Shown here: piece by piece, positions 1 through 64,000 of the stretch
Numbering within the stretch: position 1 is the stretch's first letter
How the letters are laid out: the number at the start of each line of letters is the position of its first letter
Assembly (NCBI RefSeq): GCF_001306175.1
Contig: NZ_LGKN01000003.1
Span: 868,001-932,000 of the forward strand
Source of the DNA: Ardenticatena maritima
Lineage (GTDB): Bacteria; Chloroflexota; Anaerolineae; Ardenticatenales; Ardenticatenaceae
Length of the DNA stretch: 64,000 nt
Reading direction: 5' to 3'
Program-made: the position numbers and the translations under genes
Notes under the pieces: generated by a model
Told to the model about the DNA's origin: nothing
Seen by the model: the letters and a program-made list of their open reading frames with translations, nothing else
Databases searched by the model: none

Positions 1-805
1 GGTGAACAGGCGGCGGCTGGTGAATTTTGCCAGTGATGGGCATGAAATCGTGAATGTTGAAAATCCAGGGGTAGAGATACCCATCCCAGCCCACCACATC
101 AAAGGGATGATGGTCCAGAATGTGGCGCGTGAGACGATTGCGCACCTTGACACGCACCTCAAACTCGCCGCGCTCGGTGAACGTTTCAAGCACTTGCGGC
201 ACGCGGAAGTCGCGCTCGCAATAGGGGGCGTGTTCCAGCAATTGCCCATACTTGTTGCGATAGCGTTTCGGCGGTTCGATTTGCGAGGGGGCTTCGATGG
301 TGAAGAAACGCGCTTCGGGCGTGGTCAGTTCCATCATCCAGGTCACGCCGAACGGAATGATAATGTAATCGCCGGGCATAAATTCAAGCCGCCCAAACTG
401 CGACCGCAAAACCCCTTCGCCCTCATGCACAAACCAGACTTCGTATGATTGCGCATTGCGGTAAAAGTAGGTCATGCTCTCCGTTGGGCGGCTCACCCCC
501 AGTTGCACGTCATCGTTGCCCATGAGCACGCGCCGCGACGAAAGCGCATCCCCGCCGGCGGGAATGTCCGCTGTGGCAAACGCACGGTGGCGAAGCGGTC
601 CAAAATCCACGTAGTTGGGCAACGCGGGCCCCAAATCTTCGATATGTTTGACGCGGGGCGGCAAAAAGTAGTGGTACAAGATGGATTGGATTCCCGAAAA
701 GCCTTCCAGCCCCATGACTTCTTCACGATACAAGCCGCCATCAGGCTTGCGGAATTGCACATGCCGCTTCTGCGGGATTTCCCCCAAGCGGTGATAGAAA
801 GGCAT
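1..805 (-). CDS. hmgA: Homogentisate 1,2-dioxygenase (3' end beyond the window)
   Basis: This iron enzyme opens the ring of homogentisate to maleylacetoacetate in tyrosine and phenylalanine breakdown. The ATG is at 805, seven bases after an AAAGGAGG ribosome-binding site, and the frame is open for 268 codons to the window edge, so the C-terminal part with most iron ligands is missing. The visible part starts MPFYHRLGEIP and contains a cupin-like core (SYEVWFVHEGEG, then RLEFMPGDYIIIPFG) typical of bacterial HmgA. It lies 16 bases downstream of the FAH-family gene and on the same strand as hpd, completing the homogentisate route hpd-hmgA-fah. The family call rests on the recalled HmgA pattern plus this operon context. 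Confidence 0.9.
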   Translation of the reverse strand, partial: MPFYHRLGEIPQKRHVQFRKPDGGLYREEVMGLEGFSGIQSILYHYFLPPRVKHIEDLGPALPNYVDFGPLRHRAFATADIPAGGDALSSRRVLMGNDDVQLGVSRPTESMTYFYRNAQSYEVWFVHEGEGVLRSQFGRLEFMPGDYIIIPFGVTWMMELTTPEARFFTIEAPSQIEPPKRYRNKYGQLLEHAPYCERDFRVPQVLETFTERGEFEVRVKVRNRLTRHILDHHPFDVVGWDGYLYPWIFNIHDFMPITGKIHQPPPVH

Positions 806-821
806 CGTTGCCTCCTTTCAT

Positions 822-1832
822 TCAGTCGGTTGTTTCATCAGGAGCGGCGACACGGTTGCGCAAGACGCCCAGCCGCTCCACTTCCAGTTCCACGACATCG
901 CCCGGTTCCAGCCAGGGGCCTTGCGCGCGGGTGATTTCCAGCAAGCACCCTGTGCCCACCGTGCCAGAGCCGATGACATCGCCGGGATAGAGCCAGACAT
1001 CTTCAGACGCGCGCGCAATCATCTCGCCAAACGAATAGTAAATGTCCTTCCAGTTGCCGCGCGAGCGTTCTTCCCCGTTGACCCGCGCCACCATCGTCAA
1101 GTCATACACGCCGGGGCGGTCTGTGGCGACATCAGCCAGTTCATCGGGCGTCACAATCCAGGGTCCCAGCGAGGTGGCGAAATCCTTGCCTTTGGCGGGT
1201 CCCAGCAAAACGCGCATTTCCTGCATTTGCAAGTCCCGCGCCGACCAATCATTCATGATGGTGAAGCCGAACACGTAGTCCATCGCGTCTTCGGGCGCAA
1301 TATCGCGTCCCGGCTTGCCGATAATCGCCGCCACTTCGAGTTCGTAGTCCAGCGCACGGCTCCGCTTGGGACGCACAACCGGCGCATCTGGTCCGATGAT
1401 GGCTTGGTGGTTGGAAAAGTAGAACACGGGAATTTCGTACCACTCCGGGGGAACGTCGCGCCCGCGGTTGGCGTAGGCGGTTTTGACATGCTGCTCGAAG
1501 GCGTAGAAATCGCGCAGGCTGGTGGGATTCGGCAAGGGCGGTAACAATTCAACATCGCTCACAGACTGCACCAAGACGCCTTCCTGCGTGGACATATGGC
1601 GGCTATCGCTCTGTTCGAGCACATCATCAAGGGCGTCGAACAGTTCATGCCACCGCTCATACCCACGGCGAATGAAATCAAGCATGGTGACGGGCGCCGG
1701 GGGGCGCAAATCATACCCAAACGCCCGCGCCCAATCCCAGGCAACGGCAATATCCACAACACGGTCGCCCATCAACAAGCCGGCACGCGAGCGCTTGCCA
1801 TGCGGAAGGCGGCGATAACTCACAAATTTCAT
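822..1832 (-). CDS. Fumarylacetoacetate hydrolase family protein
   Basis: The 336-residue protein is probably the fumarylacetoacetase of the homogentisate pathway, splitting fumarylacetoacetate into fumarate and acetoacetate. The C-terminal FAH domain is clear: a metal-binding E-x-E in DYELEVAAIIG near residue 165, the segment FTIMNDWSARDLQ, and the late PGDVIGSGTVGTG motif. The start is ATG at 1832 behind GAGGGAGTG. It sits between hpd (131 bases upstream) and hmgA (16 bases downstream) on the same strand. FAH-fold proteins also include hydratases, decarboxylases and maleylpyruvate hydrolases, so the exact substrate is inferred from the neighbours rather than from the sequence alone. Confidence 0.88.
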   Translation of the reverse strand: MKFVSYRRLPHGKRSRAGLLMGDRVVDIAVAWDWARAFGYDLRPPAPVTMLDFIRRGYERWHELFDALDDVLEQSDSRHMSTQEGVLVQSVSDVELLPPLPNPTSLRDFYAFEQHVKTAYANRGRDVPPEWYEIPVFYFSNHQAIIGPDAPVVRPKRSRALDYELEVAAIIGKPGRDIAPEDAMDYVFGFTIMNDWSARDLQMQEMRVLLGPAKGKDFATSLGPWIVTPDELADVATDRPGVYDLTMVARVNGEERSRGNWKDIYYSFGEMIARASEDVWLYPGDVIGSGTVGTGCLLEITRAQGPWLEPGDVVELEVERLGVLRNRVAAPDETTD

Positions 1833-1875
1833 GGCTCACTCCCTCATGTAGTGGTGGTTGACACGAAAAGAGGGC

Positions 1876-1919
1876 GCGCGGATTGCGCCCTGCACACGTT
1901 GGGGATACGCAATCCGCGC
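1876..1919. other. Intercistronic inverted repeat between hpd and the FAH gene
   Basis: A perfect 12-base inverted repeat: arm GCGCGGATTGCG at 1876-1887 and its complement at 1908-1919, with a 20-base loop. There is no T-run on the minus strand, so it does not look like a simple terminator. It could be an mRNA-processing or stabilising hairpin that sets the ratio of hpd to the downstream genes. The structure is seen directly and the role is inferred. Confidence 0.5.
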
Positions 1920-1963
1920 ATTCTGTCAAACGCAAGCCCTCACATGCCCATGAGCGCCCCGGT

Positions 1964-3091
1964 TCAGAGGTTGCCGCGCCGCGCCTGTTCCAACTCGATG
2001 GCTTCAAACAACGCCTTGAAGTTCCCCTTGCCAAACCCACGGCTGCCACGCCGCTGAATGACTTCGATGAAGAGCGTGGGGCGTTCTTGCAAAGGCTTGG
2101 TGAAGATTTGCAACAGGTAGCCCTCATCGTCACGGTCAACCAGAATGCCCAATTCGCGGATGGCGTCCAGCGGCTCGCGGATTTCACCCACGCGCTCAGG
2201 CAAAATATCGTAGTACGTATCGGGCACGCGCAAGAATTCAATCCCGTTGCGGCGCAGTTTGCTCACCGTTTCGATAATGTCGTCCGTCAGCATGGCAATG
2301 TGCTGAACGCCGGGGGTGTAGTAGTAATCAAGGTATTCTTCAATCTGGCTCTTGCGGCGACCTTCGGCGGGCTCGTTGATGGGCATTTTGATACGCCCGC
2401 TCCCATCGCTCATCACTTTGGACATCAGCGCCGAATACTCGGTGCTGATATCTTCATCGTCGAAGTGCAAAATCTGGCGGAAGCCCATCACGCGATGGTA
2501 GAAGTCCACCCAGTAGTTCATCTTGCCCAGTTGCACGTTGCCCACAATGTGATCAACCGCCGCCAAACCGGCGTGGTCGGCTTCGTATTCGATGGGCTGA
2601 TACGTCGGGGCAAAGGGACCTGTGTAATCGGAGCGGTCAACAAAGACGTGCAAGGTGTCGCCGTAGGTGTGAATGGCGGCGGTGCGGTAGGCGCCAAAGT
2701 CGTCGTGCTCTTCACGGGGACCCCACGCCGGGCGTGCGCCGCGCTCCGTCGTGACGCGGAAGGCGTGCTCCACGTCGTCCACGCCGAACGCCACCACCTT
2801 CACGCCGTCGCCATGCAACAGGTGATGGGCGGCAATTTCACTTGTGGCATGGTATGCAGATGAAACTACAATGCGGATTTTGCGCGATTCGAGGACGTAG
2901 GAACAAAATTCGCGGTTGCCGGTTTCCAGCCCGGAATAGGCCACCGGCTTGAACCCAAAGCCTTTCCACCAATAGTACATGGCATGTTTGGCGTTCCCCA
3001 CCCAAATATGGATGTGGTCAACGCCTTTGAGTTGGAGAAAATCGCCCTCTTCGGTCATCGGGCGCGTTTCGGGGGTTTGTGTTTGCACCAT
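1964..3091 (-). CDS. hpd: 4-hydroxyphenylpyruvate dioxygenase
   Basis: This Fe(II) enzyme converts 4-hydroxyphenylpyruvate to homogentisate, the first committed step of tyrosine breakdown. I chose the ATG at 3091 (MVQTQTPETRP), nine bases after AAAGGAG, giving 375 residues, normal for the family; the frame is open further upstream but without support. Two vicinal-oxygen-chelate repeats are visible: VDHIHIWVGNA near residue 27 and VDHIVGNVQLG near residue 185, each supplying an iron-ligand histidine. The family C-terminal signature FIEVIQRRG...GFGKGNF follows, with the third ligand Glu. It is the first gene of the minus-strand operon hpd-FAH-hmgA and is transcribed divergently from the epimerase gene at 3292. 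Confidence 0.95.
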   Translation of the reverse strand: MVQTQTPETRPMTEEGDFLQLKGVDHIHIWVGNAKHAMYYWWKGFGFKPVAYSGLETGNREFCSYVLESRKIRIVVSSAYHATSEIAAHHLLHGDGVKVVAFGVDDVEHAFRVTTERGARPAWGPREEHDDFGAYRTAAIHTYGDTLHVFVDRSDYTGPFAPTYQPIEYEADHAGLAAVDHIVGNVQLGKMNYWVDFYHRVMGFRQILHFDDEDISTEYSALMSKVMSDGSGRIKMPINEPAEGRRKSQIEEYLDYYYTPGVQHIAMLTDDIIETVSKLRRNGIEFLRVPDTYYDILPERVGEIREPLDAIRELGILVDRDDEGYLLQIFTKPLQERPTLFIEVIQRRGSRGFGKGNFKALFEAIELEQARRGNL

Positions 3092-3156
3092 ACGCACGCT
3101 CCTTTGCATGTTATTTGAGTTGTTCAGTTTGCAGGAAAAGACCAAAACGCACGGGG

Positions 3157-3175
3157 ACGATGCGATATGCATCGT
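3157..3175. promoter_or_regulatory. Candidate operator in the hpd/epimerase divergent region
   Basis: Inverted repeat ACGATGC-GATAT-GCATCGT in the roughly 200-base gap between two divergent genes. It has the size and symmetry of a dimeric regulator site and lies 66 bases upstream of the hpd start. The repeat is seen directly; the regulator and its target are unknown. Confidence 0.35.
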
Positions 3176-3229
3176 ACTGAAAGCGCCTTCCAAAAGCAAG
3201 TTTCCTGAACCAGACACCTGCGCTCGAAT

Positions 3230-3257
3230 TTGTCAGCGTGATATGAGGGCGTACAAT
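3230..3257 (+). promoter_or_regulatory. Candidate sigma-70-type promoter for the epimerase gene
   Basis: TTGTCA at 3230-3235 and TACAAT at 3252-3257 are separated by 16 bases and end 34 bases before the ATG at 3292. The match to consensus is good but untested. Confidence 0.45.
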
Positions 3258-3291
3258 CTTCCTCCGAACCAAACCAAGGAGGACGAATCAC

Positions 3292-4227
3292 ATGCGCGTA
3301 TTGATTACCGGCGCCGCCGGTTTTCTGGGGTCACATCTTTGCGACCGGTTTCTTGCCGAAGGGCACGAAGTGATTGGCATGGACAATTTTCTTACCGGGC
3401 ACACCGCCAATATCGCCCACCTCGCAGGCCATGACCGCTTCACCTTCATCAAACATGACGTGACCAACTACATCTTTATTGATGGTCCCCTGGACGCCAT
3501 TTTGCACTTTGCGTCGCCCGCCAGTCCGGTGGATTACCTGCGCTATCCCATTCAAACGCTGAAAGTCGGCGCCCTGGGCACGCACAAAACGTTGGGGCTG
3601 GCGAAAGCCAAAGGCGCGCGTTATCTGCTCGCGTCAACCAGTGAAGTGTACGGCGACCCGCTCGTCCACCCCCAGAGTGAAGACTACTGGGGCAACGTCA
3701 ATCCGATCGGGCCACGTGGGGTGTACGATGAAGCCAAACGCTTCGCCGAAGCCATGACCATGGCGTATCACCGCTCGCATGGGTTAGATACGCGCATTGT
3801 GCGCATTTTCAACACCTACGGTCCACGCATGCGCATCAACGATGGGCGCGTCGTTCCCAACTTTATCTCGCAAGCCTTGCGCGGCGAACCGCTCACCGTC
3901 TATGGCGACGGCTCGCAAACGCGCTCTTTCTGCTATGTGGATGACCTCATTGATGGCATTTACCGCCTGCTGATGAGCGATGAAGTCGAACCGGTGAACA
4001 TCGGCAACCCGCACGAAATGACCATTTTGCAGTTTGCTGAACTCATCAACGAAATGACGGGCAACACCGCCGGCATTCGGTTCGAGCCTTTGCCGGTGGA
4101 CGACCCCAAAGTGCGCCAGCCGGACATCACCAAAGCGCGCCGTATCCTGGGATGGGAACCGAAAATTTCTTTGGAAGAAGGCTTGCGCCGCACAATTCCC
4201 TATTTCCGCGAACGCTTGGGGCTCTGA
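3292..4227 (+). CDS. UDP-glucuronate decarboxylase (UDP-xylose synthase)-like SDR epimerase
   Basis: An extended short-chain dehydrogenase of 311 residues acting on a nucleotide sugar, most likely UDP-glucuronate decarboxylase making UDP-xylose. It has the NAD-binding [10 protein letters not shown] motif at residues 7-16, the [10 protein letters not shown] segment diagnostic of UXS-type enzymes, and the catalytic Tyr-x-x-x-Lys as YDEAK. Further markers are [10 protein letters not shown] and the late [10 protein letters not shown]. The start is fixed by AAGGAGG nine bases before the ATG. No polysaccharide genes adjoin it. dTDP-glucose dehydratase is the main alternative but fits the SEVYGDP and NTYGPRM stretches less well. 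It appears to be a single-gene unit ending at a hairpin. Confidence 0.85.
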
Positions 4228-4242
4228 ACGGCGCACCATAGC

Positions 4243-4282
4243 CGCCAGACCTGTCGAGGCGTCAACTTCGGCAGGTCTGGCG
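4243..4282. terminator. Hairpin after the epimerase gene
   Basis: Eleven-base perfect arms CGCCAGACCTG (4243-4253) and its complement (4272-4282) with an 18-base loop, 15 bases after the stop. No T-run follows, so it may act by another mechanism or only protect the 3' end. Confidence 0.4.
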
Positions 4283-4380
4283 TATTTGGCAATCGCGCGA
4301 TTTCTGACTACGCTTTTGGGTACGCGAGCCAATCCAACCCATACAGGGGACAGAATCAGGAAAGACGTTTCACGTTACAC

Positions 4381-5094
4381 ATGATTTCGGCTTTTGACTA
4401 CGCGGCACGCACCGAAGCGCTTCGCCGCCTCCTGGAAGAAGAATACGGCATTCCAGCCCCTTCTGAACCGAGCGACCCGCTCGAACATCTCATTCGGGTC
4501 ATCCTCGCCCAACACGCATCATCACCACAGAAAGAGCAGGCGTTTGCGGCGCTCCGCGCCCGCTTCCCGGACTGGGCAATGCTTGCCGACGCCCCCGAAA
4601 CCGAGATTGTCGGGGCGATCTGGCACGCCGGGCTGGCGCATCAAAAAGCGCGCCGCCTGCAACGGCTCATCGCCACCTTGCTCGAAGAGCATGGCTCGCT
4701 CGACTTGTCACATCTGCGCACCATGCCGCTGGAAGAGGCGCGCGCCTGGCTAGCACGTTTGCCCGGTGTGGGACCACTCACAGCATCGCTCGTGTTGTTG
4801 TTCGCTCTGCAACGCCCGGCGCTTCCTATCAACACCGCTATCCACCGCGTGGCGCAACGGGTGGGCATATTGCCGCCAGGTGTCAACGCCGCCCGTGCGC
4901 ACGACATCCTGCAAGCCTTCATCCCTGCGGAGACTGACACCGTGCGCGCCTTTCACATCAACATGTTGCGGCTCGCCCGTGACTATTGCCGCGCCAGCCG
5001 TCCGCAATGCAGCGATTGCCCGGCGCGTATGCTGTGTGTGTATGCTCACGGTGGGGCGCCACAGCCCCTTTCCGAAAACAAGTCGTCCAAGTAG
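4381..5094 (+). CDS. Endonuclease III-like HhH-GPD protein lacking the catalytic residues
   Basis: A 237-residue member of the base-excision repair glycosylase superfamily. The helix-hairpin-helix LPGVGPLTAS (residues 127-136) and the [4Fe-4S] loop C203-x6-C210-x2-C213-x5-C219 are intact, as is the early ILAQ segment. However, the Lys that follows LPGVGR in Nth is Leu133 here, and the catalytic Asp of the VDTH motif is Asn151 (INTAIHR). By family knowledge those two residues carry out the lyase and glycosylase steps, so this is either a DNA-binding paralogue, a variant chemistry, or a different glycosylase branch. It is followed 11 bases later by a Lon-N gene. The start is ATG at 4381; no strong Shine-Dalgarno precedes it. 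Confidence 0.82.
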   Translation: MISAFDYAARTEALRRLLEEEYGIPAPSEPSDPLEHLIRVILAQHASSPQKEQAFAALRARFPDWAMLADAPETEIVGAIWHAGLAHQKARRLQRLIATLLEEHGSLDLSHLRTMPLEEARAWLARLPGVGPLTASLVLLFALQRPALPINTAIHRVAQRVGILPPGVNAARAHDILQAFIPAETDTVRAFHINMLRLARDYCRASRPQCSDCPARMLCVYAHGGAPQPLSENKSSK

Positions 5095-5105
5095 GAGGTT
5101 GTCGT

Positions 5106-5777
5106 ATGGCACAGGTTCCCACACTTCCATTCCACCCCAGTGAGACCGTCCTCTTTCCGGGCATGGTTCACGTGACTGAAGTGCCGCCTTCGGCGCGCGC
5201 CATCGTGGAGCAATGCTACCGGGAAGAATCGCCGATGGCGGTTGTGTATGCCCGGCACGGGCGCATCCCCCAACGCTGGCCGCGGGTCGGCACAGCCGGC
5301 TATGTGACCCAGGTGGAAGAGGTTGACACCGACGTCCTCAAATGCGCCATCATTGGGGGAGAACGCATCTGGGTGGAAGGTGTGCGCGCCCACGGTGAGT
5401 ACCCGCATGCCTACATCGCGCCATTCCCGCTTGAAGAAACCGAGCACGATATGCTGCACACCCTGACCGCTGACGTGCGTCGCCGCCTGCTCACCTATCT
5501 CGGCTTGCTCGAAGCCATCCAGGGCGAGCCGCTCACACGCCAAAACATTCCCGAAGCGCCGCTGGCTGTGGCGTTTTTCACGGCGATTGCCGTCCAACTT
5601 CCCGGCAACATCAAGGAATTTTTGCTCGCCATTCCCAGCCTGCGGCAACTTCTTCTCACCGAAATTGAAATGTTGCGGCATGAAATCGCCTTGCTGGAAG
5701 AAATGGCTGAACGCTATCGCAAAAACGCCATGCCTGAACTGATTGACACTCCCTTAGGCGCGGTTTCGTTGAATTGA
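5106..5777 (+). CDS. Lon N-terminal (LON substrate-binding) domain protein
   Basis: 223 residues starting at the ATG at 5106, behind TAGGAGG. The opening LPFHPSETVLFPGM is the hallmark of the PUA-like Lon-N domain (usually PLFPLxxVLFPGxxL), followed by a helical C-terminal half (IPSLRQLLLTEIEMLRHEIALLEEM). There is no ATPase or Ser-Lys protease domain, so this is a stand-alone substrate-binding module, as found in many bacteria, whose biochemical role is not established. It follows the endonuclease III-like gene by 11 bases, so the two are probably co-transcribed. Confidence 0.8.
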   Translation: MAQVPTLPFHPSETVLFPGMVHVTEVPPSARAIVEQCYREESPMAVVYARHGRIPQRWPRVGTAGYVTQVEEVDTDVLKCAIIGGERIWVEGVRAHGEYPHAYIAPFPLEETEHDMLHTLTADVRRRLLTYLGLLEAIQGEPLTRQNIPEAPLAVAFFTAIAVQLPGNIKEFLLAIPSLRQLLLTEIEMLRHEIALLEEMAERYRKNAMPELIDTPLGAVSLN

Positions 5778-5799
5778 CCAGACCGCGCGCTCTTTGAGC

Positions 5800-5833
5800 A
5801 GGCGGGGAGCAATGGCGCTTCTCGCCTTTTTTT
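5800..5833 (+). terminator. Rho-independent terminator after the Lon-N gene
   Basis: Arms AGGCGGGGAGC (5800-5810) and GCTTCTCGCCT (5817-5827), with two G-U pairs and a six-base loop, followed directly by a run of seven T. Confidence 0.8.
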
Positions 5834-5907
5834 CATGCGTTTTTTCATTGCCGAAACCCGACTATCATACATGACGACGCTGTCAACCAACCCCAAAGGA
5901 GTTTCCC

Positions 5908-6417
5908 ATGCAAAAAGCCATCCAAGACGCTTTGAACGAGCAAATCAACCGCGAGTTCTACGCCTCGTATCTCTACCTGGCAATGGCGGCGCATTTTGAA
6001 GCCCAGAGCCTTGACGGGTTCGCCGGCTGGATGTATGCGCAAAGCGAAGAAGAATACGGACACGCCATGCGCATCCTCAAATACATGCTGGAACGCGGCG
6101 CCCAAGTGGAATTGAAAGCCATCGCCGCACCGCCCGAAGAATTTGGCAGCCCGCTCGACATCTTCAAGCAAGCCCTGGCGCACGAACAGCACGTGACGCA
6201 AGCCATTCACGCGCTTTACAAACTCGCCGCCGAGCATGAAGACTACCCCACAATGAAACATCTCGACTGGTTTATTGAAGAACAAGTCGAAGAAGAAGAC
6301 ACCGTCGGGCGAATTGTGGACCGCTTGCAAATGGCGGGCGACGACCGCGCCGCCTTGCTCATGCTCGACAGTGAACTCGCCCAACGTTCGGGTGAAGAAG
6401 AAAGCGACGAAGCCTAA
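5908..6417 (+). CDS. Ferritin
   Basis: A 169-residue bacterial non-haem ferritin that oxidises Fe(II) and stores iron inside a 24-mer shell. Ferroxidase-centre residues are visible in EQINREFYASYLYL (first helix), EEEYGHAMRI with the E-x-x-H pair in the second helix, and FIEEQVEEED in the fourth. The ATG at 5908 follows AAAGGAG. The protein ends in an acidic tail (GEEESDEA). It sits between two terminators as a single-gene unit and converges on a ferric-type ABC ATPase gene, which hints at an iron-handling neighbourhood. Fur-type operators are not evident by eye. Confidence 0.93.
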   Translation: MQKAIQDALNEQINREFYASYLYLAMAAHFEAQSLDGFAGWMYAQSEEEYGHAMRILKYMLERGAQVELKAIAAPPEEFGSPLDIFKQALAHEQHVTQAIHALYKLAAEHEDYPTMKHLDWFIEEQVEEEDTVGRIVDRLQMAGDDRAALLMLDSELAQRSGEEESDEA

Positions 6418-6439
6418 ACCCCGCATTGCGGGTGCATCA

Positions 6440-6470
6440 AAAAAGCGGAGCCTTTGCGGCTCCGCTTTTT
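6440..6470. terminator. Bidirectional terminator between ferritin and the ABC ATPase
   Basis: Stem AGCGGAGCC / GGCTCCGCT with loop TTTGC, flanked by A-run and T-run, so it can stop transcription of the ferritin gene (+) and the ABC ATPase gene (-). Confidence 0.85.
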
Positions 6471-6485
6471 CGCTTTTCAGGTCTT

Positions 6486-7637
6486 TCAACGCGGCGCGTG
6501 CATCTCCACAGGCGGCATCGCCAAGGGCTCTGTCTGGTGCTGCACACGCAGCGCCGGCAACTCGCATTCTTGCGGGCACAAGATAGCACGTTCGCCTTCA
6601 AAACAAGTCAGCGTGTGTCCCGCATCCAGCAACACGTCCACGCGCGTCCCCACCGGCATATCCACCGTGTGGTCCTGCTCGCTATGCACGATACGCCCCG
6701 ACGGAAGTTGCACCGCGTACACATAACAATCGCCATGGAATTGACGTCCCACAATCAAACCGCGCCCTTCGGGTGCAAAGCGCAAACGCACATCGTGCGG
6801 GCGAATCATCACTTCCAACGCACGCCCCAACTCGCCCGGCACAGGTTGGCGCACAAACCCAATCTCGGTTTCCAAGCCATCTTGGGTAGAGCGTGCCGGC
6901 AAAAAGTCCGCCAGCCCAAGGAAATCAGCCACAAAGCGCGTCGCCGGATGATGGAAGACGTACTCCGGCGTGCCCACTTGCTCCAGGCGTCCGGCGTTCA
7001 GCACCGCCACGCGGTCCCCAACAGAGAGCGCCTCTTCCTGGTCATGCGTGACGAAGATGGCGGTGCTTCCCCATTCGCGCAAAATGCGCTTGACCTCGTG
7101 GCGCATGTACTGGCGCAAATCGGCATCGAGATTGCTGAACGGTTCATCCAAAAGCACCACAACCGGCTGAGGCGCCAGGGCGCGCGCCAACGCTACACGT
7201 TGCTGCTGTCCACCGCTCAACTCGTGAGGATACCGCGAGGCATATTCGCCCAACCCCACCAAGTCCAGCACTTCGCGCACGCGCTGCTCACGTTCAGCAC
7301 GGGGCAACCGATGCAACCCAAACGCCACGTTGTCCGCGACGCTCATGTGCGGGAAAAGCGCATATTCCTGAAACACAATCCCAATGCCGCGTTGTTCTGG
7401 CGGCACCCAACGCCCCGGCCCAGCCACAATACGGTCGCCCACACGGATGATACCAGTGTCCGGTTGCTCAAAGCCCGCAATCAGGCGCAGGGTGGTTGTT
7501 TTGCCACAGCCGCTCGGACCAAGCAACGCCAACACCTCACCTTCATAAACATTCAAGGTGAGATTGTTCACAGCGGCTGGTCCTTCTGTATCAAAAGATT
7601 TGGAGACCTCGACAAGTTCAACGATGTGATTTCTCAT
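6486..7637 (-). CDS. ABC transporter ATP-binding protein, FbpC/ferric-iron type
   Basis: The 383-residue ATPase subunit of an importer, with Walker A GPSGCGKTTT, Q-loop FQEYALFP, signature LSGGQQQR, Walker B and D-loop DEPFSNLD, and the switch histidine in VTHDQEEA. A C-terminal TOBE-type domain (IRPHDVRLRF) follows. The whole pattern matches the FbpC/PotA group that powers uptake of Fe(III), polyamines or sulfate. No permease or binding protein lies next to it, so the partner must be encoded elsewhere; iron is suggested only by the ferritin neighbour. The ATG is at 7637 and a good minus-strand promoter lies at 7700-7728. Confidence 0.87.
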   Translation of the reverse strand: MRNHIVELVEVSKSFDTEGPAAVNNLTLNVYEGEVLALLGPSGCGKTTTLRLIAGFEQPDTGIIRVGDRIVAGPGRWVPPEQRGIGIVFQEYALFPHMSVADNVAFGLHRLPRAEREQRVREVLDLVGLGEYASRYPHELSGGQQQRVALARALAPQPVVVLLDEPFSNLDADLRQYMRHEVKRILREWGSTAIFVTHDQEEALSVGDRVAVLNAGRLEQVGTPEYVFHHPATRFVADFLGLADFLPARSTQDGLETEIGFVRQPVPGELGRALEVMIRPHDVRLRFAPEGRGLIVGRQFHGDCYVYAVQLPSGRIVHSEQDHTVDMPVGTRVDVLLDAGHTLTCFEGERAILCPQECELPALRVQHQTEPLAMPPVEMHAPR

Positions 7638-7699
7638 GGGCGCTTGCCTCTTGCTTCAGCTGACAGATTCTGTGAAAAAGCCCACAAAATGGTGTCAAA

Positions 7700-7728
7700 A
7701 TCCTATCATAGTTGAGTAGTAATGTCAA
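7700..7728 (-). promoter_or_regulatory. Promoter for the ABC ATPase gene
   Basis: Reading the minus strand, a perfect TTGACA (7728-7723) is followed after 17 bases by TAGGAT (7705-7700), about 60 bases upstream of the ATG. This is the clearest signal in the 259-base gap between the divergent genes. Confidence 0.6.
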
Positions 7729-7896
7729 CAATTGGCGCATCTATTCCTCTCACGCCTTCACGCCGCTTGTGCCCTTCACCAAGCCCATTCCTGCCCAGCA
7801 CGCCCCGCAAGAGAAGAACCATTTGGAGAAAGAAGCGCTTTTCACCACAATTCCCCCTGATGTGTGAACCAACAAACGAAAACAGAGGTTGACTCT

Positions 7897-9189
7897 ATGC
7901 GCCATGTTTGGGCTTTGACGTTCCTTGTTGTTTTGGCATTGGGTACATTGGCATGCCAGGCAACCGCAACCCCAACAACCGAAACACCACTGGAATTGGC
8001 GGAAACCACGGGAGAAGCAACGTCAATTCCCCCTACGATTACCCCTGTCCCGACAATAACGCCATCACCGATGAGCCCGCCAACACCGTTGGCGGAAAGC
8101 GATACAGAAGTCTATCTGCCGCTGGTCAACACGGAGTCTACGCGCGATGCAACCGGTTCGGAGGCGTATCCAGCCCCGGAACCGACGCCCACGCGCCGCC
8201 CCAAACCAACACCGACGCCTGAGCTGCTGACGCTGCGCACCGACTTGCCGGCGCTTTCCTTGCCTGAATGGCCTCGCCCGGTGAACGACAACGGGATGTG
8301 TATCCATCTTTCGCGCAACCCGTATCCATCACCAGAAGAAATGGATCGGGATATTGCACGCTTGCAAGCCATGAAAATGCGCTGGGCGCTGGTGTTGTAT
8401 GCCGACGAGAACATTCTCCACATGGCGGCGCCCAAGTTTGCGGCGGCGGGCATTATCCCCGTCTGGCGCAAGATGCTGCGCCCGTATGAAGCCTATGAAG
8501 GCGGCTGGGCACGTGATGTGCAGATTGTTCAGCAATACGGGTTGCCGCCTTACTTCCAGATCTACAACGAGCCAAGCCTCGACCAGGAATGGTATGAACA
8601 CGGCGGCAAACCGGAGTGGGATGACTTCATCGGCAACCTGATGGATGCAACCGAAGAAGTGTACAACGCCGGCGGCTTCGTCGGGTGGCAATTTATCAAC
8701 CAGGAATGGCTTGACCGCGCGCTGGACGAACTGGAACGCCGCGGCGGGCAACAAGTGCTGGGGCGCTTCTTCTTTGTCGCCCATTCATACGGCAACAACC
8801 ATCCCCCCGAGTACGACCTGGATATCCACAGTGTTCTGGGGTGGCGTTTCTTTGCCCAACAGTTTCAAGATCGCTATGGGTTTGTGCCGCCGATTATCGT
8901 CGGCGAAGGGGGCTGGCGTATTGGCAACGACCAGGACGCGCACTATCCCCCGATTGATGCCAACATGCACCGCGATTACCATGTAGAGGTGTTTCGCTGG
9001 TTCCAAACCGGTGTTCTCAGCAATGGAGAACCACTCCCCGACTACCTGTTTGCGTTCTGCCCGTGGTTGCTGAGCGCCCCCATGGATGATAGCGCCTGGT
9101 TTGACAGTTACGCGGGCGATCGTTTGATGACATTCGAGGCGGTCAAGAACATGCCGGCGTTTGTGCGCAAGTTCTCGTGGGAGAAGTAA
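7897..9189 (+). CDS. Secreted glycoside hydrolase-like (clan A) protein, possible lipoprotein
   Basis: A 430-residue exported protein; I start it at the ATG at 7897 behind AGAGGTT, because it opens a clean signal peptide (MRHVWALTFLVVLALGTLAC). The cysteine suggests lipidation, though the lipobox is not ideal. Residues about 25-115 are a low-complexity Pro/Thr linker containing VYLPLVN, a motif seen in other exported proteins here. The remaining 310 residues look like a TIM-barrel glycosidase: FQIYNEPSLDQEW carries the Asn-Glu acid/base pattern and IIVGEGGW a plausible nucleophile Glu. I cannot name the substrate or family. A strong terminator follows. Confidence 0.72.
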   Translation: MRHVWALTFLVVLALGTLACQATATPTTETPLELAETTGEATSIPPTITPVPTITPSPMSPPTPLAESDTEVYLPLVNTESTRDATGSEAYPAPEPTPTRRPKPTPTPELLTLRTDLPALSLPEWPRPVNDNGMCIHLSRNPYPSPEEMDRDIARLQAMKMRWALVLYADENILHMAAPKFAAAGIIPVWRKMLRPYEAYEGGWARDVQIVQQYGLPPYFQIYNEPSLDQEWYEHGGKPEWDDFIGNLMDATEEVYNAGGFVGWQFINQEWLDRALDELERRGGQQVLGRFFFVAHSYGNNHPPEYDLDIHSVLGWRFFAQQFQDRYGFVPPIIVGEGGWRIGNDQDAHYPPIDANMHRDYHVEVFRWFQTGVLSNGEPLPDYLFAFCPWLLSAPMDDSAWFDSYAGDRLMTFEAVKNMPAFVRKFSWEK

Positions 9190-9220
9190 ACCACGGCTCA
9201 AGCGTGCAAGAGACTCGGTA

Positions 9221-9254
9221 AAAGTGGGTTGGCGATGATGCCAACCCACTTTTT
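9221..9254 (+). terminator. Rho-independent terminator after the glycosidase-like gene
   Basis: A 12-base perfect stem AAAGTGGGTTGG (9221-9232) / CCAACCCACTTT (9241-9252), with an eight-base loop and a T-run at its 3' edge. Confidence 0.85.
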
Positions 9255-9388
9255 CATTGAAAAGAGTGCGCAAAGAGCGCGCATGCTGTTTTCCACTTCG
9301 CCCACCCCAAAAAATCCAATAATCCATGTGGGTTATTTGTGAAATATATCACTTCCAAAATCTCTCTATTTTGCCGAAGCGGTAGTTT

Positions 9389-9451
9389 TTGAAAGCCAAA
9401 GTTGGCTATACTTGGTATCAAGTGCAGGTTGCCCGGCCAGGCCGGGCTTTT
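9389..9451 (+). promoter_or_regulatory. Promoter/leader elements before the HMG-CoA synthase operon
   Basis: TTGAAA at 9389-9394 and TGGTAT at 9413-9418 (18-base gap) form a possible promoter. It overlaps a small palindrome AGCCAA-AG-TTGGCT (9394-9407) that could be an operator. Downstream, a 17-base GC palindrome (GCCCGGCC-A-GGCCGGGC, 9431-9447) followed by TTTT resembles an attenuator-like hairpin. All sequences are seen directly and the functions are guesses. Confidence 0.35.
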
Positions 9452-9482
9452 GTATGCCCTGGCAAGAAGGAGGTTAGAAGAG

Positions 9483-10544
9483 ATGACACGCAAATTGAAG
9501 CCCAACCGAGATGTTGGCATTATCGGCTATGGCGCGTATGTGCCACGCTATCGGCTCGCCGCCGAAGCCATCGCCGATGTCTGGCGGGGAGGGCAAAACG
9601 CAGTGCTCCCCGTTGAAAGCAAAAGCGTGCCTGGTCCTGATGAGGACACGGCGACAATGGCAATCGAAGCCGCCCAAAATGCTTTACGCCGTGCGGGCAT
9701 TGCGCCGGAGTTGATTCGCGCGGTCTGGGTTGGCTCCGAATCGCACCCCTATGCGGTGAAGCCCACCAGTACCATTGTGGCGCAGGCACTGGGCATTGCG
9801 CCGTACACCAACGCCGCCGACTTTGAGTTTGCTTGTAAAGCCGGCACCGAAGCCATGCAAGCCGCTATCGGTTTTGTCGGGAGCGGTATGGCCGACTATG
9901 CCATGGCTATCGGGATGGACACCGCGCAAGGTCGCCCTGGTGATGCACTCGAATACACGGCGGCCGCCGGCGGCGCGGCGTACATTTTCGGCCCCGCCGA
10001 AGAAGCCATCGCGGTGCTGGAAGGCTCTATCAGTTATGTCACCGACACACCGGACTTCTTCCGCCGCGCCTACCAGAAGTACCCTGAGCATGGCAACCGC
10101 TTCACAGGCGAACCGGCCTACTTCCACCACGTGTTGAACGCCGCGCAGGCGCTGATGGATGAACTGGGGCTCAAACCGGAAGACTTTGCAGCCGCTGTCT
10201 TCCACCAGCCCAACAGCAAATTCCCCCAACGCGCCGCCAAAAAACTGGGCTTCACTCGTGAACAAATTCGCGCCGGCTTGTTGGCGCCCGTCATCGGCAA
10301 CACCTACGCGGGCGCTTCGCCGCTGGGCTTCACCGCCGCCCTGGACGAAGCCAAGCCCGGCGACCGCCTGCTCATTGTCAGTTTTGGTTCCGGTGCGGGA
10401 AGCGACGCCATGAGTTTCATCGTCACCGAGCGCATTGAAGAGGTGCGCGACCGTGCGCCACGTACACGCACCTATATCGAACGCCGCCAGCCTGTTGACT
10501 ACGCAACCTACATGCGCTGGCGCAAAAAAGTGAAGGTGTACTAG
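9483..10544 (+). CDS. Hydroxymethylglutaryl-CoA synthase, archaeal type
   Basis: A 353-residue enzyme that condenses acetoacetyl-CoA with acetyl-CoA to HMG-CoA, entering the mevalonate route to isoprenoids. The start is the ATG at 9483 ([25 protein letters not shown]), behind AAGGAGG; an open frame upstream has no support. The catalytic Cys is in [12 protein letters not shown], the general-base His in [10 protein letters not shown], and the late GSGAGSDA segment is typical. It matches the compact archaeal HMGCS group rather than the longer MvaS of Gram-positive bacteria and eukaryotes. The next two genes encode the thiolase and DUF35 protein that, in methanogens, form a single complex with this enzyme. 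Confidence 0.9.
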
Positions 10545-10559
10545 GGAGGGAGGAGCATC

Positions 10560-11726
10560 ATGCGTGATGTAGCGATTGTCGGTATTGGACAAACCCCCGT
10601 GCGCGAGCATTGGGACAAAGGCGTGCGCGACCTGGCCGTTGAAGCCGTGCTTGACGCCATGGCGGACGCGCACATTGAACGCGCCGACGCGCTTTACGTA
10701 GGCAACATGCTGAGCGGCAAGTTGAGCGGGCAAGAACATTTGGGGGCGCTCATCGCCGATTACGCCGGTTTGGAAGGGATCGAAGCCGTCAAGGTGGAAG
10801 CCGCGTGCGGTTCAGCCGCCGCCACATTGCGCCAAGCGGTGCTGGCGGTGCAATCAGGGGCGGTGAACATCGCCATCGCCGTCGGCGTCGAAAAACTGAC
10901 CGAAATGACCAGCGGCTGCACCACCAACGCACTCGCTATGGCTTCCGACGGCGACTACGAGGCTGAAATGGGGCTTTCGTTCGTGGCCATCAATGCGCTG
11001 CTCATGCAACGCTACATGTATGAATACGGCGTGGACAAAGACGATTTTGCCGCCTTCACCATCAACGCCCACGCCAATGCGGCACACAACCCCAACGCCA
11101 TGTTCCGCAACCGTATCACCCGTGAGCAGTACGCCAACGCGAAGATGATTGCCAGCCCCATCAATCTGCTCGATTCCAGCCCGATTGCTGACGGGGCGGC
11201 CGCCGTGGTCATCATGCCGGCTGACATGGCGTTTGATTTTAGCGACAAGCCTCTCCGCGTGGCGGCGTGTGAAGTGGCAACGGATACGATTGCTCTCGAC
11301 AACCGCGCCAATCCGCTCTGGCTGCGTGGGGTGGAATGCAGCGCGCGCAAAGCCTACCGCAAAGCCGGCATCACACCCGAACAAGTGCGGGTTTTTGAAG
11401 TGCATGACGCGTTTAGCATCATGGCGGCGCTCTCGCTGGAAGCCAGCGGCTTTGCCGAACCCGGCACCGCTGTGCGGCTGGCGAACGAGGGTGAAATCAC
11501 CCGCGAGGGGCGTATTCCCATCGCCACATTTGGCGGTTTGAAAGGGCGTGGGCATCCGGTCGGCGCCACCGGTATCTATCAAGTGGTGGAAGCCGCCCTG
11601 CAACTGCGCGGCGAAGCCCCCGAAGCGCTGCAAGTAGACGACGTCGAATATGCCATGGCGCAAAACATCGGCGGCAGTGGCGCCACAGTGGTGACAACGA
11701 TTTTGGAACGCCTGGAACGCAAGTAA
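10560..11726 (+). CDS. Acetyl-CoA acetyltransferase (archaeal-type thiolase)
   Basis: A 388-residue thiolase that makes acetoacetyl-CoA for the adjacent HMG-CoA synthase. The nucleophilic Cys is in VEAACGSAAATL, a second active-site segment is FEVHDAFSI, and the C-terminal GGLKGRGHPVGATG carries the other catalytic loop. The sequence resembles the SCP-2/archaeal thiolases that work with HMGCS, not the classical PhaA/AtoB group. It lies 15 bases after the synthase gene, with GGGAGGGAGG as ribosome-binding site, and 13 bases before the DUF35 gene. In the methanogen complex the unfavourable thiolase reaction is coupled to HMGCS by a shared CoA site; the same is inferred here. Confidence 0.9.
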   Translation: MRDVAIVGIGQTPVREHWDKGVRDLAVEAVLDAMADAHIERADALYVGNMLSGKLSGQEHLGALIADYAGLEGIEAVKVEAACGSAAATLRQAVLAVQSGAVNIAIAVGVEKLTEMTSGCTTNALAMASDGDYEAEMGLSFVAINALLMQRYMYEYGVDKDDFAAFTINAHANAAHNPNAMFRNRITREQYANAKMIASPINLLDSSPIADGAAAVVIMPADMAFDFSDKPLRVAACEVATDTIALDNRANPLWLRGVECSARKAYRKAGITPEQVRVFEVHDAFSIMAALSLEASGFAEPGTAVRLANEGEITREGRIPIATFGGLKGRGHPVGATGIYQVVEAALQLRGEAPEALQVDDVEYAMAQNIGGSGATVVTTILERLERK

Positions 11727-11739
11727 AAGGAGGACGGAG

Positions 11740-12138
11740 ATGGATATTCCGCGCCATTGGCGATTACGCAACCAACGGTACAAACTCGAAGGAAGCCGCT
11801 GCGCCCGCTGTGGGACGCTGGCATTCCCCCCGCGCCCCGTTTGCCGCGCATGCCGCAGCCGCGACATGGAACCCTACACGTTCTCGGGGCGCGGTACGGT
11901 GTACAGTTATTCGGTGGTCTATCAATCACCCGAAGGGTTTGAGGATTACGTGCCCTATGTGGTGGCGCTGATTGATTTGGAAGAAGGTGTGCGCATCACC
12001 GCACAGTTGACCGACGTCAATCCGGATGAAGTGTACATTGGCATGCCGGTTGAAATGGTCGTGCGCAAAATTCGGGAAGACGGTGAACGCGGCCTGATTG
12101 TGTACGGCTACAAGTTCCGCCCCCCGCTGAGCGCCTGA
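11740..12138 (+). CDS. Zn-ribbon/OB-fold DUF35 protein (thiolase-HMGCS scaffold)
   Basis: A 132-residue protein with an N-terminal rubredoxin-like zinc ribbon (C21-x2-C24 and C35-x2-C38 in CARCGTLAF and VCRACRS) and an OB-fold (GRGTVYSYSVVY, YVPYVVALIDLEEG). In archaea such a protein bridges thiolase and HMG-CoA synthase, and gene order synthase-thiolase-DUF35 is conserved there exactly as here. It overlaps neither neighbour, has AAAGGAGG before its ATG, and is the last gene of the operon, ending at a bidirectional terminator. Confidence 0.9.
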   Translation: MDIPRHWRLRNQRYKLEGSRCARCGTLAFPPRPVCRACRSRDMEPYTFSGRGTVYSYSVVYQSPEGFEDYVPYVVALIDLEEGVRITAQLTDVNPDEVYIGMPVEMVVRKIREDGERGLIVYGYKFRPPLSA

Positions 12139-12156
12139 GCCACGCGCCGGGAAGTG

Positions 12157-12189
12157 AAAACGGGACGCCACACGAGGCGTCCCGTTTTT
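12157..12189. terminator. Bidirectional terminator after the DUF35 gene
   Basis: Stem CGGGACGCC (12161-12169) / GGCGTCCCG (12176-12184), flanked by AAAA and TTTTT, between convergent genes. Confidence 0.85.
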
Positions 12190-12201
12190 GGTTTGGCGTG
12201 C

Positions 12202-12690
12202 TCAATACGCTTCCGAAGGTTTCTTCTGCATGGCGCTCTCAGCCGCTTCAAGTACCGCCAGCCGCGTGTAGGGCGAAAGGCGTTCGAGCACCCCCTCAGC
12301 CAGATGTGGCTCGTGCAATACCCATGCGTTGACGATCAAATCCGCCAGTGCGTCCACAATCAACGGATATTCACCGTTGAGACTTTCGCGGCTCACCTCA
12401 GCCAGCAAACGCCCAATTTCATTGATGGTCGTCCGCAAACGGTGATAAGGGTCGAAAATGCGGAGTTGCTGATACGTCGGCAACACTTCTTCTAACAAAA
12501 CACGGTACAACCGCGCCACCTGCTCACGCGAAACGCCCGGTGTCAGGGCGAGCACCAAAAACGGGCGAATAGCGTCGGCGAGCATTGTGCCCGCCCCCAT
12601 GCCGTACGTCACTCCATAAATCGCGTTGTCCACCAGTTCACGCAAAGCAGGTTCCGAAAGCGTGTGCCAATTGCGCAGTGTTGGCGTCAT
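12202..12690 (-). CDS. Hypothetical protein, 162 residues
   Basis: I do not recognise this protein. It is predicted mainly alpha-helical, without a signal peptide or clear membrane segment; a mildly hydrophobic, glycine-containing stretch (AIYGVTYGMGAGTMLADAI) lies near residues 23-41. Several Arg/Leu-rich helices (RLYRVLLEEVLPTYQQL) could mediate oligomerisation. It has the codon character of its neighbours, converges on the DUF35 gene and is divergent from the DoxX gene, so it stands alone. The ATG at 12690 has only a weak upstream purine run. Confidence 0.6.
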   Translation of the reverse strand: MTPTLRNWHTLSEPALRELVDNAIYGVTYGMGAGTMLADAIRPFLVLALTPGVSREQVARLYRVLLEEVLPTYQQLRIFDPYHRLRTTINEIGRLLAEVSRESLNGEYPLIVDALADLIVNAWVLHEPHLAEGVLERLSPYTRLAVLEAAESAMQKKPSEAY

Positions 12691-12755
12691 AAGCGTCCTT
12701 GTCCCAACTCAAAATCAGCACATATGGTATGCCGTCCCTTGCATGCGGCAAATAG

Positions 12756-12803
12756 AGGACACCAAACAGGACATCAAAAAGGACACCCCCAAGGACGTGA
12801 AGG
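12756..12803 (+). repeat. Four 12-base-periodic direct repeats upstream of the DoxX gene
   Basis: AGGAC occurs at 12756, 12768, 12780 and 12792, exactly every 12 bases, within units close to AGGACAYCAAAM. The block lies about 50 bases before the DoxX start, where an iterated transcription-factor site would be expected. The repeats are seen directly; a regulatory role is inferred. Confidence 0.5.
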
Positions 12804-12855
12804 TGTATGCTGTGAAATGGAAAAACAAACCAAGTACGAAAGGAGGTGAGGCGGT

Positions 12856-13239
12856 ATGAAGTGGCAACGTTATCTGCGCTATGGCGCGATGGGTCTTATC
12901 ACACTGATGTTCCTGATGGCGGGTATCACCAAACTGATTGGGCATGAATCGCAGGTGCAAATTTTTGAAGCCGCCGGGTATCCGCTCTGGTTCATGTACC
13001 TGATTGGCGTGGCTGAATTGGCGGCGGCGATTGGGCTGTGGATTGCACGCACGCGTGTGTACGCCGCTGCGCTGACTGGTCTTATCATGCTTGGGGCAGC
13101 CGCTACCAACGTGATGATCGGCGCTTATGCAAACATTATCGTTAACATCGTGCTCTTGCTCGCGGCGGCCTACATCATCTGGCTTGAGCGTAATGGAGCG
13201 GTTCAACACACGCAACAAACCGGTGGTGCGGCGGCCTGA
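12856..13239 (+). CDS. DoxX family membrane protein
   Basis: A 127-residue protein with four hydrophobic segments (starting near residues 10, 47, 68 and 93) of the DoxX type. It begins MKWQRYLRYGAMG after AAAGGAGGTG. DoxX-like proteins are small quinone- or redox-linked membrane proteins of mostly unknown function; the hallmark early Gly/Lys pattern (MAGITKLIG) is present. It lies 60 bases upstream of a YceI-family gene on the same strand, a pairing seen in other bacteria. The two probably form an operon ending at the terminator at 13866, with the AGGAC repeats as possible control region. Confidence 0.82.
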   Translation: MKWQRYLRYGAMGLITLMFLMAGITKLIGHESQVQIFEAAGYPLWFMYLIGVAELAAAIGLWIARTRVYAAALTGLIMLGAAATNVMIGAYANIIVNIVLLLAAAYIIWLERNGAVQHTQQTGGAAA

Positions 13240-13299
13240 AACCGCCGCATTCATTTTCCATCCATCAACCATCAAATTTTTTCTACACGGAGGTGACTT

Positions 13300-13845
13300 A
13301 TGGGCTGGATCGTTGACAAGACACATTCGCACATTGAATTTGCTGTGCGCCACATGATGATTGCCAAGGTGCGCGGTTCGTTCAAAGACTACGATGTGCG
13401 GCTGGACCTGAACGAGCAAAACCCCGAACAATCGTATGCCGAGGCGCACATCCGCGTGGCCAGCATTGATACCGGCGTGGAAGATCGCGACAATCACTTG
13501 CGCTCGCCGGACTTCTTCGACGCCGAAAAGTATCCTGAAATCGTCTTCAAATCGAAGCGCATTGAGCGCGTAGATGACACGCATTACCGCGTCATCGGCG
13601 ACCTCACCATCAAAGATACAACGCGCGAAGTGACGCTCGATGTGGAAGTGGCTGGTCCGTACAAAGACCCGTGGGGCAATGAACGCCTGGGCTTTGTCGC
13701 CACAACCAAAATCAACCGCAAGGACTTTGGGTTGAACTGGAACGTGGCGCTGGAAACAGGCGGTTGGCTGGTCGGCGAAACAGTGGAAATCGAGATTGCG
13801 TTGGAAGCCATCAAGCAGCCGGAAGAAGCCCCGGCAAGCGCATAA
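13300..13845 (+). CDS. YceI family protein (polyisoprenoid-binding lipocalin-like)
   Basis: A 181-residue beta-barrel of the YceI family, which binds isoprenoid-type lipids such as quinones. Typical features are the opening WIVDKTHSHIEFAVRHMM, the segment SIDTGVEDRDNHLRSPDFFDAEKYP, and GDLTIKDTTREV. No signal peptide is present, so it is probably cytoplasmic, unlike E. coli YceI. The ATG follows CGGAGGTG. Its DoxX neighbour and the quinone/isoprenoid theme suggest a redox or stress role, which remains inference. Confidence 0.9.
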   Translation: MGWIVDKTHSHIEFAVRHMMIAKVRGSFKDYDVRLDLNEQNPEQSYAEAHIRVASIDTGVEDRDNHLRSPDFFDAEKYPEIVFKSKRIERVDDTHYRVIGDLTIKDTTREVTLDVEVAGPYKDPWGNERLGFVATTKINRKDFGLNWNVALETGGWLVGETVEIEIALEAIKQPEEAPASA

Positions 13846-13865
13846 ATCGCATATCCGCTTCACAT

Positions 13866-13901
13866 GCGCGGCAAGAACCCCGGTTTTTGCCGCGCTTTTT
13901 T
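13866..13901 (+). terminator. Rho-independent terminator after the YceI gene
   Basis: A long stem, GCGCGGCAAGAACC pairing with GGTTTTTGCCGCGC (one G-U), followed by a run of six T. Confidence 0.85.
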
Positions 13902-14006
13902 GTTTTGCTCCCAGTATGAGCGTTTTGACCGATGTACGAATCGGCGAAAGCGCCTATTCGTGACTTGCTTAAAATCAATCCAAAACACTGTTTTTTTTCG
14001 CACCCC

Positions 14007-14036
14007 TTGACTTTCAACATCCTCGCCGCATATACT
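14007..14036 (+). promoter_or_regulatory. Promoter for the TauE/SafE-type gene
   Basis: TTGACT (14007-14012) and TATACT (14031-14036) with an 18-base gap, 53 bases before the ATG at 14089. Confidence 0.6.
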
Positions 14037-14088
14037 TTGAACACGTGCGCACATTTCCCACACAACCCTCAACGAAGGATGATCCGTT

Positions 14089-15012
14089 ATGTCTGCAACC
14101 GCTACAACTATTCCTGTTCGTACACGTCTTTCACAAAGCGCAGCCACATACCGCTTTGAACTCATCGCCTTGAGCGGCATTGCCTTGCTCATCATTGCGT
14201 TTCTTGCGCAAGGGCGCGTCAGCCCTGCCGAACTGGCCAGCGTCTGGTTCATGCCCTTTCTGGGCATTGTCGCCGCCACAGTCGCCATGTCCACCCCCGC
14301 GGGGGGCGGCATCGTCTTCTTCCCAACGCTTGTCCTGCTTGGCGTGGCGCCCGTCAACGCCGTTGCCTTTTCAGTCGCAACCCAAACATTTGGGATGGGT
14401 ATTTTTGGCACCTTCAACTGGTCGCGCAAGGCCCCCGAAGCCATTCTGAAGCCTGCTGTGGTATTGGTCACGCTTGGCGGGTGGGTAGGGGTTCTGCTGG
14501 CGCTCTTCGTCTTCCCGCTCACGTCGGCGCGTGCTGTGCGGTTGCTTTTCAGCACATTCGGGCTTTGCTTGGCGCTCTACATTGTTTGGAGCGCCCGCAA
14601 AGACCTGCACGTCAACCAAATACCGTTTCGCCTGCGCGGCTGGATGATACCCACGCTCTTCCTCGTGGGCATCATTGGCGGAATGCTCACCGGCTACATC
14701 GGTGTGGGGATTGACGTGTTGATTTTCGTAGCGCTGACCTGGCTCTACCGCACACATGTTCAACATGCCACCGTCACCAGCATTGTCACGATGGGCGTCA
14801 CTTCGGCGCTTCCCTTCATCTTTGCGCTTTTCTTCCTCGATACACTCCCGCTCAACCTCTGGTTGATGGTTCTTCCCGGCGTCCTGTTGGGCGCGCGTCT
14901 TGGACCATGGCTCAACACACGCCTGGGGAGTGAGCGCGTCATGCTCTTTTTCAGCCTACTTCTGATTTTGGAATTCTGTATGACCTTTACCAAGTTGGTG
15001 CTTTTGTATTGA
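14089..15012 (+). CDS. TSUP (TauE/SafE) family sulfite/anion exporter
   Basis: A 307-residue integral membrane protein with about eight to nine hydrophobic helices and the family's two repeated halves. Typical glycine-rich segments are MSTPAGGGIVFFPTL in the first half and GGMLTGYIGVGIDVLIF in the second. Family members export sulfite, sulfoacetate or other organosulfonates, or move other small anions; the substrate cannot be read from the sequence. It is a single-gene unit with its own promoter and a hairpin after the stop. A possible nitrite/sulfite reductase lies about 21 kb away and need not be related. Confidence 0.85.
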   Translation: MSATATTIPVRTRLSQSAATYRFELIALSGIALLIIAFLAQGRVSPAELASVWFMPFLGIVAATVAMSTPAGGGIVFFPTLVLLGVAPVNAVAFSVATQTFGMGIFGTFNWSRKAPEAILKPAVVLVTLGGWVGVLLALFVFPLTSARAVRLLFSTFGLCLALYIVWSARKDLHVNQIPFRLRGWMIPTLFLVGIIGGMLTGYIGVGIDVLIFVALTWLYRTHVQHATVTSIVTMGVTSALPFIFALFFLDTLPLNLWLMVLPGVLLGARLGPWLNTRLGSERVMLFFSLLLILEFCMTFTKLVLLY

Positions 15013-15030
15013 CCTGAACAACCACACCCA

Positions 15031-15062
15031 AAAAAAGCGCGGCGCACCTGAACATGCGCCGC
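15031..15062 (-). terminator. Terminator for the MoCF-domain gene, also a hairpin for the exporter gene
   Basis: Stem GCGGCGCA (15039-15046) / TGCGCCGC (15055-15062); on the minus strand it runs into a T-run (A-run at 15030-15036 on the plus strand). Confidence 0.65.
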
Positions 15063-15084
15063 GTGTGTATTTCGCTTTTTGAAT

Positions 15085-16107
15085 TTATGACAAATTCGAC
15101 TCCGCTTTTGCCACCGAGCGCCGCTCTTCACGCAACAGGCCGCCCATTGCCAGCGCAGCCGCCTCGCGCGGTCCCAACCGTTCGCCGATGAACAAGCGTG
15201 GTAGCACCAAATCCACCACATTGCGCGAAAGGCTCTTGGCGCATCCCGGCGCACACACAATCGGCTTGCTGTGCCAGTACGCCAGCGCCAGCAAGTTGCC
15301 AGGCTCGACCGGCGCGCCGTGTACCGCCACCTCTGCCCCCACAGCACGCAACGCACGCAATGCCACATCGTCCCAATCCATGATGCTGGTTTGCCCGGCA
15401 AGCACAAGCGCATCGTGCGTCGCCAGCAACGCCCCCGCCGCTTCAGCGATAGCCTCTTCGGTGTGCGGCACACAAACGACCGTCGCCAGGTCGCTTCCCA
15501 ACTGTTGCACGCGCGTTCTGGTCGGCGGTTCAAATTGGCGCTGCAAGCGGGCATGCGCTGCGGGGTCGCCGCTGATGAGCAATGCCACGCGCCAGTGAGG
15601 CAAGGGGTGTACATCGAGAATACGCGGCGTGGCACGCGCCAGCCGTTCGGCCGCTTCCAGCAAATCGTTCGGAATCGCGTAGGGGATAATTTTCAAAGTC
15701 GCAATCTGCTGTCTGCCACGTTCGGGCGCGACTACGGCGTAATTGGGGAGCGTCGCCAGGGTGATGCCATAGATGGCGTTGAGCGCCAACAATCGCGCGG
15801 GCTCGATACGCAGCACCCCGAGCACCCGCGTTTGCAGATTGATGCGCCCGCCCACGCCGCGCGTCATGGTAATGGTGGGCGTTGCCAGCGCAGCCGCCAG
15901 ACGCTCAGCGGCTGCATCTTCGTGAACATCATCAGGAGCGAGCACGGCGACTTCCACCGTTTCGATACCCAACGCATGCAAGCGGTCGGCATGCTCAGGC
16001 GTCAGCCGCGTGCCTTTCTTGATGGCTTTGCGCCCCTCGGCGTCCACCACGCTATGCATCAAAATATGCCCAACAGCCTCGTTGGGAGAGAGCCGCTCGA
16101 TATGCAT
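15085..16107 (-). CDS. Molybdopterin-binding (MoCF/MogA-like domain) protein
   Basis: 340 residues from the ATG at 16107 (MHIERLSPNEAVGHIL), chosen because GGAG lies nine bases upstream; an ATG five codons earlier has less support. The N-terminal part (VGHILMHSVVDAEGRKAIKKGTRL) resembles the leading domain of MoeA-like proteins. The C-terminal half, including DALVLAGQTSIMDWDDVALRAL and PGNLLALAYW, resembles the MoCF domain that binds molybdopterin, with a late conserved CAPGCAKS. It may act in cofactor handling or insertion, but no molybdoenzyme gene is adjacent. Confidence 0.72.
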   Translation of the reverse strand: MHIERLSPNEAVGHILMHSVVDAEGRKAIKKGTRLTPEHADRLHALGIETVEVAVLAPDDVHEDAAAERLAAALATPTITMTRGVGGRINLQTRVLGVLRIEPARLLALNAIYGITLATLPNYAVVAPERGRQQIATLKIIPYAIPNDLLEAAERLARATPRILDVHPLPHWRVALLISGDPAAHARLQRQFEPPTRTRVQQLGSDLATVVCVPHTEEAIAEAAGALLATHDALVLAGQTSIMDWDDVALRALRAVGAEVAVHGAPVEPGNLLALAYWHSKPIVCAPGCAKSLSRNVVDLVLPRLFIGERLGPREAAALAMGGLLREERRSVAKAESNLS

Positions 16108-16187
16108 GATTTTGCTCCACAATCAAATGGGGTGTAGAAATAGCCTAGTCCGATGGTGTGGGGATGTCAAAGAAAAGGAGATGCGCC

Positions 16188-17237
16188 ATGTACCCCGTCT
16201 CTGTCTGGTATGACGACCTTTTTTTGGCGCACGCCGCGCCGCACCACCCGGAACGCCCGGAACGCCTGCAAACCATTCGCCGCCACCTGGAACAGGTGGG
16301 CTTGGCGCCCCATCTTCACTGGCGGAAGCCCCCCGACGCGACCCACGAGCATATCGCCGCCGTTCATAGCCAGCGCCACATCATGCAGGTGGAACAAGCC
16401 GCCCTGCGCGCTGCAGCCATGCAACGCCTGGTCTATCTCGACCCCGACACGTATGTCAACGCTGCTTCATTCGACGCCGCATGCCGTGCGGCAGGCGCTG
16501 CGTGTGCCGCTGTGGAAGCGGTGGCAACGGGCGAAACAAAACGCGCGATGGCGCTTGTACGCCCCCCTGGTCATCACGCCACCCGCGACCAAGCGATGGG
16601 CTTTTGCCTTTTCAACAACATTGCTATCGCCGCTCGCCATGCGCAGCGTCATGGGCTGGCGCGCATTTTCATTCTCGATTGGGACGTGCATCATGGCAAC
16701 GGCACGCAAGAGATTTTCTACACCGACCCCACTGTCTTTTTCTTCTCGGTGCACCAATACCCCTTCTACCCCGGCACCGGGCATTGGCGCGAGCAAGGCG
16801 CTGACGCGGGGAAAGGCTTTACGCTGAATGTGCCCTTGCCGGCGGGTATGGGGGATGCAGGCTACATGCTGGTATGGGAGCGCCTGCTTGCCCCAGCGCT
16901 CCACACATTCCAGCCCGATTTGATTCTGGTTTCAGCCGGCTACGATGCGCATATCACCGACCCGCTTGGCGGCATGCGCATTACAACAGCGGGGTTTGCC
17001 TGGCTCGCACAGGAAACGATGCGCTACGCGGAGGCATTGGGCGCGCCGGTTGTGGCACTGTTAGAAGGGGGATACAACCCGCCGGCGCTCGCCGAAAGCG
17101 TGGAAATGACGATACGCGCCATGCGCGGCGAGGCGTTGGACGCCATTCTCGCCACGCTGGACGCCACACCCACCCCAGATGAAGCGGCAATTATTGAAGA
17201 ATTGGTGCGCCTCATACAGCCGCCGCCGACGGCGTAG
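16188..17237 (+). CDS. Histone deacetylase family protein (class II-like, acetylpolyamine/AcuC type)
   Basis: A 349-residue Zn-dependent deacetylase. The ATG at 16188 follows AAAAGGAG by seven bases. Family motifs are all present: HPERPERL near residue 19, RPPGHHA with the catalytic His pair, FCLFNNIAIAARHA, the zinc-binding DWDVHHGNGT, SAGYDAH and the late GGYNPPA. Bacterial members deacetylate acetylpolyamines, acetyl-lysine on enzymes or acetoin-related substrates; the target is not evident. The 3' end overlaps the convergent glycosyltransferase gene by 26 bases, an unusual tail-to-tail overlap. Confidence 0.9.
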   Translation: MYPVSVWYDDLFLAHAAPHHPERPERLQTIRRHLEQVGLAPHLHWRKPPDATHEHIAAVHSQRHIMQVEQAALRAAAMQRLVYLDPDTYVNAASFDAACRAAGAACAAVEAVATGETKRAMALVRPPGHHATRDQAMGFCLFNNIAIAARHAQRHGLARIFILDWDVHHGNGTQEIFYTDPTVFFFSVHQYPFYPGTGHWREQGADAGKGFTLNVPLPAGMGDAGYMLVWERLLAPALHTFQPDLILVSAGYDAHITDPLGGMRITTAGFAWLAQETMRYAEALGAPVVALLEGGYNPPALAESVEMTIRAMRGEALDAILATLDATPTPDEAAIIEELVRLIQPPPTA

Positions 17238-18381
17238 GCGCAGGTCTATCTCCCAGAAGATCAAGCAGTCCACGGGCAATCGTCAGCGCCGCGTCAGGTT
17301 GCGCCATGCGGCGTGCATGTGCCGCCATGGCTTCATAGCGCGGCGTTGGACGCCCGGCCGTATCAAACAACTGATGCAACGCTGCGATGATATCAGATGG
17401 CTTGGGCGTGTAGAACGCCGCGCCGCCATCCACCACCCAGGAGACATTCCCCGCTTCTTGACCGGGTATGTACTCGCCAATGAGCAATGGTCGCCCCGCC
17501 GTCAGCGCCTCGGCAATCGTGCCAGGCCCCGCTTTGGTAATCAACACGTCCGCCGCCGCCATGCGGGTTGGAATATCCCGCACAAAGCCACACACGACCG
17601 TGGGAAGCGGCCATTCTTGCGCGGACAAACGACGGTAAAGCCGTTTGTTGCGCCCACACACCACCATCAGGCTGAGCGGCAAACCACTTTGCGCCACCGC
17701 TTCCGCCTGCGCTCGCAGAGGTCCTGTGCCTTCACCCCCACCCATGATGAGCACAAGCGGACGGTCGGGGGGAAGCCCAAACGCCCGTTTCAAGTCTGCT
17801 GGATGGCCTTGCGGTTCACCAAAACGGGGGTGAATAGGCTGCCCGGCTACCGTAATCCGCGACGCCGGTACGCCATATCGGCGTGCACGCGCAGCAACAT
17901 CCTGGCTGGGCACGTAGTAGGCGGTGGCGTCCGGGCAAAACCAAAAGGGGTGCGCCACCGACAAATCAGTCACCACGACGACAAACGGCGTCTGCGGCGC
18001 CACACGGCGCAACACGCGCGCCACAGCCGTTGTCGCCAAGCCGTGTACGCTGACGACAATATCGGGGCGTTCTTCGCGGAAAATCCGCGCCAGCCCCGCC
18101 CCATACACTTTCTCGATATACGTTGTCCCTATCCACCGCACCGGGCGCGGATAGGTTGCATAAAATGACAGCCCCCACAGCCAGGGCGCATAATTCACCA
18201 CAGGCCCATACATGTCGCCGGCGCGATTGAACGGTGCGCGCGCGGTCTCTTTCATAAAATCAACAATGCGGCACGCCACCGCACCCGGCTCAGCCACCTG
18301 TTCCAAAGCGGCTACCAGCGCCTCAGCGGCTGCACGATGCCCGCCGCCGGTATCGGCTATCAAAAATAACACTCGCTTCAT
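17212..18381 (-). CDS. MGDG synthase/UgtP-like glycosyltransferase (GT28 type)
   Basis: A 389-residue GT-B glycosyltransferase that probably transfers a sugar to diacylglycerol, making membrane glycolipids. It starts [19 protein letters not shown] at 18381, the TGGGH motif being characteristic. The MGDG synthase N-terminal domain follows, then the donor-binding MGGGEGTGPL, VCGFV and ITKAGPGTIAEA segments. The start codon overlaps the stop of the upstream MFS gene (TAATG), which shows translational coupling. It is the third gene of the DUF951-MFS-glycosyltransferase operon; the 3' end overlaps the HDAC-like gene. Confidence 0.85.
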   Translation of the reverse strand: MKRVLFLIADTGGGHRAAAEALVAALEQVAEPGAVACRIVDFMKETARAPFNRAGDMYGPVVNYAPWLWGLSFYATYPRPVRWIGTTYIEKVYGAGLARIFREERPDIVVSVHGLATTAVARVLRRVAPQTPFVVVVTDLSVAHPFWFCPDATAYYVPSQDVAARARRYGVPASRITVAGQPIHPRFGEPQGHPADLKRAFGLPPDRPLVLIMGGGEGTGPLRAQAEAVAQSGLPLSLMVVCGRNKRLYRRLSAQEWPLPTVVCGFVRDIPTRMAAADVLITKAGPGTIAEALTAGRPLLIGEYIPGQEAGNVSWVVDGGAAFYTPKPSDIIAALHQLFDTAGRPTPRYEAMAAHARRMAQPDAALTIARGLLDLLGDRPAPTPSAAAV

Positions 18382-19799
18382 TATAACTCCCGCTTCGCCT
18401 CTTGCTTCACTTCTGTTTCCCAACCTACATCAGCGCTCGTTGCGCCTGTGGCGTGTGGTGGAAGCGCACCATCACGCCCGAAACCGGCTATGCCCGTCGG
18501 CACAAAGTGGTAGCGGTGCGCCAGCGCCACCGTGATGGTGGCTACCACGAGCACGAGAATGCCCACCAGAACCGCAACCGTGGGAATACCAAAGTGGTCT
18601 GCTAGCCAACCAGCCAGCAACATCGGCGGCATGCCCACAATGTTCGCCGCCATAAACTGCGCTGCAAACACCCGCCCGCGCATGTGAGGCGTTGTGCGTT
18701 CTTGCAACATGGTTTGGGACGGAATGCCCACCATGGCAAAGCCGCCACCCAACACAAAGGAAATCGCACTCGTCATCAAAATCACCAGACGCTGCGCTGC
18801 CTGCGCTTGCCAGCCGGCTAGCCCCAACGCCCCCAGCGCCACGCCAATCAGCACCAACCCCGTGTTGGAAAGTGTTTCGCGCCGCCAACGCCCCCCGTAG
18901 CGCCCAATCAGCACTGTACCAAGGAACAACCCAGCGCCTGCGGGAGCAAAAATGTAGACCGCGTCTTCCTGGTTCACATGGAGAACACGCGCAGCAAATC
19001 CCGGCGCGAGCAGCGCCATAATCATGATGGTGAGCGCTGTCAGCGTAAGGTTGATGAGCGGCACCCACAAAACGGGGAGACGCCGAATGTACGCCCAGCC
19101 CTCGCGGAAATCGCGCACGGTTTTGCGCCAAGAGGCGGTTCCGCCCACCAGGCGCGGCGGCTGGTCGGGTGGGATGGTGGTCAAAAGCCAGGTTGCAATG
19201 GCGTACATCAGCGCAATGACTAAAAAGGCCAGTTTGAGCCCGCCATCAACGCCGAATAATGCTTGCCCCACTTTGATGACAAGGGGGAAGACGACCAACA
19301 AGCCAAAAATTTGGGTGGCGATGAGTGTGATATTGAAGAGCGAATTGGCGAGCAACAACGCGCGTTTGGGCACATGTTGCGGAATAACCGCCGCCAATGC
19401 CGGACCAAAAAACTGTCCCAATGCTGAGGAGCAGAAGGTGATGAGGTATATCCAGAGCAAAAGTGAACGCCCATGCAAAAAGGTCAACGCAAAGACATAA
19501 CTCAACGCCGTCAGGATACGCAGCGCGTTGCTCCATATCATGATGCGCTTGCGCGAAAAACGATCAACCACAATGCCGGAAAGCGCACTGAAAATGACGG
19601 CGGGGATGGTAAACGCCAGAATCATGATGCCGACGTGGCTACTTGAATGCGTCAGGCGGTCAATCATGACCACCTGCACAAAGTGGATGCCGTTCTTCGC
19701 TGTTTGCGAGAGCGTTTGGCTCATCCACAGTGTGCGGAATGTACGCAAACGCAGCAAATCGCGGTACGATTGTGGGGCGTCTTGTTCCTCGTGCGTCAC
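18381..19799 (-). CDS. MFS transporter
   Basis: 472 residues with about twelve hydrophobic helices. The cytoplasmic loop between helices 2 and 3 carries [15 protein letters not shown], the major facilitator A-motif (GxxxDRxxRR), and the sequence resembles the EntS/MefA-like exporter group with a long, charged C-terminal tail. It starts with GTG at 19799, sharing a GTGA overlap with the DUF951 stop, and ends at the TAATG overlap with the glycosyltransferase. The coupling suggests a joint envelope function, for example moving a lipid or drug across the membrane; the substrate is unknown. Confidence 0.87.
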
Positions 19800-20014
19800 G
19801 ATACGCCCCCAGTCGCTGTTTCATCCTGCGAGGGAAGCACGCGCTTGACGCGCTTGTTGAACACATCGCGCGGAATGAGCACACGGCGACCACAGGTTTC
19901 GCAGACCATGCCGATATCGGCGCCCACGCGCACAATGCGCCACGTGCGCCCGCCACACGGATGCGGTTTTCGCATTTCGACACGGTCGTCCAGGTGCACC
20001 TGCACTGTCCGCAT
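19796..20014 (-). CDS. DUF951 family protein
   Basis: A 72-residue protein beginning [22 protein letters not shown] at the ATG at 20014, directly after a very strong AGGAGGAGGGAGGT. The core [23 protein letters not shown] with CETCGRRV (three Cys, a small zinc-ribbon-like fold) is the DUF951 pattern of Firmicutes and Chloroflexota. Function is unknown; in Firmicutes it often lies near the GTPase YchF. Here it leads the operon with the MFS and glycosyltransferase genes and overlaps the MFS start by four bases. Confidence 0.85.
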
Positions 20015-20192
20015 ACCTCCCTCCTCCTCACGAGAACGGCGCGAATTATACCAAACGTGAAGTGTCTGCCAATTGCGCATGGTTTTCAAGTGAAGAGGAA
20101 GCAACCAAAAGCGGGGAAAGTGGTTTGAGGGGGTGGGGGTATGTTCTGGAAGCAAACGCGCCAGGCGGTGCAAAAGGCGAGCAGGCGATCAA

Positions 20193-20888
20193 TCAATGGC
20201 GTTGAAGCCGCCAACGCCAAACAGCCAGCATAAGCAAGCCTGCGCCTGCTTCGACCACACCTATCACCTGTTCCACACGCCACATGCCAATCCAAACACC
20301 CGCATCGCCACGCACAAATCCCAGCAGGGCGTGCTGAGCGCCGAACGCCACAAGCCATACCCAGGCAGCAAACCCTGAATGCCTCTGCACACGCCAAATA
20401 CCGACGAGCAAAAGCGCCACAATCGCGTACCACGCACTTGCCACCAGCGCCAAGGGGAACCGCGCACTTTCGATACCCGCTGCGTCAGGCAGTAGCATGC
20501 CGCCACGCCACAGGCTTCCATACACCACCGGGTGGAGCAACATACCCAACCAGCCAACCGCCAATGCCACCGACGCACCGCTTGCCAGCGCATCGGCGAT
20601 TTTCCACCTATCACGCCCTGGCGCTGCGAACCACCATGCCACCAGCGCACCTATGAGTGCACCATGCGCACTTCCCATCATCCAATCGGGGCGTAGAAAT
20701 GCTCGCCACTCACCGCCGGCGCCCAGCACAGCCCCCAAACGCGCGCCCACCGCCATGCCAACAAGGACTCCCGCGAACAGGCGAGAGAGGTATCGCGCAG
20801 AGAGACCTGCTTGGAGCGCCATGCCGCCAGCGACCAATCCCCCAGCCCCCAATGCCCCCAAGAGAAGCCAAACATAGGCTGTATTCAC
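20193..20888 (-). CDS. Membrane protein, degenerate Lgt (prolipoprotein diacylglyceryl transferase)-like
   Basis: 231 residues from a GTG at 20888 preceded by GGAGGGGGAG. About seven hydrophobic helices are visible. The layout recalls Lgt: an early GMAVGARLGAVL, then MGSAHGALIGALVAWW with His75 where Lgt has its FHGG histidine, an IADALASG segment, and a late LLGFVRGD. However, the Lgt arginine region (GRxGNF) reads GWLGML here, so the essential Arg is absent. I infer a relative that has lost or changed activity; chance similarity between membrane proteins remains possible. It is separated by 178 bases from the DUF951 gene. Confidence 0.5.
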   Translation of the reverse strand: MNTAYVWLLLGALGAGGLVAGGMALQAGLSARYLSRLFAGVLVGMAVGARLGAVLGAGGEWRAFLRPDWMMGSAHGALIGALVAWWFAAPGRDRWKIADALASGASVALAVGWLGMLLHPVVYGSLWRGGMLLPDAAGIESARFPLALVASAWYAIVALLLVGIWRVQRHSGFAAWVWLVAFGAQHALLGFVRGDAGVWIGMWRVEQVIGVVEAGAGLLMLAVWRWRLQRH

Positions 20889-21032
20889 GCTGTCTCTCCC
20901 CCTCCACACATTCATTACATTCACTGCATGATGGCACATGGTACAACGCTTGGTGCTAGGGGCAAGCGTGAAGTGGGTTGGGCTGGGTATCTGGTGAGGG
21001 TAAACAAGAAGAGGCATAAGAGTGTTTGATGG

Positions 21033-21062
21033 GTTTCAATCCCTCATAGGTAGGCTAAAAAC
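21033..21062 (-). CRISPR. Solitary CRISPR repeat beyond the array
   Basis: A perfect 30-base copy of the array repeat (GTTTCAATCC...GGCTAAAAAC on the plus strand) lying 1,211 bases beyond the leader-distal end of the main array. No repeat lies nearer. It forms the end of the reading frame of the small secreted-protein gene next to it. Confidence 0.95.
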
Positions 21063-21431
21063 GCAAGACTGCTCACCGTTGTAGGCGGCCTCGAACACGA
21101 CAAGGGCGTCCGTCCCGTACCCGCGGAGAGACGGGTACCGGTACCGGACTTCCAGCGCCCAGGGTTGCCCCGGCGCTGGAAACAGGTCGTTGCGCCACAG
21201 GCGCGTGTTCTCGCGCTTTGTGATGTCACTGTCAACTAAAACTGTATCGCCTGTGCAATCTACTGATTGTATTCTCTCGACCGCCCAACCAGCGGTACAC
21301 GCCCCACCATTGAAAGTTTCAAACTGGTAAGGGGTGTATACTGGTCCTTGCGCCATCGCTACATTACTGTGGAAAACAAGGATTAGGGCGAAGACCGTCG
21401 TAATGTAATAGTGGATATGTCGCATCCCCAT
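21036..21431 (-). CDS. Secreted hypothetical protein whose 3' end lies in a CRISPR repeat
   Basis: 131 residues with an N-terminal signal peptide (HIHYYITTVFALILVFHSNVA, cleavage probably after AMA). AGGAG precedes the ATG at 21431, which overlaps the upstream gene by 49 bases. The mature part is Cys- and Tyr-containing with no family I recognise. The last seven codons (about FSLPMRD and the TGA) come from the CRISPR repeat at 21033-21062. The natural C-terminus therefore appears to be replaced, which suggests that the gene was truncated when it became flanked by repeats. Confidence 0.55.
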   Translation of the reverse strand: MGMRHIHYYITTVFALILVFHSNVAMAQGPVYTPYQFETFNGGACTAGWAVERIQSVDCTGDTVLVDSDITKRENTRLWRNDLFPAPGQPWALEVRYRYPSLRGYGTDALVVFEAAYNGEQSCVFSLPMRD

Positions 21432-22105
21432 CGTATCTCCTGATCAACCCTCGCGTCCCAATCCAGTTCATTGTGGAACCGGAAGACAAGCCGCATGCGT
21501 CCGTCGCTGTCAACAATATCTTTTTTCAGATTATTGATCTCGTAAGTGTACTGATAGGTTACTGAGTCATCAGGACCCAATTGGAATTGCTGAAGAGGTG
21601 TATTTTCAAATTTATCCCAGTGGTATTTGACAGCATCTACTTGCCCCTCCACATCCCGAAGGGAGCCAGCCCATGTCCCCTTGTGGATAGAGAGCGTTGC
21701 TTGTTCAGGGTACATCGCGGCAAACCAGACGGAATTACAAGTGATTGCCATTGAGTCAGGTTGCCAAGAAAGGTCGGGGAGACTTACCTCTAAAAACGAG
21801 CGGTAAAATTCATAAAGAGGATCTGGGAAGTAGAACATCTCAATGCCAGCAAAGCCAGTGTCCGTTGCCCAAGGGATATTATAGTTATGGAATGGTGGAT
21901 TTATTGCTTCTTCTTTTGTACGCCCCTCTTGATAGTGACTTCCTGCAATGGCATCATCCCCTGATATGATGTACTCCAACGGTTGAGGCGCTGCGATCAG
22001 CGGAAGATACAACGTCTTCCCCGCACCCCCGCCCGCCAAGGCGCCTCGTGTAAGGACGAAGGCGCATCCCAATACAAAAATTGCGAACAAGATACGACGT
22101 TTCAC
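21383..22105 (-). CDS. Secreted hypothetical protein with YLPLI motif
   Basis: 240 residues from a GTG at 22105 (MKRRILFAIFVLGCAFV), six bases after AAAGGAGG. A signal peptide is followed at once by KTLYLPLIAAPQ, the exported-protein motif shared with the gene at 7897. The rest is beta-rich and aromatic, with no catalytic motif I recognise. It lies inside the 1.2 kb between the solitary repeat and the main array, oriented like the array, so read-through CRISPR transcripts could cover it. The last codons overlap the next gene. Confidence 0.65.
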   Translation of the reverse strand: MKRRILFAIFVLGCAFVLTRGALAGGGAGKTLYLPLIAAPQPLEYIISGDDAIAGSHYQEGRTKEEAINPPFHNYNIPWATDTGFAGIEMFYFPDPLYEFYRSFLEVSLPDLSWQPDSMAITCNSVWFAAMYPEQATLSIHKGTWAGSLRDVEGQVDAVKYHWDKFENTPLQQFQLGPDDSVTYQYTYEINNLKKDIVDSDGRMRLVFRFHNELDWDARVDQEIRWGCDISTITLRRSSP

Positions 22106-22273
22106 AGAGAGCCTCCTTTGTTATGGGTTGGTAATAAACGGGACAAACACATGGAAGATTGTATCATTGCACCATTTTACACAAATCCGCCCGCGCATGA
22201 GCGTCTCCGTGTCAACATACCCATACTCACGCCCCTGCGCCGGCGGTGCTAGGTGTTGGTGGTAGAGAGAGAC

Positions 22274-24839
22274 GTTTCAATCCCTCATAGGTAGGCTAAA
22301 AACGTTCCTCACGCTAGCGTCCCTCCAGCATTTCGACTGGTTAGTTTCAATCCCTCATAGGTAGGCTAAAAACAAGAATTTTCGCCACGAAGAAACAGAG
22401 CCGGCTGGGGTTTCAATCCCTCATAGGTAGGCTAAAAACGTCCCTCCTCATTCAGTTTTCACCATCGGAGCCAGAGTTTCAATCCCTCATAGGTAGGCTA
22501 AAAACTTTACAACCTCGATGCTCGACCGCGGCGTGTGTGGTGTTTCAATCCCTCATAGGTAGGCTAAAAACCCGGCCGCGCGGCCGGCGTGCGTGTGGTG
22601 TTGGGCGCGGTTTCAATCCCTCATAGGTAGGCTAAAAACGAAAATGTCAAGGAGAAGAAAGCGCGGAACGAAAAGTTTCAATCCCTCATAGGTAGGCTAA
22701 AAACGCGAGGGAAACCTTCCCTGCTGCGCGCGCGATACGCGCGGGTTTCAATCCCTCATAGGTAGGCTAAAAACGCCCATTTTGTCCACCGTCAGCACTT
22801 CGCTCAGCCCGTTTCAATCCCTCATAGGTAGGCTAAAAACCATTCACCATTGTGGCTGGTGCCACGGCGTATTTGGTTTCAATCCCTCATAGGTAGGCTA
22901 AAAACGTGAACCATTGTAGTGAATTCGGCTTCATTTTCACGGGTTTCAATCCCTCATAGGTAGGCTAAAAACGCGATACGTCGGCGACCAACCAGCGCCA
23001 TTCCTCATAGTTTCAATCCCTCATAGGTAGGCTAAAAACCGTCGCGACGCGCATGGCTTGTCTTTGTGCTGTCAGGGTTTCAATCCCTCATAGGTAGGCT
23101 AAAAACGCCACCCTTTTCCAACTCGCGCGCCCATTCGGCGGGCGACGTTTCAATCCCTCATAGGTAGGCTAAAAACGTGGAAGCAAGCGCCAAAAGAGGG
23201 CTTTTACGCGCCTGTTTCAATCCCTCATAGGTAGGCTAAAAACCCCCACAATCCCTTGAAGCCACGGCATCACGTCAACACGTTTCAATCCCTCATAGGT
23301 AGGCTAAAAACTCAAACTATCCGTTGGACGGCGCGAGTGTTCCGATTTGTTTCAATCCCTCATAGGTAGGCTAAAAACGTTGGTCGAATACGTGCCACCT
23401 TTTGCCGCGTGGTAGTTTCAATCCCTCATAGGTAGGCTAAAAACGGTCATACAGGTCGTTGAGACGCTGCCGTATGAGCGGTTTCAATCCCTCATAGGTA
23501 GGCTAAAAACCATGCTCGAAGACGGTCTCGACGAATTTGATTCCGACGTTTCAATCCCTCATAGGTAGGCTAAAAACAATGCATAAGCGCGTCAATGAAC
23601 ATGTTTTGGTCGAGGTTTCAATCCCTCATAGGTAGGCTAAAAACATGATGCTATTGTCGCCCTTGCTGAGGCGTATCGGGTTTCAATCCCTCATAGGTAG
23701 GCTAAAAACTTCAACGCTGACGGCCACAATGCGCGTTGCAACGCATGTTTCAATCCCTCATAGGTAGGCTAAAAACTTTCCTCAACGTTCTTGCGGTATC
23801 GCCACCATCAGGTTATGTTTCAATCCCTCATAGGTAGGCTAAAAACCACGCGCCACTACTGTAATCGTGTATGTTTTGCTCGTTTCAATCCCTCATAGGT
23901 AGGCTAAAAACAAACTCATTTGCTGACACCATGTTGGGGTTCTCGAGTTTCAATCCCTCATAGGTAGGCTAAAAACTTTTCCTCTCGATTGACCACCCAT
24001 TTTACCTTTTCGTTTCAATCCCTCATAGGTAGGCTAAAAACGGTTGATTTTGTGGCTTCGCAATCCTTTTTGGCTCTTGAGTTTCAATCCCTCATAGGTA
24101 GGCTAAAAACACAATTACCAGGAGCAAAGCCGGAAACCAAAGCCAGTTTCAATCCCTCATAGGTAGGCTAAAAACATGAGTAGGATACTTACTAAGCCAA
24201 GAGACAGGAGGTTTCAATCCCTCATAGGTAGGCTAAAAACCGTTTGTATCGCACCTCAACGGCGCTGCTTGTGGTGTTTCAATCCCTCATAGGTAGGCTA
24301 AAAACGCACACGCCGCACCTCGCGCGCCCAAAGTGAAGCAAGTTTCAATCCCTCATAGGTAGGCTAAAAACCCGTTCGCAGCCCGCCGATTGCTAGCGAA
24401 ACCAGCCCGTTTCAATCCCTCATAGGTAGGCTAAAAACTGCGCCCAGCCTCAGCAATGCCGATTGTTTGTCCTTGTTTCAATCCCTCATAGGTAGGCTAA
24501 AAACCAGCGCCACCTGGACGCGGCGCACGCGCATCCCGTCTTGTTTCAATCCCTCATAGGTAGGCTAAAAACCCGATCCGGTGGAAGATGATGTCCCAGT
24601 ATGTCTTGTTTCAATCCCTCATAGGTAGGCTAAAAACATACACCTCTCCCCAACCGCTCCATTGTTCCTGTTGCGTTTCAATCCCTCATAGGTAGGCTAA
24701 AAACTTTCCAATCTTCAAACAGATGTGGTCGTGGAGGTGTCGTTTCAATCCCTCATAGGTAGGCTAAAAACGCCGTCCACTCCACGCCATCCCATTGCCC
24801 TGTTTGCCCGTTTCAATCCCTCATAGGTAGGCTAAAAAC
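22274..24839 (-). CRISPR. Type I-B CRISPR array, 39 repeats and 38 spacers
   Basis: Thirty-nine repeats of 30 bases begin at 22274, 22344, 22410 and so on to 24810, with spacers of 35-40 bases. I saw no sequence variation among repeats. On the minus strand the repeat starts GTTTTTAGCC and ends ATTGAAAC, the usual 5' handle of type I-B and III crRNAs, so the array is transcribed leftward with the leader at the right. The youngest spacers are therefore near 24800 and the oldest near 22300. The lack of decay in the oldest repeats is unusual. One spacer (22572-22609) begins with a 16-base palindrome. Confidence 0.98.
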
Positions 24840-25069
24840 CAAAATTTGCGTAGATTTGACATGCCGCTCGAGAGGCAAAATACTTGAGAAAAATGTTTTT
24901 GTCAAATAAATTTGCATTCCAAAGCCTTTTTTCTACACTCTTCATGTCGTCTATCTCATAGGCTTCAAGCACTATTTCACTTCGACGACATCCCTGTATC
25001 CAACCAACTCCGTGAAAATGTCTCCAATCTATCCTTTAGCGACTTCGACCATAAGGGGGAAAGCCAAAA
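24840..25069. promoter_or_regulatory. CRISPR leader with overlapping face-to-face promoters
   Basis: An AT-rich 230-base stretch between the array and cas2, with no gene. On the minus strand, TTGACA (24905-24900), 17 bases, TATTTT (24882-24877) forms a near-ideal promoter firing into the array, with a start site expected near 24870. On the plus strand, TTGAGA (24884-24889), 17 bases, TAAATT (24907-24912) could drive cas2. The two promoters overlap and point past each other. Leader function follows from position and the promoter; the cas2 promoter is the weaker call. Confidence 0.75.
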
Positions 25070-25333
25070 ATGTATGTGATCATGGTTTATGATGTCAACG
25101 TCCAACGTGTCTCAAAAGTGCTTCACATTGGCCGACGATATTTAACGTGGGTGCAAAACTCCGTTATGGAAGGCTCGCTCACCAATGCGCAATTCAAACG
25201 CCTGAAATCTGAAATCCGACAGGTGATTGAGGAAGATGAAGATAGCGTGCTCTTTTATACAATACGCTCTCCCAAAGATGTTCGCCGAGAGGAGATCGGC
25301 ATTGCCAAAGGCACTCCTTCCAATTTTGTGTAA
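25070..25333 (+). CDS. cas2: CRISPR-associated endonuclease Cas2
   Basis: An 87-residue ferredoxin-fold protein that forms the spacer-integration complex with Cas1. It has the opening MYVIMVYDVNVQRV with the conserved Asp after beta-1, GRRYLTWVQNSVMEG, and the late VLFYTIRSPKDV strand. AAGGGGG precedes the ATG. Unusually, it lies on the plus strand, tail to tail with cas1 (11 bases between stops) and head to head with the CRISPR leader, whereas type I-B loci normally carry cas4-cas1-cas2 in one direction. It thus needs its own promoter, probably in the leader. Confidence 0.95.
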   Translation: MYVIMVYDVNVQRVSKVLHIGRRYLTWVQNSVMEGSLTNAQFKRLKSEIRQVIEEDEDSVLFYTIRSPKDVRREEIGIAKGTPSNFV

Positions 25334-25344
25334 TCCTCTCATTT

Positions 25345-26337
25345 TCACCAACGCAAATGAAACGGGGTGTATGGCTTTTCACCCATCAAATGTTTCTCGA
25401 TTTTATACAACTCCAATCGAATGGCGCGACGATAAGAAACATTCCGTCTAAGCCCTCTATGTCGAAATGTGCTTGCCAATCGCTTTTCCCACGCTTCTAA
25501 AAAAACACGTCGTCCCCGATCATTGAGATACAAACCCTCTAACTCTTCACTAAAATCCCGACTTTGAATTTGCTTCTTTGCCACAAGGCTAAAAATAACA
25601 CGATCAACAAGAGCAGGTTTAAAAATTTCAGCCACATCTAAGTTTAAAGAAAAACGGCGAAAGTTTGTTGCATGCAAAAAGCCAATACGTGGGTCCAGAT
25701 GCGTATGATAAATCTCGGAAAGTACGGCTGTGTAGAGAAGAGAATTGCCAAAAGAAATCAATGCATTGATGCGATTGCGCGGAGGACGGCGAGAACGTTG
25801 CTCAAAGGCAAAATCAGGATCGTCCAAAATAATGTCAAACGCGCTATAGTAGGCTTCGCGTGCCTGCCCCTCTGCTTGCATCAAGGCAGCAATATCATGG
25901 AGGTCATCAAGGCGTGAACGGTGGCTTTCAATAGATGATTCTACATTTTCCAGCGGCTTTCCTCGGTTTCGATAGTAACGAACAACCTTGTAAAGATTGA
26001 ACAAAGCCCCATCTACAAATCGCCGCGCTAAATCGAGGCGCTTGCACTCATCCAAATAATACTCAGCCTGGCGCAGAATCATATAGCCAGAGTTGTAATG
26101 TTCCCGCGGATAGTAAGTACCGATATAATACCCATGGTAATTGTAAAAATGGACCGGAATACGTTGCTGTGTAAGAAAACTGAGTAAACGCTTGTTGAGG
26201 TCTATTTCGCCGAAGACATGGATTTCATCCACCTGTTCCACGGGGAAGAATCGTTTACCTTCATCAGTTTCCAGCACCAATGTGTTCTGCTGGCGTCGCA
26301 AGCGCCCACTGGAAAGCACATACAAGCGCTGCCCCAT
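25345..26337 (-). CDS. cas1: CRISPR-associated endonuclease/integrase Cas1
   Basis: 330 residues from the ATG at 26337 (MGQRLYVLSSGRLRRQQNTL), one base after the cas4 stop. Cas1 is the integrase that inserts new spacers. The beta-rich N-terminal domain (VEQVDEIHVFGEIDLNKRLL) is followed by the helical catalytic domain, with metal ligands in ALISFGNSLLYTAVLSEIY (Glu), GFLHATNFRRFSLNLDVAE (His) and DVAEIFKPALVDR (Asp/Glu). It belongs to the type I-B group by similarity and context, and is the last gene of the minus-strand cas operon. Confidence 0.95.
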   Translation of the reverse strand: MGQRLYVLSSGRLRRQQNTLVLETDEGKRFFPVEQVDEIHVFGEIDLNKRLLSFLTQQRIPVHFYNYHGYYIGTYYPREHYNSGYMILRQAEYYLDECKRLDLARRFVDGALFNLYKVVRYYRNRGKPLENVESSIESHRSRLDDLHDIAALMQAEGQAREAYYSAFDIILDDPDFAFEQRSRRPPRNRINALISFGNSLLYTAVLSEIYHTHLDPRIGFLHATNFRRFSLNLDVAEIFKPALVDRVIFSLVAKKQIQSRDFSEELEGLYLNDRGRRVFLEAWEKRLASTFRHRGLRRNVSYRRAIRLELYKIEKHLMGEKPYTPFHLRW

Positions 26338-26338
26338 G

Positions 26339-26851
26339 TCAATCCTCCTCGTCACTCCAACAAAACTCACGATACGCACAAGCACGGCAGTAGCGAATGC
26401 GTTTCGCCGCAGGTGGCAGAGGCTGTTCCAAGATGGTCTCCACACGCGCCAAGACCTCCGCCAGACGTGCCTCAGCATCAACATCCAGCACCACGCGCTC
26501 GCGGCGACGTTCTTCGGGAAAGCGCAATTCCCCTTCGGCCTCCACGCCCATCTCGCGCAGCCGCCAAAGGTAAAAGAGCATCTGCATACGTGTAGCCTCC
26601 ACAAAGCGAGATGAGGCTTTGATTTCACCCACTACAAGCCGAGTACCCCGACGCTCAACAACATCCAAACGCATTCCCGAGAGACTGATTTCGCGCTTGC
26701 GACTGCGCGGATAACTCATTTCACCCAAAAAACGCCCCCACTCTAGCCGCGCATCATCACGATCCGGCTCAATTTCATGGGCCATAAGCCAGACTTCGCG
26801 CTCACAAATCATGGCATACCAAATGAGGGTGCCGGTGATGCGGTCGGACAT
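26339..26851 (-). CDS. cas4: CRISPR-associated exonuclease Cas4
   Basis: A 170-residue RecB-like nuclease with an iron-sulfur cluster that trims prespacers and helps choose PAM and orientation. One cluster Cys is near the N-terminus (AMICEREVWL) and three are near the C-terminus (YCRACAYREFC). Nuclease residues lie in RLDVVERR and GEIKASSR. I start at the ATG at 26851 behind GAGGAGGG. It is 1 base upstream of cas1, which suggests that both are translated together. Confidence 0.93.
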   Translation of the reverse strand: MSDRITGTLIWYAMICEREVWLMAHEIEPDRDDARLEWGRFLGEMSYPRSRKREISLSGMRLDVVERRGTRLVVGEIKASSRFVEATRMQMLFYLWRLREMGVEAEGELRFPEERRRERVVLDVDAEARLAEVLARVETILEQPLPPAAKRIRYCRACAYREFCWSDEED

Positions 26852-26897
26852 CAAATACCCTCCTCAACAGCCGTCTATCCAAGAAAACGTGGAACAG

Positions 26898-27316
26898 TTA
26901 GCGGCGCTTTTTCTTTTTGGAGCGAGCAGATTCTTCAAGTTCTTTTATTTTTGCGGATCGTTCTTCTTCAGGTACACCGTATAAGTGGGCTTGGAGACAG
27001 TCGGCGGCGGGCATCTCCGCTTCTGGCCGAGCAAAGAGACGGCGGCACGCCTCACGAGCTTGGTGCAATCCCTCCGGTGTGAAAGCGACACTTTTCGCCC
27101 GGGAGCGCGGGTCACTGATGTACCCCTGCTCATACAGACGGTCCATGGCTCCCAAGGCAGGCTCTTCCATGCCCGGCAATACGCCAGCGGCGGCCTGCCA
27201 TCGTACCACAAATTCAGGTAAAGCAACGCGAGCACGACTTCGGCCACTTTTTCTTCATCGTACCAAGGTTGTTGGTCGGATATAGGACACCTCCAAGCAT
27301 ATCTACAGAAACACAC
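26898..27316 (-). pseudogene. DUF6429 family protein, interrupted by a one-base frameshift
   Basis: Two frames together give a DUF6429-like protein. The 5' part reads DEEKVAEVVLALLYLNLW ... RAWKSLPWE; after a shift of -1 near 27155, the other frame continues AMDRLYEQGYISDPRSRAKSV and AFTPEGLHQARE. A single G missing in GGGAGCCATGG would explain the break. The tail is a Lys/Arg-rich extension (ARSKKKKRR). The family's function is unknown. The 5' start is unclear: a GTG at 27316 overlaps the cas3 end. Finding it between cas3 and cas4 is unusual. It could be a real mutation or a sequencing error. Confidence 0.65.
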
Positions 27317-29804
27317 CGCCGGCTTCCTGTTCCCGCTTGAAGCCAGTTACGGAATCGTAGTAGACATCCCTCACATCCTGTTGAACCACGTAAATGCGTA
27401 AGTCGTCGTCCCAGTGGGGCGCGGTTTCGGGCTTGAGGGCCACGCTGACAACATACTGGTAAAAGCAAGGCTTGATACGGGCGAAGCGCTCCCGCGCCTT
27501 CCACACATCATGGTCGCGGCGCAGGGCACGAAGGATGGCTTTGGCTTCGTTCCACACGGCTACCGCCCGCTCGTCCACCTGCACGAAGACATCCCACTTG
27601 TAGGGTTGTTGCTCAATCAGACAGAACTGGCTGAGATACGCCCCCGGTGCCTCTTTAGCCTTAAGCACGCAGGCTTTGTCTTTCTCGCCGTCAAAGCGCA
27701 ACGTGCACACGGCCTCCCACAGGGCGTCGGCTACATCCCATGGAATACCTGTTTCCCACACATCCAGGAAGTAATCCCGCAGTAGGTCAAGAAACTCCGG
27801 CTCCCGCAGATGGGTATGCCCCTCCAGATGAGTTTGCGTACGGGCCAACAGTACAGGGTCGTAAATCCGGTGCGCGTAGGAGCAATCTTTGTCGTCTATC
27901 CAGTGCACTATGTGAAATTGCCCCCGTCGGCCTGCACGCAGGTTACGGTTACATCGCCCCGCGGCCTGCACCAGCGAATCCAAGGGAGCCAAGTCTCGAT
28001 AGATGACATCAAAGTCCACATCCACTCCGGCTTCCAAAAGTTGCGTGGAGACCGCAAAGCGGTAGCGCCCGGCTTTGAGAGCGCGGATACGCTCCAGGCG
28101 TTCCTTAGGCGTCACGCCGGTGGAAAGAAAAGCGACATCCTCGTCTAAAGCATCTTCCAACAAGCTGTGTAATTCCTGAGCCGCGGCGATGGAGTTGACC
28201 ATGAAGAGGTAGGACTTCCCTCGCTCGGGCACGAAATCGGCCACGAAATCTTCTAGAGTCCGGCGTTCCAGATGAATATGCACATCCAGTCGGTCCAGAA
28301 CCGAAAAATAAGCGTGAGGATTGGGCACCAATTCGTGAGCATCTTCCAACAAATAGGGTTGGGTCGCGGTCATGAGGATGACATACGCCCCGAGACGTTC
28401 TGCGGCCTCGGTCAACAGATTACGCACCAAAGGCCAATACACCGCGGGCAAAGCCTGCACCTCGTCCAGGAGCAGGATAGCATGGTGCAATTTGTTCACC
28501 CGCCGCGCCGCAGCGTTGCGCCAGGCCAACAAAGTGTTGAAAAGCTGCACAAAGGTTGTCACCACGATTTCAGAGTGCCAGCCCTCAGTAAGAAGCCGGG
28601 AGGCCGCATAGTCCAATTCGCGCACGGCTTCTTCGATTTTATCTGCATCCTTGTTTTGCACCCGATACTGCACATCGGCCAAGTGGTGATGCTTGATAAG
28701 CAGGCGATTTTCCACCAGGCCTTTGCCGCGATCTTCCGGGTCGCAGGGGTCGGGAGAAGACGCGGAAGGTGCTTCCCCTTCTGTGAGCCCCAAAGCCACA
28801 GCCAGCACCTGCTCCAGAATGTCTGCGTTTTGGTCAATAATAGAAAGGAAAGGCAACGCGTAGATGATACGAGGCGCCTGTCCAGTTTTTTCGCGCACCA
28901 AGTCGCGCAATTTCAAAGCCGTAGCCATACCAGTCAGTGTCTTGCCCATCCCCGTGGGCAAAGTTATGGTGTACAGATGATGGTCTGGGGAACGGAGTCC
29001 GGCCAGCACTTCACGGTACGCCTGCTCCCGCATTGCGTTGAGCCCCTCCACCGAAGGCGGACCGAAAACCCGCGCCTTGTAGCAATCTACTGCATCCGAA
29101 GGTACATCCCCCCGTGAGGGCAGGTACCCTTTAGCCCCGGCTTCTAACTTATCTGCGTCCAACAATGCAGAGAAGCCGGTCAGGAAAGCCCAATAGCCCT
29201 CCGCGTCCTGGGTTTCCCTCTTCCAACCACGCCACCGTCTTCGCCAGGTGCGGAAAAGGGTTGAGGCTTCATCCCCGAGCCAAGATTGGAATGCTTCGGG
29301 GGAAAAGGTCAGGACAGCCTGGATCTCCTCAGGCAGGTCTAGCGCGGCCAGATAGGCATTGGTCTTGTCCGCAGGAATAGCCTGGATTTGGGCTTCCAGC
29401 ACTTCCCGCTCAGCTTCGTCGGGAGGGTGCAGTTCGTCAGCTACGTTCTTCAGACTTGTGTGGTGGCGCAGGACGGCCAGGTAGGCGAAAAGGAGCGGGA
29501 GCCAATGGCCCTCGGCTTCCTCGCCCAACCACGCGGTGGCGCGGTGCAGGAAGAACAGGGCCGAAAGCCGCGCGTGTCGGGTAAAGGCGTCCTTGCGCCG
29601 CTCCCCCTGCAAAGCCTCCTGGAAAAACATTGTTGCCTTGCCAAAGTCGTGCAGGGCGACGGCCATTTCCAGCAGGCTGCGCCGGCGCGCATCTTGCCAC
29701 CACGCCGGCGCAGCTTCGTTCAGTAAGGCACGGGCCAGAGCCAGCACCCGGTTGCTGTGGTCTTCTAACGGGATGCCGGGATGCGAGTAGAGGCCGGAGG
29801 CCAT
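27303..29804 (-). CDS. cas3: CRISPR-associated helicase/nuclease Cas3 (HD-fused)
   Basis: An 833-residue effector nuclease recruited by Cascade to unwind and degrade target DNA. The N-terminal HD nuclease domain has H16 and the HD pair at residues 52-53 (ALHDFGK), plus further His residues (RHARLSALFFLHR). The SF2 helicase follows, with Walker A TLPTGMGKTLTG, the DEVQ box (LLLDEVQALP), LMTATQP and the motif VI region VQAAGRCNRN. Its ATG at 29804 lies inside the cas5 3' end, a 40-base overlap, behind AGGAGGTGG. The full length and intact motifs suggest activity. Confidence 0.96.
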   Translation of the reverse strand: MASGLYSHPGIPLEDHSNRVLALARALLNEAAPAWWQDARRRSLLEMAVALHDFGKATMFFQEALQGERRKDAFTRHARLSALFFLHRATAWLGEEAEGHWLPLLFAYLAVLRHHTSLKNVADELHPPDEAEREVLEAQIQAIPADKTNAYLAALDLPEEIQAVLTFSPEAFQSWLGDEASTLFRTWRRRWRGWKRETQDAEGYWAFLTGFSALLDADKLEAGAKGYLPSRGDVPSDAVDCYKARVFGPPSVEGLNAMREQAYREVLAGLRSPDHHLYTITLPTGMGKTLTGMATALKLRDLVREKTGQAPRIIYALPFLSIIDQNADILEQVLAVALGLTEGEAPSASSPDPCDPEDRGKGLVENRLLIKHHHLADVQYRVQNKDADKIEEAVRELDYAASRLLTEGWHSEIVVTTFVQLFNTLLAWRNAAARRVNKLHHAILLLDEVQALPAVYWPLVRNLLTEAAERLGAYVILMTATQPYLLEDAHELVPNPHAYFSVLDRLDVHIHLERRTLEDFVADFVPERGKSYLFMVNSIAAAQELHSLLEDALDEDVAFLSTGVTPKERLERIRALKAGRYRFAVSTQLLEAGVDVDFDVIYRDLAPLDSLVQAAGRCNRNLRAGRRGQFHIVHWIDDKDCSYAHRIYDPVLLARTQTHLEGHTHLREPEFLDLLRDYFLDVWETGIPWDVADALWEAVCTLRFDGEKDKACVLKAKEAPGAYLSQFCLIEQQPYKWDVFVQVDERAVAVWNEAKAILRALRRDHDVWKARERFARIKPCFYQYVVSVALKPETAPHWDDDLRIYVVQQDVRDVYYDSVTGFKREQEAGGVFL

Positions 29805-30541
29805 AGGTACACCACCTCCTCACTGTCCAATTGATACACGGGCTCTTTCACCGTGACTCGAACCGGCCGACCACCCATGTCCAGCACTACATCCTGGTAG
29901 AGCAAGGGCGTGCGGTCTGGGGCTAAGTAGATGGCTACCCGTTCCTTGGCGAGTTTGATGCCGGGGTGCAGGGCTTCTTGCAAGCCATGTTCAGCATCCA
30001 AGACCTCTGCAGGAAAGACCGTACTCAGGTCGTAGGTTCCCGGTGGAAGTTGTCGAGCGGTATATGTACCCACGTAGGCAAAATCGGCCAGCAACTCCGA
30101 AAGGCCCAGAGAAACGGTATAGTGGGTGCGGTGCTCCTGAAGCAAGGCTGCCAATTCATCCAGGAGTACGGCGTCACCACCCACATAGAGGCGGAAACGA
30201 GGCGCTTTCAGATACTCGTACTTGACCTGGGTGCGCAACGTCTTGTTCTGATCGCCCTTGCGATCTCGAAAAAGGGTTGGATCGAACTTGTCTCCACTTC
30301 CTTTAGTGAAAATCAGGTTCTGCCCCCAGCGCACCCGCTTGACCGCTGCGAGCACCCGCACGCCGACGGCTAGGTCTGCGGTAGCCACCAGATACTCATC
30401 CTTGTCCAAGCCCAAGATAGCCCCCACAATCCCCCGCACCGCAGTGGGTGGGGGAAAGGAGTAGGTCAGCGGCGAGGAGGTGGTGAAGAAGCGGCGAAAG
30501 TGACCGTAATCGCCCCAGAGGTCAAAGACAACTACTTTCAT
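29765..30541 (-). CDS. cas5: CRISPR Cascade subunit Cas5 (type I-B, Cas5h-like)
   Basis: A 258-residue RAMP-fold protein that caps the 5' handle of the crRNA in Cascade. The start MKVVVFDLWGDYGHFRRFFTTSSPLTYSFPPPTAVRG is typical: the YGHFRRF and PPPTAVRGIVGA segments mark the Cas5 N-terminal domain. The start overlaps the end of cas7 by four bases (ATGA), and the 3' end overlaps cas3 by 40, so the three are tightly coupled. Confidence 0.93.
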   Translation of the reverse strand: MKVVVFDLWGDYGHFRRFFTTSSPLTYSFPPPTAVRGIVGAILGLDKDEYLVATADLAVGVRVLAAVKRVRWGQNLIFTKGSGDKFDPTLFRDRKGDQNKTLRTQVKYEYLKAPRFRLYVGGDAVLLDELAALLQEHRTHYTVSLGLSELLADFAYVGTYTARQLPPGTYDLSTVFPAEVLDAEHGLQEALHPGIKLAKERVAIYLAPDRTPLLYQDVVLDMGGRPVRVTVKEPVYQLDSEEVVYLWPPASTRIPASR

Positions 30542-31458
30542 GTTTCATCACTCCACGGGAAGGGTTCTACCGGAATTTCGGCGAACACGGCCTCCACAGC
30601 CGGCGCCACGCGCACCCGGTCACTTACCAGCACCCGTACTTTCTCAATCTTGTCCTTGTACTTGGCCACCTTCTCGGCCAGTCCGCTCAAGTCCAGCACA
30701 CCTTCGCTGATATCGCGGATGGCTTCATCAGCCTTTTCACTGCGGAAGGCTACTAATTTATTCAATTCGCCTATATGCGTCAGAGCGTCGGGCTTGTAGA
30801 CGATATCCACCAGCAACCGCGGCTCATGGCCAAACTTGGAGCGGGTAATGACATCAGTCCCGGCCTTATGCCCTACCCACAGCGCTTTGAACATGGCGTC
30901 AAGGTCATCCTCGGTGAGGTGTGTCGCCTCGGCGGCTTTTTCATTGGCCACACCGTAGAAAGCGAGAAGGGAATAAGGTACCACATAGACCTCGGTGAAA
31001 GTGCCCTGACGCTTGTCCGCGGCTGAGGGCATAATACTGGTCCCCTTGATAAGTTCCACCTTCACCCGGTGCAGAGAGGTCCCGAACTTGAACTGTACCG
31101 GCCCGGTCAAGGAGAACGCGTTTTGGTCATCGCCCTTGATGGCAAAGGTGCCACCGAACAGGCGAATATCAACGCATCGCTCCAGCACCTTCTTGGGGTC
31201 GTTGTCGTAATACGCCATGATATCTTCTTTGGTCTTGCGGTTGCCATCCTCGGTACGTTCCTCCCGCAAGAAAACCTCGTGGCCTAACTCCATCAGGGTA
31301 TCTCGCACGGTACGCTTGAGCCGCACATCAGTGACAATGTTGATGCCTGTTTCTTCATCAACGCGGGGCTTATTCTCGTCCATGGGATCGCCGTTGGGAT
31401 TGGCCCACGAGACATCGTACAAGAACAGGATTTCGTGTCGATTCTGGAGTGTATTCAT
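30538..31458 (-). CDS. cas7: CRISPR Cascade backbone subunit Cas7 (Csh2-like)
   Basis: A 306-residue RAMP protein that polymerises along the crRNA spacer. Family features are ILFLYDVSWANPNGDP near the N-terminus, TDVRLKRTVRD, VDIRLFGGTF and SLTGPVQFKFG, all typical of type I-B Csh2. It overlaps cas8b by four bases at its start and cas5 by four at its end. Confidence 0.95.
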   Translation of the reverse strand: MNTLQNRHEILFLYDVSWANPNGDPMDENKPRVDEETGINIVTDVRLKRTVRDTLMELGHEVFLREERTEDGNRKTKEDIMAYYDNDPKKVLERCVDIRLFGGTFAIKGDDQNAFSLTGPVQFKFGTSLHRVKVELIKGTSIMPSAADKRQGTFTEVYVVPYSLLAFYGVANEKAAEATHLTEDDLDAMFKALWVGHKAGTDVITRSKFGHEPRLLVDIVYKPDALTHIGELNKLVAFRSEKADEAIRDISEGVLDLSGLAEKVAKYKDKIEKVRVLVSDRVRVAPAVEAVFAEIPVEPFPWSDET

Positions 31459-31868
31459 GCTTCAACCTCCTCCTTTTTGGTGTAAATAAATTGAGCAACT
31501 TTAGGGAACAGTCCCATACCCAGGGCAAAGTAGAAGTTCAGTTCGTCTACACTCATCCTCCAAGGGGATGGGGACTGGGCAAAGTAAGCCGAAGCCTTTT
31601 GAAAGAGCATATCCTCGCCCCCACGGAACCGGTCGTATTCCTGCAACTTGTTGCGCACTTTGGGCAAGAGCCCCTTCAAGTCCGTCTCAGTCATTTTGAG
31701 ACTTTTGAGAGACTTCCAGAAAGGCGCGTTGCCCCGCTCTTGGCTTTGTACCCGCAACAAGCGCTCCGTGAGCGCACCCAAGAGGAACAAGCCCTTCTTG
31801 AGGTCGCTGTCCAGCGCAGGCAGGCTATTCAGGAAGTCTTCTAATGTGGTAGGATTTTGGTCCGACAT
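31455..31868 (-). CDS. cas11b: Cas11b small subunit, internal translation product of cas8b
   Basis: An in-frame internal ATG at 31868 (MSDQNPTTLEDFLNSL) is preceded five bases upstream by AAAAGGAGGTG, a near-perfect Shine-Dalgarno inside the cas8b coding sequence. The resulting 137-residue, helix-rich protein fits a type I-B Cas11 small subunit. Independent translation of Cas11 from within cas8b is established for type I-B and I-D systems. Here it is predicted from the site, which has no coding reason to be so strong. Confidence 0.82.
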   Translation of the reverse strand: MSDQNPTTLEDFLNSLPALDSDLKKGLFLLGALTERLLRVQSQERGNAPFWKSLKSLKMTETDLKGLLPKVRNKLQEYDRFRGGEDMLFQKASAYFAQSPSPWRMSVDELNFYFALGMGLFPKVAQFIYTKKEEVEA

Positions 31869-33203
31869 AAGCACCTCCTTTTGGGTAGTTAATTGTACGA
31901 ACAACAGCGCAGCCAAGGCATCCAGGATAGTCCAACGATACAGCCCCTGGTCGCGGCGGTCGGGTGTGACCACATCATGGCGAATTTGAAGCATAAGGAA
32001 GGGAATGAGGTAGCGAGTCGACACCGGCGCGACGCGGAAGGTACGATCCACCAGGTCATAGAAATGGCGCAGTAGGTCGGGGTTTCGTTTATTAGGGTCA
32101 GCTTTAGAGAAGAAACGATACAGGATAGTATAGGTAAAGTCATACTCCCGCCACGTGCCATCTTCTCTGGGAAGGCGCAGGATGCGGTCCACCGTGCTCT
32201 TGGCCTGTAACAAAGCCCGCAGTCGTGAGGGATACACATCTTGAACATATAGGTCAATTGCTTCGCGGCTCTGCTGACGACTCATAAAGAGGAAGTGGAA
32301 GGTCATCACATCCCGTTCCTGGCTGAGCAGGTCCAAGATGTCTTCCTCGTCCGCAGTAATACGCCTGACCTCCTGACGGCTCAGAGTGTGCAAACGCTGC
32401 TGGCGTTGCTCGCGGTCTTCGATGAGGATGTCCATTACATCCCGACGTACAGCCTCCGCGCCAAAGATGAAATCCGGAATGAGCAAATAGCGAATGCTCG
32501 GAGCAAAGGCGAAGGTTAAATTCGCTTCTACATGCTGGCGACCCCGCTGAATGAGATCGCGACAGTCGTAGCAGAGAGGAAAGGCCTTGTAAGCCAAGGT
32601 TTTGTCGAAGCCCCCCACCACATAGCCAGGCTTATCAATGGTGTAGAATTTGAAGGGCGAAATGTCGCCGCTGACCTCCTTCTCTTCACCACATATCGCA
32701 CATGTACCCAATGCCACACTCTCGCGCCCTTCTTCTCGGAATTTGGCCAGCAGGGCTTGGCGGATATCCTCCCGCTCCCCCATCCATTGCCCGTCAATGC
32801 GCACGGTGAGAAGCACGCGCTCTCGCTTACGAAGACCCTCAATGACCTGAGCGATATGATCGGCCATGACAGGCCAGAGAGCCTCGTTCGTCAATTCCAA
32901 ATCGGGCAGGCTGGGATTCAGGTCGCGCAGTTTTCGGTACGCATTGCGCGCATTCTTCAGGCTTTTCTGGATAGAAGTGCGATTGAGAAGCAAAGTGGGC
33001 GTGAGCGTGGGCGGATTGCTGCCTTTGGCATTTTTATACAAGTAACGAGGCAAGTCCTGCTCGTTAAAGGGATAGATCTTGGCCTCCAGATATCGACCTT
33101 GTGCATCAAACTCTAGGGCAACCACTTGATCTGCCTTCACAGGATCGTATACCAGTGGTCCACCCAAAATGACACCAAGAACCCGCAAAGCACGAAGCAT
33201 CAT
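31455..33203 (-). CDS. cas8b: CRISPR Cascade large subunit Cas8b (Csh1-like)
   Basis: A 582-residue PAM-recognition subunit. Two consecutive ATGs occur; the second (33200) has better spacing to AGGAGGT. A zinc-finger pair C168-x2-C171 and C211-x2-C214 matches the Csh1 subgroup. The C-terminal 137 codons contain a separate internal start for the small subunit, listed on its own. The gene follows cas6 by 34 bases and overlaps cas7 by four. Confidence 0.92.
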   Translation of the reverse strand: MMLRALRVLGVILGGPLVYDPVKADQVVALEFDAQGRYLEAKIYPFNEQDLPRYLYKNAKGSNPPTLTPTLLLNRTSIQKSLKNARNAYRKLRDLNPSLPDLELTNEALWPVMADHIAQVIEGLRKRERVLLTVRIDGQWMGEREDIRQALLAKFREEGRESVALGTCAICGEEKEVSGDISPFKFYTIDKPGYVVGGFDKTLAYKAFPLCYDCRDLIQRGRQHVEANLTFAFAPSIRYLLIPDFIFGAEAVRRDVMDILIEDREQRQQRLHTLSRQEVRRITADEEDILDLLSQERDVMTFHFLFMSRQQSREAIDLYVQDVYPSRLRALLQAKSTVDRILRLPREDGTWREYDFTYTILYRFFSKADPNKRNPDLLRHFYDLVDRTFRVAPVSTRYLIPFLMLQIRHDVVTPDRRDQGLYRWTILDALAALLFVQLTTQKEVLMSDQNPTTLEDFLNSLPALDSDLKKGLFLLGALTERLLRVQSQERGNAPFWKSLKSLKMTETDLKGLLPKVRNKLQEYDRFRGGEDMLFQKASAYFAQSPSPWRMSVDELNFYFALGMGLFPKVAQFIYTKKEEVEA

Positions 33204-33237
33204 GACCTCCTACGAGTTTCTTTCAGCGCTTCACTGT

Positions 33238-34008
33238 TTACTCCATACTCTCACGCACCCGCTTCCGCCCCGGCTCCCACACCTGCACAAACCCAAACCC
33301 CTGGCTATTCTTTGCCCCCAATCCAGCATCTAGTGCCATCCGCAAATATGGCTCCGGGGCATCCAACTCATAGATACCCGTCCAGCCTTTGATGATGGTG
33401 CCTTTGTAGCGCGCCACCACAAGGTTGCGATTACTCACCCGCACAGGCCGGAACGTTGCCCCGTCGGGGGGAATATCCTCACCCGTCCATGCTCGCAGCT
33501 TTTTGCGCAAATTTTCAAGCACTTGTGCGCCAAACTCATCTTCTTTGGGCGTGTAGTAGTACGTCTTGCGGCGTCCATCGGGCGCGGTCAGCGTGCTGTA
33601 CGCTGTAATTGGCGACAGTGCTTTCAGCAACAATGGCCGTGAGAGCGGTTGCGGCTGCAAGACTTCCACCGAATGCAGCAAAAGCTCACTCTTCCCAAGG
33701 CGCACAGTCTCACGCCTGACAAGATGTGAAGCCAACGATTGCAAGACGTCTGTCGCAGGTGAAGCCACATAGAAGAAAACAGATTCTTCAAAAGCCAGTT
33801 GACCATTCCGCCGCGAAAACGCTCCAAACAGTCGGGAAAATGTGAACAGAGGAAAGCGCCGTTTTTGATCACGCCAGCCAGTATTGTGGAGATATTCAGC
33901 AATGCTCGCACTCAAGTGATGGTAGATGAACCCCTGGACGGTTTGGTTATAGTGTACAGGGAGCAAAAGCGGTGATGTTTGAACCGATAAATGGAGTTTG
34001 ATTTGCAT
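33238..34008 (-). CDS. cas6: CRISPR RNA endonuclease Cas6
   Basis: 256 residues from the ATG at 34008 (MQIKLHLSVQTSPLLLPVHYN), behind GGAGAGG. It is a RAMP-fold endoribonuclease that cuts the array transcript in each repeat. The glycine-rich C-terminal loop GLGAKNSQGFGFV is the Cas6 signature; a candidate catalytic His lies in HYNQTVQGFIYHHL. It is the first gene of the minus-strand cas operon. The 93 bases up to the ABC-F gene contain TAAAAT-like elements but no convincing promoter. Confidence 0.93.
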   Translation of the reverse strand: MQIKLHLSVQTSPLLLPVHYNQTVQGFIYHHLSASIAEYLHNTGWRDQKRRFPLFTFSRLFGAFSRRNGQLAFEESVFFYVASPATDVLQSLASHLVRRETVRLGKSELLLHSVEVLQPQPLSRPLLLKALSPITAYSTLTAPDGRRKTYYYTPKEDEFGAQVLENLRKKLRAWTGEDIPPDGATFRPVRVSNRNLVVARYKGTIIKGWTGIYELDAPEPYLRMALDAGLGAKNSQGFGFVQVWEPGRKRVRESME

Positions 34009-34101
34009 GCACGCCTCTCCGCATTCTTTACTCCTCACACCAATTTAATCGTTGCTTCATTTTAGGGCAAGGGTGCGACAAAAAACGCCTCCCTCCCCCG
34101 C

Positions 34102-35997
34102 CTATTCTTCCAGCGTCTCGGCAAGCCGCAGCCACTCTTCCTCAGCGGCATGCAATGCCGCCTGCACCACCGCGTACTCTTCACCCAAACGCGCCACCGC
34201 CTCCGCATCTCCCTGCTCGCTCGCCGCTGCCAGCGCGGCACTGAGCGCCGCCAGTTCCTCTTCCAGCGCCGCCATGCGCGTCTCGACGGCGGCTTGTGCT
34301 TCTTCCAGTCGCCGGCGTGCCCTGCGTTCGCGCTCGGCGGCACGACGCGCCGCTTTGCGGGCTTCGTATTCAGCCGCACCATCGCGCTCCGTGGGAGCGG
34401 TGCGCGCTTGTTCGCGCAACCACGCACGATACGCTGGCCATCCATCTTCAAATTGCCAGAGTTGCCCATCGGCAATCGCCCACACCTGGTCGGCAAGCGC
34501 TTCGATGAGATAGCGGTCGTGAGAGACAAAGAGAATCGTCCCCTCAAAATCTTCAAGGGCGGCCTGGAAGGCTTCCTGTGAGGGAATATCGAGGTGGTTT
34601 GTGGGTTCGTCGAGCAGGAGAAGGGTGATGTTCTGCACCGCCAAAAGCGCCAGCGCCAGGCGCGCCCGTTCCCCCCCGCTCAGGTCGCTGACACGTTTCT
34701 CAATGGCATCCCCCACAAAAAGATACCGGGCCAGCAAAGCGCGCGCCGCTTCGTATGTCAGCCCTTCGTGAAGAATGTGTGCCAACACGGTCTCATCAGG
34801 GCGCAAGTGGGCATGTGTTTGCGCAAAATAGCCGATACGCACCTTCGCCCCTAAACGTATGCGCCCACTCAACGGCGGCACTTCCCCCAAAATTGTGCGG
34901 AGAAGGGTCGTTTTGCCGCTTCCATTGGGTCCCACCAGCGCCACGCGCTCGCCGCGTGTGATACGCTGAACGCCCGTGCGCACCAGGGGCGCATCAGGGG
35001 CATAGCCCGCTACCACGTCATTGAGTTCCAGCACCATATCCCCCGTGCGCTCGGCGGGCGGCAACCGCAAGCGCGGCGGTCGGTAGGTTGGCGGACGGTC
35101 GAGCCGTTGCATGCGCTCCAACTGTTTGCGCCGACCGCGCGCCTGCTTCGACTTTTGACCGGCGATATAGCGGCGGATAAAAGCTTCGGTGCGCGCAATC
35201 TCCGCCTGCTGGCGTTCGTAGGCGGCTTGTTCACGCGCCAATGCTTCAGCGCGCTGGCGAACATAGGCGCTGTAATTGCCTTTGTATTCGCGCAAACGCC
35301 CATGTGACAACTCCCATACTGTTGTCGCCACGGCGTCAATAAAGGCGCGGTCGTGTGCGACAAAGACCAACGCCCCCTCATACGCCGTCAGAAACGTTTC
35401 CAGCCATTCCACACCATCGACATCGAGATGGTTGGTTGGCTCGTCGAGAAAGAGGACATCGGGGGCGGCGGCAAGCACATGCGCCAGCGCCACGCGCGTT
35501 TGTTGCCCACCACTCAAATGCGCCAACGGGGTATCGAACAGCGTTTCGGGCACCCCCACCCCCAACAACATGTGGCGAATACGCGCCTCGTAGGTGTACC
35601 CACCCGCCGCCTCAAAAGCGGCTTGTGCTTCTGCATAGGTGGTCAGCAGCGCGTCGTCGTCGGGGCGCTCGGCGAGCGCCTGTTCCAGAAGGCGCAGACG
35701 CGCCGCCTGTTCATCCAGGTGAGCGAATGCACGCCGCACATACCCAAGTGGTGTTTCATCGGGGGGCAAATCGGGCAATTGCGGCAAATACCCTATGCGA
35801 AGCGTGCGCGCACGGTTGACCCGCCCACGTGTCGGCGTTTGCTCGCCCGCCAGGATGCGTACAAGACTGCTCTTGCCGCAGCCGTTGGGACCAACCAGCG
35901 CAATACGCGCGCGAGGCGGAACCTGCACGTTGACATCGTCGAAAATATCAAATGCACCATACGAGAGCGCCAGGTGTTCTCCAATGATGAGCGTCAT
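34102..35997 (-). CDS. ABC-F family ATP-binding protein (ribosome-associated type)
   Basis: 631 residues with two ABC ATPase domains and no membrane segments, as in the ABC-F proteins that act on stalled ribosomes. Walker A motifs are GPNGCGKSS and GPNGSGKTT, signatures LSGGQQTR and LSGGERAR, and both Walker B motifs read LLDEPTNHLD or the like. An Arg/Lys-rich linker (KSKQARGRRKQLERMQRL) lies between them, and a coiled coil ends the protein. The ATG at 35997 follows AGGAAG. It lies upstream of cas6 on the same strand and could share read-through with the cas operon. The subfamily (Uup/YdiF-like) is likely but not certain. Confidence 0.9.
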   Translation of the reverse strand: MTLIIGEHLALSYGAFDIFDDVNVQVPPRARIALVGPNGCGKSSLVRILAGEQTPTRGRVNRARTLRIGYLPQLPDLPPDETPLGYVRRAFAHLDEQAARLRLLEQALAERPDDDALLTTYAEAQAAFEAAGGYTYEARIRHMLLGVGVPETLFDTPLAHLSGGQQTRVALAHVLAAAPDVLFLDEPTNHLDVDGVEWLETFLTAYEGALVFVAHDRAFIDAVATTVWELSHGRLREYKGNYSAYVRQRAEALAREQAAYERQQAEIARTEAFIRRYIAGQKSKQARGRRKQLERMQRLDRPPTYRPPRLRLPPAERTGDMVLELNDVVAGYAPDAPLVRTGVQRITRGERVALVGPNGSGKTTLLRTILGEVPPLSGRIRLGAKVRIGYFAQTHAHLRPDETVLAHILHEGLTYEAARALLARYLFVGDAIEKRVSDLSGGERARLALALLAVQNITLLLLDEPTNHLDIPSQEAFQAALEDFEGTILFVSHDRYLIEALADQVWAIADGQLWQFEDGWPAYRAWLREQARTAPTERDGAAEYEARKAARRAAERERRARRRLEEAQAAVETRMAALEEELAALSAALAAASEQGDAEAVARLGEEYAVVQAALHAAEEEWLRLAETLEE

Positions 35998-36167
35998 GGT
36001 TTTTTCTTCCTGTTTGAGAGTGGATGAAATGATGATGGTTTTACCAAAGTGGGCAAATACACAAAGAACATGCACAAATCATCCCTAGCATTCTGCACAA
36101 GGATAACACAAGCGGGGAATACAAAATCGAAAAAAGTACTTCCTACGGAACAAATGGTTTACTGCTT

Positions 36168-36192
36168 CCAATTTCTTACTTATCAAAATTGG
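36168..36192. promoter_or_regulatory. Inverted repeat upstream of the nitrite/sulfite reductase promoter
   Basis: CCAATTT (36168-36174) and AAATTGG (36186-36192) with an 11-base spacer lie just upstream of the -35 at 36206. The position suits an activator or repressor site; the regulator is unknown. Confidence 0.35.
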
Positions 36193-36205
36193 TCTACTTG
36201 TGGTA

Positions 36206-36235
36206 TTGAATTCTCTCACTTTTTGCTGGTAGACT
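36206..36235 (+). promoter_or_regulatory. Promoter for the nitrite/sulfite reductase gene
   Basis: TTGAAT (36206-36211) and TAGACT (36230-36235) with an 18-base gap, 38 bases before the ATG. Confidence 0.5.
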
Positions 36236-36272
36236 GCTGCCGTCAATCGGTACCAACCAATGGGAGGTTGCC

Positions 36273-37907
36273 ATGAGCAAGAAACAAAAACGTTCGATTG
36301 AAGAACTCAAAGCTGATGTTGGCGGCTTTGAAGCGATTTGGGCACGTGTCATGCAATGGGCTGCACAAGGATGGGAAGCCATACCTGAAGATGAACGTGA
36401 TTTGCTGAAATGGTACGGCGTCTTCTATCGTCCACCTACTCCTGGCTATTTCATGATTCGTGTACGCGTGCCAGGTGGCGTTTTGCAAGGACATTGCTTC
36501 ACAGCGGCCCAATGGCGCACCCTTGCCGACATCACCCGCGATTACGGCCGTGATGTGATTGACATCACAACTCGCCAACAAGTGCAACTACGCTGGATAC
36601 GCATGGAACATGTGCCAGAGGTCTTGGCACGACTGCAATCTGTCGGATTGACGACCATGCAAACCGGCCACGACAACGTGCGCAATGTCACCACTTGCCC
36701 TGTTGCGGGGCTAACCGATGATGAAGTCTTTGACACGCGCCCTTTGGTGCAAACTATTACAGACGCTATTGTCGGCAACTGGCGCTATGCCGATATTCCT
36801 CGCAAATTCAACATCACCATCATTGGGTGCCGCGATAACTGTACGCACGCTGAAACTAATGACATTGCCTTTACCCCCGCTTTGCAAGGGCGCACCTATG
36901 GCTTCAACGTGTGGGTTGGTGGTGCTATGGGTTCGTGGGGAACCCAACGCGCATGGCCGCTCGATATTTTTGTTGAACCCTCGGCTGAACAAGTTATGCC
37001 CGTTTGCCTCGCCATCCTCGACATCTTCCGTGAACGCGGCAATCGTCAGCAGCGCAAAAAAGCCCGCCTTAAGTTTGTGATTGATGAAATGGGCATTGCC
37101 GCTTTCCGGGAAGCGGTGATCGCTCGGCTGCCCTTTCCCCCAAAAACTGCCGGTTGTGAATTGACACATGCCCATGCGCAAAACGACCACATTGGGCTTC
37201 ATCGCCAAAAAAACGGGCGCTACTACGTTGGGTTGAACGTGACCACAGGCCGCTTGACCTTGGATGAAGCCTATGCAGTAGCCAACCTTGCCGAGCAATA
37301 CGGTACAGGCGAGATCCGTCTCACACCCGAACAAAACATCGTGATTCCCCATGTAGAAGAAGCCAATCTCCCCCTCCTGTTTGCCGACCCGTTGATGCGA
37401 ACCCTCTCCCCCAACCCGCTTCCATTTCGGCGCGGATTGGTGGCATGCACTGGAAACACGTATTGCCCATTCGCCCTCATCGAAACCAAAGATCGCACGC
37501 GCGAGCTGGTGGAATACCTCGATGCTGAATTAGGTGAGGAAGTCAAACACATTCTAGGAACATTTCACATTCACGCGTCAGGGTGCCCCAACTCTTGCGG
37601 ACGACCGCACACGGGGCAAATTGGACTTATTGGGAAGAAAATACGTGTCAATGGCGAGATTGTCGAAGGCATGGATATTTACATCGGCGGTGAACCGGGG
37701 CTTTTTGGGGCTTTCAATGAACGCTGGCAAAAAGGAGTTCCGTGTTCAGAAGCAGGGCTGTTGATTGCAAGCCTTGTGCGTGAATACATGCAAACACGTT
37801 TTCCAGGCGAAACATTTCATGTCTGGTGTCTGCGTAAGGGGCTCATCTCTGGCGCCAATACGCACTACGCTCCCATGATTCACGATCTCCAAGAAGCCAC
37901 TTCCTAA
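36273..37907 (+). CDS. Ferredoxin-type nitrite/sulfite reductase (sirohaem, [4Fe-4S])
   Basis: A 544-residue assimilatory enzyme reducing nitrite to ammonia, or sulfite to sulfide, with six electrons. The cluster/sirohaem ligands are the paired motifs C-x5-C (ACTGNTYCP) and C-x3-C (GCPNSCGRP). Both pseudo-symmetric halves are recognisable: ITTRQQVQLRW and GHDNVRNVTTCP in the first, GLNVTTGRLTL and IRLTPEQNIVIP in the second. NirA and SirA differ in a few active-site residues that I cannot settle by eye. The ATG at 36273 follows GGGAGG. It is a single gene with its own promoter and a strong hairpin downstream. Confidence 0.9.
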   Translation: MSKKQKRSIEELKADVGGFEAIWARVMQWAAQGWEAIPEDERDLLKWYGVFYRPPTPGYFMIRVRVPGGVLQGHCFTAAQWRTLADITRDYGRDVIDITTRQQVQLRWIRMEHVPEVLARLQSVGLTTMQTGHDNVRNVTTCPVAGLTDDEVFDTRPLVQTITDAIVGNWRYADIPRKFNITIIGCRDNCTHAETNDIAFTPALQGRTYGFNVWVGGAMGSWGTQRAWPLDIFVEPSAEQVMPVCLAILDIFRERGNRQQRKKARLKFVIDEMGIAAFREAVIARLPFPPKTAGCELTHAHAQNDHIGLHRQKNGRYYVGLNVTTGRLTLDEAYAVANLAEQYGTGEIRLTPEQNIVIPHVEEANLPLLFADPLMRTLSPNPLPFRRGLVACTGNTYCPFALIETKDRTRELVEYLDAELGEEVKHILGTFHIHASGCPNSCGRPHTGQIGLIGKKIRVNGEIVEGMDIYIGGEPGLFGAFNERWQKGVPCSEAGLLIASLVREYMQTRFPGETFHVWCLRKGLISGANTHYAPMIHDLQEATS

Positions 37908-37946
37908 AACACCGAGGGCTTCCATAATTCCCCCATCCTCCTCATA

Positions 37947-37979
37947 CAAGGTCGGGCATGGTGGGCATGCCCGACCTTG
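37947..37979. terminator. Strong hairpin between the reductase and Smr genes
   Basis: A 14-base perfect stem (CAAGGTCGGGCATG and its complement) with loop GTGGG lies between convergent genes. There is no long T-run on either side. Confidence 0.6.
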
Positions 37980-38019
37980 CGTGTTGGAATGCGCATACGG
38001 TGTCTGCTTGGACGCTTCA

Positions 38020-38469
38020 CTACAACACAACCAATGTGACGCCTTCATTGCGATGATTGAAATCAGGATCGTTGCGGAGTGCGGGATACATGGCGAGCAC
38101 CATATCGAGCGAGGGGTTGGCGGCGTGAAAATCCTCACCCCGAATGACGACACGCACCACCCCGCGGCGCACCTGGGCGTTCAATTCACGCCGCACGACA
38201 TGGCGCAATGTACCCCCAACGCCGTGCGAACCGTAGCCGTGGATGATTTTCACCACCTTCTTGCCACGCTGGCGCGCCGTGTTCAACGCATTGCGCAACC
38301 GTACCAGGGCTTCCTGCGACGATGGCATACCTGCTTCAAGGTTGACAACGTGCACAGGGGACGCGGGGCGGCGCTTGCGCCCCCCACGCTGGCGAATACG
38401 CCGCTCACAAAAGGGGCAGACGGTGGTATGCGCTTCAACCGTATTCCCACAAGTGGGACAAACAGGCAC
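38020..38469 (-). CDS. Smr-domain protein with N-terminal zinc ribbon
   Basis: 149 residues. An N-terminal zinc ribbon (CPTCGN ... CPFCER) is followed by an Smr domain. The domain's hallmark HGxGxxxLR appears as IIHGYGSHGVGGTLR, in a context (VVNLEAGMPSSQEALVRLRNAL) like that of small MutS-related proteins. Smr domains nick DNA or RNA; some act on stalled ribosomes or mRNA. The zinc-ribbon fusion is a less common architecture. It lies 12 bases downstream of the aldo/keto reductase gene and is the last gene of that minus-strand run. Confidence 0.83.
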   Translation of the reverse strand: MPVCPTCGNTVEAHTTVCPFCERRIRQRGGRKRRPASPVHVVNLEAGMPSSQEALVRLRNALNTARQRGKKVVKIIHGYGSHGVGGTLRHVVRRELNAQVRRGVVRVVIRGEDFHAANPSLDMVLAMYPALRNDPDFNHRNEGVTLVVL

Positions 38470-38481
38470 GCTCCCCCTCCT

Positions 38482-39390
38482 TCACGGCACATCTTCACCC
38501 AGCGACGCCACCAGCAAAGCGAACCAATCTTCGCGCGGCAGGTTCAGCGTGCAGGCGCGCACCGCGTTCAAAATGCGTTCGCGGTTGCCCGTGCCCAACA
38601 CAGGCACCGCCTGCACCGGATGACGCAACAGCCACGCCAGGGCGACCGTATCGGGTGGAACGCCCATTTCAGCCGCCAGCCCATGCAACGCGAGACGAAC
38701 ACGGCGCGCGCGCTCATCTTCGCCACGGAAGAGCCGCCCTCCCGCCACAGGCGACCAGACCATGGGCGCACGCCGCAATTCCTGCGCCTGGTCGAACGTG
38801 CCGTCAAACATCGGGTCGAGATGCAGGAGCGACCATTCAACCTGATTGGTTTGCAATGGAAACGGTACACGCGACTGCAACAACGAAAATTGCGAAGGCG
38901 TGAAATTGGAGACGCCAAAGAAGCGCACTTTCCCCTGGGCATGCAACTGGGCAAAGGCTTCAGCCACCAAATCGGCGTCCATGAGTGGGTCGGGGCGGTG
39001 AATGAGCAACAAATCAATGTAATCAGTGCGGAGCGCGCGGAGCGAGTTTTCAACCGAAGCGATGATATGCGCGCGTGAGGTGTCGTAATGCTTGATGGTA
39101 TGTTCGGGGCGTGCCGGCGCCACTAGTTTGATGCCGCACTTCGTCACAATCTGCATACGTTGGCGCAAATGCGGCGCTTCGGCTAACACCTCGCCAAACA
39201 ACGCTTCACAGGTGTACCCGCCATAAATATCGGCATGGTCGAACGTGCTGATGCCATGTTCCAGGCAAAATTCGATGAAAGCGCGGCGTTCCTTCACAGT
39301 CCAATTCCAGGACGCCAAATTCATCATGCCCTGCACAATGCGCGAAACGCTCAATCCGCCCCGCGCCAGAAACAATTGAGGGACTAGCAT
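38482..39390 (-). CDS. Aldo/keto reductase (YdhF-like)
   Basis: A 302-residue NADPH-dependent oxidoreductase. The catalytic Asp-Tyr-Lys-His tetrad is recognisable in FDHADIYGGY, VTKCGIKL and LLLIHRPD. The AKR signature FGVSNFTPSQ and the C-terminal PVLGTGNRERI cofactor-binding segment fit the YdhF subgroup. The substrate is not evident. It lies 5 bases after the EEP-nuclease gene and 12 bases before the Smr gene, so three genes may be co-transcribed. Confidence 0.9.
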   Translation of the reverse strand: MLVPQLFLARGGLSVSRIVQGMMNLASWNWTVKERRAFIEFCLEHGISTFDHADIYGGYTCEALFGEVLAEAPHLRQRMQIVTKCGIKLVAPARPEHTIKHYDTSRAHIIASVENSLRALRTDYIDLLLIHRPDPLMDADLVAEAFAQLHAQGKVRFFGVSNFTPSQFSLLQSRVPFPLQTNQVEWSLLHLDPMFDGTFDQAQELRRAPMVWSPVAGGRLFRGEDERARRVRLALHGLAAEMGVPPDTVALAWLLRHPVQAVPVLGTGNRERILNAVRACTLNLPREDWFALLVASLGEDVP

Positions 39391-39395
39391 AAGCC

Positions 39396-40301
39396 TTACT
39401 CCGTTTTGTCAGTTGCAAGATCAAAGAAAAAACCAGCGTGGTCAGACGCCCACAGCCAGCGTTCCCCCGTCCAATGAGGCGTGTCCAGTGTACGCATTCC
39501 CCCCAAAACACGCCAACGAGGCGGCGGCTGAAAGAGAAAAGCGACATCAATGCGGTGGGTGAACGTCTCCACATCGGGAGCGCCGAACACATCCACGCAA
39601 CACGTGGGCACCGAAGGCGGCGGCGGCATCATCCGCCACATAGCCCGCAGGCGGTGCATGGTCGGGCTTGCAGGTTGCGCGTTGAAATCGCCGCCAATCA
39701 CAGCCGGCGTAGGCACGGATGCCACGAAGGCAAGCAGGGCGTCGGCTTGTGCCTGGTTGACGGCGGGGTCGCCATTGGTGAGGTGTGTGCTGACGAAACG
39801 CAAAAGCCCCCCACGTGTGCGCACAGTGGCTTCCAGCGCAATGCGATGCTCAAAAAAATCATCTTGCGGAAGCAGTTCAACCATGCGCACGTTTTCCAGC
39901 GGAAAACGGCTCAAAATGGCTTCGCCCTCTTCAAATCCAATCCACGCCAGGTTGCCATTAGCGCGCGCATAAACCCAATTCATGTTGAGCCGTTCGGCAA
40001 GATATTCGGCAAGCAACCCATCACGACGTGTATGGGAAACTTCTTGCAGGAGAAGCACATCGGCATTGAGCGCCTGCACTGTCTGGATGAGCAGGTCGGC
40101 GCGCGCCATGCGCGCTTTGCCGTCTGGAAAGCCATGCAGCATGTTGAACACCAGCACGCGCATGTGCGAAGGGGGCGGCGTTTTCACGCAATCCAAGCAG
40201 CCTTGCACGGTCTCAGCGGGCATGCTGGCGTTCCACACCAGCAACGCCACGCCCACACAGAGCAAGAAGATGCCCAGCAACAAGGGTTTCCGCACACGCA
40301 T
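39396..40301 (-). CDS. Endonuclease/exonuclease/phosphatase family protein, membrane-anchored
   Basis: 301 residues with an N-terminal signal anchor (KPLLLGIFLLCVGVALLVW). The EEP fold is shown by VLVFNMLHG, VLLLQEVSH (catalytic Glu), VSTHLTNGD, VIGGDFNAQP and the final SDHAGFFFDL. Such domains cleave phosphodiesters in DNA, sphingomyelin or inositol phosphates. The extracytoplasmic location suggests a secreted nuclease or phospholipase-like role, but the substrate is unknown. Confidence 0.85.
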   Translation of the reverse strand: MRVRKPLLLGIFLLCVGVALLVWNASMPAETVQGCLDCVKTPPPSHMRVLVFNMLHGFPDGKARMARADLLIQTVQALNADVLLLQEVSHTRRDGLLAEYLAERLNMNWVYARANGNLAWIGFEEGEAILSRFPLENVRMVELLPQDDFFEHRIALEATVRTRGGLLRFVSTHLTNGDPAVNQAQADALLAFVASVPTPAVIGGDFNAQPASPTMHRLRAMWRMMPPPPSVPTCCVDVFGAPDVETFTHRIDVAFLFQPPPRWRVLGGMRTLDTPHWTGERWLWASDHAGFFFDLATDKTE

Positions 40302-40385
40302 ACAAGCCGACGCCTTTCAGCGGTTGGTTGGCAACGCGCGGTATTCTAAAATGAAGACGCGAGGGGCACAACCAATCAAGCCTGT

Positions 40386-41774
40386 TCAGAGGAGAAATGA
40401 AGAGGGGATAACCTTGCCGGGATTGAGAATGTTATGCGGGTCAAGGGTGCGTTTGAGAAGCGCCATGAGCGTCAACGTGGCTTCGTCATATTCGCGAAGC
40501 AAGTATTTTTGCTTGCCAATGCCGACACCATGCTCCCCCGTGCATGTGCCTTCGAGCGCGAGGGCTTTTTCAACCACCTGGTCGTTGAAGTGTTGCAACC
40601 GCGCAAGGGTCTCCGCATCATCCGAAGGAGCAAAGACAACCGTATGCGCATTACCATCGCCGGCATGCCCAAACAGCGCACCATCCAACGCCATGGTGTC
40701 CAGCAATTCGGCAATGAACGCCGCCAATTCAGGATAGTGTGAAATGGGCACAGCCACATCAGTGATGAGATAAGGCTGGCTGGGATGCGTTTGCACCATG
40801 GCATGGAACAGATGATGCCGCCCCTGCCAAATGCGATCACGCTCATCGCGCCCCACACCGGAGACAAACGTGGTGGCTCCCATATCGGCACACAGTTCAC
40901 GCACAAGCGCCAATTCGCTGGCAATGGCGGCTTCGGTCGCACCGTGGAATTCCATCAACAAAGTTGGCGCTATGGGTACATCAAGCGGCGTATTCAGCAG
41001 AAAGTAGCGCATCGCACTCGCATCGAGCAATTCCAGCGCGGCGGGCACAATGCCTGAGCCCATGATGGCATACACGGCATTGGCGGCGTCGGTCGTTGTG
41101 GGGAACGAGGCAATGGCGGCGCTGAACTGTTCGGGGAGCGGCGCCAGTTTCAAGGTGGCGGCGGTAATCAACCCCAAGGTTCCCTCTGAACCGATGAAGA
41201 GGTGTGTGAGGTCGTACCCCGCCGATTGTTTGACCGAGCGCGAGCCCGTATGCACCACCGAGCCGTCCGCCAGCACCACCTCCAGGGCGAGCACGTTATC
41301 GCGCGTTGCACCATATTTGACGGTGCGCGTGCCGGCGGCGTTATTCGCAATCATGCCGCCGATGCTGGCATTGGCGCCGGGGTCGGGTGCAAAGAAAAGC
41401 CCGTGGCGGGCCAGGGTGCGGTTCATGTCTTTGTAGAGCAGACCAGGTTGCACAACAACCTGAAAATCGGCGGCATGGAGCGCAAGAATGCGGTTCATGT
41501 AAGTGAAGTCAATCACCATACCGCCTGCAAGTGGAATGGGGTTGCCTTCCAGGCTACTTCCGGCACCCCACCCAACCACGGGCACGCGAAAACGCGCCGC
41601 ACATGCAACAAGCGCGCTAACTTCATCGGTCGTCTGCGGCCAGACAACGAGGTCCGGCAAACACGCGGCATGGGACGATTGGTCGCGTGCATGGAGAGCG
41701 CGCACCGACTCACCGGTAGAGACGCGCGCATCGTCCAGAATGTGGCGCACTTCGGCAAGAAAGGCTGGATCCAT
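40386..41774 (-). CDS. FAD-linked oxidase, GlcD / D-lactate dehydrogenase type
   Basis: A 462-residue flavoprotein that oxidises D-lactate, glycolate or a related 2-hydroxyacid. The PCMH-type FAD domain includes VVGWGAGSSLEGN and ANASIGGMIANNAAG; the C-terminal domain has FGHAGDGNAHT and the FAD-linked oxidase ending TCTGEHGVGIGKQKYL. The iron-sulfur and GlcE partners are not adjacent, so the single-subunit D-lactate dehydrogenase type is favoured. It is 8 bases after the HTH gene and likely shares its promoter. Confidence 0.88.
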   Translation of the reverse strand: MDPAFLAEVRHILDDARVSTGESVRALHARDQSSHAACLPDLVVWPQTTDEVSALVACAARFRVPVVGWGAGSSLEGNPIPLAGGMVIDFTYMNRILALHAADFQVVVQPGLLYKDMNRTLARHGLFFAPDPGANASIGGMIANNAAGTRTVKYGATRDNVLALEVVLADGSVVHTGSRSVKQSAGYDLTHLFIGSEGTLGLITAATLKLAPLPEQFSAAIASFPTTTDAANAVYAIMGSGIVPAALELLDASAMRYFLLNTPLDVPIAPTLLMEFHGATEAAIASELALVRELCADMGATTFVSGVGRDERDRIWQGRHHLFHAMVQTHPSQPYLITDVAVPISHYPELAAFIAELLDTMALDGALFGHAGDGNAHTVVFAPSDDAETLARLQHFNDQVVEKALALEGTCTGEHGVGIGKQKYLLREYDEATLTLMALLKRTLDPHNILNPGKVIPSSFLL

Positions 41775-41782
41775 AAAATGCG

Positions 41783-42064
41783 TCAGGCGTCTTTGCGCTT
41801 CTTCGGCTTGCGACCCCGTCCGGGGCGAATGAACAAGCCCTTCACACCTTCTTTTTGGTAGCGATGCACCCAGCGATACACCGTATCCGGCTGGCGCTCC
41901 TTGGGCAAGTGCTTCAAGGCGACTTCACGCCCGGATTTTCCTTCGGCGATTTTGAGCAACGCTTCGGCGCGTTCGCGCATGTAGCGCAACGGGTGGTTGT
42001 CGCGAATATCTTCAAGTTCGCGACGTTGTTCCGGCGTCAAATGAAGTTCAAGTCTACGGGCCAT
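41783..42064 (-). CDS. Stand-alone HTH protein resembling the N-terminus of IS630 transposases
   Basis: 93 residues (MARRLELHLTPEQRRELEDI...) ending GRGRKPKKRKDA. The helix-turn-helix core (AEGKSGREVALKHL ... DTVYRWVHRYQKEG) and the LFIRPGRGRKP linker match the DNA-binding N-terminus of IS630-type transposases. No DDE domain follows; the stop is followed 8 bases later by glcD. The ribosome-binding site GAGGAGG and promoter (42185-42213) look intact, so it may be a domesticated regulator rather than debris. Confidence 0.7.
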   Translation of the reverse strand: MARRLELHLTPEQRRELEDIRDNHPLRYMRERAEALLKIAEGKSGREVALKHLPKERQPDTVYRWVHRYQKEGVKGLFIRPGRGRKPKKRKDA

Positions 42065-42184
42065 CAGAATCCTCCTCTCTCAATTTTTTCTCACAAACCA
42101 CGCCTCAACAGCATATACCGCCTCCTATGCAACCTGACAACCATTGAATCGCTCGCACACCGTTGCAGAAGCGGCATAACTCCA

Positions 42185-42213
42185 ATTATAGTGAGACGCC
42201 AAAAAAATGTGAA
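42185..42213 (-). promoter_or_regulatory. Promoter for the HTH-glcD operon
   Basis: On the minus strand, TTCACA (42213-42208), 17 bases, then a perfect TATAAT (42190-42185), about 120 bases before the HTH start. Confidence 0.65.
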
Positions 42214-42245
42214 ACACTACGCAAAAAAGTATGGCGTGAATTTCT

Positions 42246-42280
42246 TAAAAAAATACGGCGCGCCTGAAAAGCGCGCCGCA
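42246..42280 (-). terminator. Terminator of the acyl-CoA synthetase gene
   Basis: Stem CGGCGCGC / GCGCGCCG with loop CTGAAAA, followed on the minus strand by a seven-T run. Confidence 0.85.
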
Positions 42281-42313
42281 TGAGGCACAAACAAGGTGGC
42301 TACGGGTATGAGC

Positions 42314-44029
42314 CTAAGCCATATTTTTCTTCTGCGCCTCAAACTTTTTGCGTTCTTCCTCGGCAAGCACCCGCCGCAACACTTTCCCCACGGTGCTTTT
42401 GGGCAACTCATCGCGGAACTCAATCAGTTTGGGCACTTTGTAAGGCGCAAGGCGCTCGCGGCAGAATTGCTCAATCTCCTCAGCCGTCGCCTGCATGCCC
42501 GGCTTCAACACAATGAACGCCTTGACCGTCTCGCCGCGATATTCATGCGGCACACCCACCACAGCGGCTTCGAGGACGGCGGGATGCTCATAGAGCACAT
42601 CCTCCACTTCGCGCGGATAAATGTTGTACCCACCGGCGATAATCAGGTCTTTCTTGCGGTCTACAATGTAGAAGTACCCATCTTCATCCATCCGGGCAAT
42701 GTCGCCCGTGTGCAGCCAAACCCGCCCTTCTTCATCCTTCCGCAACGTTTGCAGCGTCTCATCCGGGCGGTTGTAGTACCCCGCCATGACCTGCGGCCCG
42801 TGAATAATCAACTCGCCAGGCTCACCCACCGGCAACGGCTCCGCCGTTTCAGGATGCACAATTTTCGCCAGTGTATCGGGGAAGGGAATGCCAATGCTCC
42901 CCCCCTTGCGCGTGCCATTCAGCGGATTCGCATGCGTAACCGGGCTGGCTTCGGTCAAGCCGTAACCTTCAACCAATTTCGCGCCCGTCAGTTCTTCAAA
43001 CTTGCGCTGCACTTCCGGCGGCAAGCCCGCGGCACCACTGATGCAATACTTGATAGACTTCAAGTTATGTTTGGGCGTGTCAGGATGGTTATTGATCGCC
43101 GTGTAGAGTGTCGGCACGCCGGGGAAGAGCGTTGGTTTGTACTTGTCAATCATCTTCAGCAAGAAGGGGATATCGCGCGGGTTCGGCACAAGAATCATCG
43201 TCCCCGCGTTGGCAATACTCAGGTTCATGATGGTGGTCATGCCGTAGGAGTGGAAAAGCGGCAACGCGCCCAAACACGAATCTTGCCCTTTTTCCAATCC
43301 TGGCATCCATGCAGAAACCTGCAACGTATTCGCCACCAAATTGCGGTGCAAGAGCATTGCCCCTTTGGGAACCCCCGTTGTCCCGCCCGTGTACCCCAAC
43401 ACCGCCAGGTCGTCTTTGGTCACGCCGGCGGGGCGCAAGACCGCCGACGCCCCCACTTTCAAGAAATCGGTGAACCACGATGCGTTGGGCATGTCCGAAA
43501 TGTCGGCGTAGTGCCCTTCCTTCTTTTCCTTGAACAAGGTGAAAAGCACTCGCAGATGCGTCGGGAAATAATCCTTGATATTGCCGACAATGACATGCTC
43601 GACGTTCGTCTTGTGCAGCACCGAGCGTACCGTCTTGAGGCTCATGGTCAGCGTTGCAATGAAGCGGGCGCCGCTGTCCTGCAACTGGTGTTCAACCTCG
43701 TGGGCGGTGTAGATGGGGTTTGTCGGCACAACAACACCCCCCGCGCGGAGTGTGCCATAATAGGCGATGACGTACTGCGGGCAGTTGGGCATCATCACCG
43801 CCACACGGTCGCCCTTTTGCAAGCCATAATGTTGCAACGCGGCGGCAAAATGGTTGACGGCCTCATTCAATTCACGGTACGTTATTTTGGTGCCGTAGAA
43901 GATGATAGCGGTGTTGTGGGGAAAATCACGAGCGCTGTCGGAAAGAAAGGTGTCCAATGTGTAGCCGGGATACGTCAAACTTTCGGGTACACCTTCATCG
44001 TAGAACTTTAGCCAGGGTTTTTCTTGCAT
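42314..44029 (-). CDS. Long-chain acyl-CoA synthetase (FadD-like)
   Basis: 571 residues from the ATG at 44029 (MQEKPWLKFYDEG), behind GGAGGGG. The enzyme activates fatty acids to acyl-CoA through an acyl-adenylate. The AMP-binding core is present: P-loop YTGGTTGVPKGAM, GYGLTEASP, TGDIARMDEDG with the hinge, and the C-terminal catalytic Lys in LPKSTVGKVLRR. Chain length cannot be read. It has its own terminator at 42246-42280 and is transcribed divergently from the TrmH gene. Confidence 0.92.
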   Translation of the reverse strand: MQEKPWLKFYDEGVPESLTYPGYTLDTFLSDSARDFPHNTAIIFYGTKITYRELNEAVNHFAAALQHYGLQKGDRVAVMMPNCPQYVIAYYGTLRAGGVVVPTNPIYTAHEVEHQLQDSGARFIATLTMSLKTVRSVLHKTNVEHVIVGNIKDYFPTHLRVLFTLFKEKKEGHYADISDMPNASWFTDFLKVGASAVLRPAGVTKDDLAVLGYTGGTTGVPKGAMLLHRNLVANTLQVSAWMPGLEKGQDSCLGALPLFHSYGMTTIMNLSIANAGTMILVPNPRDIPFLLKMIDKYKPTLFPGVPTLYTAINNHPDTPKHNLKSIKYCISGAAGLPPEVQRKFEELTGAKLVEGYGLTEASPVTHANPLNGTRKGGSIGIPFPDTLAKIVHPETAEPLPVGEPGELIIHGPQVMAGYYNRPDETLQTLRKDEEGRVWLHTGDIARMDEDGYFYIVDRKKDLIIAGGYNIYPREVEDVLYEHPAVLEAAVVGVPHEYRGETVKAFIVLKPGMQATAEEIEQFCRERLAPYKVPKLIEFRDELPKSTVGKVLRRVLAEEERKKFEAQKKNMA

Positions 44030-44202
44030 GTTTCCCCTCCCCAAATGCCATGCAGTGGTTGCCAGTGGAGATACACCTAGTCTATGCCAACTTGCCGATT
44101 TCGCCAAATTCAAACAAACAGTTGTTTGGTTGCCAAAATTGACGCAAAGCAGGCTTTCCATAGGATGCTGGTAGCCACTCATCAACACGCGGAGATAGCC
44201 TT

Positions 44203-44928
44203 ATGACGCCTGAAGAACAACGCGCCGCCCTGTTTGAACAACTGGTCAACGAGGGCATTCTCGACGAAAGCGACCGCATTTTGTGGGAACTGCTGACGCC
44301 TGAGCGCGCCCTCAAAATGGACGCCGTGCTGCGTCAACGCACGCGCCATATCGCCGTGCTGCTTGAAGCCGTGGACGATGGACACAACCAGGCGGCGGTG
44401 CTCCGTTCGTGTGAGGCGTTTGGCGTGCAAAACATCGGCATCGTCGCCGGGCGCGGCGGTTGGCAACCCAGCCAGGGCGTCACGCAGGGCGCCGACAAAT
44501 GGCTCTCCCTGCATCACTACGCGACCATCGAAGAAGCCATCCGCGCCATGCAGCACCGCGGCTACCGCGTACTGGCAAGCCGCCTTGATGAGCACGCCAC
44601 CCCCATCCAGGAGATTGACCTGCGCCAACCCGTGGCGCTTCTTTTCGGCAACGAGCACGACGGTGTGAGCGATGAAGCCGTGGCATTGGCGGATGGCACA
44701 TTCATCATTCCCATGTACGGCTTCGTGCAGAGCCTCAACATCTCTGTCGCCGCCGCCGTGAGCATCTTCCACACCACCCAGCGCGCCCGCCGCGAAGTGG
44801 GCGACGCCTACTTTCTCACGCGGGAAGAACGCCGCGCCATCTTGCGCCGCTGGATGACCTCAAACACTCCCCAGGCGCGACGTGTCGCCGCGGCGCTTCG
44901 GCGCGCCGCTTCCTCAGACCAAACCTGA
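44203..44928 (+). CDS. trmH: tRNA (guanosine-2'-O-)-methyltransferase TrmH
   Basis: A 241-residue SPOUT methyltransferase, probably methylating G18 in the D-loop of tRNA. The three SPOUT motifs are clear: VDDGHNQAAVLRSCEAFG, ALLFGNEHDGVS and IPMYGFVQSLNISVAAAV. The start is ATG at 44203, in a divergent arrangement with the acyl-CoA synthetase. It ends 119 bases before sbcC and may be co-transcribed with it. Confidence 0.9.
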   Translation: MTPEEQRAALFEQLVNEGILDESDRILWELLTPERALKMDAVLRQRTRHIAVLLEAVDDGHNQAAVLRSCEAFGVQNIGIVAGRGGWQPSQGVTQGADKWLSLHHYATIEEAIRAMQHRGYRVLASRLDEHATPIQEIDLRQPVALLFGNEHDGVSDEAVALADGTFIIPMYGFVQSLNISVAAAVSIFHTTQRARREVGDAYFLTREERRAILRRWMTSNTPQARRVAAALRRAASSDQT

Positions 44929-45047
44929 TCCGCAAACGAACGCCAACGCACGGCATTCCACGTTTTTTGCTTTTTCGCTGACGCGCCTTCGTGCTATCAT
45001 GCCCCACGCACACGAGCAACCAACCAACCCACCTGAAGGATAGCCGT

Positions 45048-47777
45048 ATGATTCCCATTGCGCTTGAACTGCGAAACTTCATGTCCTACCGCGGCACTAC
45101 CACGATTGACTTCGAGGGTATTCATCTCGCCGCCATCATCGGCGACAACGGACACGGCAAATCCAGCATTCTGGACGCCATCACATGGGCGATATGGGGC
45201 AAATCGCGCGCCAAGTCAGACAACGATTTGATCACGCGCGGGCAAACCGATATGCGCGTGGCGTTCACGTTTGAACTGGATGGGCAGCGCTACCGCATCA
45301 TCCGCATACGGAACATGGAAGGGCGCGGAACAAGCCAACTGGAACTCCAGCTGCACAATGGGACCACGTGGGTCAATATCGGCGGCTCGAAACTGCGCGA
45401 GACCCAAAACGAAATCGAAAAACTGCTCAAAGTCTCCTACGATACCTTCATCAATTCCGCTTTTATTCTGCAAGGGCGGGCTGATGAATTTACGACACGC
45501 AAGCCCGCCGAACGCAAAGAGATTCTGGCTGATATTTTGGGGCTCAGCGTGTACGACGAGCTCGAAACGCGCGCCAAAGAAAAAGCCCGCGATGCGGAGC
45601 TGCAAGTCGTCCGTTGCGAACGCGAGATTGAGCAGGTCGAAAGTGAAATCGCCGGTATTCCCGCTTTGCGCGAGGAAGTGCAACGCATTGAGCGTGAGCT
45701 GGAACGCCTGAAAGCGCAAAAAGCCGAAGCCGACGCCGAACACCAACGCCTGCTCGCGCAGTGGAACGAATTAGTCAACAAAAAAGAAGCCCTCACCGAA
45801 AAAGAGCGCACACTCAAAGAGTCCCAAGCCCGCTACAACACGCTGCAAGAACGCGCCCGCAACGTCGAAAAGCGCATCCAGGCGGATGAAGCCTTGCTCG
45901 CCCAGCGCGAGGAGATTGAAAAACGCTACCAGGACCTGCAAGCCGCGCGCAAAGAAGAAGCCCTCTGGAACGAGCGTTTGGACGCCTTGCGCCGCCTGGA
46001 ACAGGAACAACGCACCCTCGAACGGCGCATCGAACAAGAACGCCGCGCCCTCGATGACCAGCTCCGCCAGACTGAGCGGCGCATCCACGAGCTCAACCGG
46101 CGCATCGCCGAAGCCATCAGCAAACTGGAAGCCGAAGCCGCCTCGCTGGCGCGCGAAATCGAACAGCAAAACGCCATTCTGGCGCACCAATCCGACTACG
46201 AAGCGCAACGCGCCAAAGCCGAAGCCAAACTCGCCGAGCTGCAAGCCCTCGACGAGGAACGCGAACAGCTACGCGAGCATTACCAGGACCGCCAAACCGC
46301 TATCAGCAAGCTGGAAGCTGAAAACGCGCACTTGCGCAAACACATCGCCGACTTGCAGGAACGCTTGCAATTGCTCGAAAGCCAGGCGGGCGCGACGTGC
46401 CCCGTCTGCCGGCAGCCGCTTGCCCCTGAACACCGTGAACGTGTGATAGCGGAGACACGCCTGGATATCGAACGGGCGGAACAAGCCATTGCCGCCAACA
46501 AACAGCGCATCACCGACCTGCAACACGAACTGGACGCCATCACACAACAAGGCAAGCAACTGCGCCAGCAGATTGAAAGCGAACGCCCACGCTGGCAAAA
46601 ACAATTCGCGCAAGCCGAAGCCAACTTGCAGCGCGTCGCCGAAGCGCGCAAACGCCTCGCTGAATTGGAGCGCCAGCTCGCTGAACGCCAGGCACAACTC
46701 AACCAAGACGACCCCGCCGCGGCAATCGCCAGCGCGGAACGGGCGGAGCTGGATACGGTGCAAGCCCAGGCCGATGAGCTCCGCGCGCGCCTCGAACGCG
46801 AAGAATACGCGCAGGAACAGCGCGCCCAACTTGCCCAGGTGCTGGAACGCATCGCCGAGTTAGGCTATGACGAAGCCGCACACCAGAAGGCGCGCCAAAA
46901 AGTGCGCGCACTTGCCGACGCCGAAACCCAATTGCGCGACCTGCATTCGGCACAAGAACGCCTGGCGAGCAACCGTGAATTGCTGGCATCGTTGCGCGAC
47001 AACATGGCCACCCTCACCAAGCAAATCGAAACCCAAGCCGCCGAAGTCGCCGCCTTGCGCGAGGAAATACGCCAGCTTCCCGATATCGAAAAGCAGAAAA
47101 ACGAAGCCCGCCAGCGCCTGGAACGTTTGCACCAGCAACACATTGACGCTGAACGCAAATTGGGCGCCGCCCGCCAAAAACTGGAAACGGCGGAAAAACA
47201 GCGCGAGCGGCTCGAAGCTCTGAAAAAGGAACGCGCGACCTGGCGAGAACGCCTCCATGCGTTCAAGGAACTTCAAAAAGCATTCGGCAAAAAAGGCGTG
47301 CAAGCCCTGATTATCGAAGCCATCCTGCCCGAAATCGAAGAAGAAGCCAACCGCCTGCTCGACATCATGACGAATGGGCGCATGTGGGTGCGGTTGGAAA
47401 GCCAGCGCGCGCTTGTATCCAAAGACGCCAAAATCGAAACGCTCGACATCATCATCGGCGATGAAGCCGGTGAACGCCCCTACGAACTGTACAGCGGCGG
47501 CGAAGCCTTCCGCGTCAATTTTGCGTTGCGCATTGCGCTCAGTCGCTTGCTGGCGCAGCGTTCGGGCGCGCGCTTGCAAACGCTCTTCATTGATGAAGGT
47601 TTTGGCTCGCAAGACGCCGCCGGACGCGAACGCCTGGTGGAAGCCATCAACGCCATCAAAGATGAATTTGAACGCATTTTCGTCATCACCCACATCGAAG
47701 AACTCAAAGATATGTTCCCTGTGCGCCTCATCGTCACCAAAGGACCTGAAGGCAGTCGTGTTCAACGCGAAACATAG
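45048..47777 (+). CDS. sbcC: SbcC/Rad50-type SMC nuclease ATPase subunit
   Basis: 909 residues from the ATG at 45048 (MIPIALELRNFMSYRG), behind GAAGGAT. Terminal ATPase halves (Walker A GDNGHGKSS near residue 31; ABC signature YSGGEAFRVNF and Walker B LFIDEGFGSQD near the end) flank long antiparallel coiled coils. The zinc hook CPVC lies at residues 451-454, exactly mid-protein. Its partner SbcD/Mre11 is not within this window. The M14 peptidase gene begins 9 bases after the stop, an odd operon partner. Confidence 0.92.
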   Translation: MIPIALELRNFMSYRGTTTIDFEGIHLAAIIGDNGHGKSSILDAITWAIWGKSRAKSDNDLITRGQTDMRVAFTFELDGQRYRIIRIRNMEGRGTSQLELQLHNGTTWVNIGGSKLRETQNEIEKLLKVSYDTFINSAFILQGRADEFTTRKPAERKEILADILGLSVYDELETRAKEKARDAELQVVRCEREIEQVESEIAGIPALREEVQRIERELERLKAQKAEADAEHQRLLAQWNELVNKKEALTEKERTLKESQARYNTLQERARNVEKRIQADEALLAQREEIEKRYQDLQAARKEEALWNERLDALRRLEQEQRTLERRIEQERRALDDQLRQTERRIHELNRRIAEAISKLEAEAASLAREIEQQNAILAHQSDYEAQRAKAEAKLAELQALDEEREQLREHYQDRQTAISKLEAENAHLRKHIADLQERLQLLESQAGATCPVCRQPLAPEHRERVIAETRLDIERAEQAIAANKQRITDLQHELDAITQQGKQLRQQIESERPRWQKQFAQAEANLQRVAEARKRLAELERQLAERQAQLNQDDPAAAIASAERAELDTVQAQADELRARLEREEYAQEQRAQLAQVLERIAELGYDEAAHQKARQKVRALADAETQLRDLHSAQERLASNRELLASLRDNMATLTKQIETQAAEVAALREEIRQLPDIEKQKNEARQRLERLHQQHIDAERKLGAARQKLETAEKQRERLEALKKERATWRERLHAFKELQKAFGKKGVQALIIEAILPEIEEEANRLLDIMTNGRMWVRLESQRALVSKDAKIETLDIIIGDEAGERPYELYSGGEAFRVNFALRIALSRLLAQRSGARLQTLFIDEGFGSQDAAGRERLVEAINAIKDEFERIFVITHIEELKDMFPVRLIVTKGPEGSRVQRET

Positions 47778-47786
47778 GAGCAACAC

Positions 47787-49820
47787 ATGTCCCGTGCGCC
47801 CCGTCTTTTTTCTGCCGCGCTTGTGCTCGGCACCGCCCTTGTCGGTATGTTGCTGTGGGGGGCACTGCACACCCTGCGCCCCCCACTCGCCAATGAAACC
47901 GCCCAAGCCCCCGCCGCTCCCATTGTGGCGCTCATCACCTTCCACGACCGCGACGACCTGAACCGTCTGGCGGCGCGCTACGACCTATTTGAAACAGTTG
48001 ACCATGCGCGCCGACAAGTCCCCGCCCTGCTTTCGCCTGAGGAACTGGCAGACCTGCGCGCCGAAGGCTACACTGTGCGCATTCTCCCCGACCTCACAGC
48101 CCAAGCCCAAATGGAAAACCGCCCGCTCGCGGGGCAAACCAGTGGCATTCCGGGGTATCCCTGTTATCGCACGGTGGAAGAAACACACGCCTCGCTTTTC
48201 GACCTCGCCGCGGCGCATCCTTCACTGGTGCGCGTGCTCGACATCGGCGATTCGTGGGAAAAGACCACCTCAGGTGGTGCGAACGGGTACGACATCCTCG
48301 CCGCCGTCATCACCAATCAGAACGTCACCCCGCCGGGCGGCAAATTCAAATTTGTGCTCATGAGCGCCATCCACGCCCGCGAATATGCCACCGCCGAACT
48401 CGTCATGCGCTTCGTCGAAGACCTCGTACAACGCTACGGCACCGACCCCGACGTGACCTGGTTGCTGGACTACGGAGAACTCCACATCATTCCCCAAGCC
48501 AACCCGGACGGGCGCAAACAGGCAGAAGCGGGATACCTCTGGCGCAAGAATACCAACAACACCAATGGGTGCACAGCCTTCCCGTACTACGGCACCGACC
48601 TCAACCGCAACAGTAGTTTCAAATGGAGGGGCGCTGGCTCAAGCGGGTATGCCTGCTCGTCCACATACCGCGGTCCAACCCCCGCCTCGGAACCGGAAAC
48701 GCAAGCCATCCAGAACTACGTCGCCTCCGTCCTGCCCGACCAACGCGGTCCCGCCGACACCGACGCCGCACCACCCGACACAACGGGACTGTTCATCACC
48801 GTCCACAGTTACAGCGAACTGGTACTCTACCCGTGGGGCTACACCAGCGCGCCCGCCCCCAACGCCGCAGGGTTGCGCCGCCTGGGCGACAAATTCGGCT
48901 ACTACACCGGCTATCAGGTCTGCCAGCCGGCGGAATGTCTCTACATCGCCGACGGCACCACCGACGATTGGGCGTATGGTGAGTTGGGCGTTGCCGCCTA
49001 CACCTTTGAAATTGGCACCACATTCTTCCAAGCCTGTTCCTACTTTGAAAACACCATCCTTGCCGAAAACCTGCCCGCCCTGTTCTACGGCTTCAAAGCG
49101 GCACGCCGCCCCTATCAAACGCCGGCCGGCCCAGAAGTGCATACGATTCTGCTAAACGGTGTCATGACCAACACCATCACGCTTACCCCCGGCGATATTC
49201 TGCGCATTGAAGCCACCGCCGACACCACACGCACCGCCAACCAGACCACACCTCCCGCCATCGCCGCTGTGCGATACAGCATTGACGCCCCCTCATGGAT
49301 AACAGGTACACAAACCTACACCATGACTGCAGTAGATGGTCTGTTCGACTCGCCGACCGAACTCGCCCTGGCGCACGTTGACACCGACGGCTGGACGTTG
49401 GGACGCCACACCATCTTCATCGAAGCCCAAAACGCCAACGGCGACTGGGGCGTCCCTTCAGCGGTATTTGTGGATAGCGTTTTGCCAGCAGGCTTCACCT
49501 TTACCGCGGACACACCCGTCTTTCCCGGTGAAACGGCACATCACACACTCGCCATCACCAACCAGGATACCACTTCGCACACGTACACCATCACCGTCGT
49601 CAGCACAGTATGGGCGGCAAGCGTGCTCAGCCCCACCGTGACGCTCGCCCCATCCGAAACGGTATCGGTGCCGCTCACCGTGGTGGTGCCCGCCACCGCC
49701 GCCGACGGCGAAGCACAGCCCACTCGTCTGGGTGTGGAAAGCGAAGCCAGCACCTTCACCTTCAGCATCATGACCGAAGCGCGCTGGCATCGCCATTGGT
49801 TGCCCCTGCTCGCACGCTGA
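47787..49820 (+). CDS. Secreted M14 zinc carboxypeptidase
   Basis: 677 residues with a signal peptide (RLFSAALVLGTALVGMLLWGA). The peptidase domain has the zinc motif H196-A-R-E199 (SAIHAREYAT), a third ligand His in ITVHSYSELV, and the catalytic Glu in YTFEIGTTFF. Substrate-binding LNRNSSFKW is present. A beta-rich C-terminal region (from about residue 470) follows, and the protein ends RHWLPLLAR, the exported-protein motif of this genome. An inhibitory propeptide precedes the catalytic domain. It is probably a digestive exopeptidase fixed at or released from the surface. Confidence 0.88.
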   Translation: MSRAPRLFSAALVLGTALVGMLLWGALHTLRPPLANETAQAPAAPIVALITFHDRDDLNRLAARYDLFETVDHARRQVPALLSPEELADLRAEGYTVRILPDLTAQAQMENRPLAGQTSGIPGYPCYRTVEETHASLFDLAAAHPSLVRVLDIGDSWEKTTSGGANGYDILAAVITNQNVTPPGGKFKFVLMSAIHAREYATAELVMRFVEDLVQRYGTDPDVTWLLDYGELHIIPQANPDGRKQAEAGYLWRKNTNNTNGCTAFPYYGTDLNRNSSFKWRGAGSSGYACSSTYRGPTPASEPETQAIQNYVASVLPDQRGPADTDAAPPDTTGLFITVHSYSELVLYPWGYTSAPAPNAAGLRRLGDKFGYYTGYQVCQPAECLYIADGTTDDWAYGELGVAAYTFEIGTTFFQACSYFENTILAENLPALFYGFKAARRPYQTPAGPEVHTILLNGVMTNTITLTPGDILRIEATADTTRTANQTTPPAIAAVRYSIDAPSWITGTQTYTMTAVDGLFDSPTELALAHVDTDGWTLGRHTIFIEAQNANGDWGVPSAVFVDSVLPAGFTFTADTPVFPGETAHHTLAITNQDTTSHTYTITVVSTVWAASVLSPTVTLAPSETVSVPLTVVVPATAADGEAQPTRLGVESEASTFTFSIMTEARWHRHWLPLLAR

Positions 49821-49867
49821 CCACAGAGCATGTTCCAAATAAACGCGACAGTTAGCGTTTCCGCCTA

Positions 49868-49896
49868 TTCACAAATGGCGTTTTGTGGTGTATACT
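49868..49896 (+). promoter_or_regulatory. Promoter for the Flp prepilin gene
   Basis: TTCACA (49868-49873), a 17-base gap and TATACT (49891-49896), 65 bases before the ATG at 49962. Confidence 0.6.
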
Positions 49897-49961
49897 GAGC
49901 GTGCGAGCCGCATCTGGCATCTGTCCATGCCGAAAAGGTGGAAGATTATCGAGGAGGATTT

Positions 49962-50156
49962 ATGTTTACTTTCATTCCATCCCTTTTCGCGGTGTGGCAG
50001 GCAGAGCAAAAGGAGCGGGGGCAAGCACTCGTCGAATACCTTCTCATTCTGGTGCTGGTTGCTATCGTCGTCATCATTGCGCTCTCGCTTCTGGGTACAA
50101 CGCTCAGCACGGTCTGGTACGACCTCATCAATTGCGGCTTCAACCAATCGTGCTAG
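49962..50156 (+). CDS. Flp/Fap-type prepilin
   Basis: A 64-residue small secreted subunit. GAGGAGG precedes the ATG. The type IV/Flp prepilin pattern is RGQALVEYLLILVLVAIVV: a Gly before the cleavage site, Glu at +5 of the mature protein, and a continuous hydrophobic helix. The Flp signal is met, but the N-terminal leader (about 20 residues) is long. No tad/cpa assembly genes are nearby, so these must be elsewhere. It has its own promoter and terminator. Confidence 0.85.
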   Translation: MFTFIPSLFAVWQAEQKERGQALVEYLLILVLVAIVVIIALSLLGTTLSTVWYDLINCGFNQSC

Positions 50157-50172
50157 CCTGCACACCCAACGC

Positions 50173-50201
50173 AAAAACGCCCCGCACATGCGGGGCGTTT
50201 T
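50173..50201. terminator. Bidirectional terminator after the prepilin gene
   Basis: Stem CGCCCCGC / GCGGGGCG with loop ACAT, flanked by A5 and T4; it separates the prepilin from the convergent peroxiredoxin gene. Confidence 0.85.
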
Positions 50202-50219
50202 GCTTCGTCAATATGCCTC

Positions 50220-50693
50220 TCAGGCGGTCGCGGCGGCAGCCTTTTTCACCGCCTCTGCCACCTGCTCCACATCCGGCACGTTGGGAATGCCGACGTGGAT
50301 AACCTCACTCACGCGACCTTCGGGGTCAATCACGACCACCACGCGGTCGCAAATCCCCTTGTCTTCCAGATAGACGCCATACTTCTTGCACACGTCGCCT
50401 TTGGGGTGGAAATCCGCCAGCAAGGGGAATTCGATACCCTGCTGGGCGGCAAACGCTTTGTGCGCCCACACACTGTCCACGCTGATACCGAACACCTGCG
50501 CATCCAAATCGTTGAACACGCTCAGCGCATCACGGAAACACGCCATCTCGTTGCTACACACGGGGCTAAAATCCAGCGGGTAGAAGAGCAAGACCACCGG
50601 TTTGCCGCGGTAATCGCTCAACTTGTGCACGTTTTTATCCTGATCGGGCAATGCAAAGTCTGGCGCCATCTCTCCTGGTTGAATCATCGTCAT
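50220..50693 (-). CDS. Peroxiredoxin (AhpC/TSA, AhpE/BCP-like)
   Basis: A 157-residue thiol peroxidase. The peroxidatic Cys is in FYPLDFSPVCSNEM, and other cysteines (VCKKYGVY, KGICDR) could serve as resolving residues. The thioredoxin fold and the Arg in DRVVVVIDPEGRV are present. It lies 18 bases after the lipoamide dehydrogenase gene, so the two are probably co-transcribed; NADH-linked lipoamide dehydrogenases can feed peroxiredoxin systems, which is suggestive only. Confidence 0.9.
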   Translation of the reverse strand: MTMIQPGEMAPDFALPDQDKNVHKLSDYRGKPVVLLFYPLDFSPVCSNEMACFRDALSVFNDLDAQVFGISVDSVWAHKAFAAQQGIEFPLLADFHPKGDVCKKYGVYLEDKGICDRVVVVIDPEGRVSEVIHVGIPNVPDVEQVAEAVKKAAAATA

Positions 50694-50711
50694 CCTCCTC
50701 TCTCCGTTGCG

Positions 50712-52106
50712 TTAGAAGTGAATCGGATTGCCTTCGGTTGCCAGCGCCGCCTCGGCAATGACTTCGCTCAACGTCGGGTGCGGGTGAACGGCGTCGGCGA
50801 TTTCCAGCGGTGTGCTTTCCAATTCGCGCGCAATGGTGAACTCGGCAATCAATTCAGTCACTTCGGGACCCACCATGTGCGCGCCCAGGATTTCACCAAT
50901 ACGGGCATCGGCAATAATCTTGACGAACCCTTCGCCTTCGCCCAGCCCCAACGCCTTGCCATTGGCGCTGAATGGGAACTTGCCCACCTTGATATCGTAG
51001 CCCTGCTCGCGCGCTTGCTGTTCGGTCAACCCCATGCTCGCCACTTGCGGGTTGCAGTAGGTCGCGCGCGGCATCATGGTGTAATCGAGCGTGTGAACAT
51101 GCTTGCCCGCGAGATAATCCGCCACCACAATCCCCTGGTGCGAGGCGACGTGCGCCAGCGGCAATTTCCCCGTGACGTCGCCAATGGCGAAAATGTGCGG
51201 GATATTCGTGCGCATGTAGTCATCAATCTGAATGAAGCCGCGCTCATCGGTGGCAATACCAACGGTTTCCAGCCCAATCCCCGCCGTGTTCGGCTGAATG
51301 CCAACCGCCACCAGCACGCGCTCCACTTCCAGCACGGTCGCATCCCCACCACCCTGGGCGGGTTCCACCGTGACTTTGAGCATATCCCCTTCACGCACCA
51401 CCGACGTGACTTTGCTGCTCGTCATGTACTTGATGCCCTGTTTCTTGTAGGCCTTTTCAACCTCTTTGGAAATTTCCTCATCTTCCAGAGGCAACAAGCG
51501 CGGCAAAAATTCCACAATGGTCACATCGGCGCCATAGGCGTTCATCACATAGCCAAATTCCATACCAATCGCGCCCGCGCCAATGATGACCATGGACTTC
51601 GGCACGCGTTTATCCACAATGGCTTCGCGGTAGGTCTGCACATATTCGCCATCAACTTCAATGCCGGGCAATGTACGCGCGCGCGCACCCGTGGCAATGA
51701 TGATATGCTTGGCGGTATAGCGCGTACCATCCACCTCAATCGTGTTGGCGTCCACCAGGCGGCCGGTGCCCTGAATGTGTTCCACACCATACTTTTTGAA
51801 GAGGAAGCCAATGCCGCCCGTCAGGCGTTTGACCACACGGCGCGAGCGATCAATCGCCTTGGTATAATCGGCAACAAAATTATCAAACGAGAACCCAAAT
51901 TCCTTGGCACGGTTGTTGATCAGCGAGACCAACTCCGCGTTCTTGATGAGCGCCTTGGAGGGGATACATCCCCAGTTGAGGCAAACGCCCCCCAGATTTT
52001 CGCGCTCAATACACCCGACTTTGAGACCATTTTGCGCCGCACGAATGGCAGCCACATAGCCACCAGGGCCAGCGCCTAACACTAAAAGGTCGTATTGTTC
52101 AGCCAT
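50712..52106 (-). CDS. lpdA: Dihydrolipoyl dehydrogenase
   Basis: A 464-residue FAD disulfide reductase, the E3 subunit of 2-oxoacid dehydrogenase and glycine cleavage complexes. The FAD-binding GAGPGGYVAAIRAA, redox disulfide CLNWGCIPSK, NAD-binding IGAGAIGMEFG, GDVTGKLPLAHVA and the His-Glu pair HPHPTLSE near the C-terminus are intact. No E1/E2 genes are adjacent. It precedes the peroxiredoxin gene on the same strand. Confidence 0.95.
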   Translation of the reverse strand: MAEQYDLLVLGAGPGGYVAAIRAAQNGLKVGCIERENLGGVCLNWGCIPSKALIKNAELVSLINNRAKEFGFSFDNFVADYTKAIDRSRRVVKRLTGGIGFLFKKYGVEHIQGTGRLVDANTIEVDGTRYTAKHIIIATGARARTLPGIEVDGEYVQTYREAIVDKRVPKSMVIIGAGAIGMEFGYVMNAYGADVTIVEFLPRLLPLEDEEISKEVEKAYKKQGIKYMTSSKVTSVVREGDMLKVTVEPAQGGGDATVLEVERVLVAVGIQPNTAGIGLETVGIATDERGFIQIDDYMRTNIPHIFAIGDVTGKLPLAHVASHQGIVVADYLAGKHVHTLDYTMMPRATYCNPQVASMGLTEQQAREQGYDIKVGKFPFSANGKALGLGEGEGFVKIIADARIGEILGAHMVGPEVTELIAEFTIARELESTPLEIADAVHPHPTLSEVIAEAALATEGNPIHF

Positions 52107-52161
52107 CGTGATTCACTCCTTCGTCGTTGTGTTGATTTTGATTGAGGGGCACCGTTGCCCC

Positions 52162-53052
52162 TCAGGGACAAACGTCAAGCACCATGCCTTCACGCGCCAT
52201 AACAGCGCCATCCCAAATATCTTGCGCCTGGCGTTCCATCTCCAACAAAAACTCATCATCATGTTGGGGGTCGTGGTGGAACAGCACCACACGCTTTGCC
52301 CCCGCCGCCTGCGCTGTTTCAATCGCCATGCGCGGCGTGCTATGCCCCCACCCTTGACGCGAAAAATACGGATTCATGTATTCTTCTTCGGTGTAATTGG
52401 CGTCATGAATCAGAATATCCGCTCCTTCGGCAAAGCGGATGAGCGCACGCGCGCCACCGGCATAACTTTCAAAATCCGTGGCGTACACCACACTGTGATG
52501 CCGCCACTCCACACGAAAAAGGAAAACGCCTTGCGGGTGAGCGGTGCTGTAAATTGTGCGCACCACCACATCCTCAGGATCAAACGCCTGTTGCGCAGGC
52601 GCTTCAAACACATCCGGAACACCAGACCCGGGACGCCACCGATAGATATTCCCGTGGCGCAAATGATAAACTTCGCGCCGTGCCGGCATGGTGTTTAAAA
52701 AGAGCGGAAACGTTGGCGGCTGGAATTGCGCTTCCAAAAACGGTTGTAACGGTTCCCGCCCTAACACGCGCGGGCCATAGACCCGCACCGTCGTATTGTG
52801 GTAGCGCAAAGGCGCAAAAAAGGCAAACCCTTCGATATGGTCGCGGTGCAGGTGGCTTAAAAAAATGGTCACGTCCAACTCATTGGGGAGAATCGTGCGT
52901 CCGAGGGGGATAATGCCCAAACCAGCGTCAAAAATGAGACGATGCTCACCGGCAATGACTTCAACGCATGGCGTCATACCACCAAATTCAATCGAGTGCG
53001 GCGCCGCATACGCACCGCGCACACCCCAAAATCGTACACGGAAATCACTCAT
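52162..53052 (-). CDS. Metallo-beta-lactamase fold hydrolase
   Basis: 296 residues with the zinc-binding LSHLHRDHIEG (HxHxDH), FDAGLGI and TDFE segments and a late FHHDP. The start (MSDFRVRFWGVRGAYAAP) and the cyclic-phosphodiesterase-like arrangement resemble MBL proteins sometimes found near response regulators. Substrate unknown; RNA, cyclic nucleotide or phosphonate-type esters are possible. It is divergent from the T-box/serS unit. Confidence 0.85.
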   Translation of the reverse strand: MSDFRVRFWGVRGAYAAPHSIEFGGMTPCVEVIAGEHRLIFDAGLGIIPLGRTILPNELDVTIFLSHLHRDHIEGFAFFAPLRYHNTTVRVYGPRVLGREPLQPFLEAQFQPPTFPLFLNTMPARREVYHLRHGNIYRWRPGSGVPDVFEAPAQQAFDPEDVVVRTIYSTAHPQGVFLFRVEWRHHSVVYATDFESYAGGARALIRFAEGADILIHDANYTEEEYMNPYFSRQGWGHSTPRMAIETAQAAGAKRVVLFHHDPQHDDEFLLEMERQAQDIWDGAVMAREGMVLDVCP

Positions 53053-53172
53053 AAGGCTCCAACTTGCTGTTTGCTTATAAGGAGGTTGTCTCGCATGGTA
53101 TCATACCCACAAAGGGGTGTCAAAGCCTTTTTTGTTCAAGAAAAAGAGGAACCTCAACCCCGCCAGCACGAT

Positions 53173-53202
53173 TTGACACAGCCTTCCTCCCCCGCCTATA
53201 AT
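53173..53202 (+). promoter_or_regulatory. Consensus promoter of the T-box/serS transcript
   Basis: A perfect TTGACA (53173-53178) and perfect TATAAT (53197-53202) with an 18-base gap. Transcription should start near 53209, about 310 bases before the serS ATG. Confidence 0.85.
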
Positions 53203-53230
53203 GGCACCCACAATCAGACAACGCAAAAAC

Positions 53231-53484
53231 GATGACGGAGACGAGTACGGCGAACCCTGACCTTCAGAGAGCCGTCGGGTGGTGCGAGACGGTGGCAGAT
53301 TCGCCGGAATCCCCTCCCGAGTTGCCCACGAAAACGACCTTTGGTCGGCGAAGTGGTGCCGGGTGCGCCCGTTATCGCGCGAGAGTCCCGATGGACTCGC
53401 CGAGGCTACGACCCGCGAGGGCGTAGCGAAGGCAGGTGGCACCGCGAGCCAGCGCTCGCCCTGCAAAAGGGCGGGCGTTTTTTG
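53231..53484 (+). ncRNA. T-box riboswitch (serine) upstream of serS
   Basis: The conserved T-box AGGTGGCACCGCG is at 53434-53446. Its UGGC can pair with the 3' GCCA of tRNA-Ser, which has discriminator G. In Stem I, GGCGAA (53249-53254) pairs with TTCGCC (53300-53305) above a loop-E-type specifier bulge, AGTA (53244-53247) opposite GAA. The next triplet, TCC (53310-53312), is a serine codon and is the predicted specifier. The terminator stem (53453-53462 / 53468-53477) and a T6 run complete the switch: uncharged tRNA-Ser would stabilise the antiterminator. It fills most of the 465-base gap before serS. Confidence 0.92.
53453..53483 (+). terminator. Regulated terminator of the T-box
   Basis: Stem CGCTCGCCCT / AGGGCGGGCG (one G-U), loop GCAAA, then six T. 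It is mutually exclusive with the antiterminator pairing of the T-box sequence. Confidence 0.9.
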
Positions 53485-53517
53485 TTGCGCAACCGAACAC
53501 GCAAGGAGGAGGAATGT

Positions 53518-54825
53518 ATGTTAGACTTGAAACTCATTCGCGAAAACCCGGAATACGTCAAAGAAGGTTTACGCAAACTCTTTGAACCGACGGAAATTAT
53601 TGACGAAATTTTGGAACTTGACCAGCGCCGCCGTGAGTTGCTCACCGAAATTGAGGCGCTGCGCGCCCAGCGCAATGCCGAATCGAAAGCCATTGGGCGC
53701 ACGAAAGACCCCGAAGAGCGCCAAAAACGCATTGAAGGCGTGCGCGAAATCAACGCACGCATTGAAGCGCTGGAACCTGAACTTGAAGCCGTGGAAGCCA
53801 AACTGAACGACCTGCTCCTGCGTGTGCCCAACCTGCCGCATGAATCGGTTCCTGTTTCGCCCAGCGAGGAAGACAACAAACCCGTGAAGTATTGGGGCGA
53901 CATTCCCGAATTTGACTTTGAACCCAAGCCGCACTGGGAATTGGGGGAAGAACTCGGCATTATTGACTTTGAACGCGGCGTCAAAATCAGTGGGTCGCGC
54001 TTCTTTGTGTTGAAAGGGTTGGGAGCGCTACTGAACCGCGCGCTCATTCAATTCATGCTCGACCTGCACATTGAAAAACATGGCTATCTCGAAGTCTATC
54101 CTCCCTTCATGGTGCGTGGGCACTGCCTGGTGGGCACAGGGAACTTGCCCAAGTTTGGCGAGAACCTCTTCCGCGATATCGAAGAAGATTATTGGTGGAT
54201 TCCTACCGCCGAAGTCCCTGTGACGAACTTGTACCGCGATGAAGTGCTGGACGGCGACATGCTGCCCATCTACCACGTCGCGTACACGCCCTGCTTCCGC
54301 CGCGAAAAAGTGAGCGCCGGGCGCGACGTGCGCGGTATCCAACGCCTCTACCAGTTCGACAAGGTGGAAATGGTGAAGTTTGTCAAGCCTGAAACGTCCA
54401 TGGATGAGTTGGAAAGCCTCATTCGCAACGCCGAGGAAGTGGCTGAGTTGCTGGGCTTGCCCTACCGCCGCGTGCAAATCGTCACCGGCGACCTCTCGTT
54501 CACAGCCGCTGTCAAGTACGATATCGAAATGTGGGCGCCCGGCATGCAATCATGGCTCGAAGTCTCGTCGTGCTCGAACTTTATGGACTTCCAGGCGCGC
54601 CGTGCGAATATTCGCTTCCGCCGCGAACCGGGGGCGCGCCCCGAATATGTGCATACGCTCAACGGCTCGGGGCTGGCAATCCCACGCACGATGATTGCGC
54701 TCATGGAAACCTACCAGCAAGAAGACGGCAGCATTCTCATTCCCGAAGTGTTGCGCCCCTACATGAAGGGCATCGAGCGCATTACCAAGGAAAACGCGCT
54801 CTACGGGCACAACGTGCCGCGCTAA
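53518..54825 (+). CDS. serS: Seryl-tRNA synthetase
   Basis: 435 residues from the ATG at 53518 ([20 protein letters not shown]), behind AGGAGGAGG; upstream frame is T-box RNA. Class II synthetase: an N-terminal coiled-coil tRNA-binding arm (residues about 30-105) and a catalytic domain with motif 1 ([12 protein letters not shown]), motif 2 ([14 protein letters not shown]) and motif 3 ([17 protein letters not shown]). The ATP and serine sites look complete. Regulated by the serine T-box; ends at a terminator. Confidence 0.97.
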
Positions 54826-54847
54826 CCATTCAATGCCGCGATATGTC

Positions 54848-54884
54848 ACTCTCCGGCGTTTTCACATCGCGCCGGAGAGTTTTT
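54848..54884 (+). terminator. Rho-independent terminator after serS
   Basis: An 11-base stem ACTCTCCGGCG / CGCCGGAGAGT, loop of 11 bases, then TTTTT. Confidence 0.85.
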
Positions 54885-54916
54885 ATGTCAACAACAAGCA
54901 AAGGAGGCAAGCAACC

Positions 54917-55633
54917 ATGTGGAGCCCTTTCCCATCACCCGAACGTGTGCTCGTTATCATGGCGCACCCCGACGACCCCGAATTTGGCGCGGGGGGCACC
55001 ATTGCCCGCTGGGCGGACGCCGGCGCAGACATCACCTACGTCATCGTCACCGATGGGAGCAAAGGTTCGGGTGACCCGGAGATGACGTGGGAGCGGCTTG
55101 TGCGTCTCCGCGAGCAAGAACAACGCGAAGCCGCGCGCATTCTGGGGGTGAAAGAATGCGTCTTCCTGGGCTATCCCGACGGCGAAGTCTATAACACCAT
55201 CGAACTGCGGCGCGACCTGGTGCGGCTCATTCGCCTGTATCGCCCCGACGTGGTCATCACGCACGACCCCACAGCCCGCTTCATCGGGAATACGCGCATC
55301 AACCACCCCGACCACCGCGCCGTCGGCGATACCACACTCGACGCTATTTTCCCGCTGGCGCGTGACCGCCTGAATTTTCCTGAGCATGAAGCCGAGGGCT
55401 TAGCCCCCCACAAAGTGCTGGATGTTTTTATGACGCCCACGAACGAGCCCAACTTCTGGGTGGATATCGAACCTGTGCTCGACCGCAAAATCCGCGCGCT
55501 GCTCGCGCACCAAAGCCAAATCGGCGACCCCGCCACTTTGCGCGAACGCATCGAAGCCCGCAGTCGCGAATATGCCGCCGGTTCCATCTACCGGTACGCC
55601 GAACGCTTCCGCCGCATTGTGCTGAAGGGCTAA
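54917..55633 (+). CDS. PIG-L family deacetylase (LmbE-like)
   Basis: 238 residues from the ATG at 54917, behind AAAGGAGG. The zinc motif MAHPDDPEFGAGG (AHPDD) is near the N-terminus, with TDGSKGSGD and the second His site INHPDHRAVG. Such enzymes deacetylate N-acetylglucosamine-type groups in glycolipid, mycothiol or bacillithiol synthesis. The substrate is not evident. Single-gene unit between terminators. Confidence 0.88.
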   Translation: MWSPFPSPERVLVIMAHPDDPEFGAGGTIARWADAGADITYVIVTDGSKGSGDPEMTWERLVRLREQEQREAARILGVKECVFLGYPDGEVYNTIELRRDLVRLIRLYRPDVVITHDPTARFIGNTRINHPDHRAVGDTTLDAIFPLARDRLNFPEHEAEGLAPHKVLDVFMTPTNEPNFWVDIEPVLDRKIRALLAHQSQIGDPATLRERIEARSREYAAGSIYRYAERFRRIVLKG

Positions 55634-55636
55634 AAA

Positions 55637-55669
55637 AACCAGCCAGGTCGCTCAATGACCTGGCTGGTT
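55637..55669 (-). terminator. Terminator of the aldehyde dehydrogenase gene
   Basis: A 13-base perfect stem AACCAGCCAGGTC / GACCTGGCTGGTT with a seven-base loop; the minus strand runs on into a T-run (A-run at 55632-55638). It also sits 3' of the PIG-L gene. Confidence 0.85.
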
Positions 55670-55688
55670 GTACACATGTTGGCTTTTT

Positions 55689-57326
55689 TCAGAACCACGT
55701 GCGCAAATGGCGCACATATTCCACAAAATTGACACGCTCGCGCGCCCGACGGTTGAACATGAGTTTCAGCAGCGCCAGCGGGCGCTTGATGACGGGACCA
55801 TACAGCGCCTGCGCAAAATCGGACATGAGCGCGGGCACGTTCTTGTCGTAGGGGTACCACCACGCTTCAAGCGCCTTTTCGCGGTACTCCTCCGTCACGA
55901 ACTTGATATTGACCAACTCGTACAAGCCATACGGCCCAATCACGCGGCCAAAACCGCTTGATTTGACGCCTCCCCACGTGGCTTTGGGTTCGCCCCACTG
56001 GCAAGCGTGGTCGTTCACGTTGACCGCCCCCACCTTCAAGCGCGCCGCTACTTCATGCGCCAGCACTGGGCTTTGCGTCCAGACGCTTGCCGTCAAGCCA
56101 AAGGGCATGCTATTTACAAAGGCGATAGCCTCTTCAATGCTCGCCACCGGTAGAACCACCAGCACAGGGCCGAACGTTTCCTCCTGCACAATGCGCATAT
56201 CAGGCGTGACATCCACCAGCACGGTGGGGGCGAAAAAGTAGCCCGGCCCTTCCAAACGGTGCCCACCCACCAACGCCCGCGCCCCTTTGGCCAGCGCATC
56301 CTGCACCTGCTCTTCCACAATTTGCAACTGCCGCGCATTACTCAACGGCCCAACGTCTGTGTTGGGGTCCAGCGGGTTGCCGACACGCAAGCCGCGCACG
56401 ATATCCACCACGCCATTCACAAACGCATCGTACACGGCACGGTGCACCAACGCGATTTCAACCGAAGCGCACGTTTGCCCGGCGTTTTCCATCGCCATCC
56501 ACGTAATGCCGGGAATAGCACGCTCCAAATCGGCATCGTAGGCGACAATGGCGGCGTCCTTTCCGCCCAATTCCAGCACCACATCTTTGGGGCCAGCCGC
56601 GGCGGTCGCCATGACTTTCCGCCCGGTGGCGACGCTCCCGGTAAAGACGATTTTATCCACAAGGGGGTGCTGAACGATGAGCGGCGCATGTTCATCGCGC
56701 ACATGCACCACGTTGACCACACCGGCGGGCAACTCGGCTTCGCGGCAAATGGTGGCGATTTTTTGCCCCACCAAAGGCGTAAAAGGCGATGGCTTCACCA
56801 CAACGGTGTTCCCCGCCGCCAACGCCGCCACCAACTGCATGAACGGAATGCCAAAGGGATAGTTCCAGGGGGCAATAATGCCAATCACGCCCAACGGGTC
56901 GTAGCGGTAGTACATGCGTTTGCTCCCAAAAACGGGATGGCTGGGCGACACACGGCGGCTCCGCAACAGATTCAAACCGTCGCTTTCCAGCCATTTGAGA
57001 TACGCCAGCGAGGGAAAGATTTCGGTCACGTAGGCTTCGCCGGGGGTCTTGCCCTGTTCAGACGCAATCAACTGCGCCAACGCATCGCTTTCTTGCAACA
57101 ACACACGGCGCAAACGCTGCAAGTACGCGCGACGGCTGGCATGCGACGTTTGCCCCCAAATGCGTGCCGCATCGGCGGCGGCTTCAATCGTGGCGTTCAA
57201 CTCTTCCGGCGTCATCAGTGAAACGTAGCCCAACACCTCACCCGTCGCCGGATTGAAACTCGCCAGGCGATTGGACGGCTCGGCGGCTTGTTCGGCGGTC
57301 AACGAATGGTGAACGGTATCCGTCAT
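55689..57326 (-). CDS. Aldehyde dehydrogenase family protein with C-terminal extension
   Basis: 545 residues from the ATG at 57326 (MTDTVHHSLTAEQAAE), behind AAGGAGGAG. NAD(P)-dependent oxidation of an aldehyde to an acid: IIAPWNYPFGIP (cofactor), ELGGKDAAIV (catalytic Glu), ENAGQTCASVE (catalytic Cys) and the late ETFGPVL are intact. A C-terminal stretch of about 50 residues beyond the usual end (YPYDKNVPALMSD ... EYVRHLRTWF) is basic and aromatic and might bind a membrane or partner. The substrate is unknown. Confidence 0.9.
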   Translation of the reverse strand: MTDTVHHSLTAEQAAEPSNRLASFNPATGEVLGYVSLMTPEELNATIEAAADAARIWGQTSHASRRAYLQRLRRVLLQESDALAQLIASEQGKTPGEAYVTEIFPSLAYLKWLESDGLNLLRSRRVSPSHPVFGSKRMYYRYDPLGVIGIIAPWNYPFGIPFMQLVAALAAGNTVVVKPSPFTPLVGQKIATICREAELPAGVVNVVHVRDEHAPLIVQHPLVDKIVFTGSVATGRKVMATAAAGPKDVVLELGGKDAAIVAYDADLERAIPGITWMAMENAGQTCASVEIALVHRAVYDAFVNGVVDIVRGLRVGNPLDPNTDVGPLSNARQLQIVEEQVQDALAKGARALVGGHRLEGPGYFFAPTVLVDVTPDMRIVQEETFGPVLVVLPVASIEEAIAFVNSMPFGLTASVWTQSPVLAHEVAARLKVGAVNVNDHACQWGEPKATWGGVKSSGFGRVIGPYGLYELVNIKFVTEEYREKALEAWWYPYDKNVPALMSDFAQALYGPVIKRPLALLKLMFNRRARERVNFVEYVRHLRTWF

Positions 57327-57525
57327 GAGACTCCTCCTTGCCCTCAACCTCAGTGGACCTTGCCCGAATTGTATCGCAAAACCAAGACCTGCAAAGGGGC
57401 ACTCTTTGGGCGCCGCCCACCCGCGGCTCGTCGGTTTGGCGAATTGCCACCCCGAACAAACATCGTATAATCTCGGCGGCTCGGCGCATGTCGCCAAATT
57501 TTATGTCAAATGAGGTCGGAAACCG

Positions 57526-57990
57526 ATGGACAACACATCGAGCATCATCAGCACGCAGAAACTGGTTGCATTGGCTTGGGAAAATCGGCGCGAAATCAAA
57601 CGCTTTATCAAATTCGCCATCGTTGGCGCAATTGGGGCGGTTGTAGATTTTAGTGTGCTGAACCTGCTCGTGCTCGTTGCGGGGCTTTCGCCGCTTGTCG
57701 CCAATCCGTTCTCATTCACCGCCGCCGTCATCAGCAACTTCACCTGGAACCGTCTCTGGTCGTTTCCCGAAAGCCGTTCGCGCCCGGTGACGACGCAACT
57801 GGGGCAATTCTTCACCGTCAACCTGATTGGGTTGTTGCTGAATCAGGCCATTTTCACCATGGTTCTGCATCTCTTGGGCACTCACATTCCCCACCCGTGG
57901 GACTACAACCTTGCCAAAGCCATTGCCATTGGGCTGGTGCTTTTCTGGAATTTTGGCGCCAATCGCCTCTGGACCTACCGCGGTCTGTAA
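57526..57990 (+). CDS. GtrA family membrane protein
   Basis: 154 residues with four hydrophobic helices. KFAIVGAIGAVVDFSVLN and the SNFTWNRLWSFP segment are typical of the GtrA family, which is thought to flip polyprenyl-linked sugars across the membrane for polysaccharide or teichoic acid decoration. No glycosyltransferase partner is adjacent. Ends in a terminator at 58008. Confidence 0.87.
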   Translation: MDNTSSIISTQKLVALAWENRREIKRFIKFAIVGAIGAVVDFSVLNLLVLVAGLSPLVANPFSFTAAVISNFTWNRLWSFPESRSRPVTTQLGQFFTVNLIGLLLNQAIFTMVLHLLGTHIPHPWDYNLAKAIAIGLVLFWNFGANRLWTYRGL

Positions 57991-58007
57991 AAATGTCGGC
58001 GCTCTTC

Positions 58008-58040
58008 CGCCCGCCGCTCTCCACAGTGGCGGGCGTTTTT
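58008..58040 (+). terminator. Rho-independent terminator after the GtrA gene
   Basis: Stem CGCCCGCC / GGCGGGCG followed by five T. Confidence 0.85.
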
Positions 58041-58154
58041 GTCTTTTTCGGGCATACATTCCGCACCTTGACGCATCCCATCTTTGGCGCATAATCGCGC
58101 CGCCGCCACAGACAACCACGCCAACCGAACTCAATCCAGAGAAGGAGCAAGCCT

Positions 58155-58994
58155 ATGAGCGCCATCACGACGGACACCCTCATGCAAATCGCTCTCGACA
58201 TGGCGGGCATGGAGAGTATCCCCGGTGATTGTGGTATTTTCGTGCCCGGCGAACGCATTCAACGCATTCTCGTCGGGCTGGATATTGACACAGGCGACCT
58301 GCTGCTTGCCAAACAACTCGGCTACGATTGCGTGCTGGCGCACCACTTTCGCGGTACTGAAGCCGAATTGACCGGCTGGCAAGTCTATCAGCGCCATATT
58401 GACCTTATGGTCGCCGCCGGTGTTCCTCGCATGGTCGCCGAAGAAGCGGTGTATGAACGGCTCGACCTGTTGCGGGTTGCCGCCCACGCCGCCAATTATG
58501 ACCGCGTCAGTGGGGCGGCGCGCCTGCTGGGCATGCCCTTCCTCAACATCCACAGCCCACTCGATGAATTGGGACGCGCCGCCATGCAGCGCGCTGTGGA
58601 TGAACTGCTCCGCACGAACCCGCAAGCCACCGTCGCGGAAGTTGCCGCGCACCTCAGCGCCACCTTCAAAGAATTTCAAGCCGCCCGCACCCGCGTTGCC
58701 ATTCGCCTGGGCGACCCCGACGCCCCCGCCGGGCGTGTGGTGGTCGCGCATGGGGCGCTCACCAACGGCGGGGCGGCTGTCGCGCGCGCCTATTTTGAGC
58801 ACGGCGTGGACACGGTGATTTATATCCACATCGCCCCGCAAGAACTGGTGAAACTGCAAAACGAAGCCCGCGGCAACCTCATCGTCACCGGGCACATTGC
58901 GAGCGACGCCATCGGCATCAACATCTACCTGGACGAACTGGAACGCCGCGGCTTGCACATCACCACGCTCAACGGCATTGTGCCGCGCCGCTAG
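58155..58994 (+). CDS. NIF3-like protein
   Basis: 279 residues. The call rests on the NIF3-type strands GLDIDTGDLLLAKQLGYDCVLAHH (a metal-binding His-His after the second strand) and the late NLIVTGHIASDAIGIN (a second metal site). NIF3/YbgI proteins hold a two-metal centre and form toroidal hexamers; their chemistry is not settled. It diverges from standard NIF3 in its middle part. AGGAGC precedes the ATG; the M20 gene follows after 9 bases, so the two are an operon. Confidence 0.65.
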   Translation: MSAITTDTLMQIALDMAGMESIPGDCGIFVPGERIQRILVGLDIDTGDLLLAKQLGYDCVLAHHFRGTEAELTGWQVYQRHIDLMVAAGVPRMVAEEAVYERLDLLRVAAHAANYDRVSGAARLLGMPFLNIHSPLDELGRAAMQRAVDELLRTNPQATVAEVAAHLSATFKEFQAARTRVAIRLGDPDAPAGRVVVAHGALTNGGAAVARAYFEHGVDTVIYIHIAPQELVKLQNEARGNLIVTGHIASDAIGINIYLDELERRGLHITTLNGIVPRR

Positions 58995-59003
58995 GAGCCA
59001 CCC

Positions 59004-60188
59004 ATGCACGATCTTGCCGCTTGCATCGCTTTTCTGCAACGCCTGGTGCAAACCCCCAGTTTGCCGGGGCATGAAGCCGACCTCGCCGCGCTCGTCAAGG
59101 CTGAAATGGAGCGCCTGGGCTACGATGAAGTGTTTGTGGACGCCGCCGGCAACGTGATTGGGCGTATTCGTGGACGGGGGGACGCCCCCGCCGTCATGTT
59201 CAACACGCACCTCGACCATGTGGACCCCGGCGATCCCGCTGGCTGGCGGTTTCCACCCTACGGCGGCGAGATTCACGATGAAGCGGTGTGGGGGCGCGGC
59301 ACGGTGGACATCAAAGGTCCCCTCGCAGCGCAGGTGTACGGTGTGGCGCGCTTGAAAAACGACCCCACCCCGCCCCCCGGCGATGTGTACGTGAGCGCCG
59401 TGGTGCAGGAAGAAATCGGCGGTTTGGGTGCGCGCCACCTGCTCACCCACCTGCAACCGCCGCTCATCGTGGTTGGCGAACCCAGCCGCAACGAATTGCG
59501 CCGCGGTCATCGTGGGCGCACCGAGGTGATTCTGCATATTCGCGGACGCAGCGCCCACGCCAGCATGCCCGCCGAAGGCGTCAACCCCCATTTTGTGGCG
59601 GCGCGTTTTCTGCTGGCGCTGGAAACATTGCCCATGCAGACCCACCCCGACCTGGGCAGAAGCAGCGCCACGCCCACCCTCATCCGCATTGACCAGACCA
59701 GCAGCAACGTTATTCCCGGCGAACTGTGGCTGACGATTGACTGGCGCAATATCCCCGCCGAAACCGCCGAAACGATTTGCGCCCGCCTGCGCCCCCTGGC
59801 GGAAGAAGCCGCCCGCGCCGTACCCGGCGCGCAAGCCGACATTCTGGTGCGCACCCACGAAGTCGCGAGTTATACGGGGCTCCGCATGCTGTTGCCCGCC
59901 GATAACCCCGCCTTTGCCCTGCCCGCCGACCATCCCGCTTTGCGCGCCGCCGCCCACGTGCTCACCGACGCTCTTGGGCACACCCCCCACGTGGATGTGT
60001 GGCAATTCGCCACCGACGGGGGGCATTTTGCCAAAGCGGGGCTTACCGTCATCGGCTTTGGGCCGGGGGACGACCGCCTGGCGCACACCAACATGGAACA
60101 CATTCGCATCGCCGATGTGGAGACCGCTCTCCGCGGCAACGCTGCGCTGGCGCGTGAATGGGCGTGGCGCGTCGCGACGTCCCGCTAG
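59004..60188 (+). CDS. M20 family metallopeptidase / deacylase
   Basis: A 394-residue di-zinc hydrolase of the ArgE/DapE/carboxypeptidase G2 type. Metal ligands are visible in NTHLDHVDPG, GRGTVDIKGP and VVQEEIGGLG with the catalytic Glu pair, and TDGGHFAKAG and the late HTNMEHI. It begins 9 bases after the NIF3-like gene. Typical substrates are N-acyl amino acids, acetylornithine or succinyl-diaminopimelate; the real one is unknown. Confidence 0.87.
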   Translation: MHDLAACIAFLQRLVQTPSLPGHEADLAALVKAEMERLGYDEVFVDAAGNVIGRIRGRGDAPAVMFNTHLDHVDPGDPAGWRFPPYGGEIHDEAVWGRGTVDIKGPLAAQVYGVARLKNDPTPPPGDVYVSAVVQEEIGGLGARHLLTHLQPPLIVVGEPSRNELRRGHRGRTEVILHIRGRSAHASMPAEGVNPHFVAARFLLALETLPMQTHPDLGRSSATPTLIRIDQTSSNVIPGELWLTIDWRNIPAETAETICARLRPLAEEAARAVPGAQADILVRTHEVASYTGLRMLLPADNPAFALPADHPALRAAAHVLTDALGHTPHVDVWQFATDGGHFAKAGLTVIGFGPGDDRLAHTNMEHIRIADVETALRGNAALAREWAWRVATSR

Positions 60189-60210
60189 CGCATTCATCCT
60201 GACACAAAAA

Positions 60211-60241
60211 AAAGCGCCTCTCGCTGAGTGAGAGGCGCTTT
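60211..60241. terminator. Bidirectional terminator between M20 and OsmC genes
   Basis: A 12-base stem AAAGCGCCTCTC / GAGAGGCGCTTT with a seven-base loop; A-run on the 5' side and T-run at the 3' edge; the stop of the OsmC gene lies 13 bases away. Confidence 0.8.
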
Positions 60242-60254
60242 GTGTTCGCCGCTT

Positions 60255-60734
60255 CTATGCTTCCAGCGGCTCAATATGCAACTCAGTGGTAATCTGCACA
60301 CAATTGCGAATGGTGCGCGCAACCGGGCAATAATCGGCGTGAAAACCATGCACACGCTCGGCTGTGGCGTGATGTTCGGGCGCCGCTTTCAGCGTGTAGC
60401 GAACATGAATGCGCCGCACCACCAGCACGTTGCCATCTTTCTCAATCTCACCCACACATTCGGAAACCAACCGTCCTTCACCCGCCGGGATTCCGCGCGC
60501 TTCCAGCGCGCCGCCAAACGTACCGGTCAGTCACCCAGCGGTCGCCGCCACCAGATAATCAAGCGTGGTGGCGTGCGGTTCGTGCACGTTCTGGTCAACA
60601 CCGTAGTGCTCGGCAATTTCAGAATGCACACCAAAGAAGACGGGGTCCGGTTCGACGGGCAAATAGGCACGGCGTAATGGTCCTTTCACCCGCTCGATCC
60701 GCACATGGCTGCGATAGACCACCTTGTCCGCCAT
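60255..60734 (-). CDS. OsmC family protein with in-frame TGA at the catalytic cysteine (candidate selenoprotein)
   Basis: Reading through a TGA at 60533-60531 gives a 159-residue OsmC/Ohr-like hydroperoxide reductase. It begins MADKVVYRSHVRIERV after a perfect AAAGGAGG. The TGA is codon 68, in LVAATAG-U-LTGTFGGALE, exactly where OsmC proteins have their peroxidatic Cys. The second site Cys136 (HADYCPVART) is present. From 60511 to 60495 a stem GCGCGC-UGGAA-GCGCGC puts an apical loop with GG 26 bases after the TGA, in the range of bacterial SECIS elements. A Cys-to-stop mutation is the alternative. It follows the lactate permease by 19 bases. Confidence 0.72.
60495..60511 (-). promoter_or_regulatory. 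Candidate bacterial SECIS hairpin
   Basis: On the minus strand GCGCGC, loop TGGAA, GCGCGC: a six-base stem whose loop has G at its second and third positions, starting 26 bases after the TGA codon. Size, position and loop G fit known bacterial SECIS rules, but any GC-rich gene may form such stems. Confidence 0.45.
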
Positions 60735-60753
60735 ACGCACCTCCTTTGTGAAG

Positions 60754-62313
60754 TCAGTATGCGAGAAAGAACACGCCAACCGCCACCAACAACAAAAGGA
60801 GCATACCATACCCCAATGTGGCGCGCAACAAACGCCCCTCCTGCCCCGCCAAACCGGCTGTGCTCGCGCCGACGATGAGTTTGGCGGGGGCAAGCCCACT
60901 GCCCAGAGCGCCGCCCGCCGTTTGCGCCGCCAGAATCAGCGCCGGCGCAAATCCCAACACGCGCGCCATTTCTTCCTGCAATGGACCAAACACCACGTTG
61001 GAGTTGGTATTACTGCCGGTCATGAAGGCGCCGAGCGCACCAATGAAAGGTGCTACCAGCGGCAACCCGCGCCCCACAATCGCGGCAATTCCGCGCGCCA
61101 GGGTGTACGTCATGCCGGTGTGGTCGAGCACCAGCGCCATGCCCACCATCGCGAGAATGCCGCCCGTGCTTCGCAAGCCACTGCGCCAGACCTGGCGGGC
61201 AATGCGTCGCGTGACGCCCGACGTGTAGCACCCCAGGCGCGCATACACGAGCGCCGCCAGCACAGCCGCGTAGGTGATAATCGCCCCGGCATGCCCGAAC
61301 ACGCTGATGGGGCGCGCCCGCCCGCCTTCGACAACCCAGCCGCGCGCGGTTTCCACCGTCGGCAGATTGACGGTGAGTTGCACGCGGTCGAGCCAATCGC
61401 CCAACGGCGTGATGAATGTCACCAGCAAAAAGAGCACCAGCAAGAACAGATACGCATTGACCGCCAACCAGAGCGGCATGGCGGGGCGCTCGTCACTGTG
61501 CAGCGGACGCGCCGGCGCACGCCACCACGCCCAAAGCGCCCCCACAATCACGCCCGCCGCCCCGCCGCCAAACGCGGCAAGGTTCCACAAACCCGCCACC
61601 GCCAGCGCATACTGCACAAGCGCCATGGCGCTTCCCATGAGCACAAGCGGTACAAACGCGCGCGCCATACCGCGCCAGCCGCGCACTACATGCGCCGCCA
61701 CTGCACCGCAGCCATACGCGGCAATGCCCAGCAAAAACGCCGATGAAGCCGCGAAGGCGTGCGGGTCTACCTCGGTCACGGCAAGCATCGCGTAGAAACT
61801 TGACGCCACACTGCCAAACGTGACCGCCCAGCCATGCGCCAGCGTTGTACCGACCACCGCCGCCATCGGGTCGAACCCCAACCCGATGAGCAAGGGCGCC
61901 ACCACCGCCGTGGGAACGCCAAAGCCGGTAATCCCTTGCAAGAAACTGGCAAACGCCCACGCCAACAGCAAAAATTGCATCACCTCATCGCTGGTGAGAT
62001 GGCTCACATGCTCACTAATCGCGCGAATACCACCGGCTTCATTCACAACGTGGTACAAGAGCAACGCCGCCCAAATGATGTAGAGCACATAAGCGCTGAG
62101 AAAAACCGCGCGTACCTGTGAAACCACAATGAGCAGCGGCGTCGCACCGAAGCGCAACACGCCCACCAGGCTGGCAATCGCCCAACCTGCCAAACCCGCC
62201 CGCAACGCGTTCCAACGCGCCAACGTCATCAGCAAGAGCACAGCCAGGATAGGCAAGGCGGCCAGCACGATATCCAGCGCGCCGACGCCCGCCCCCGCCA
62301 AACTACTTGCCAT
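60754..62313 (-). CDS. L-lactate permease family (LctP-type) transporter
   Basis: 519 residues from the ATG at 62313 (MASSLAGAGVGALDIVLAAL), behind GGAGGTC. Around twelve hydrophobic helices. The family segments FASFLQGITGFGVPTAVVAPLLIGLGF and FMTGSNTNSNVVFGPLQ are clear. Family members take up lactate or glycolate with protons. It overlaps the Nudix gene's end by 11 bases and precedes the OsmC gene, so it belongs to the minus-strand operon. A GlcD-type flavoprotein for lactate lies 20 kb away. Confidence 0.88.
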   Translation of the reverse strand: MASSLAGAGVGALDIVLAALPILAVLLLMTLARWNALRAGLAGWAIASLVGVLRFGATPLLIVVSQVRAVFLSAYVLYIIWAALLLYHVVNEAGGIRAISEHVSHLTSDEVMQFLLLAWAFASFLQGITGFGVPTAVVAPLLIGLGFDPMAAVVGTTLAHGWAVTFGSVASSFYAMLAVTEVDPHAFAASSAFLLGIAAYGCGAVAAHVVRGWRGMARAFVPLVLMGSAMALVQYALAVAGLWNLAAFGGGAAGVIVGALWAWWRAPARPLHSDERPAMPLWLAVNAYLFLLVLFLLVTFITPLGDWLDRVQLTVNLPTVETARGWVVEGGRARPISVFGHAGAIITYAAVLAALVYARLGCYTSGVTRRIARQVWRSGLRSTGGILAMVGMALVLDHTGMTYTLARGIAAIVGRGLPLVAPFIGALGAFMTGSNTNSNVVFGPLQEEMARVLGFAPALILAAQTAGGALGSGLAPAKLIVGASTAGLAGQEGRLLRATLGYGMLLLLLVAVGVFFLAY

Positions 62314-62779
62314 ATTCGATGACCTCCACCAATGCCAGTTCGTCGTCGTAGATGTATTTGGCTTCGTAGAACGGCGCCTGCATATCGAGCACGTGGGGGG
62401 TGAAAACACGGTCGGCTTGGGGAAGCGGCAACGCGGCGATGTCCTCAATCGGCACCCACCGCAAGCGCCCTTCGCGTTCATCCGCCTGTACTGTGCCCGA
62501 AAAGTCATGCGTCACGTAGATGAAGAGCATCCAATGCCAATCGGGGCGCGGGGACACTTCGGTGACCAGACCGCGAAAGGTCAGCGAATGCGCCACCAAC
62601 CCTGTTTCTTCAAGCAGTTCGCGCCGCGCACACTCCATCGGCGCTTCGCCATGCTCGACTTTGCCCCCCGGCGCAACCCACAACCCCAGGTTAGGCTCTT
62701 TATGGCGGTAGAGCATCAACACCCGTCCATCGCGAACGCAGTAGATGAGCGTGCCCAAAATCGGCGTCGCGCGGCTCAT
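62303..62779 (-). CDS. Nudix hydrolase (8-oxo-dGTP type)
   Basis: 158 residues with a complete Nudix box, G-x5-E-x7-R-E-x2-E-E-x-G, as GGKVEHGEAPMECARRELL and EETGL near residue 38. The opening MSRATPILGTLIYCVRDGRVLML and WMLFIYV fit the MutT/8-oxo-dGTP diphosphatase group. The substrate is inferred. It overlaps the M20 gene by four bases upstream (ATGA) and the permease by 11 downstream. Confidence 0.87.
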   Translation of the reverse strand: MSRATPILGTLIYCVRDGRVLMLYRHKEPNLGLWVAPGGKVEHGEAPMECARRELLEETGLVAHSLTFRGLVTEVSPRPDWHWMLFIYVTHDFSGTVQADEREGRLRWVPIEDIAALPLPQADRVFTPHVLDMQAPFYEAKYIYDDELALVEVIEYGK

Positions 62780-63918
62780 GCTGAAACCTCCGCCATCTGT
62801 GCTGCCGCGCGTTGCAGCGTTTCATACACACGCACCAGGCTTTCGCCGCTCACCCATTCATCGTCGGCGTGCGCACCATGCCCGGCGGGACCATAAAGCA
62901 CGGTGGGGATACCGGCTTCGCGCAGGAGCGCCGCATCGGTCCAGTAGGCCATGCCTGCTTCTTCTTCAACCCCTGCGGCTTTGAGCAAGCGCACAGGCCA
63001 CGCCGTGCGGTTCACCTGATGGGGGGGACGCGCAAACACCACACGCGCCAGCGCCGTGTGGCGGCTCGGTGGACGCAACACCGCCGCCAACACACGTTCC
63101 AACTCGGTGCGAATCTCATCCAGCGATTCATCCGGCAAGGTGCGCCGCTCCCACCCCAGGCGCGCCCGCGGGGGATAGACACACCACGCCTCGCCCCCTT
63201 CGATGATGGACGCATGCAACGAGGCGCGCCCCAACAGCGGATGAGGCGCACGGTGCGCCAACTCCTCCTGAATGGCGCGCAACTCGTTCAACGCCAACCC
63301 AAGCGGCAAAATGGCGTCCACGCCTTCATCGGGGCGGCTGCCATGCGCCGCAACCCCCTGCACCTCAATTTCCAGCCAGGCGAACCCTTTGTGTGCAACG
63401 CCCAACTGCTCTTCGGTCGGTTCCAGCACAATCGCCCCCGCCGGCGGGGCGTAGCGCGGCAACCATTCGCGAATGAGCACTTCCATCCCCAAACTGCGGT
63501 CTTCCTCGTCGGCGACAAAGGTCAGGTAAATGTCACCGGGCGGCGGCGACGCAACCCACGCTTCCGCCAGCGCCAGCATCACCGCGACGCTGCCCTTCAT
63601 GTCATACGCGCCGCGTCCGTACCAGCGGTCGCCTTCTTGCCGCAAGGTGAACGGGTTGGGCATGCCACCCACGCCCACCGTGTCAATGTGGGCGTTCAAC
63701 AGCAAGGGCGGGGCTTCACCACGCCCCGGCACCACCGCCGCAACATTGGCGCGCTTGGGGGCAAAGGTGTTCACGTCGGGCGATATGCCCAAAGAAGTGA
63801 GGTGCTCCCTGATTTTTTGGGCGATGGCGCGTTCCCCCGGTCCTCGCGCCAACGTCGGATTGACGGAATTGATGGCGACAAGTTCTGCCAACAGACGAAA
63901 CAGGTTCTCTTTGACCAT
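62776..63918 (-). CDS. M20 family peptidase / deacylase (ArgE/DapE type)
   Basis: 380 residues from the ATG at 63918 (MVKENLFRLLAELVAINSVNP), behind GGAG. Metal sites: NAHIDTVGVGG, GRGAYDMKGSVA, VADEEDRSLG and a C-terminal GHGAHADDEWV. It is a second M20 enzyme besides the one at 59004; the two differ strongly. Typical substrates are N-acyl amino acids. It couples to the Nudix gene by a 4-base overlap and follows the truncated PLP-enzyme gene by 32 bases. Confidence 0.88.
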   Translation of the reverse strand: MVKENLFRLLAELVAINSVNPTLARGPGERAIAQKIREHLTSLGISPDVNTFAPKRANVAAVVPGRGEAPPLLLNAHIDTVGVGGMPNPFTLRQEGDRWYGRGAYDMKGSVAVMLALAEAWVASPPPGDIYLTFVADEEDRSLGMEVLIREWLPRYAPPAGAIVLEPTEEQLGVAHKGFAWLEIEVQGVAAHGSRPDEGVDAILPLGLALNELRAIQEELAHRAPHPLLGRASLHASIIEGGEAWCVYPPRARLGWERRTLPDESLDEIRTELERVLAAVLRPPSRHTALARVVFARPPHQVNRTAWPVRLLKAAGVEEEAGMAYWTDAALLREAGIPTVLYGPAGHGAHADDEWVSGESLVRVYETLQRAAAQMAEVSA

Positions 63919-63950
63919 CGTCGGTCTCCAATCACTTCTCGCGGAACGGT

Positions 63951-64000
63951 TCAAGGCGTTTTTCCCAACGCCTGGTCCAGGTCGGCGATGATGTCTTCCA
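63951..64000 (-). CDS. C-terminal end of a gene, probably a Cys/Met-metabolism PLP enzyme
   Basis: Only the last 15 codons are in the window (EDIIADLDQALGKTP and TGA). The sequence resembles the end of cystathionine gamma-synthase/lyase-type enzymes (typically ...GIEDxxDLIADLxQAL). It is 32 bases upstream of the M20 gene and on the same strand, so probably the first visible gene of that operon. The short overlap with the family makes this tentative. Confidence 0.5.
   Translation of the reverse strand, partial: EDIIADLDQALGKTP

Follow-up and report, generated by a model that had tools for sequence, protein, structure and literature searches.

The OsmC-like gene and its neighbourhood

The window, which is the whole stretch of 64,000 nucleotides from Ardenticatena maritima that was analysed in this work, carries an OsmC-like frame that has a single internal stop codon, TGA at codon 68. 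The features identified at this locus are listed in Table 1. The frame was read directly from the window as MADKVVYRSHVRIERVKGPLRRAYLPVEPDPVFFGVHSEIAEHYGVDQNVHEPHATTLDYLVAATAG-TGA-LTGTFGGALEARGIP...YCPVARTIRNC...LHIEPLEA-stop, where the N-terminal part (MADKVVYR...LVAATAG) precedes the TGA and LTGTFGGALEARGIP follows it. The Pfam OsmC model (PF02566) matches residues 56-151 across the TGA with 50.5 bits against a cut-off of 27.5, and both this score and the modelled fold are those of an OsmC superfamily protein. The three other OsmC-family genes in the genome have no internal stops, and their similarity to this gene in simple pairwise alignments was too low to locate the active-site codon.

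Table 1. Features of the OsmC-like locus in the window and the evidence for each of them.
Feature	Coordinates	Strand	Details and evidence
Predicted Sec-containing OsmC-like gene	60255..60734	-	ATG 60734-60732, U68, 159 residues, TAG stop 60257-60255; translation with TGA=U
Predicted Sec codon UGA, residue 68, OsmC peroxidatic-cysteine position	60531..60533	-	84/84 aligned sequences and Thermus OsmC alignment
Second active-site Cys C136, CPV motif	60327..60329	-	Invariant in 84/84; aligns with GCPVSRAL of 1ukk
Shine-Dalgarno AAGGAGGT	60739..60746	-	Direct sequence reading; just 5' of ATG, in gap after permease gene
Lactate permease family gene, directly upstream	60754..62508	-	PF02652, E 6e-67; ORF end 60754
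Predicted bacterial SECIS hairpin	60495..60511	-	+20 to +36 after UGA; synonymous constraint, MFE, bSECIS criteria

The sequence-only reading of this locus had described an OsmC frame with TGA at the catalytic cysteine that runs on to the normal end of the family with the second active-site cysteine intact. It had also noted a Shine-Dalgarno and a position behind a lactate permease gene. All of these were recovered in this work, and the gap between the end of the lactate permease gene and the ATG was found to be 19 bp. That reading gave no strand, and the gene was found on the minus strand. Both genes are probably co-transcribed. The upstream neighbour varies by locus among the homologues and includes aminotransferase, AMP-binding, HMGL-like, transporter, and methyltransferase genes. 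The link to lactate permease is therefore not general, and operon context was rejected as a clue to function.

The genome of another species of the same genus (G001) retains only about the last 49 codons of the gene, directly behind the lactate permease gene (L112 1498-1650). The start, the Sec codon, and the hairpin are gone from this remnant while SelA is still in the genome. The presence of a 3' remnant alone indicates that the gene is dispensable.

The TGA codon and the downstream hairpin among homologues

Homologues were sought in 84,980 genomes of bacteria and archaea, using peptide patterns from which the TGA site was excluded, and the best 80 loci were taken. All of these best 80 loci have TGA at the aligned codon. 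The window, the scan loci, and relatives from whole-genome searches gave 84 distinct sequences that were aligned, where the homologues are 58-79% identical and belong to about ten phyla. TGA occupies the Sec codon in 84/84 of them and Cys in 0/84, which answers the question of the homologous codon that the sequence-only reading had raised. The phyla, named after the titles given by the submitters, are Chloroflexota, Acidobacteriota, Thermodesulfobacteriota, Myxococcota, Poribacteria, KSB1, Nitrospirota, Nitrospinota, Gemmatimonadota, Tectomicrobia, and Actinomycetota. Most of the genomes with TGA-carrying homologues are metagenome bins, where foreign contigs are possible. A named strain, the cultured actinomycete Haloechinothrix halophila YIM 93223 (L086), also carries a TGA copy, which makes the gene testable.

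The window's phylum was sampled with 400 genomes, and 37 of the 39 matches of at least 99 bits contain one TGA. Inspection at the codon level of 30 loci from this phylum identified TGA in 28, TGC in one (L138), and TGG in one (L139). L138 is 44% identical and is the nearest natural Cys form found. Cys is also found at the Sec column in L113, L114, and the Thermus OsmC structure 1ukk. The in-frame UGA of the window gene is thus located where homologues have UGA or the redox Cys. The TGG locus L139 (G401) also has a damaged hairpin, though SelB is in its genome, and probably represents a loss of function. An in-frame TAA is found at codon 96, where relatives have Glu, in L028/L108 (one metagenome-derived genome, same contig), and it is either early decay or a sequencing error. 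A second TGA clade of OsmC proteins (L141-L144) has about 36% identity and the motif U-M-Y-G-T.

The protein tree of the homologues is weakly resolved and exhibits somewhat mixed phyla, with 13 changes of phylum label compared to a minimum of 9. This topology hints at some horizontal spread across phyla.

The dN values are 0.13-0.21 before the TGA and 0.17-0.28 after it, while dS is above 1 or saturated. Purifying selection acts on the region that follows the TGA, which is constrained at the protein level and is therefore translated. Those checks proposed in the sequence-only reading that lend themselves to computation all supported it.

The hairpin downstream of the TGA consists of a 7-bp stem (GCGCGCU/AGCGCGC) with the loop GGA or of a 6-bp stem with the loop UGGAA. 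Its loop starts 26-27 nt after the UGA, with a spacing of 25-26 nt, and its minimum free energy (MFE) is -12.8 kcal/mol. The bSECIS model specifies a loop of 3-9 nt, a stem of 4-16 bp, G in the first two loop positions, a distance of 16-37 nt from the UGA, and an MFE of at most -7.5 kcal/mol (PMC13188914). The window hairpin agrees with this model in every respect, where the loop G is at position 1 or 2. The GC stem with a GG loop some 26 bases after the TGA that had been proposed earlier as fitting selenocysteine insertion is this hairpin. The folding energy alone was rejected as proof of a SECIS, as the energy of the window hairpin is unexceptional compared to chance (z -0.54) and 34% of the synonymous variants fold equally well. 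This DNA is so GC-rich that the energy is uninformative, and the significance of the hairpin comes from the comparison across homologues.

The stretch at +19 to +35 after the TGA is nearly fixed in nucleotides among the 84 sequences (GGCGCGCTGGARGCGCG). RNAalifold recovered hardly any structure from the bare alignment, since the stem is close to invariant and its register shifts between sequences. Synonymous constraint was therefore measured in its place. The test was performed on 51 representatives of less than 80% nucleotide identity and covered 93 conserved degenerate codons. The largest excesses of synonymous identity are at codons 76, 79, 77, and 75 (0.94 to 0.72), and the next value among the 93 codons is 0.36. 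Codons 75-80 have a mean excess of 0.62 compared to 0.02 elsewhere, and 0/200,000 permutations reach 0.62. The hairpin is conserved among the homologues under this constraint, as the earlier reading had suggested checking.

In 83/84 sequences, one of the two registers gives a stem of 5 bp or more with no interruption. Six sequences have C at +24, and in all six a G at +30 allows the stem to pair again after the register shift. Hairpins also occur at this position in the distant TGA clade L141-L144, but their sequences differ from this one. No stable hairpin was found at the SECIS position of L113 and L114, the two distant Cys forms. A GC hairpin (-10.6) is still possible in the Cys form L138, but it lacks the GGA loop motif, and L138 is therefore not a clean negative control.

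Selenocysteine apparatus and the reading of codon 68

The genome (3.56 Mb, 98.6% complete) has a tRNA-Sec (70.2 bits; ARAGORN tRNA-SeC, anticodon tca) and matches to SelA (561.4 bits), SelB (354.9 bits, over the cut-off), and SelD (367.4 bits). All four components that accompany a bacterial selenoprotein gene are present, which equips the genome for selenocysteine. The search of the full genome for selA, selB, selC, and selD that had been suggested earlier therefore found the complete set. The SelD gene itself has TGA in the N-terminal catalytic motif VACAGUASK (L022 1489-2520; C5:535771-536703 in the genome of the window), and by its sequence the SelD of this genome is a selenoprotein too.

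SelA is over the cut-off in 45 of 50 genomes with TGA copies, mostly draft bins, and in a further two the match is weaker or partial. Within the window's class, 50 of 60 relatives also have SelA over the cut-off whether the gene is present or not, so its co-occurrence inside the class carries little weight. The Sec-OsmC gene of one genome is located about 1.7 kb from selA (G056:C84, L108).

The AlphaFold model, in which Sec was entered as Cys, exhibits the OsmC fold with pLDDT 94.6 and pTM 0.87. The best fold matches in the PDB are OsmC/Ohr proteins (Foldseek E down to 6.6e-9, probability 1.00). With the single protein as query, phmmer gave no match in the PDB, and a profile was needed for the alignment to Thermus OsmC 1ukk. 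This profile alignment places U68 on the first active-site Cys (AGCFSM) and C136 on the second (GCPVSRAL). Both active-site positions of OsmC/Ohr peroxidases are thus occupied by invariant residues, and R21 is also invariant among the aligned homologues. In known Ohr/OsmC proteins, the two Cys form a disulfide after peroxide reduction that is restored by lipoylated proteins or AhpD, while YhfA-type members of the superfamily have neither the catalytic Arg nor the catalytic Glu, and their activity is still to be studied (PMC8945050).

More than 80 relatives of about ten phyla share this TGA and this small hairpin, which argues that the TGA of codon 68 is almost certainly read as selenocysteine. 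We hold with high confidence that the gene encodes an OsmC-fold selenoprotein whose UGA 68 would be decoded through the downstream hairpin. The ribosome would start at the ATG at 60734. At UGA 68, Sec-tRNA(Sec) would be delivered by SelB, which would bind the hairpin located 20-36 nt downstream. SelA would make the Sec-tRNA(Sec) with selenophosphate from SelD, and translation would then run to residue 159. In the long helix, U68 would stand in for the peroxidatic cysteine, with C136 as the resolving cysteine. Homology in fold and in the two active-site positions suggests a peroxidase. Its likeliest mechanism would be a U68-C136 selenenylsulfide cycle that reduces organic hydroperoxides, or the protein may catalyse a comparable thiol-dependent redox reaction. 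The selenol would give faster chemistry, and lipoyl or AhpD systems are the probable electron donors, as in known OsmC/Ohr.

The competing reading that had been set beside selenocysteine is a recent Cys-to-stop mutation in an ordinary OsmC gene, either as a fresh pseudogene or as a sequencing error. TGA is one base from TGC and TGT, and the family does decay, as exhibited by the gene loss in the same genus (L112) and by the extra TAA in one relative (L028/L108). However, a fresh mutation does not agree with a TGA shared by 84/84 distinct sequences of about ten phyla, with a nearest natural Cys form of only 44% identity, or with synonymous constraint exactly on the hairpin. The conservation of the TGA across phyla excludes mutation, pseudogene, and sequencing error, and the chance left to this reading is negligible.

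The UGA might also be read as another amino acid, such as Trp or by non-specific readthrough, with the hairpin as a readthrough element, and the TGG of L139 is the observation that favours this. However, L139 also has a broken hairpin and looks like decay, and Trp at the catalytic Cys position would be inactive. The dedicated tRNA-Sec with the UCA anticodon and SelB in the genome, and a hairpin that fits the bSECIS model, make this reading very improbable. Sec codons in general can terminate translation under selenium scarcity. The UGA might accordingly serve as a regulated switch that yields a 67-residue product when selenium is limiting and the complete protein at other times, both of them being used. 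However, the 67-residue piece would be without the C-terminal half of the fold, and its sequence gives no hint of folding or activity, so a functional switch is highly unlikely as well. Decoding of UGA 68 as selenocysteine is preferred over all of these readings.

Gene callers that treat UGA as a stop would split this gene in two or call it a pseudogene, both here and in scores of its relatives. The family is also unusual in being almost exclusively Sec-containing, with a single Cys form and a single Trp form among the 30 codon-checked loci of the sampled phylum. This near-exclusive use of Sec makes it a good case for studying why some enzymes rarely revert to Cys.

Comparison with known OsmC-like proteins

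The OsmC/Ohr/YhfA thiol peroxidases (1ukk, 1nye, 2onf, 1ml8) have the same fold and the same two active-site positions as the window protein. They differ in having Cys at the peroxidatic position where the window protein has the predicted Sec, and the identity in fold alignments is 8-18%.

The claim of the sequence-only reading that Sec-containing OsmC-like proteins are known from metagenomic surveys is consistent with the literature. Three sequences were predicted in the Sargasso Sea survey in 2005 (PMC1088965), five in the GOS survey in 2008 (PMC2398784), and the family is in the selenoprotein list of a 2026 review with the redox motif UxxT (PMC13188914). The search for literature on OsmC selenoproteins in Chloroflexi found none. 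The gene in the window is a solid new example of a selenoprotein kind that is already known from metagenomes.

The published OsmC-like selenoproteins and the homologues in this work share PF02566/COG1765, predicted Sec at the redox-active Cys, and a bacterial SECIS just after the UGA. However, the two are set apart by the description of the motif, as the motif here is U-x-x-G-T (U-L-T-G-T in the window) where U+3 is G in 84/84 sequences, and the window gene does not exhibit UxxT. Their known distribution also differs, with three and five marine sequences in the surveys compared to many genomes in about ten phyla here. The U-x-x-G-T proteins could tentatively be regarded as a separate and almost exclusively Sec-containing OsmC subfamily, spread over about ten phyla with a near-fixed SECIS and overlooked when gene callers end a frame at UGA, but we consider this somewhat doubtful. 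Alternatively, the gene may belong to the published OsmC-like family, described there with a slightly different motif.
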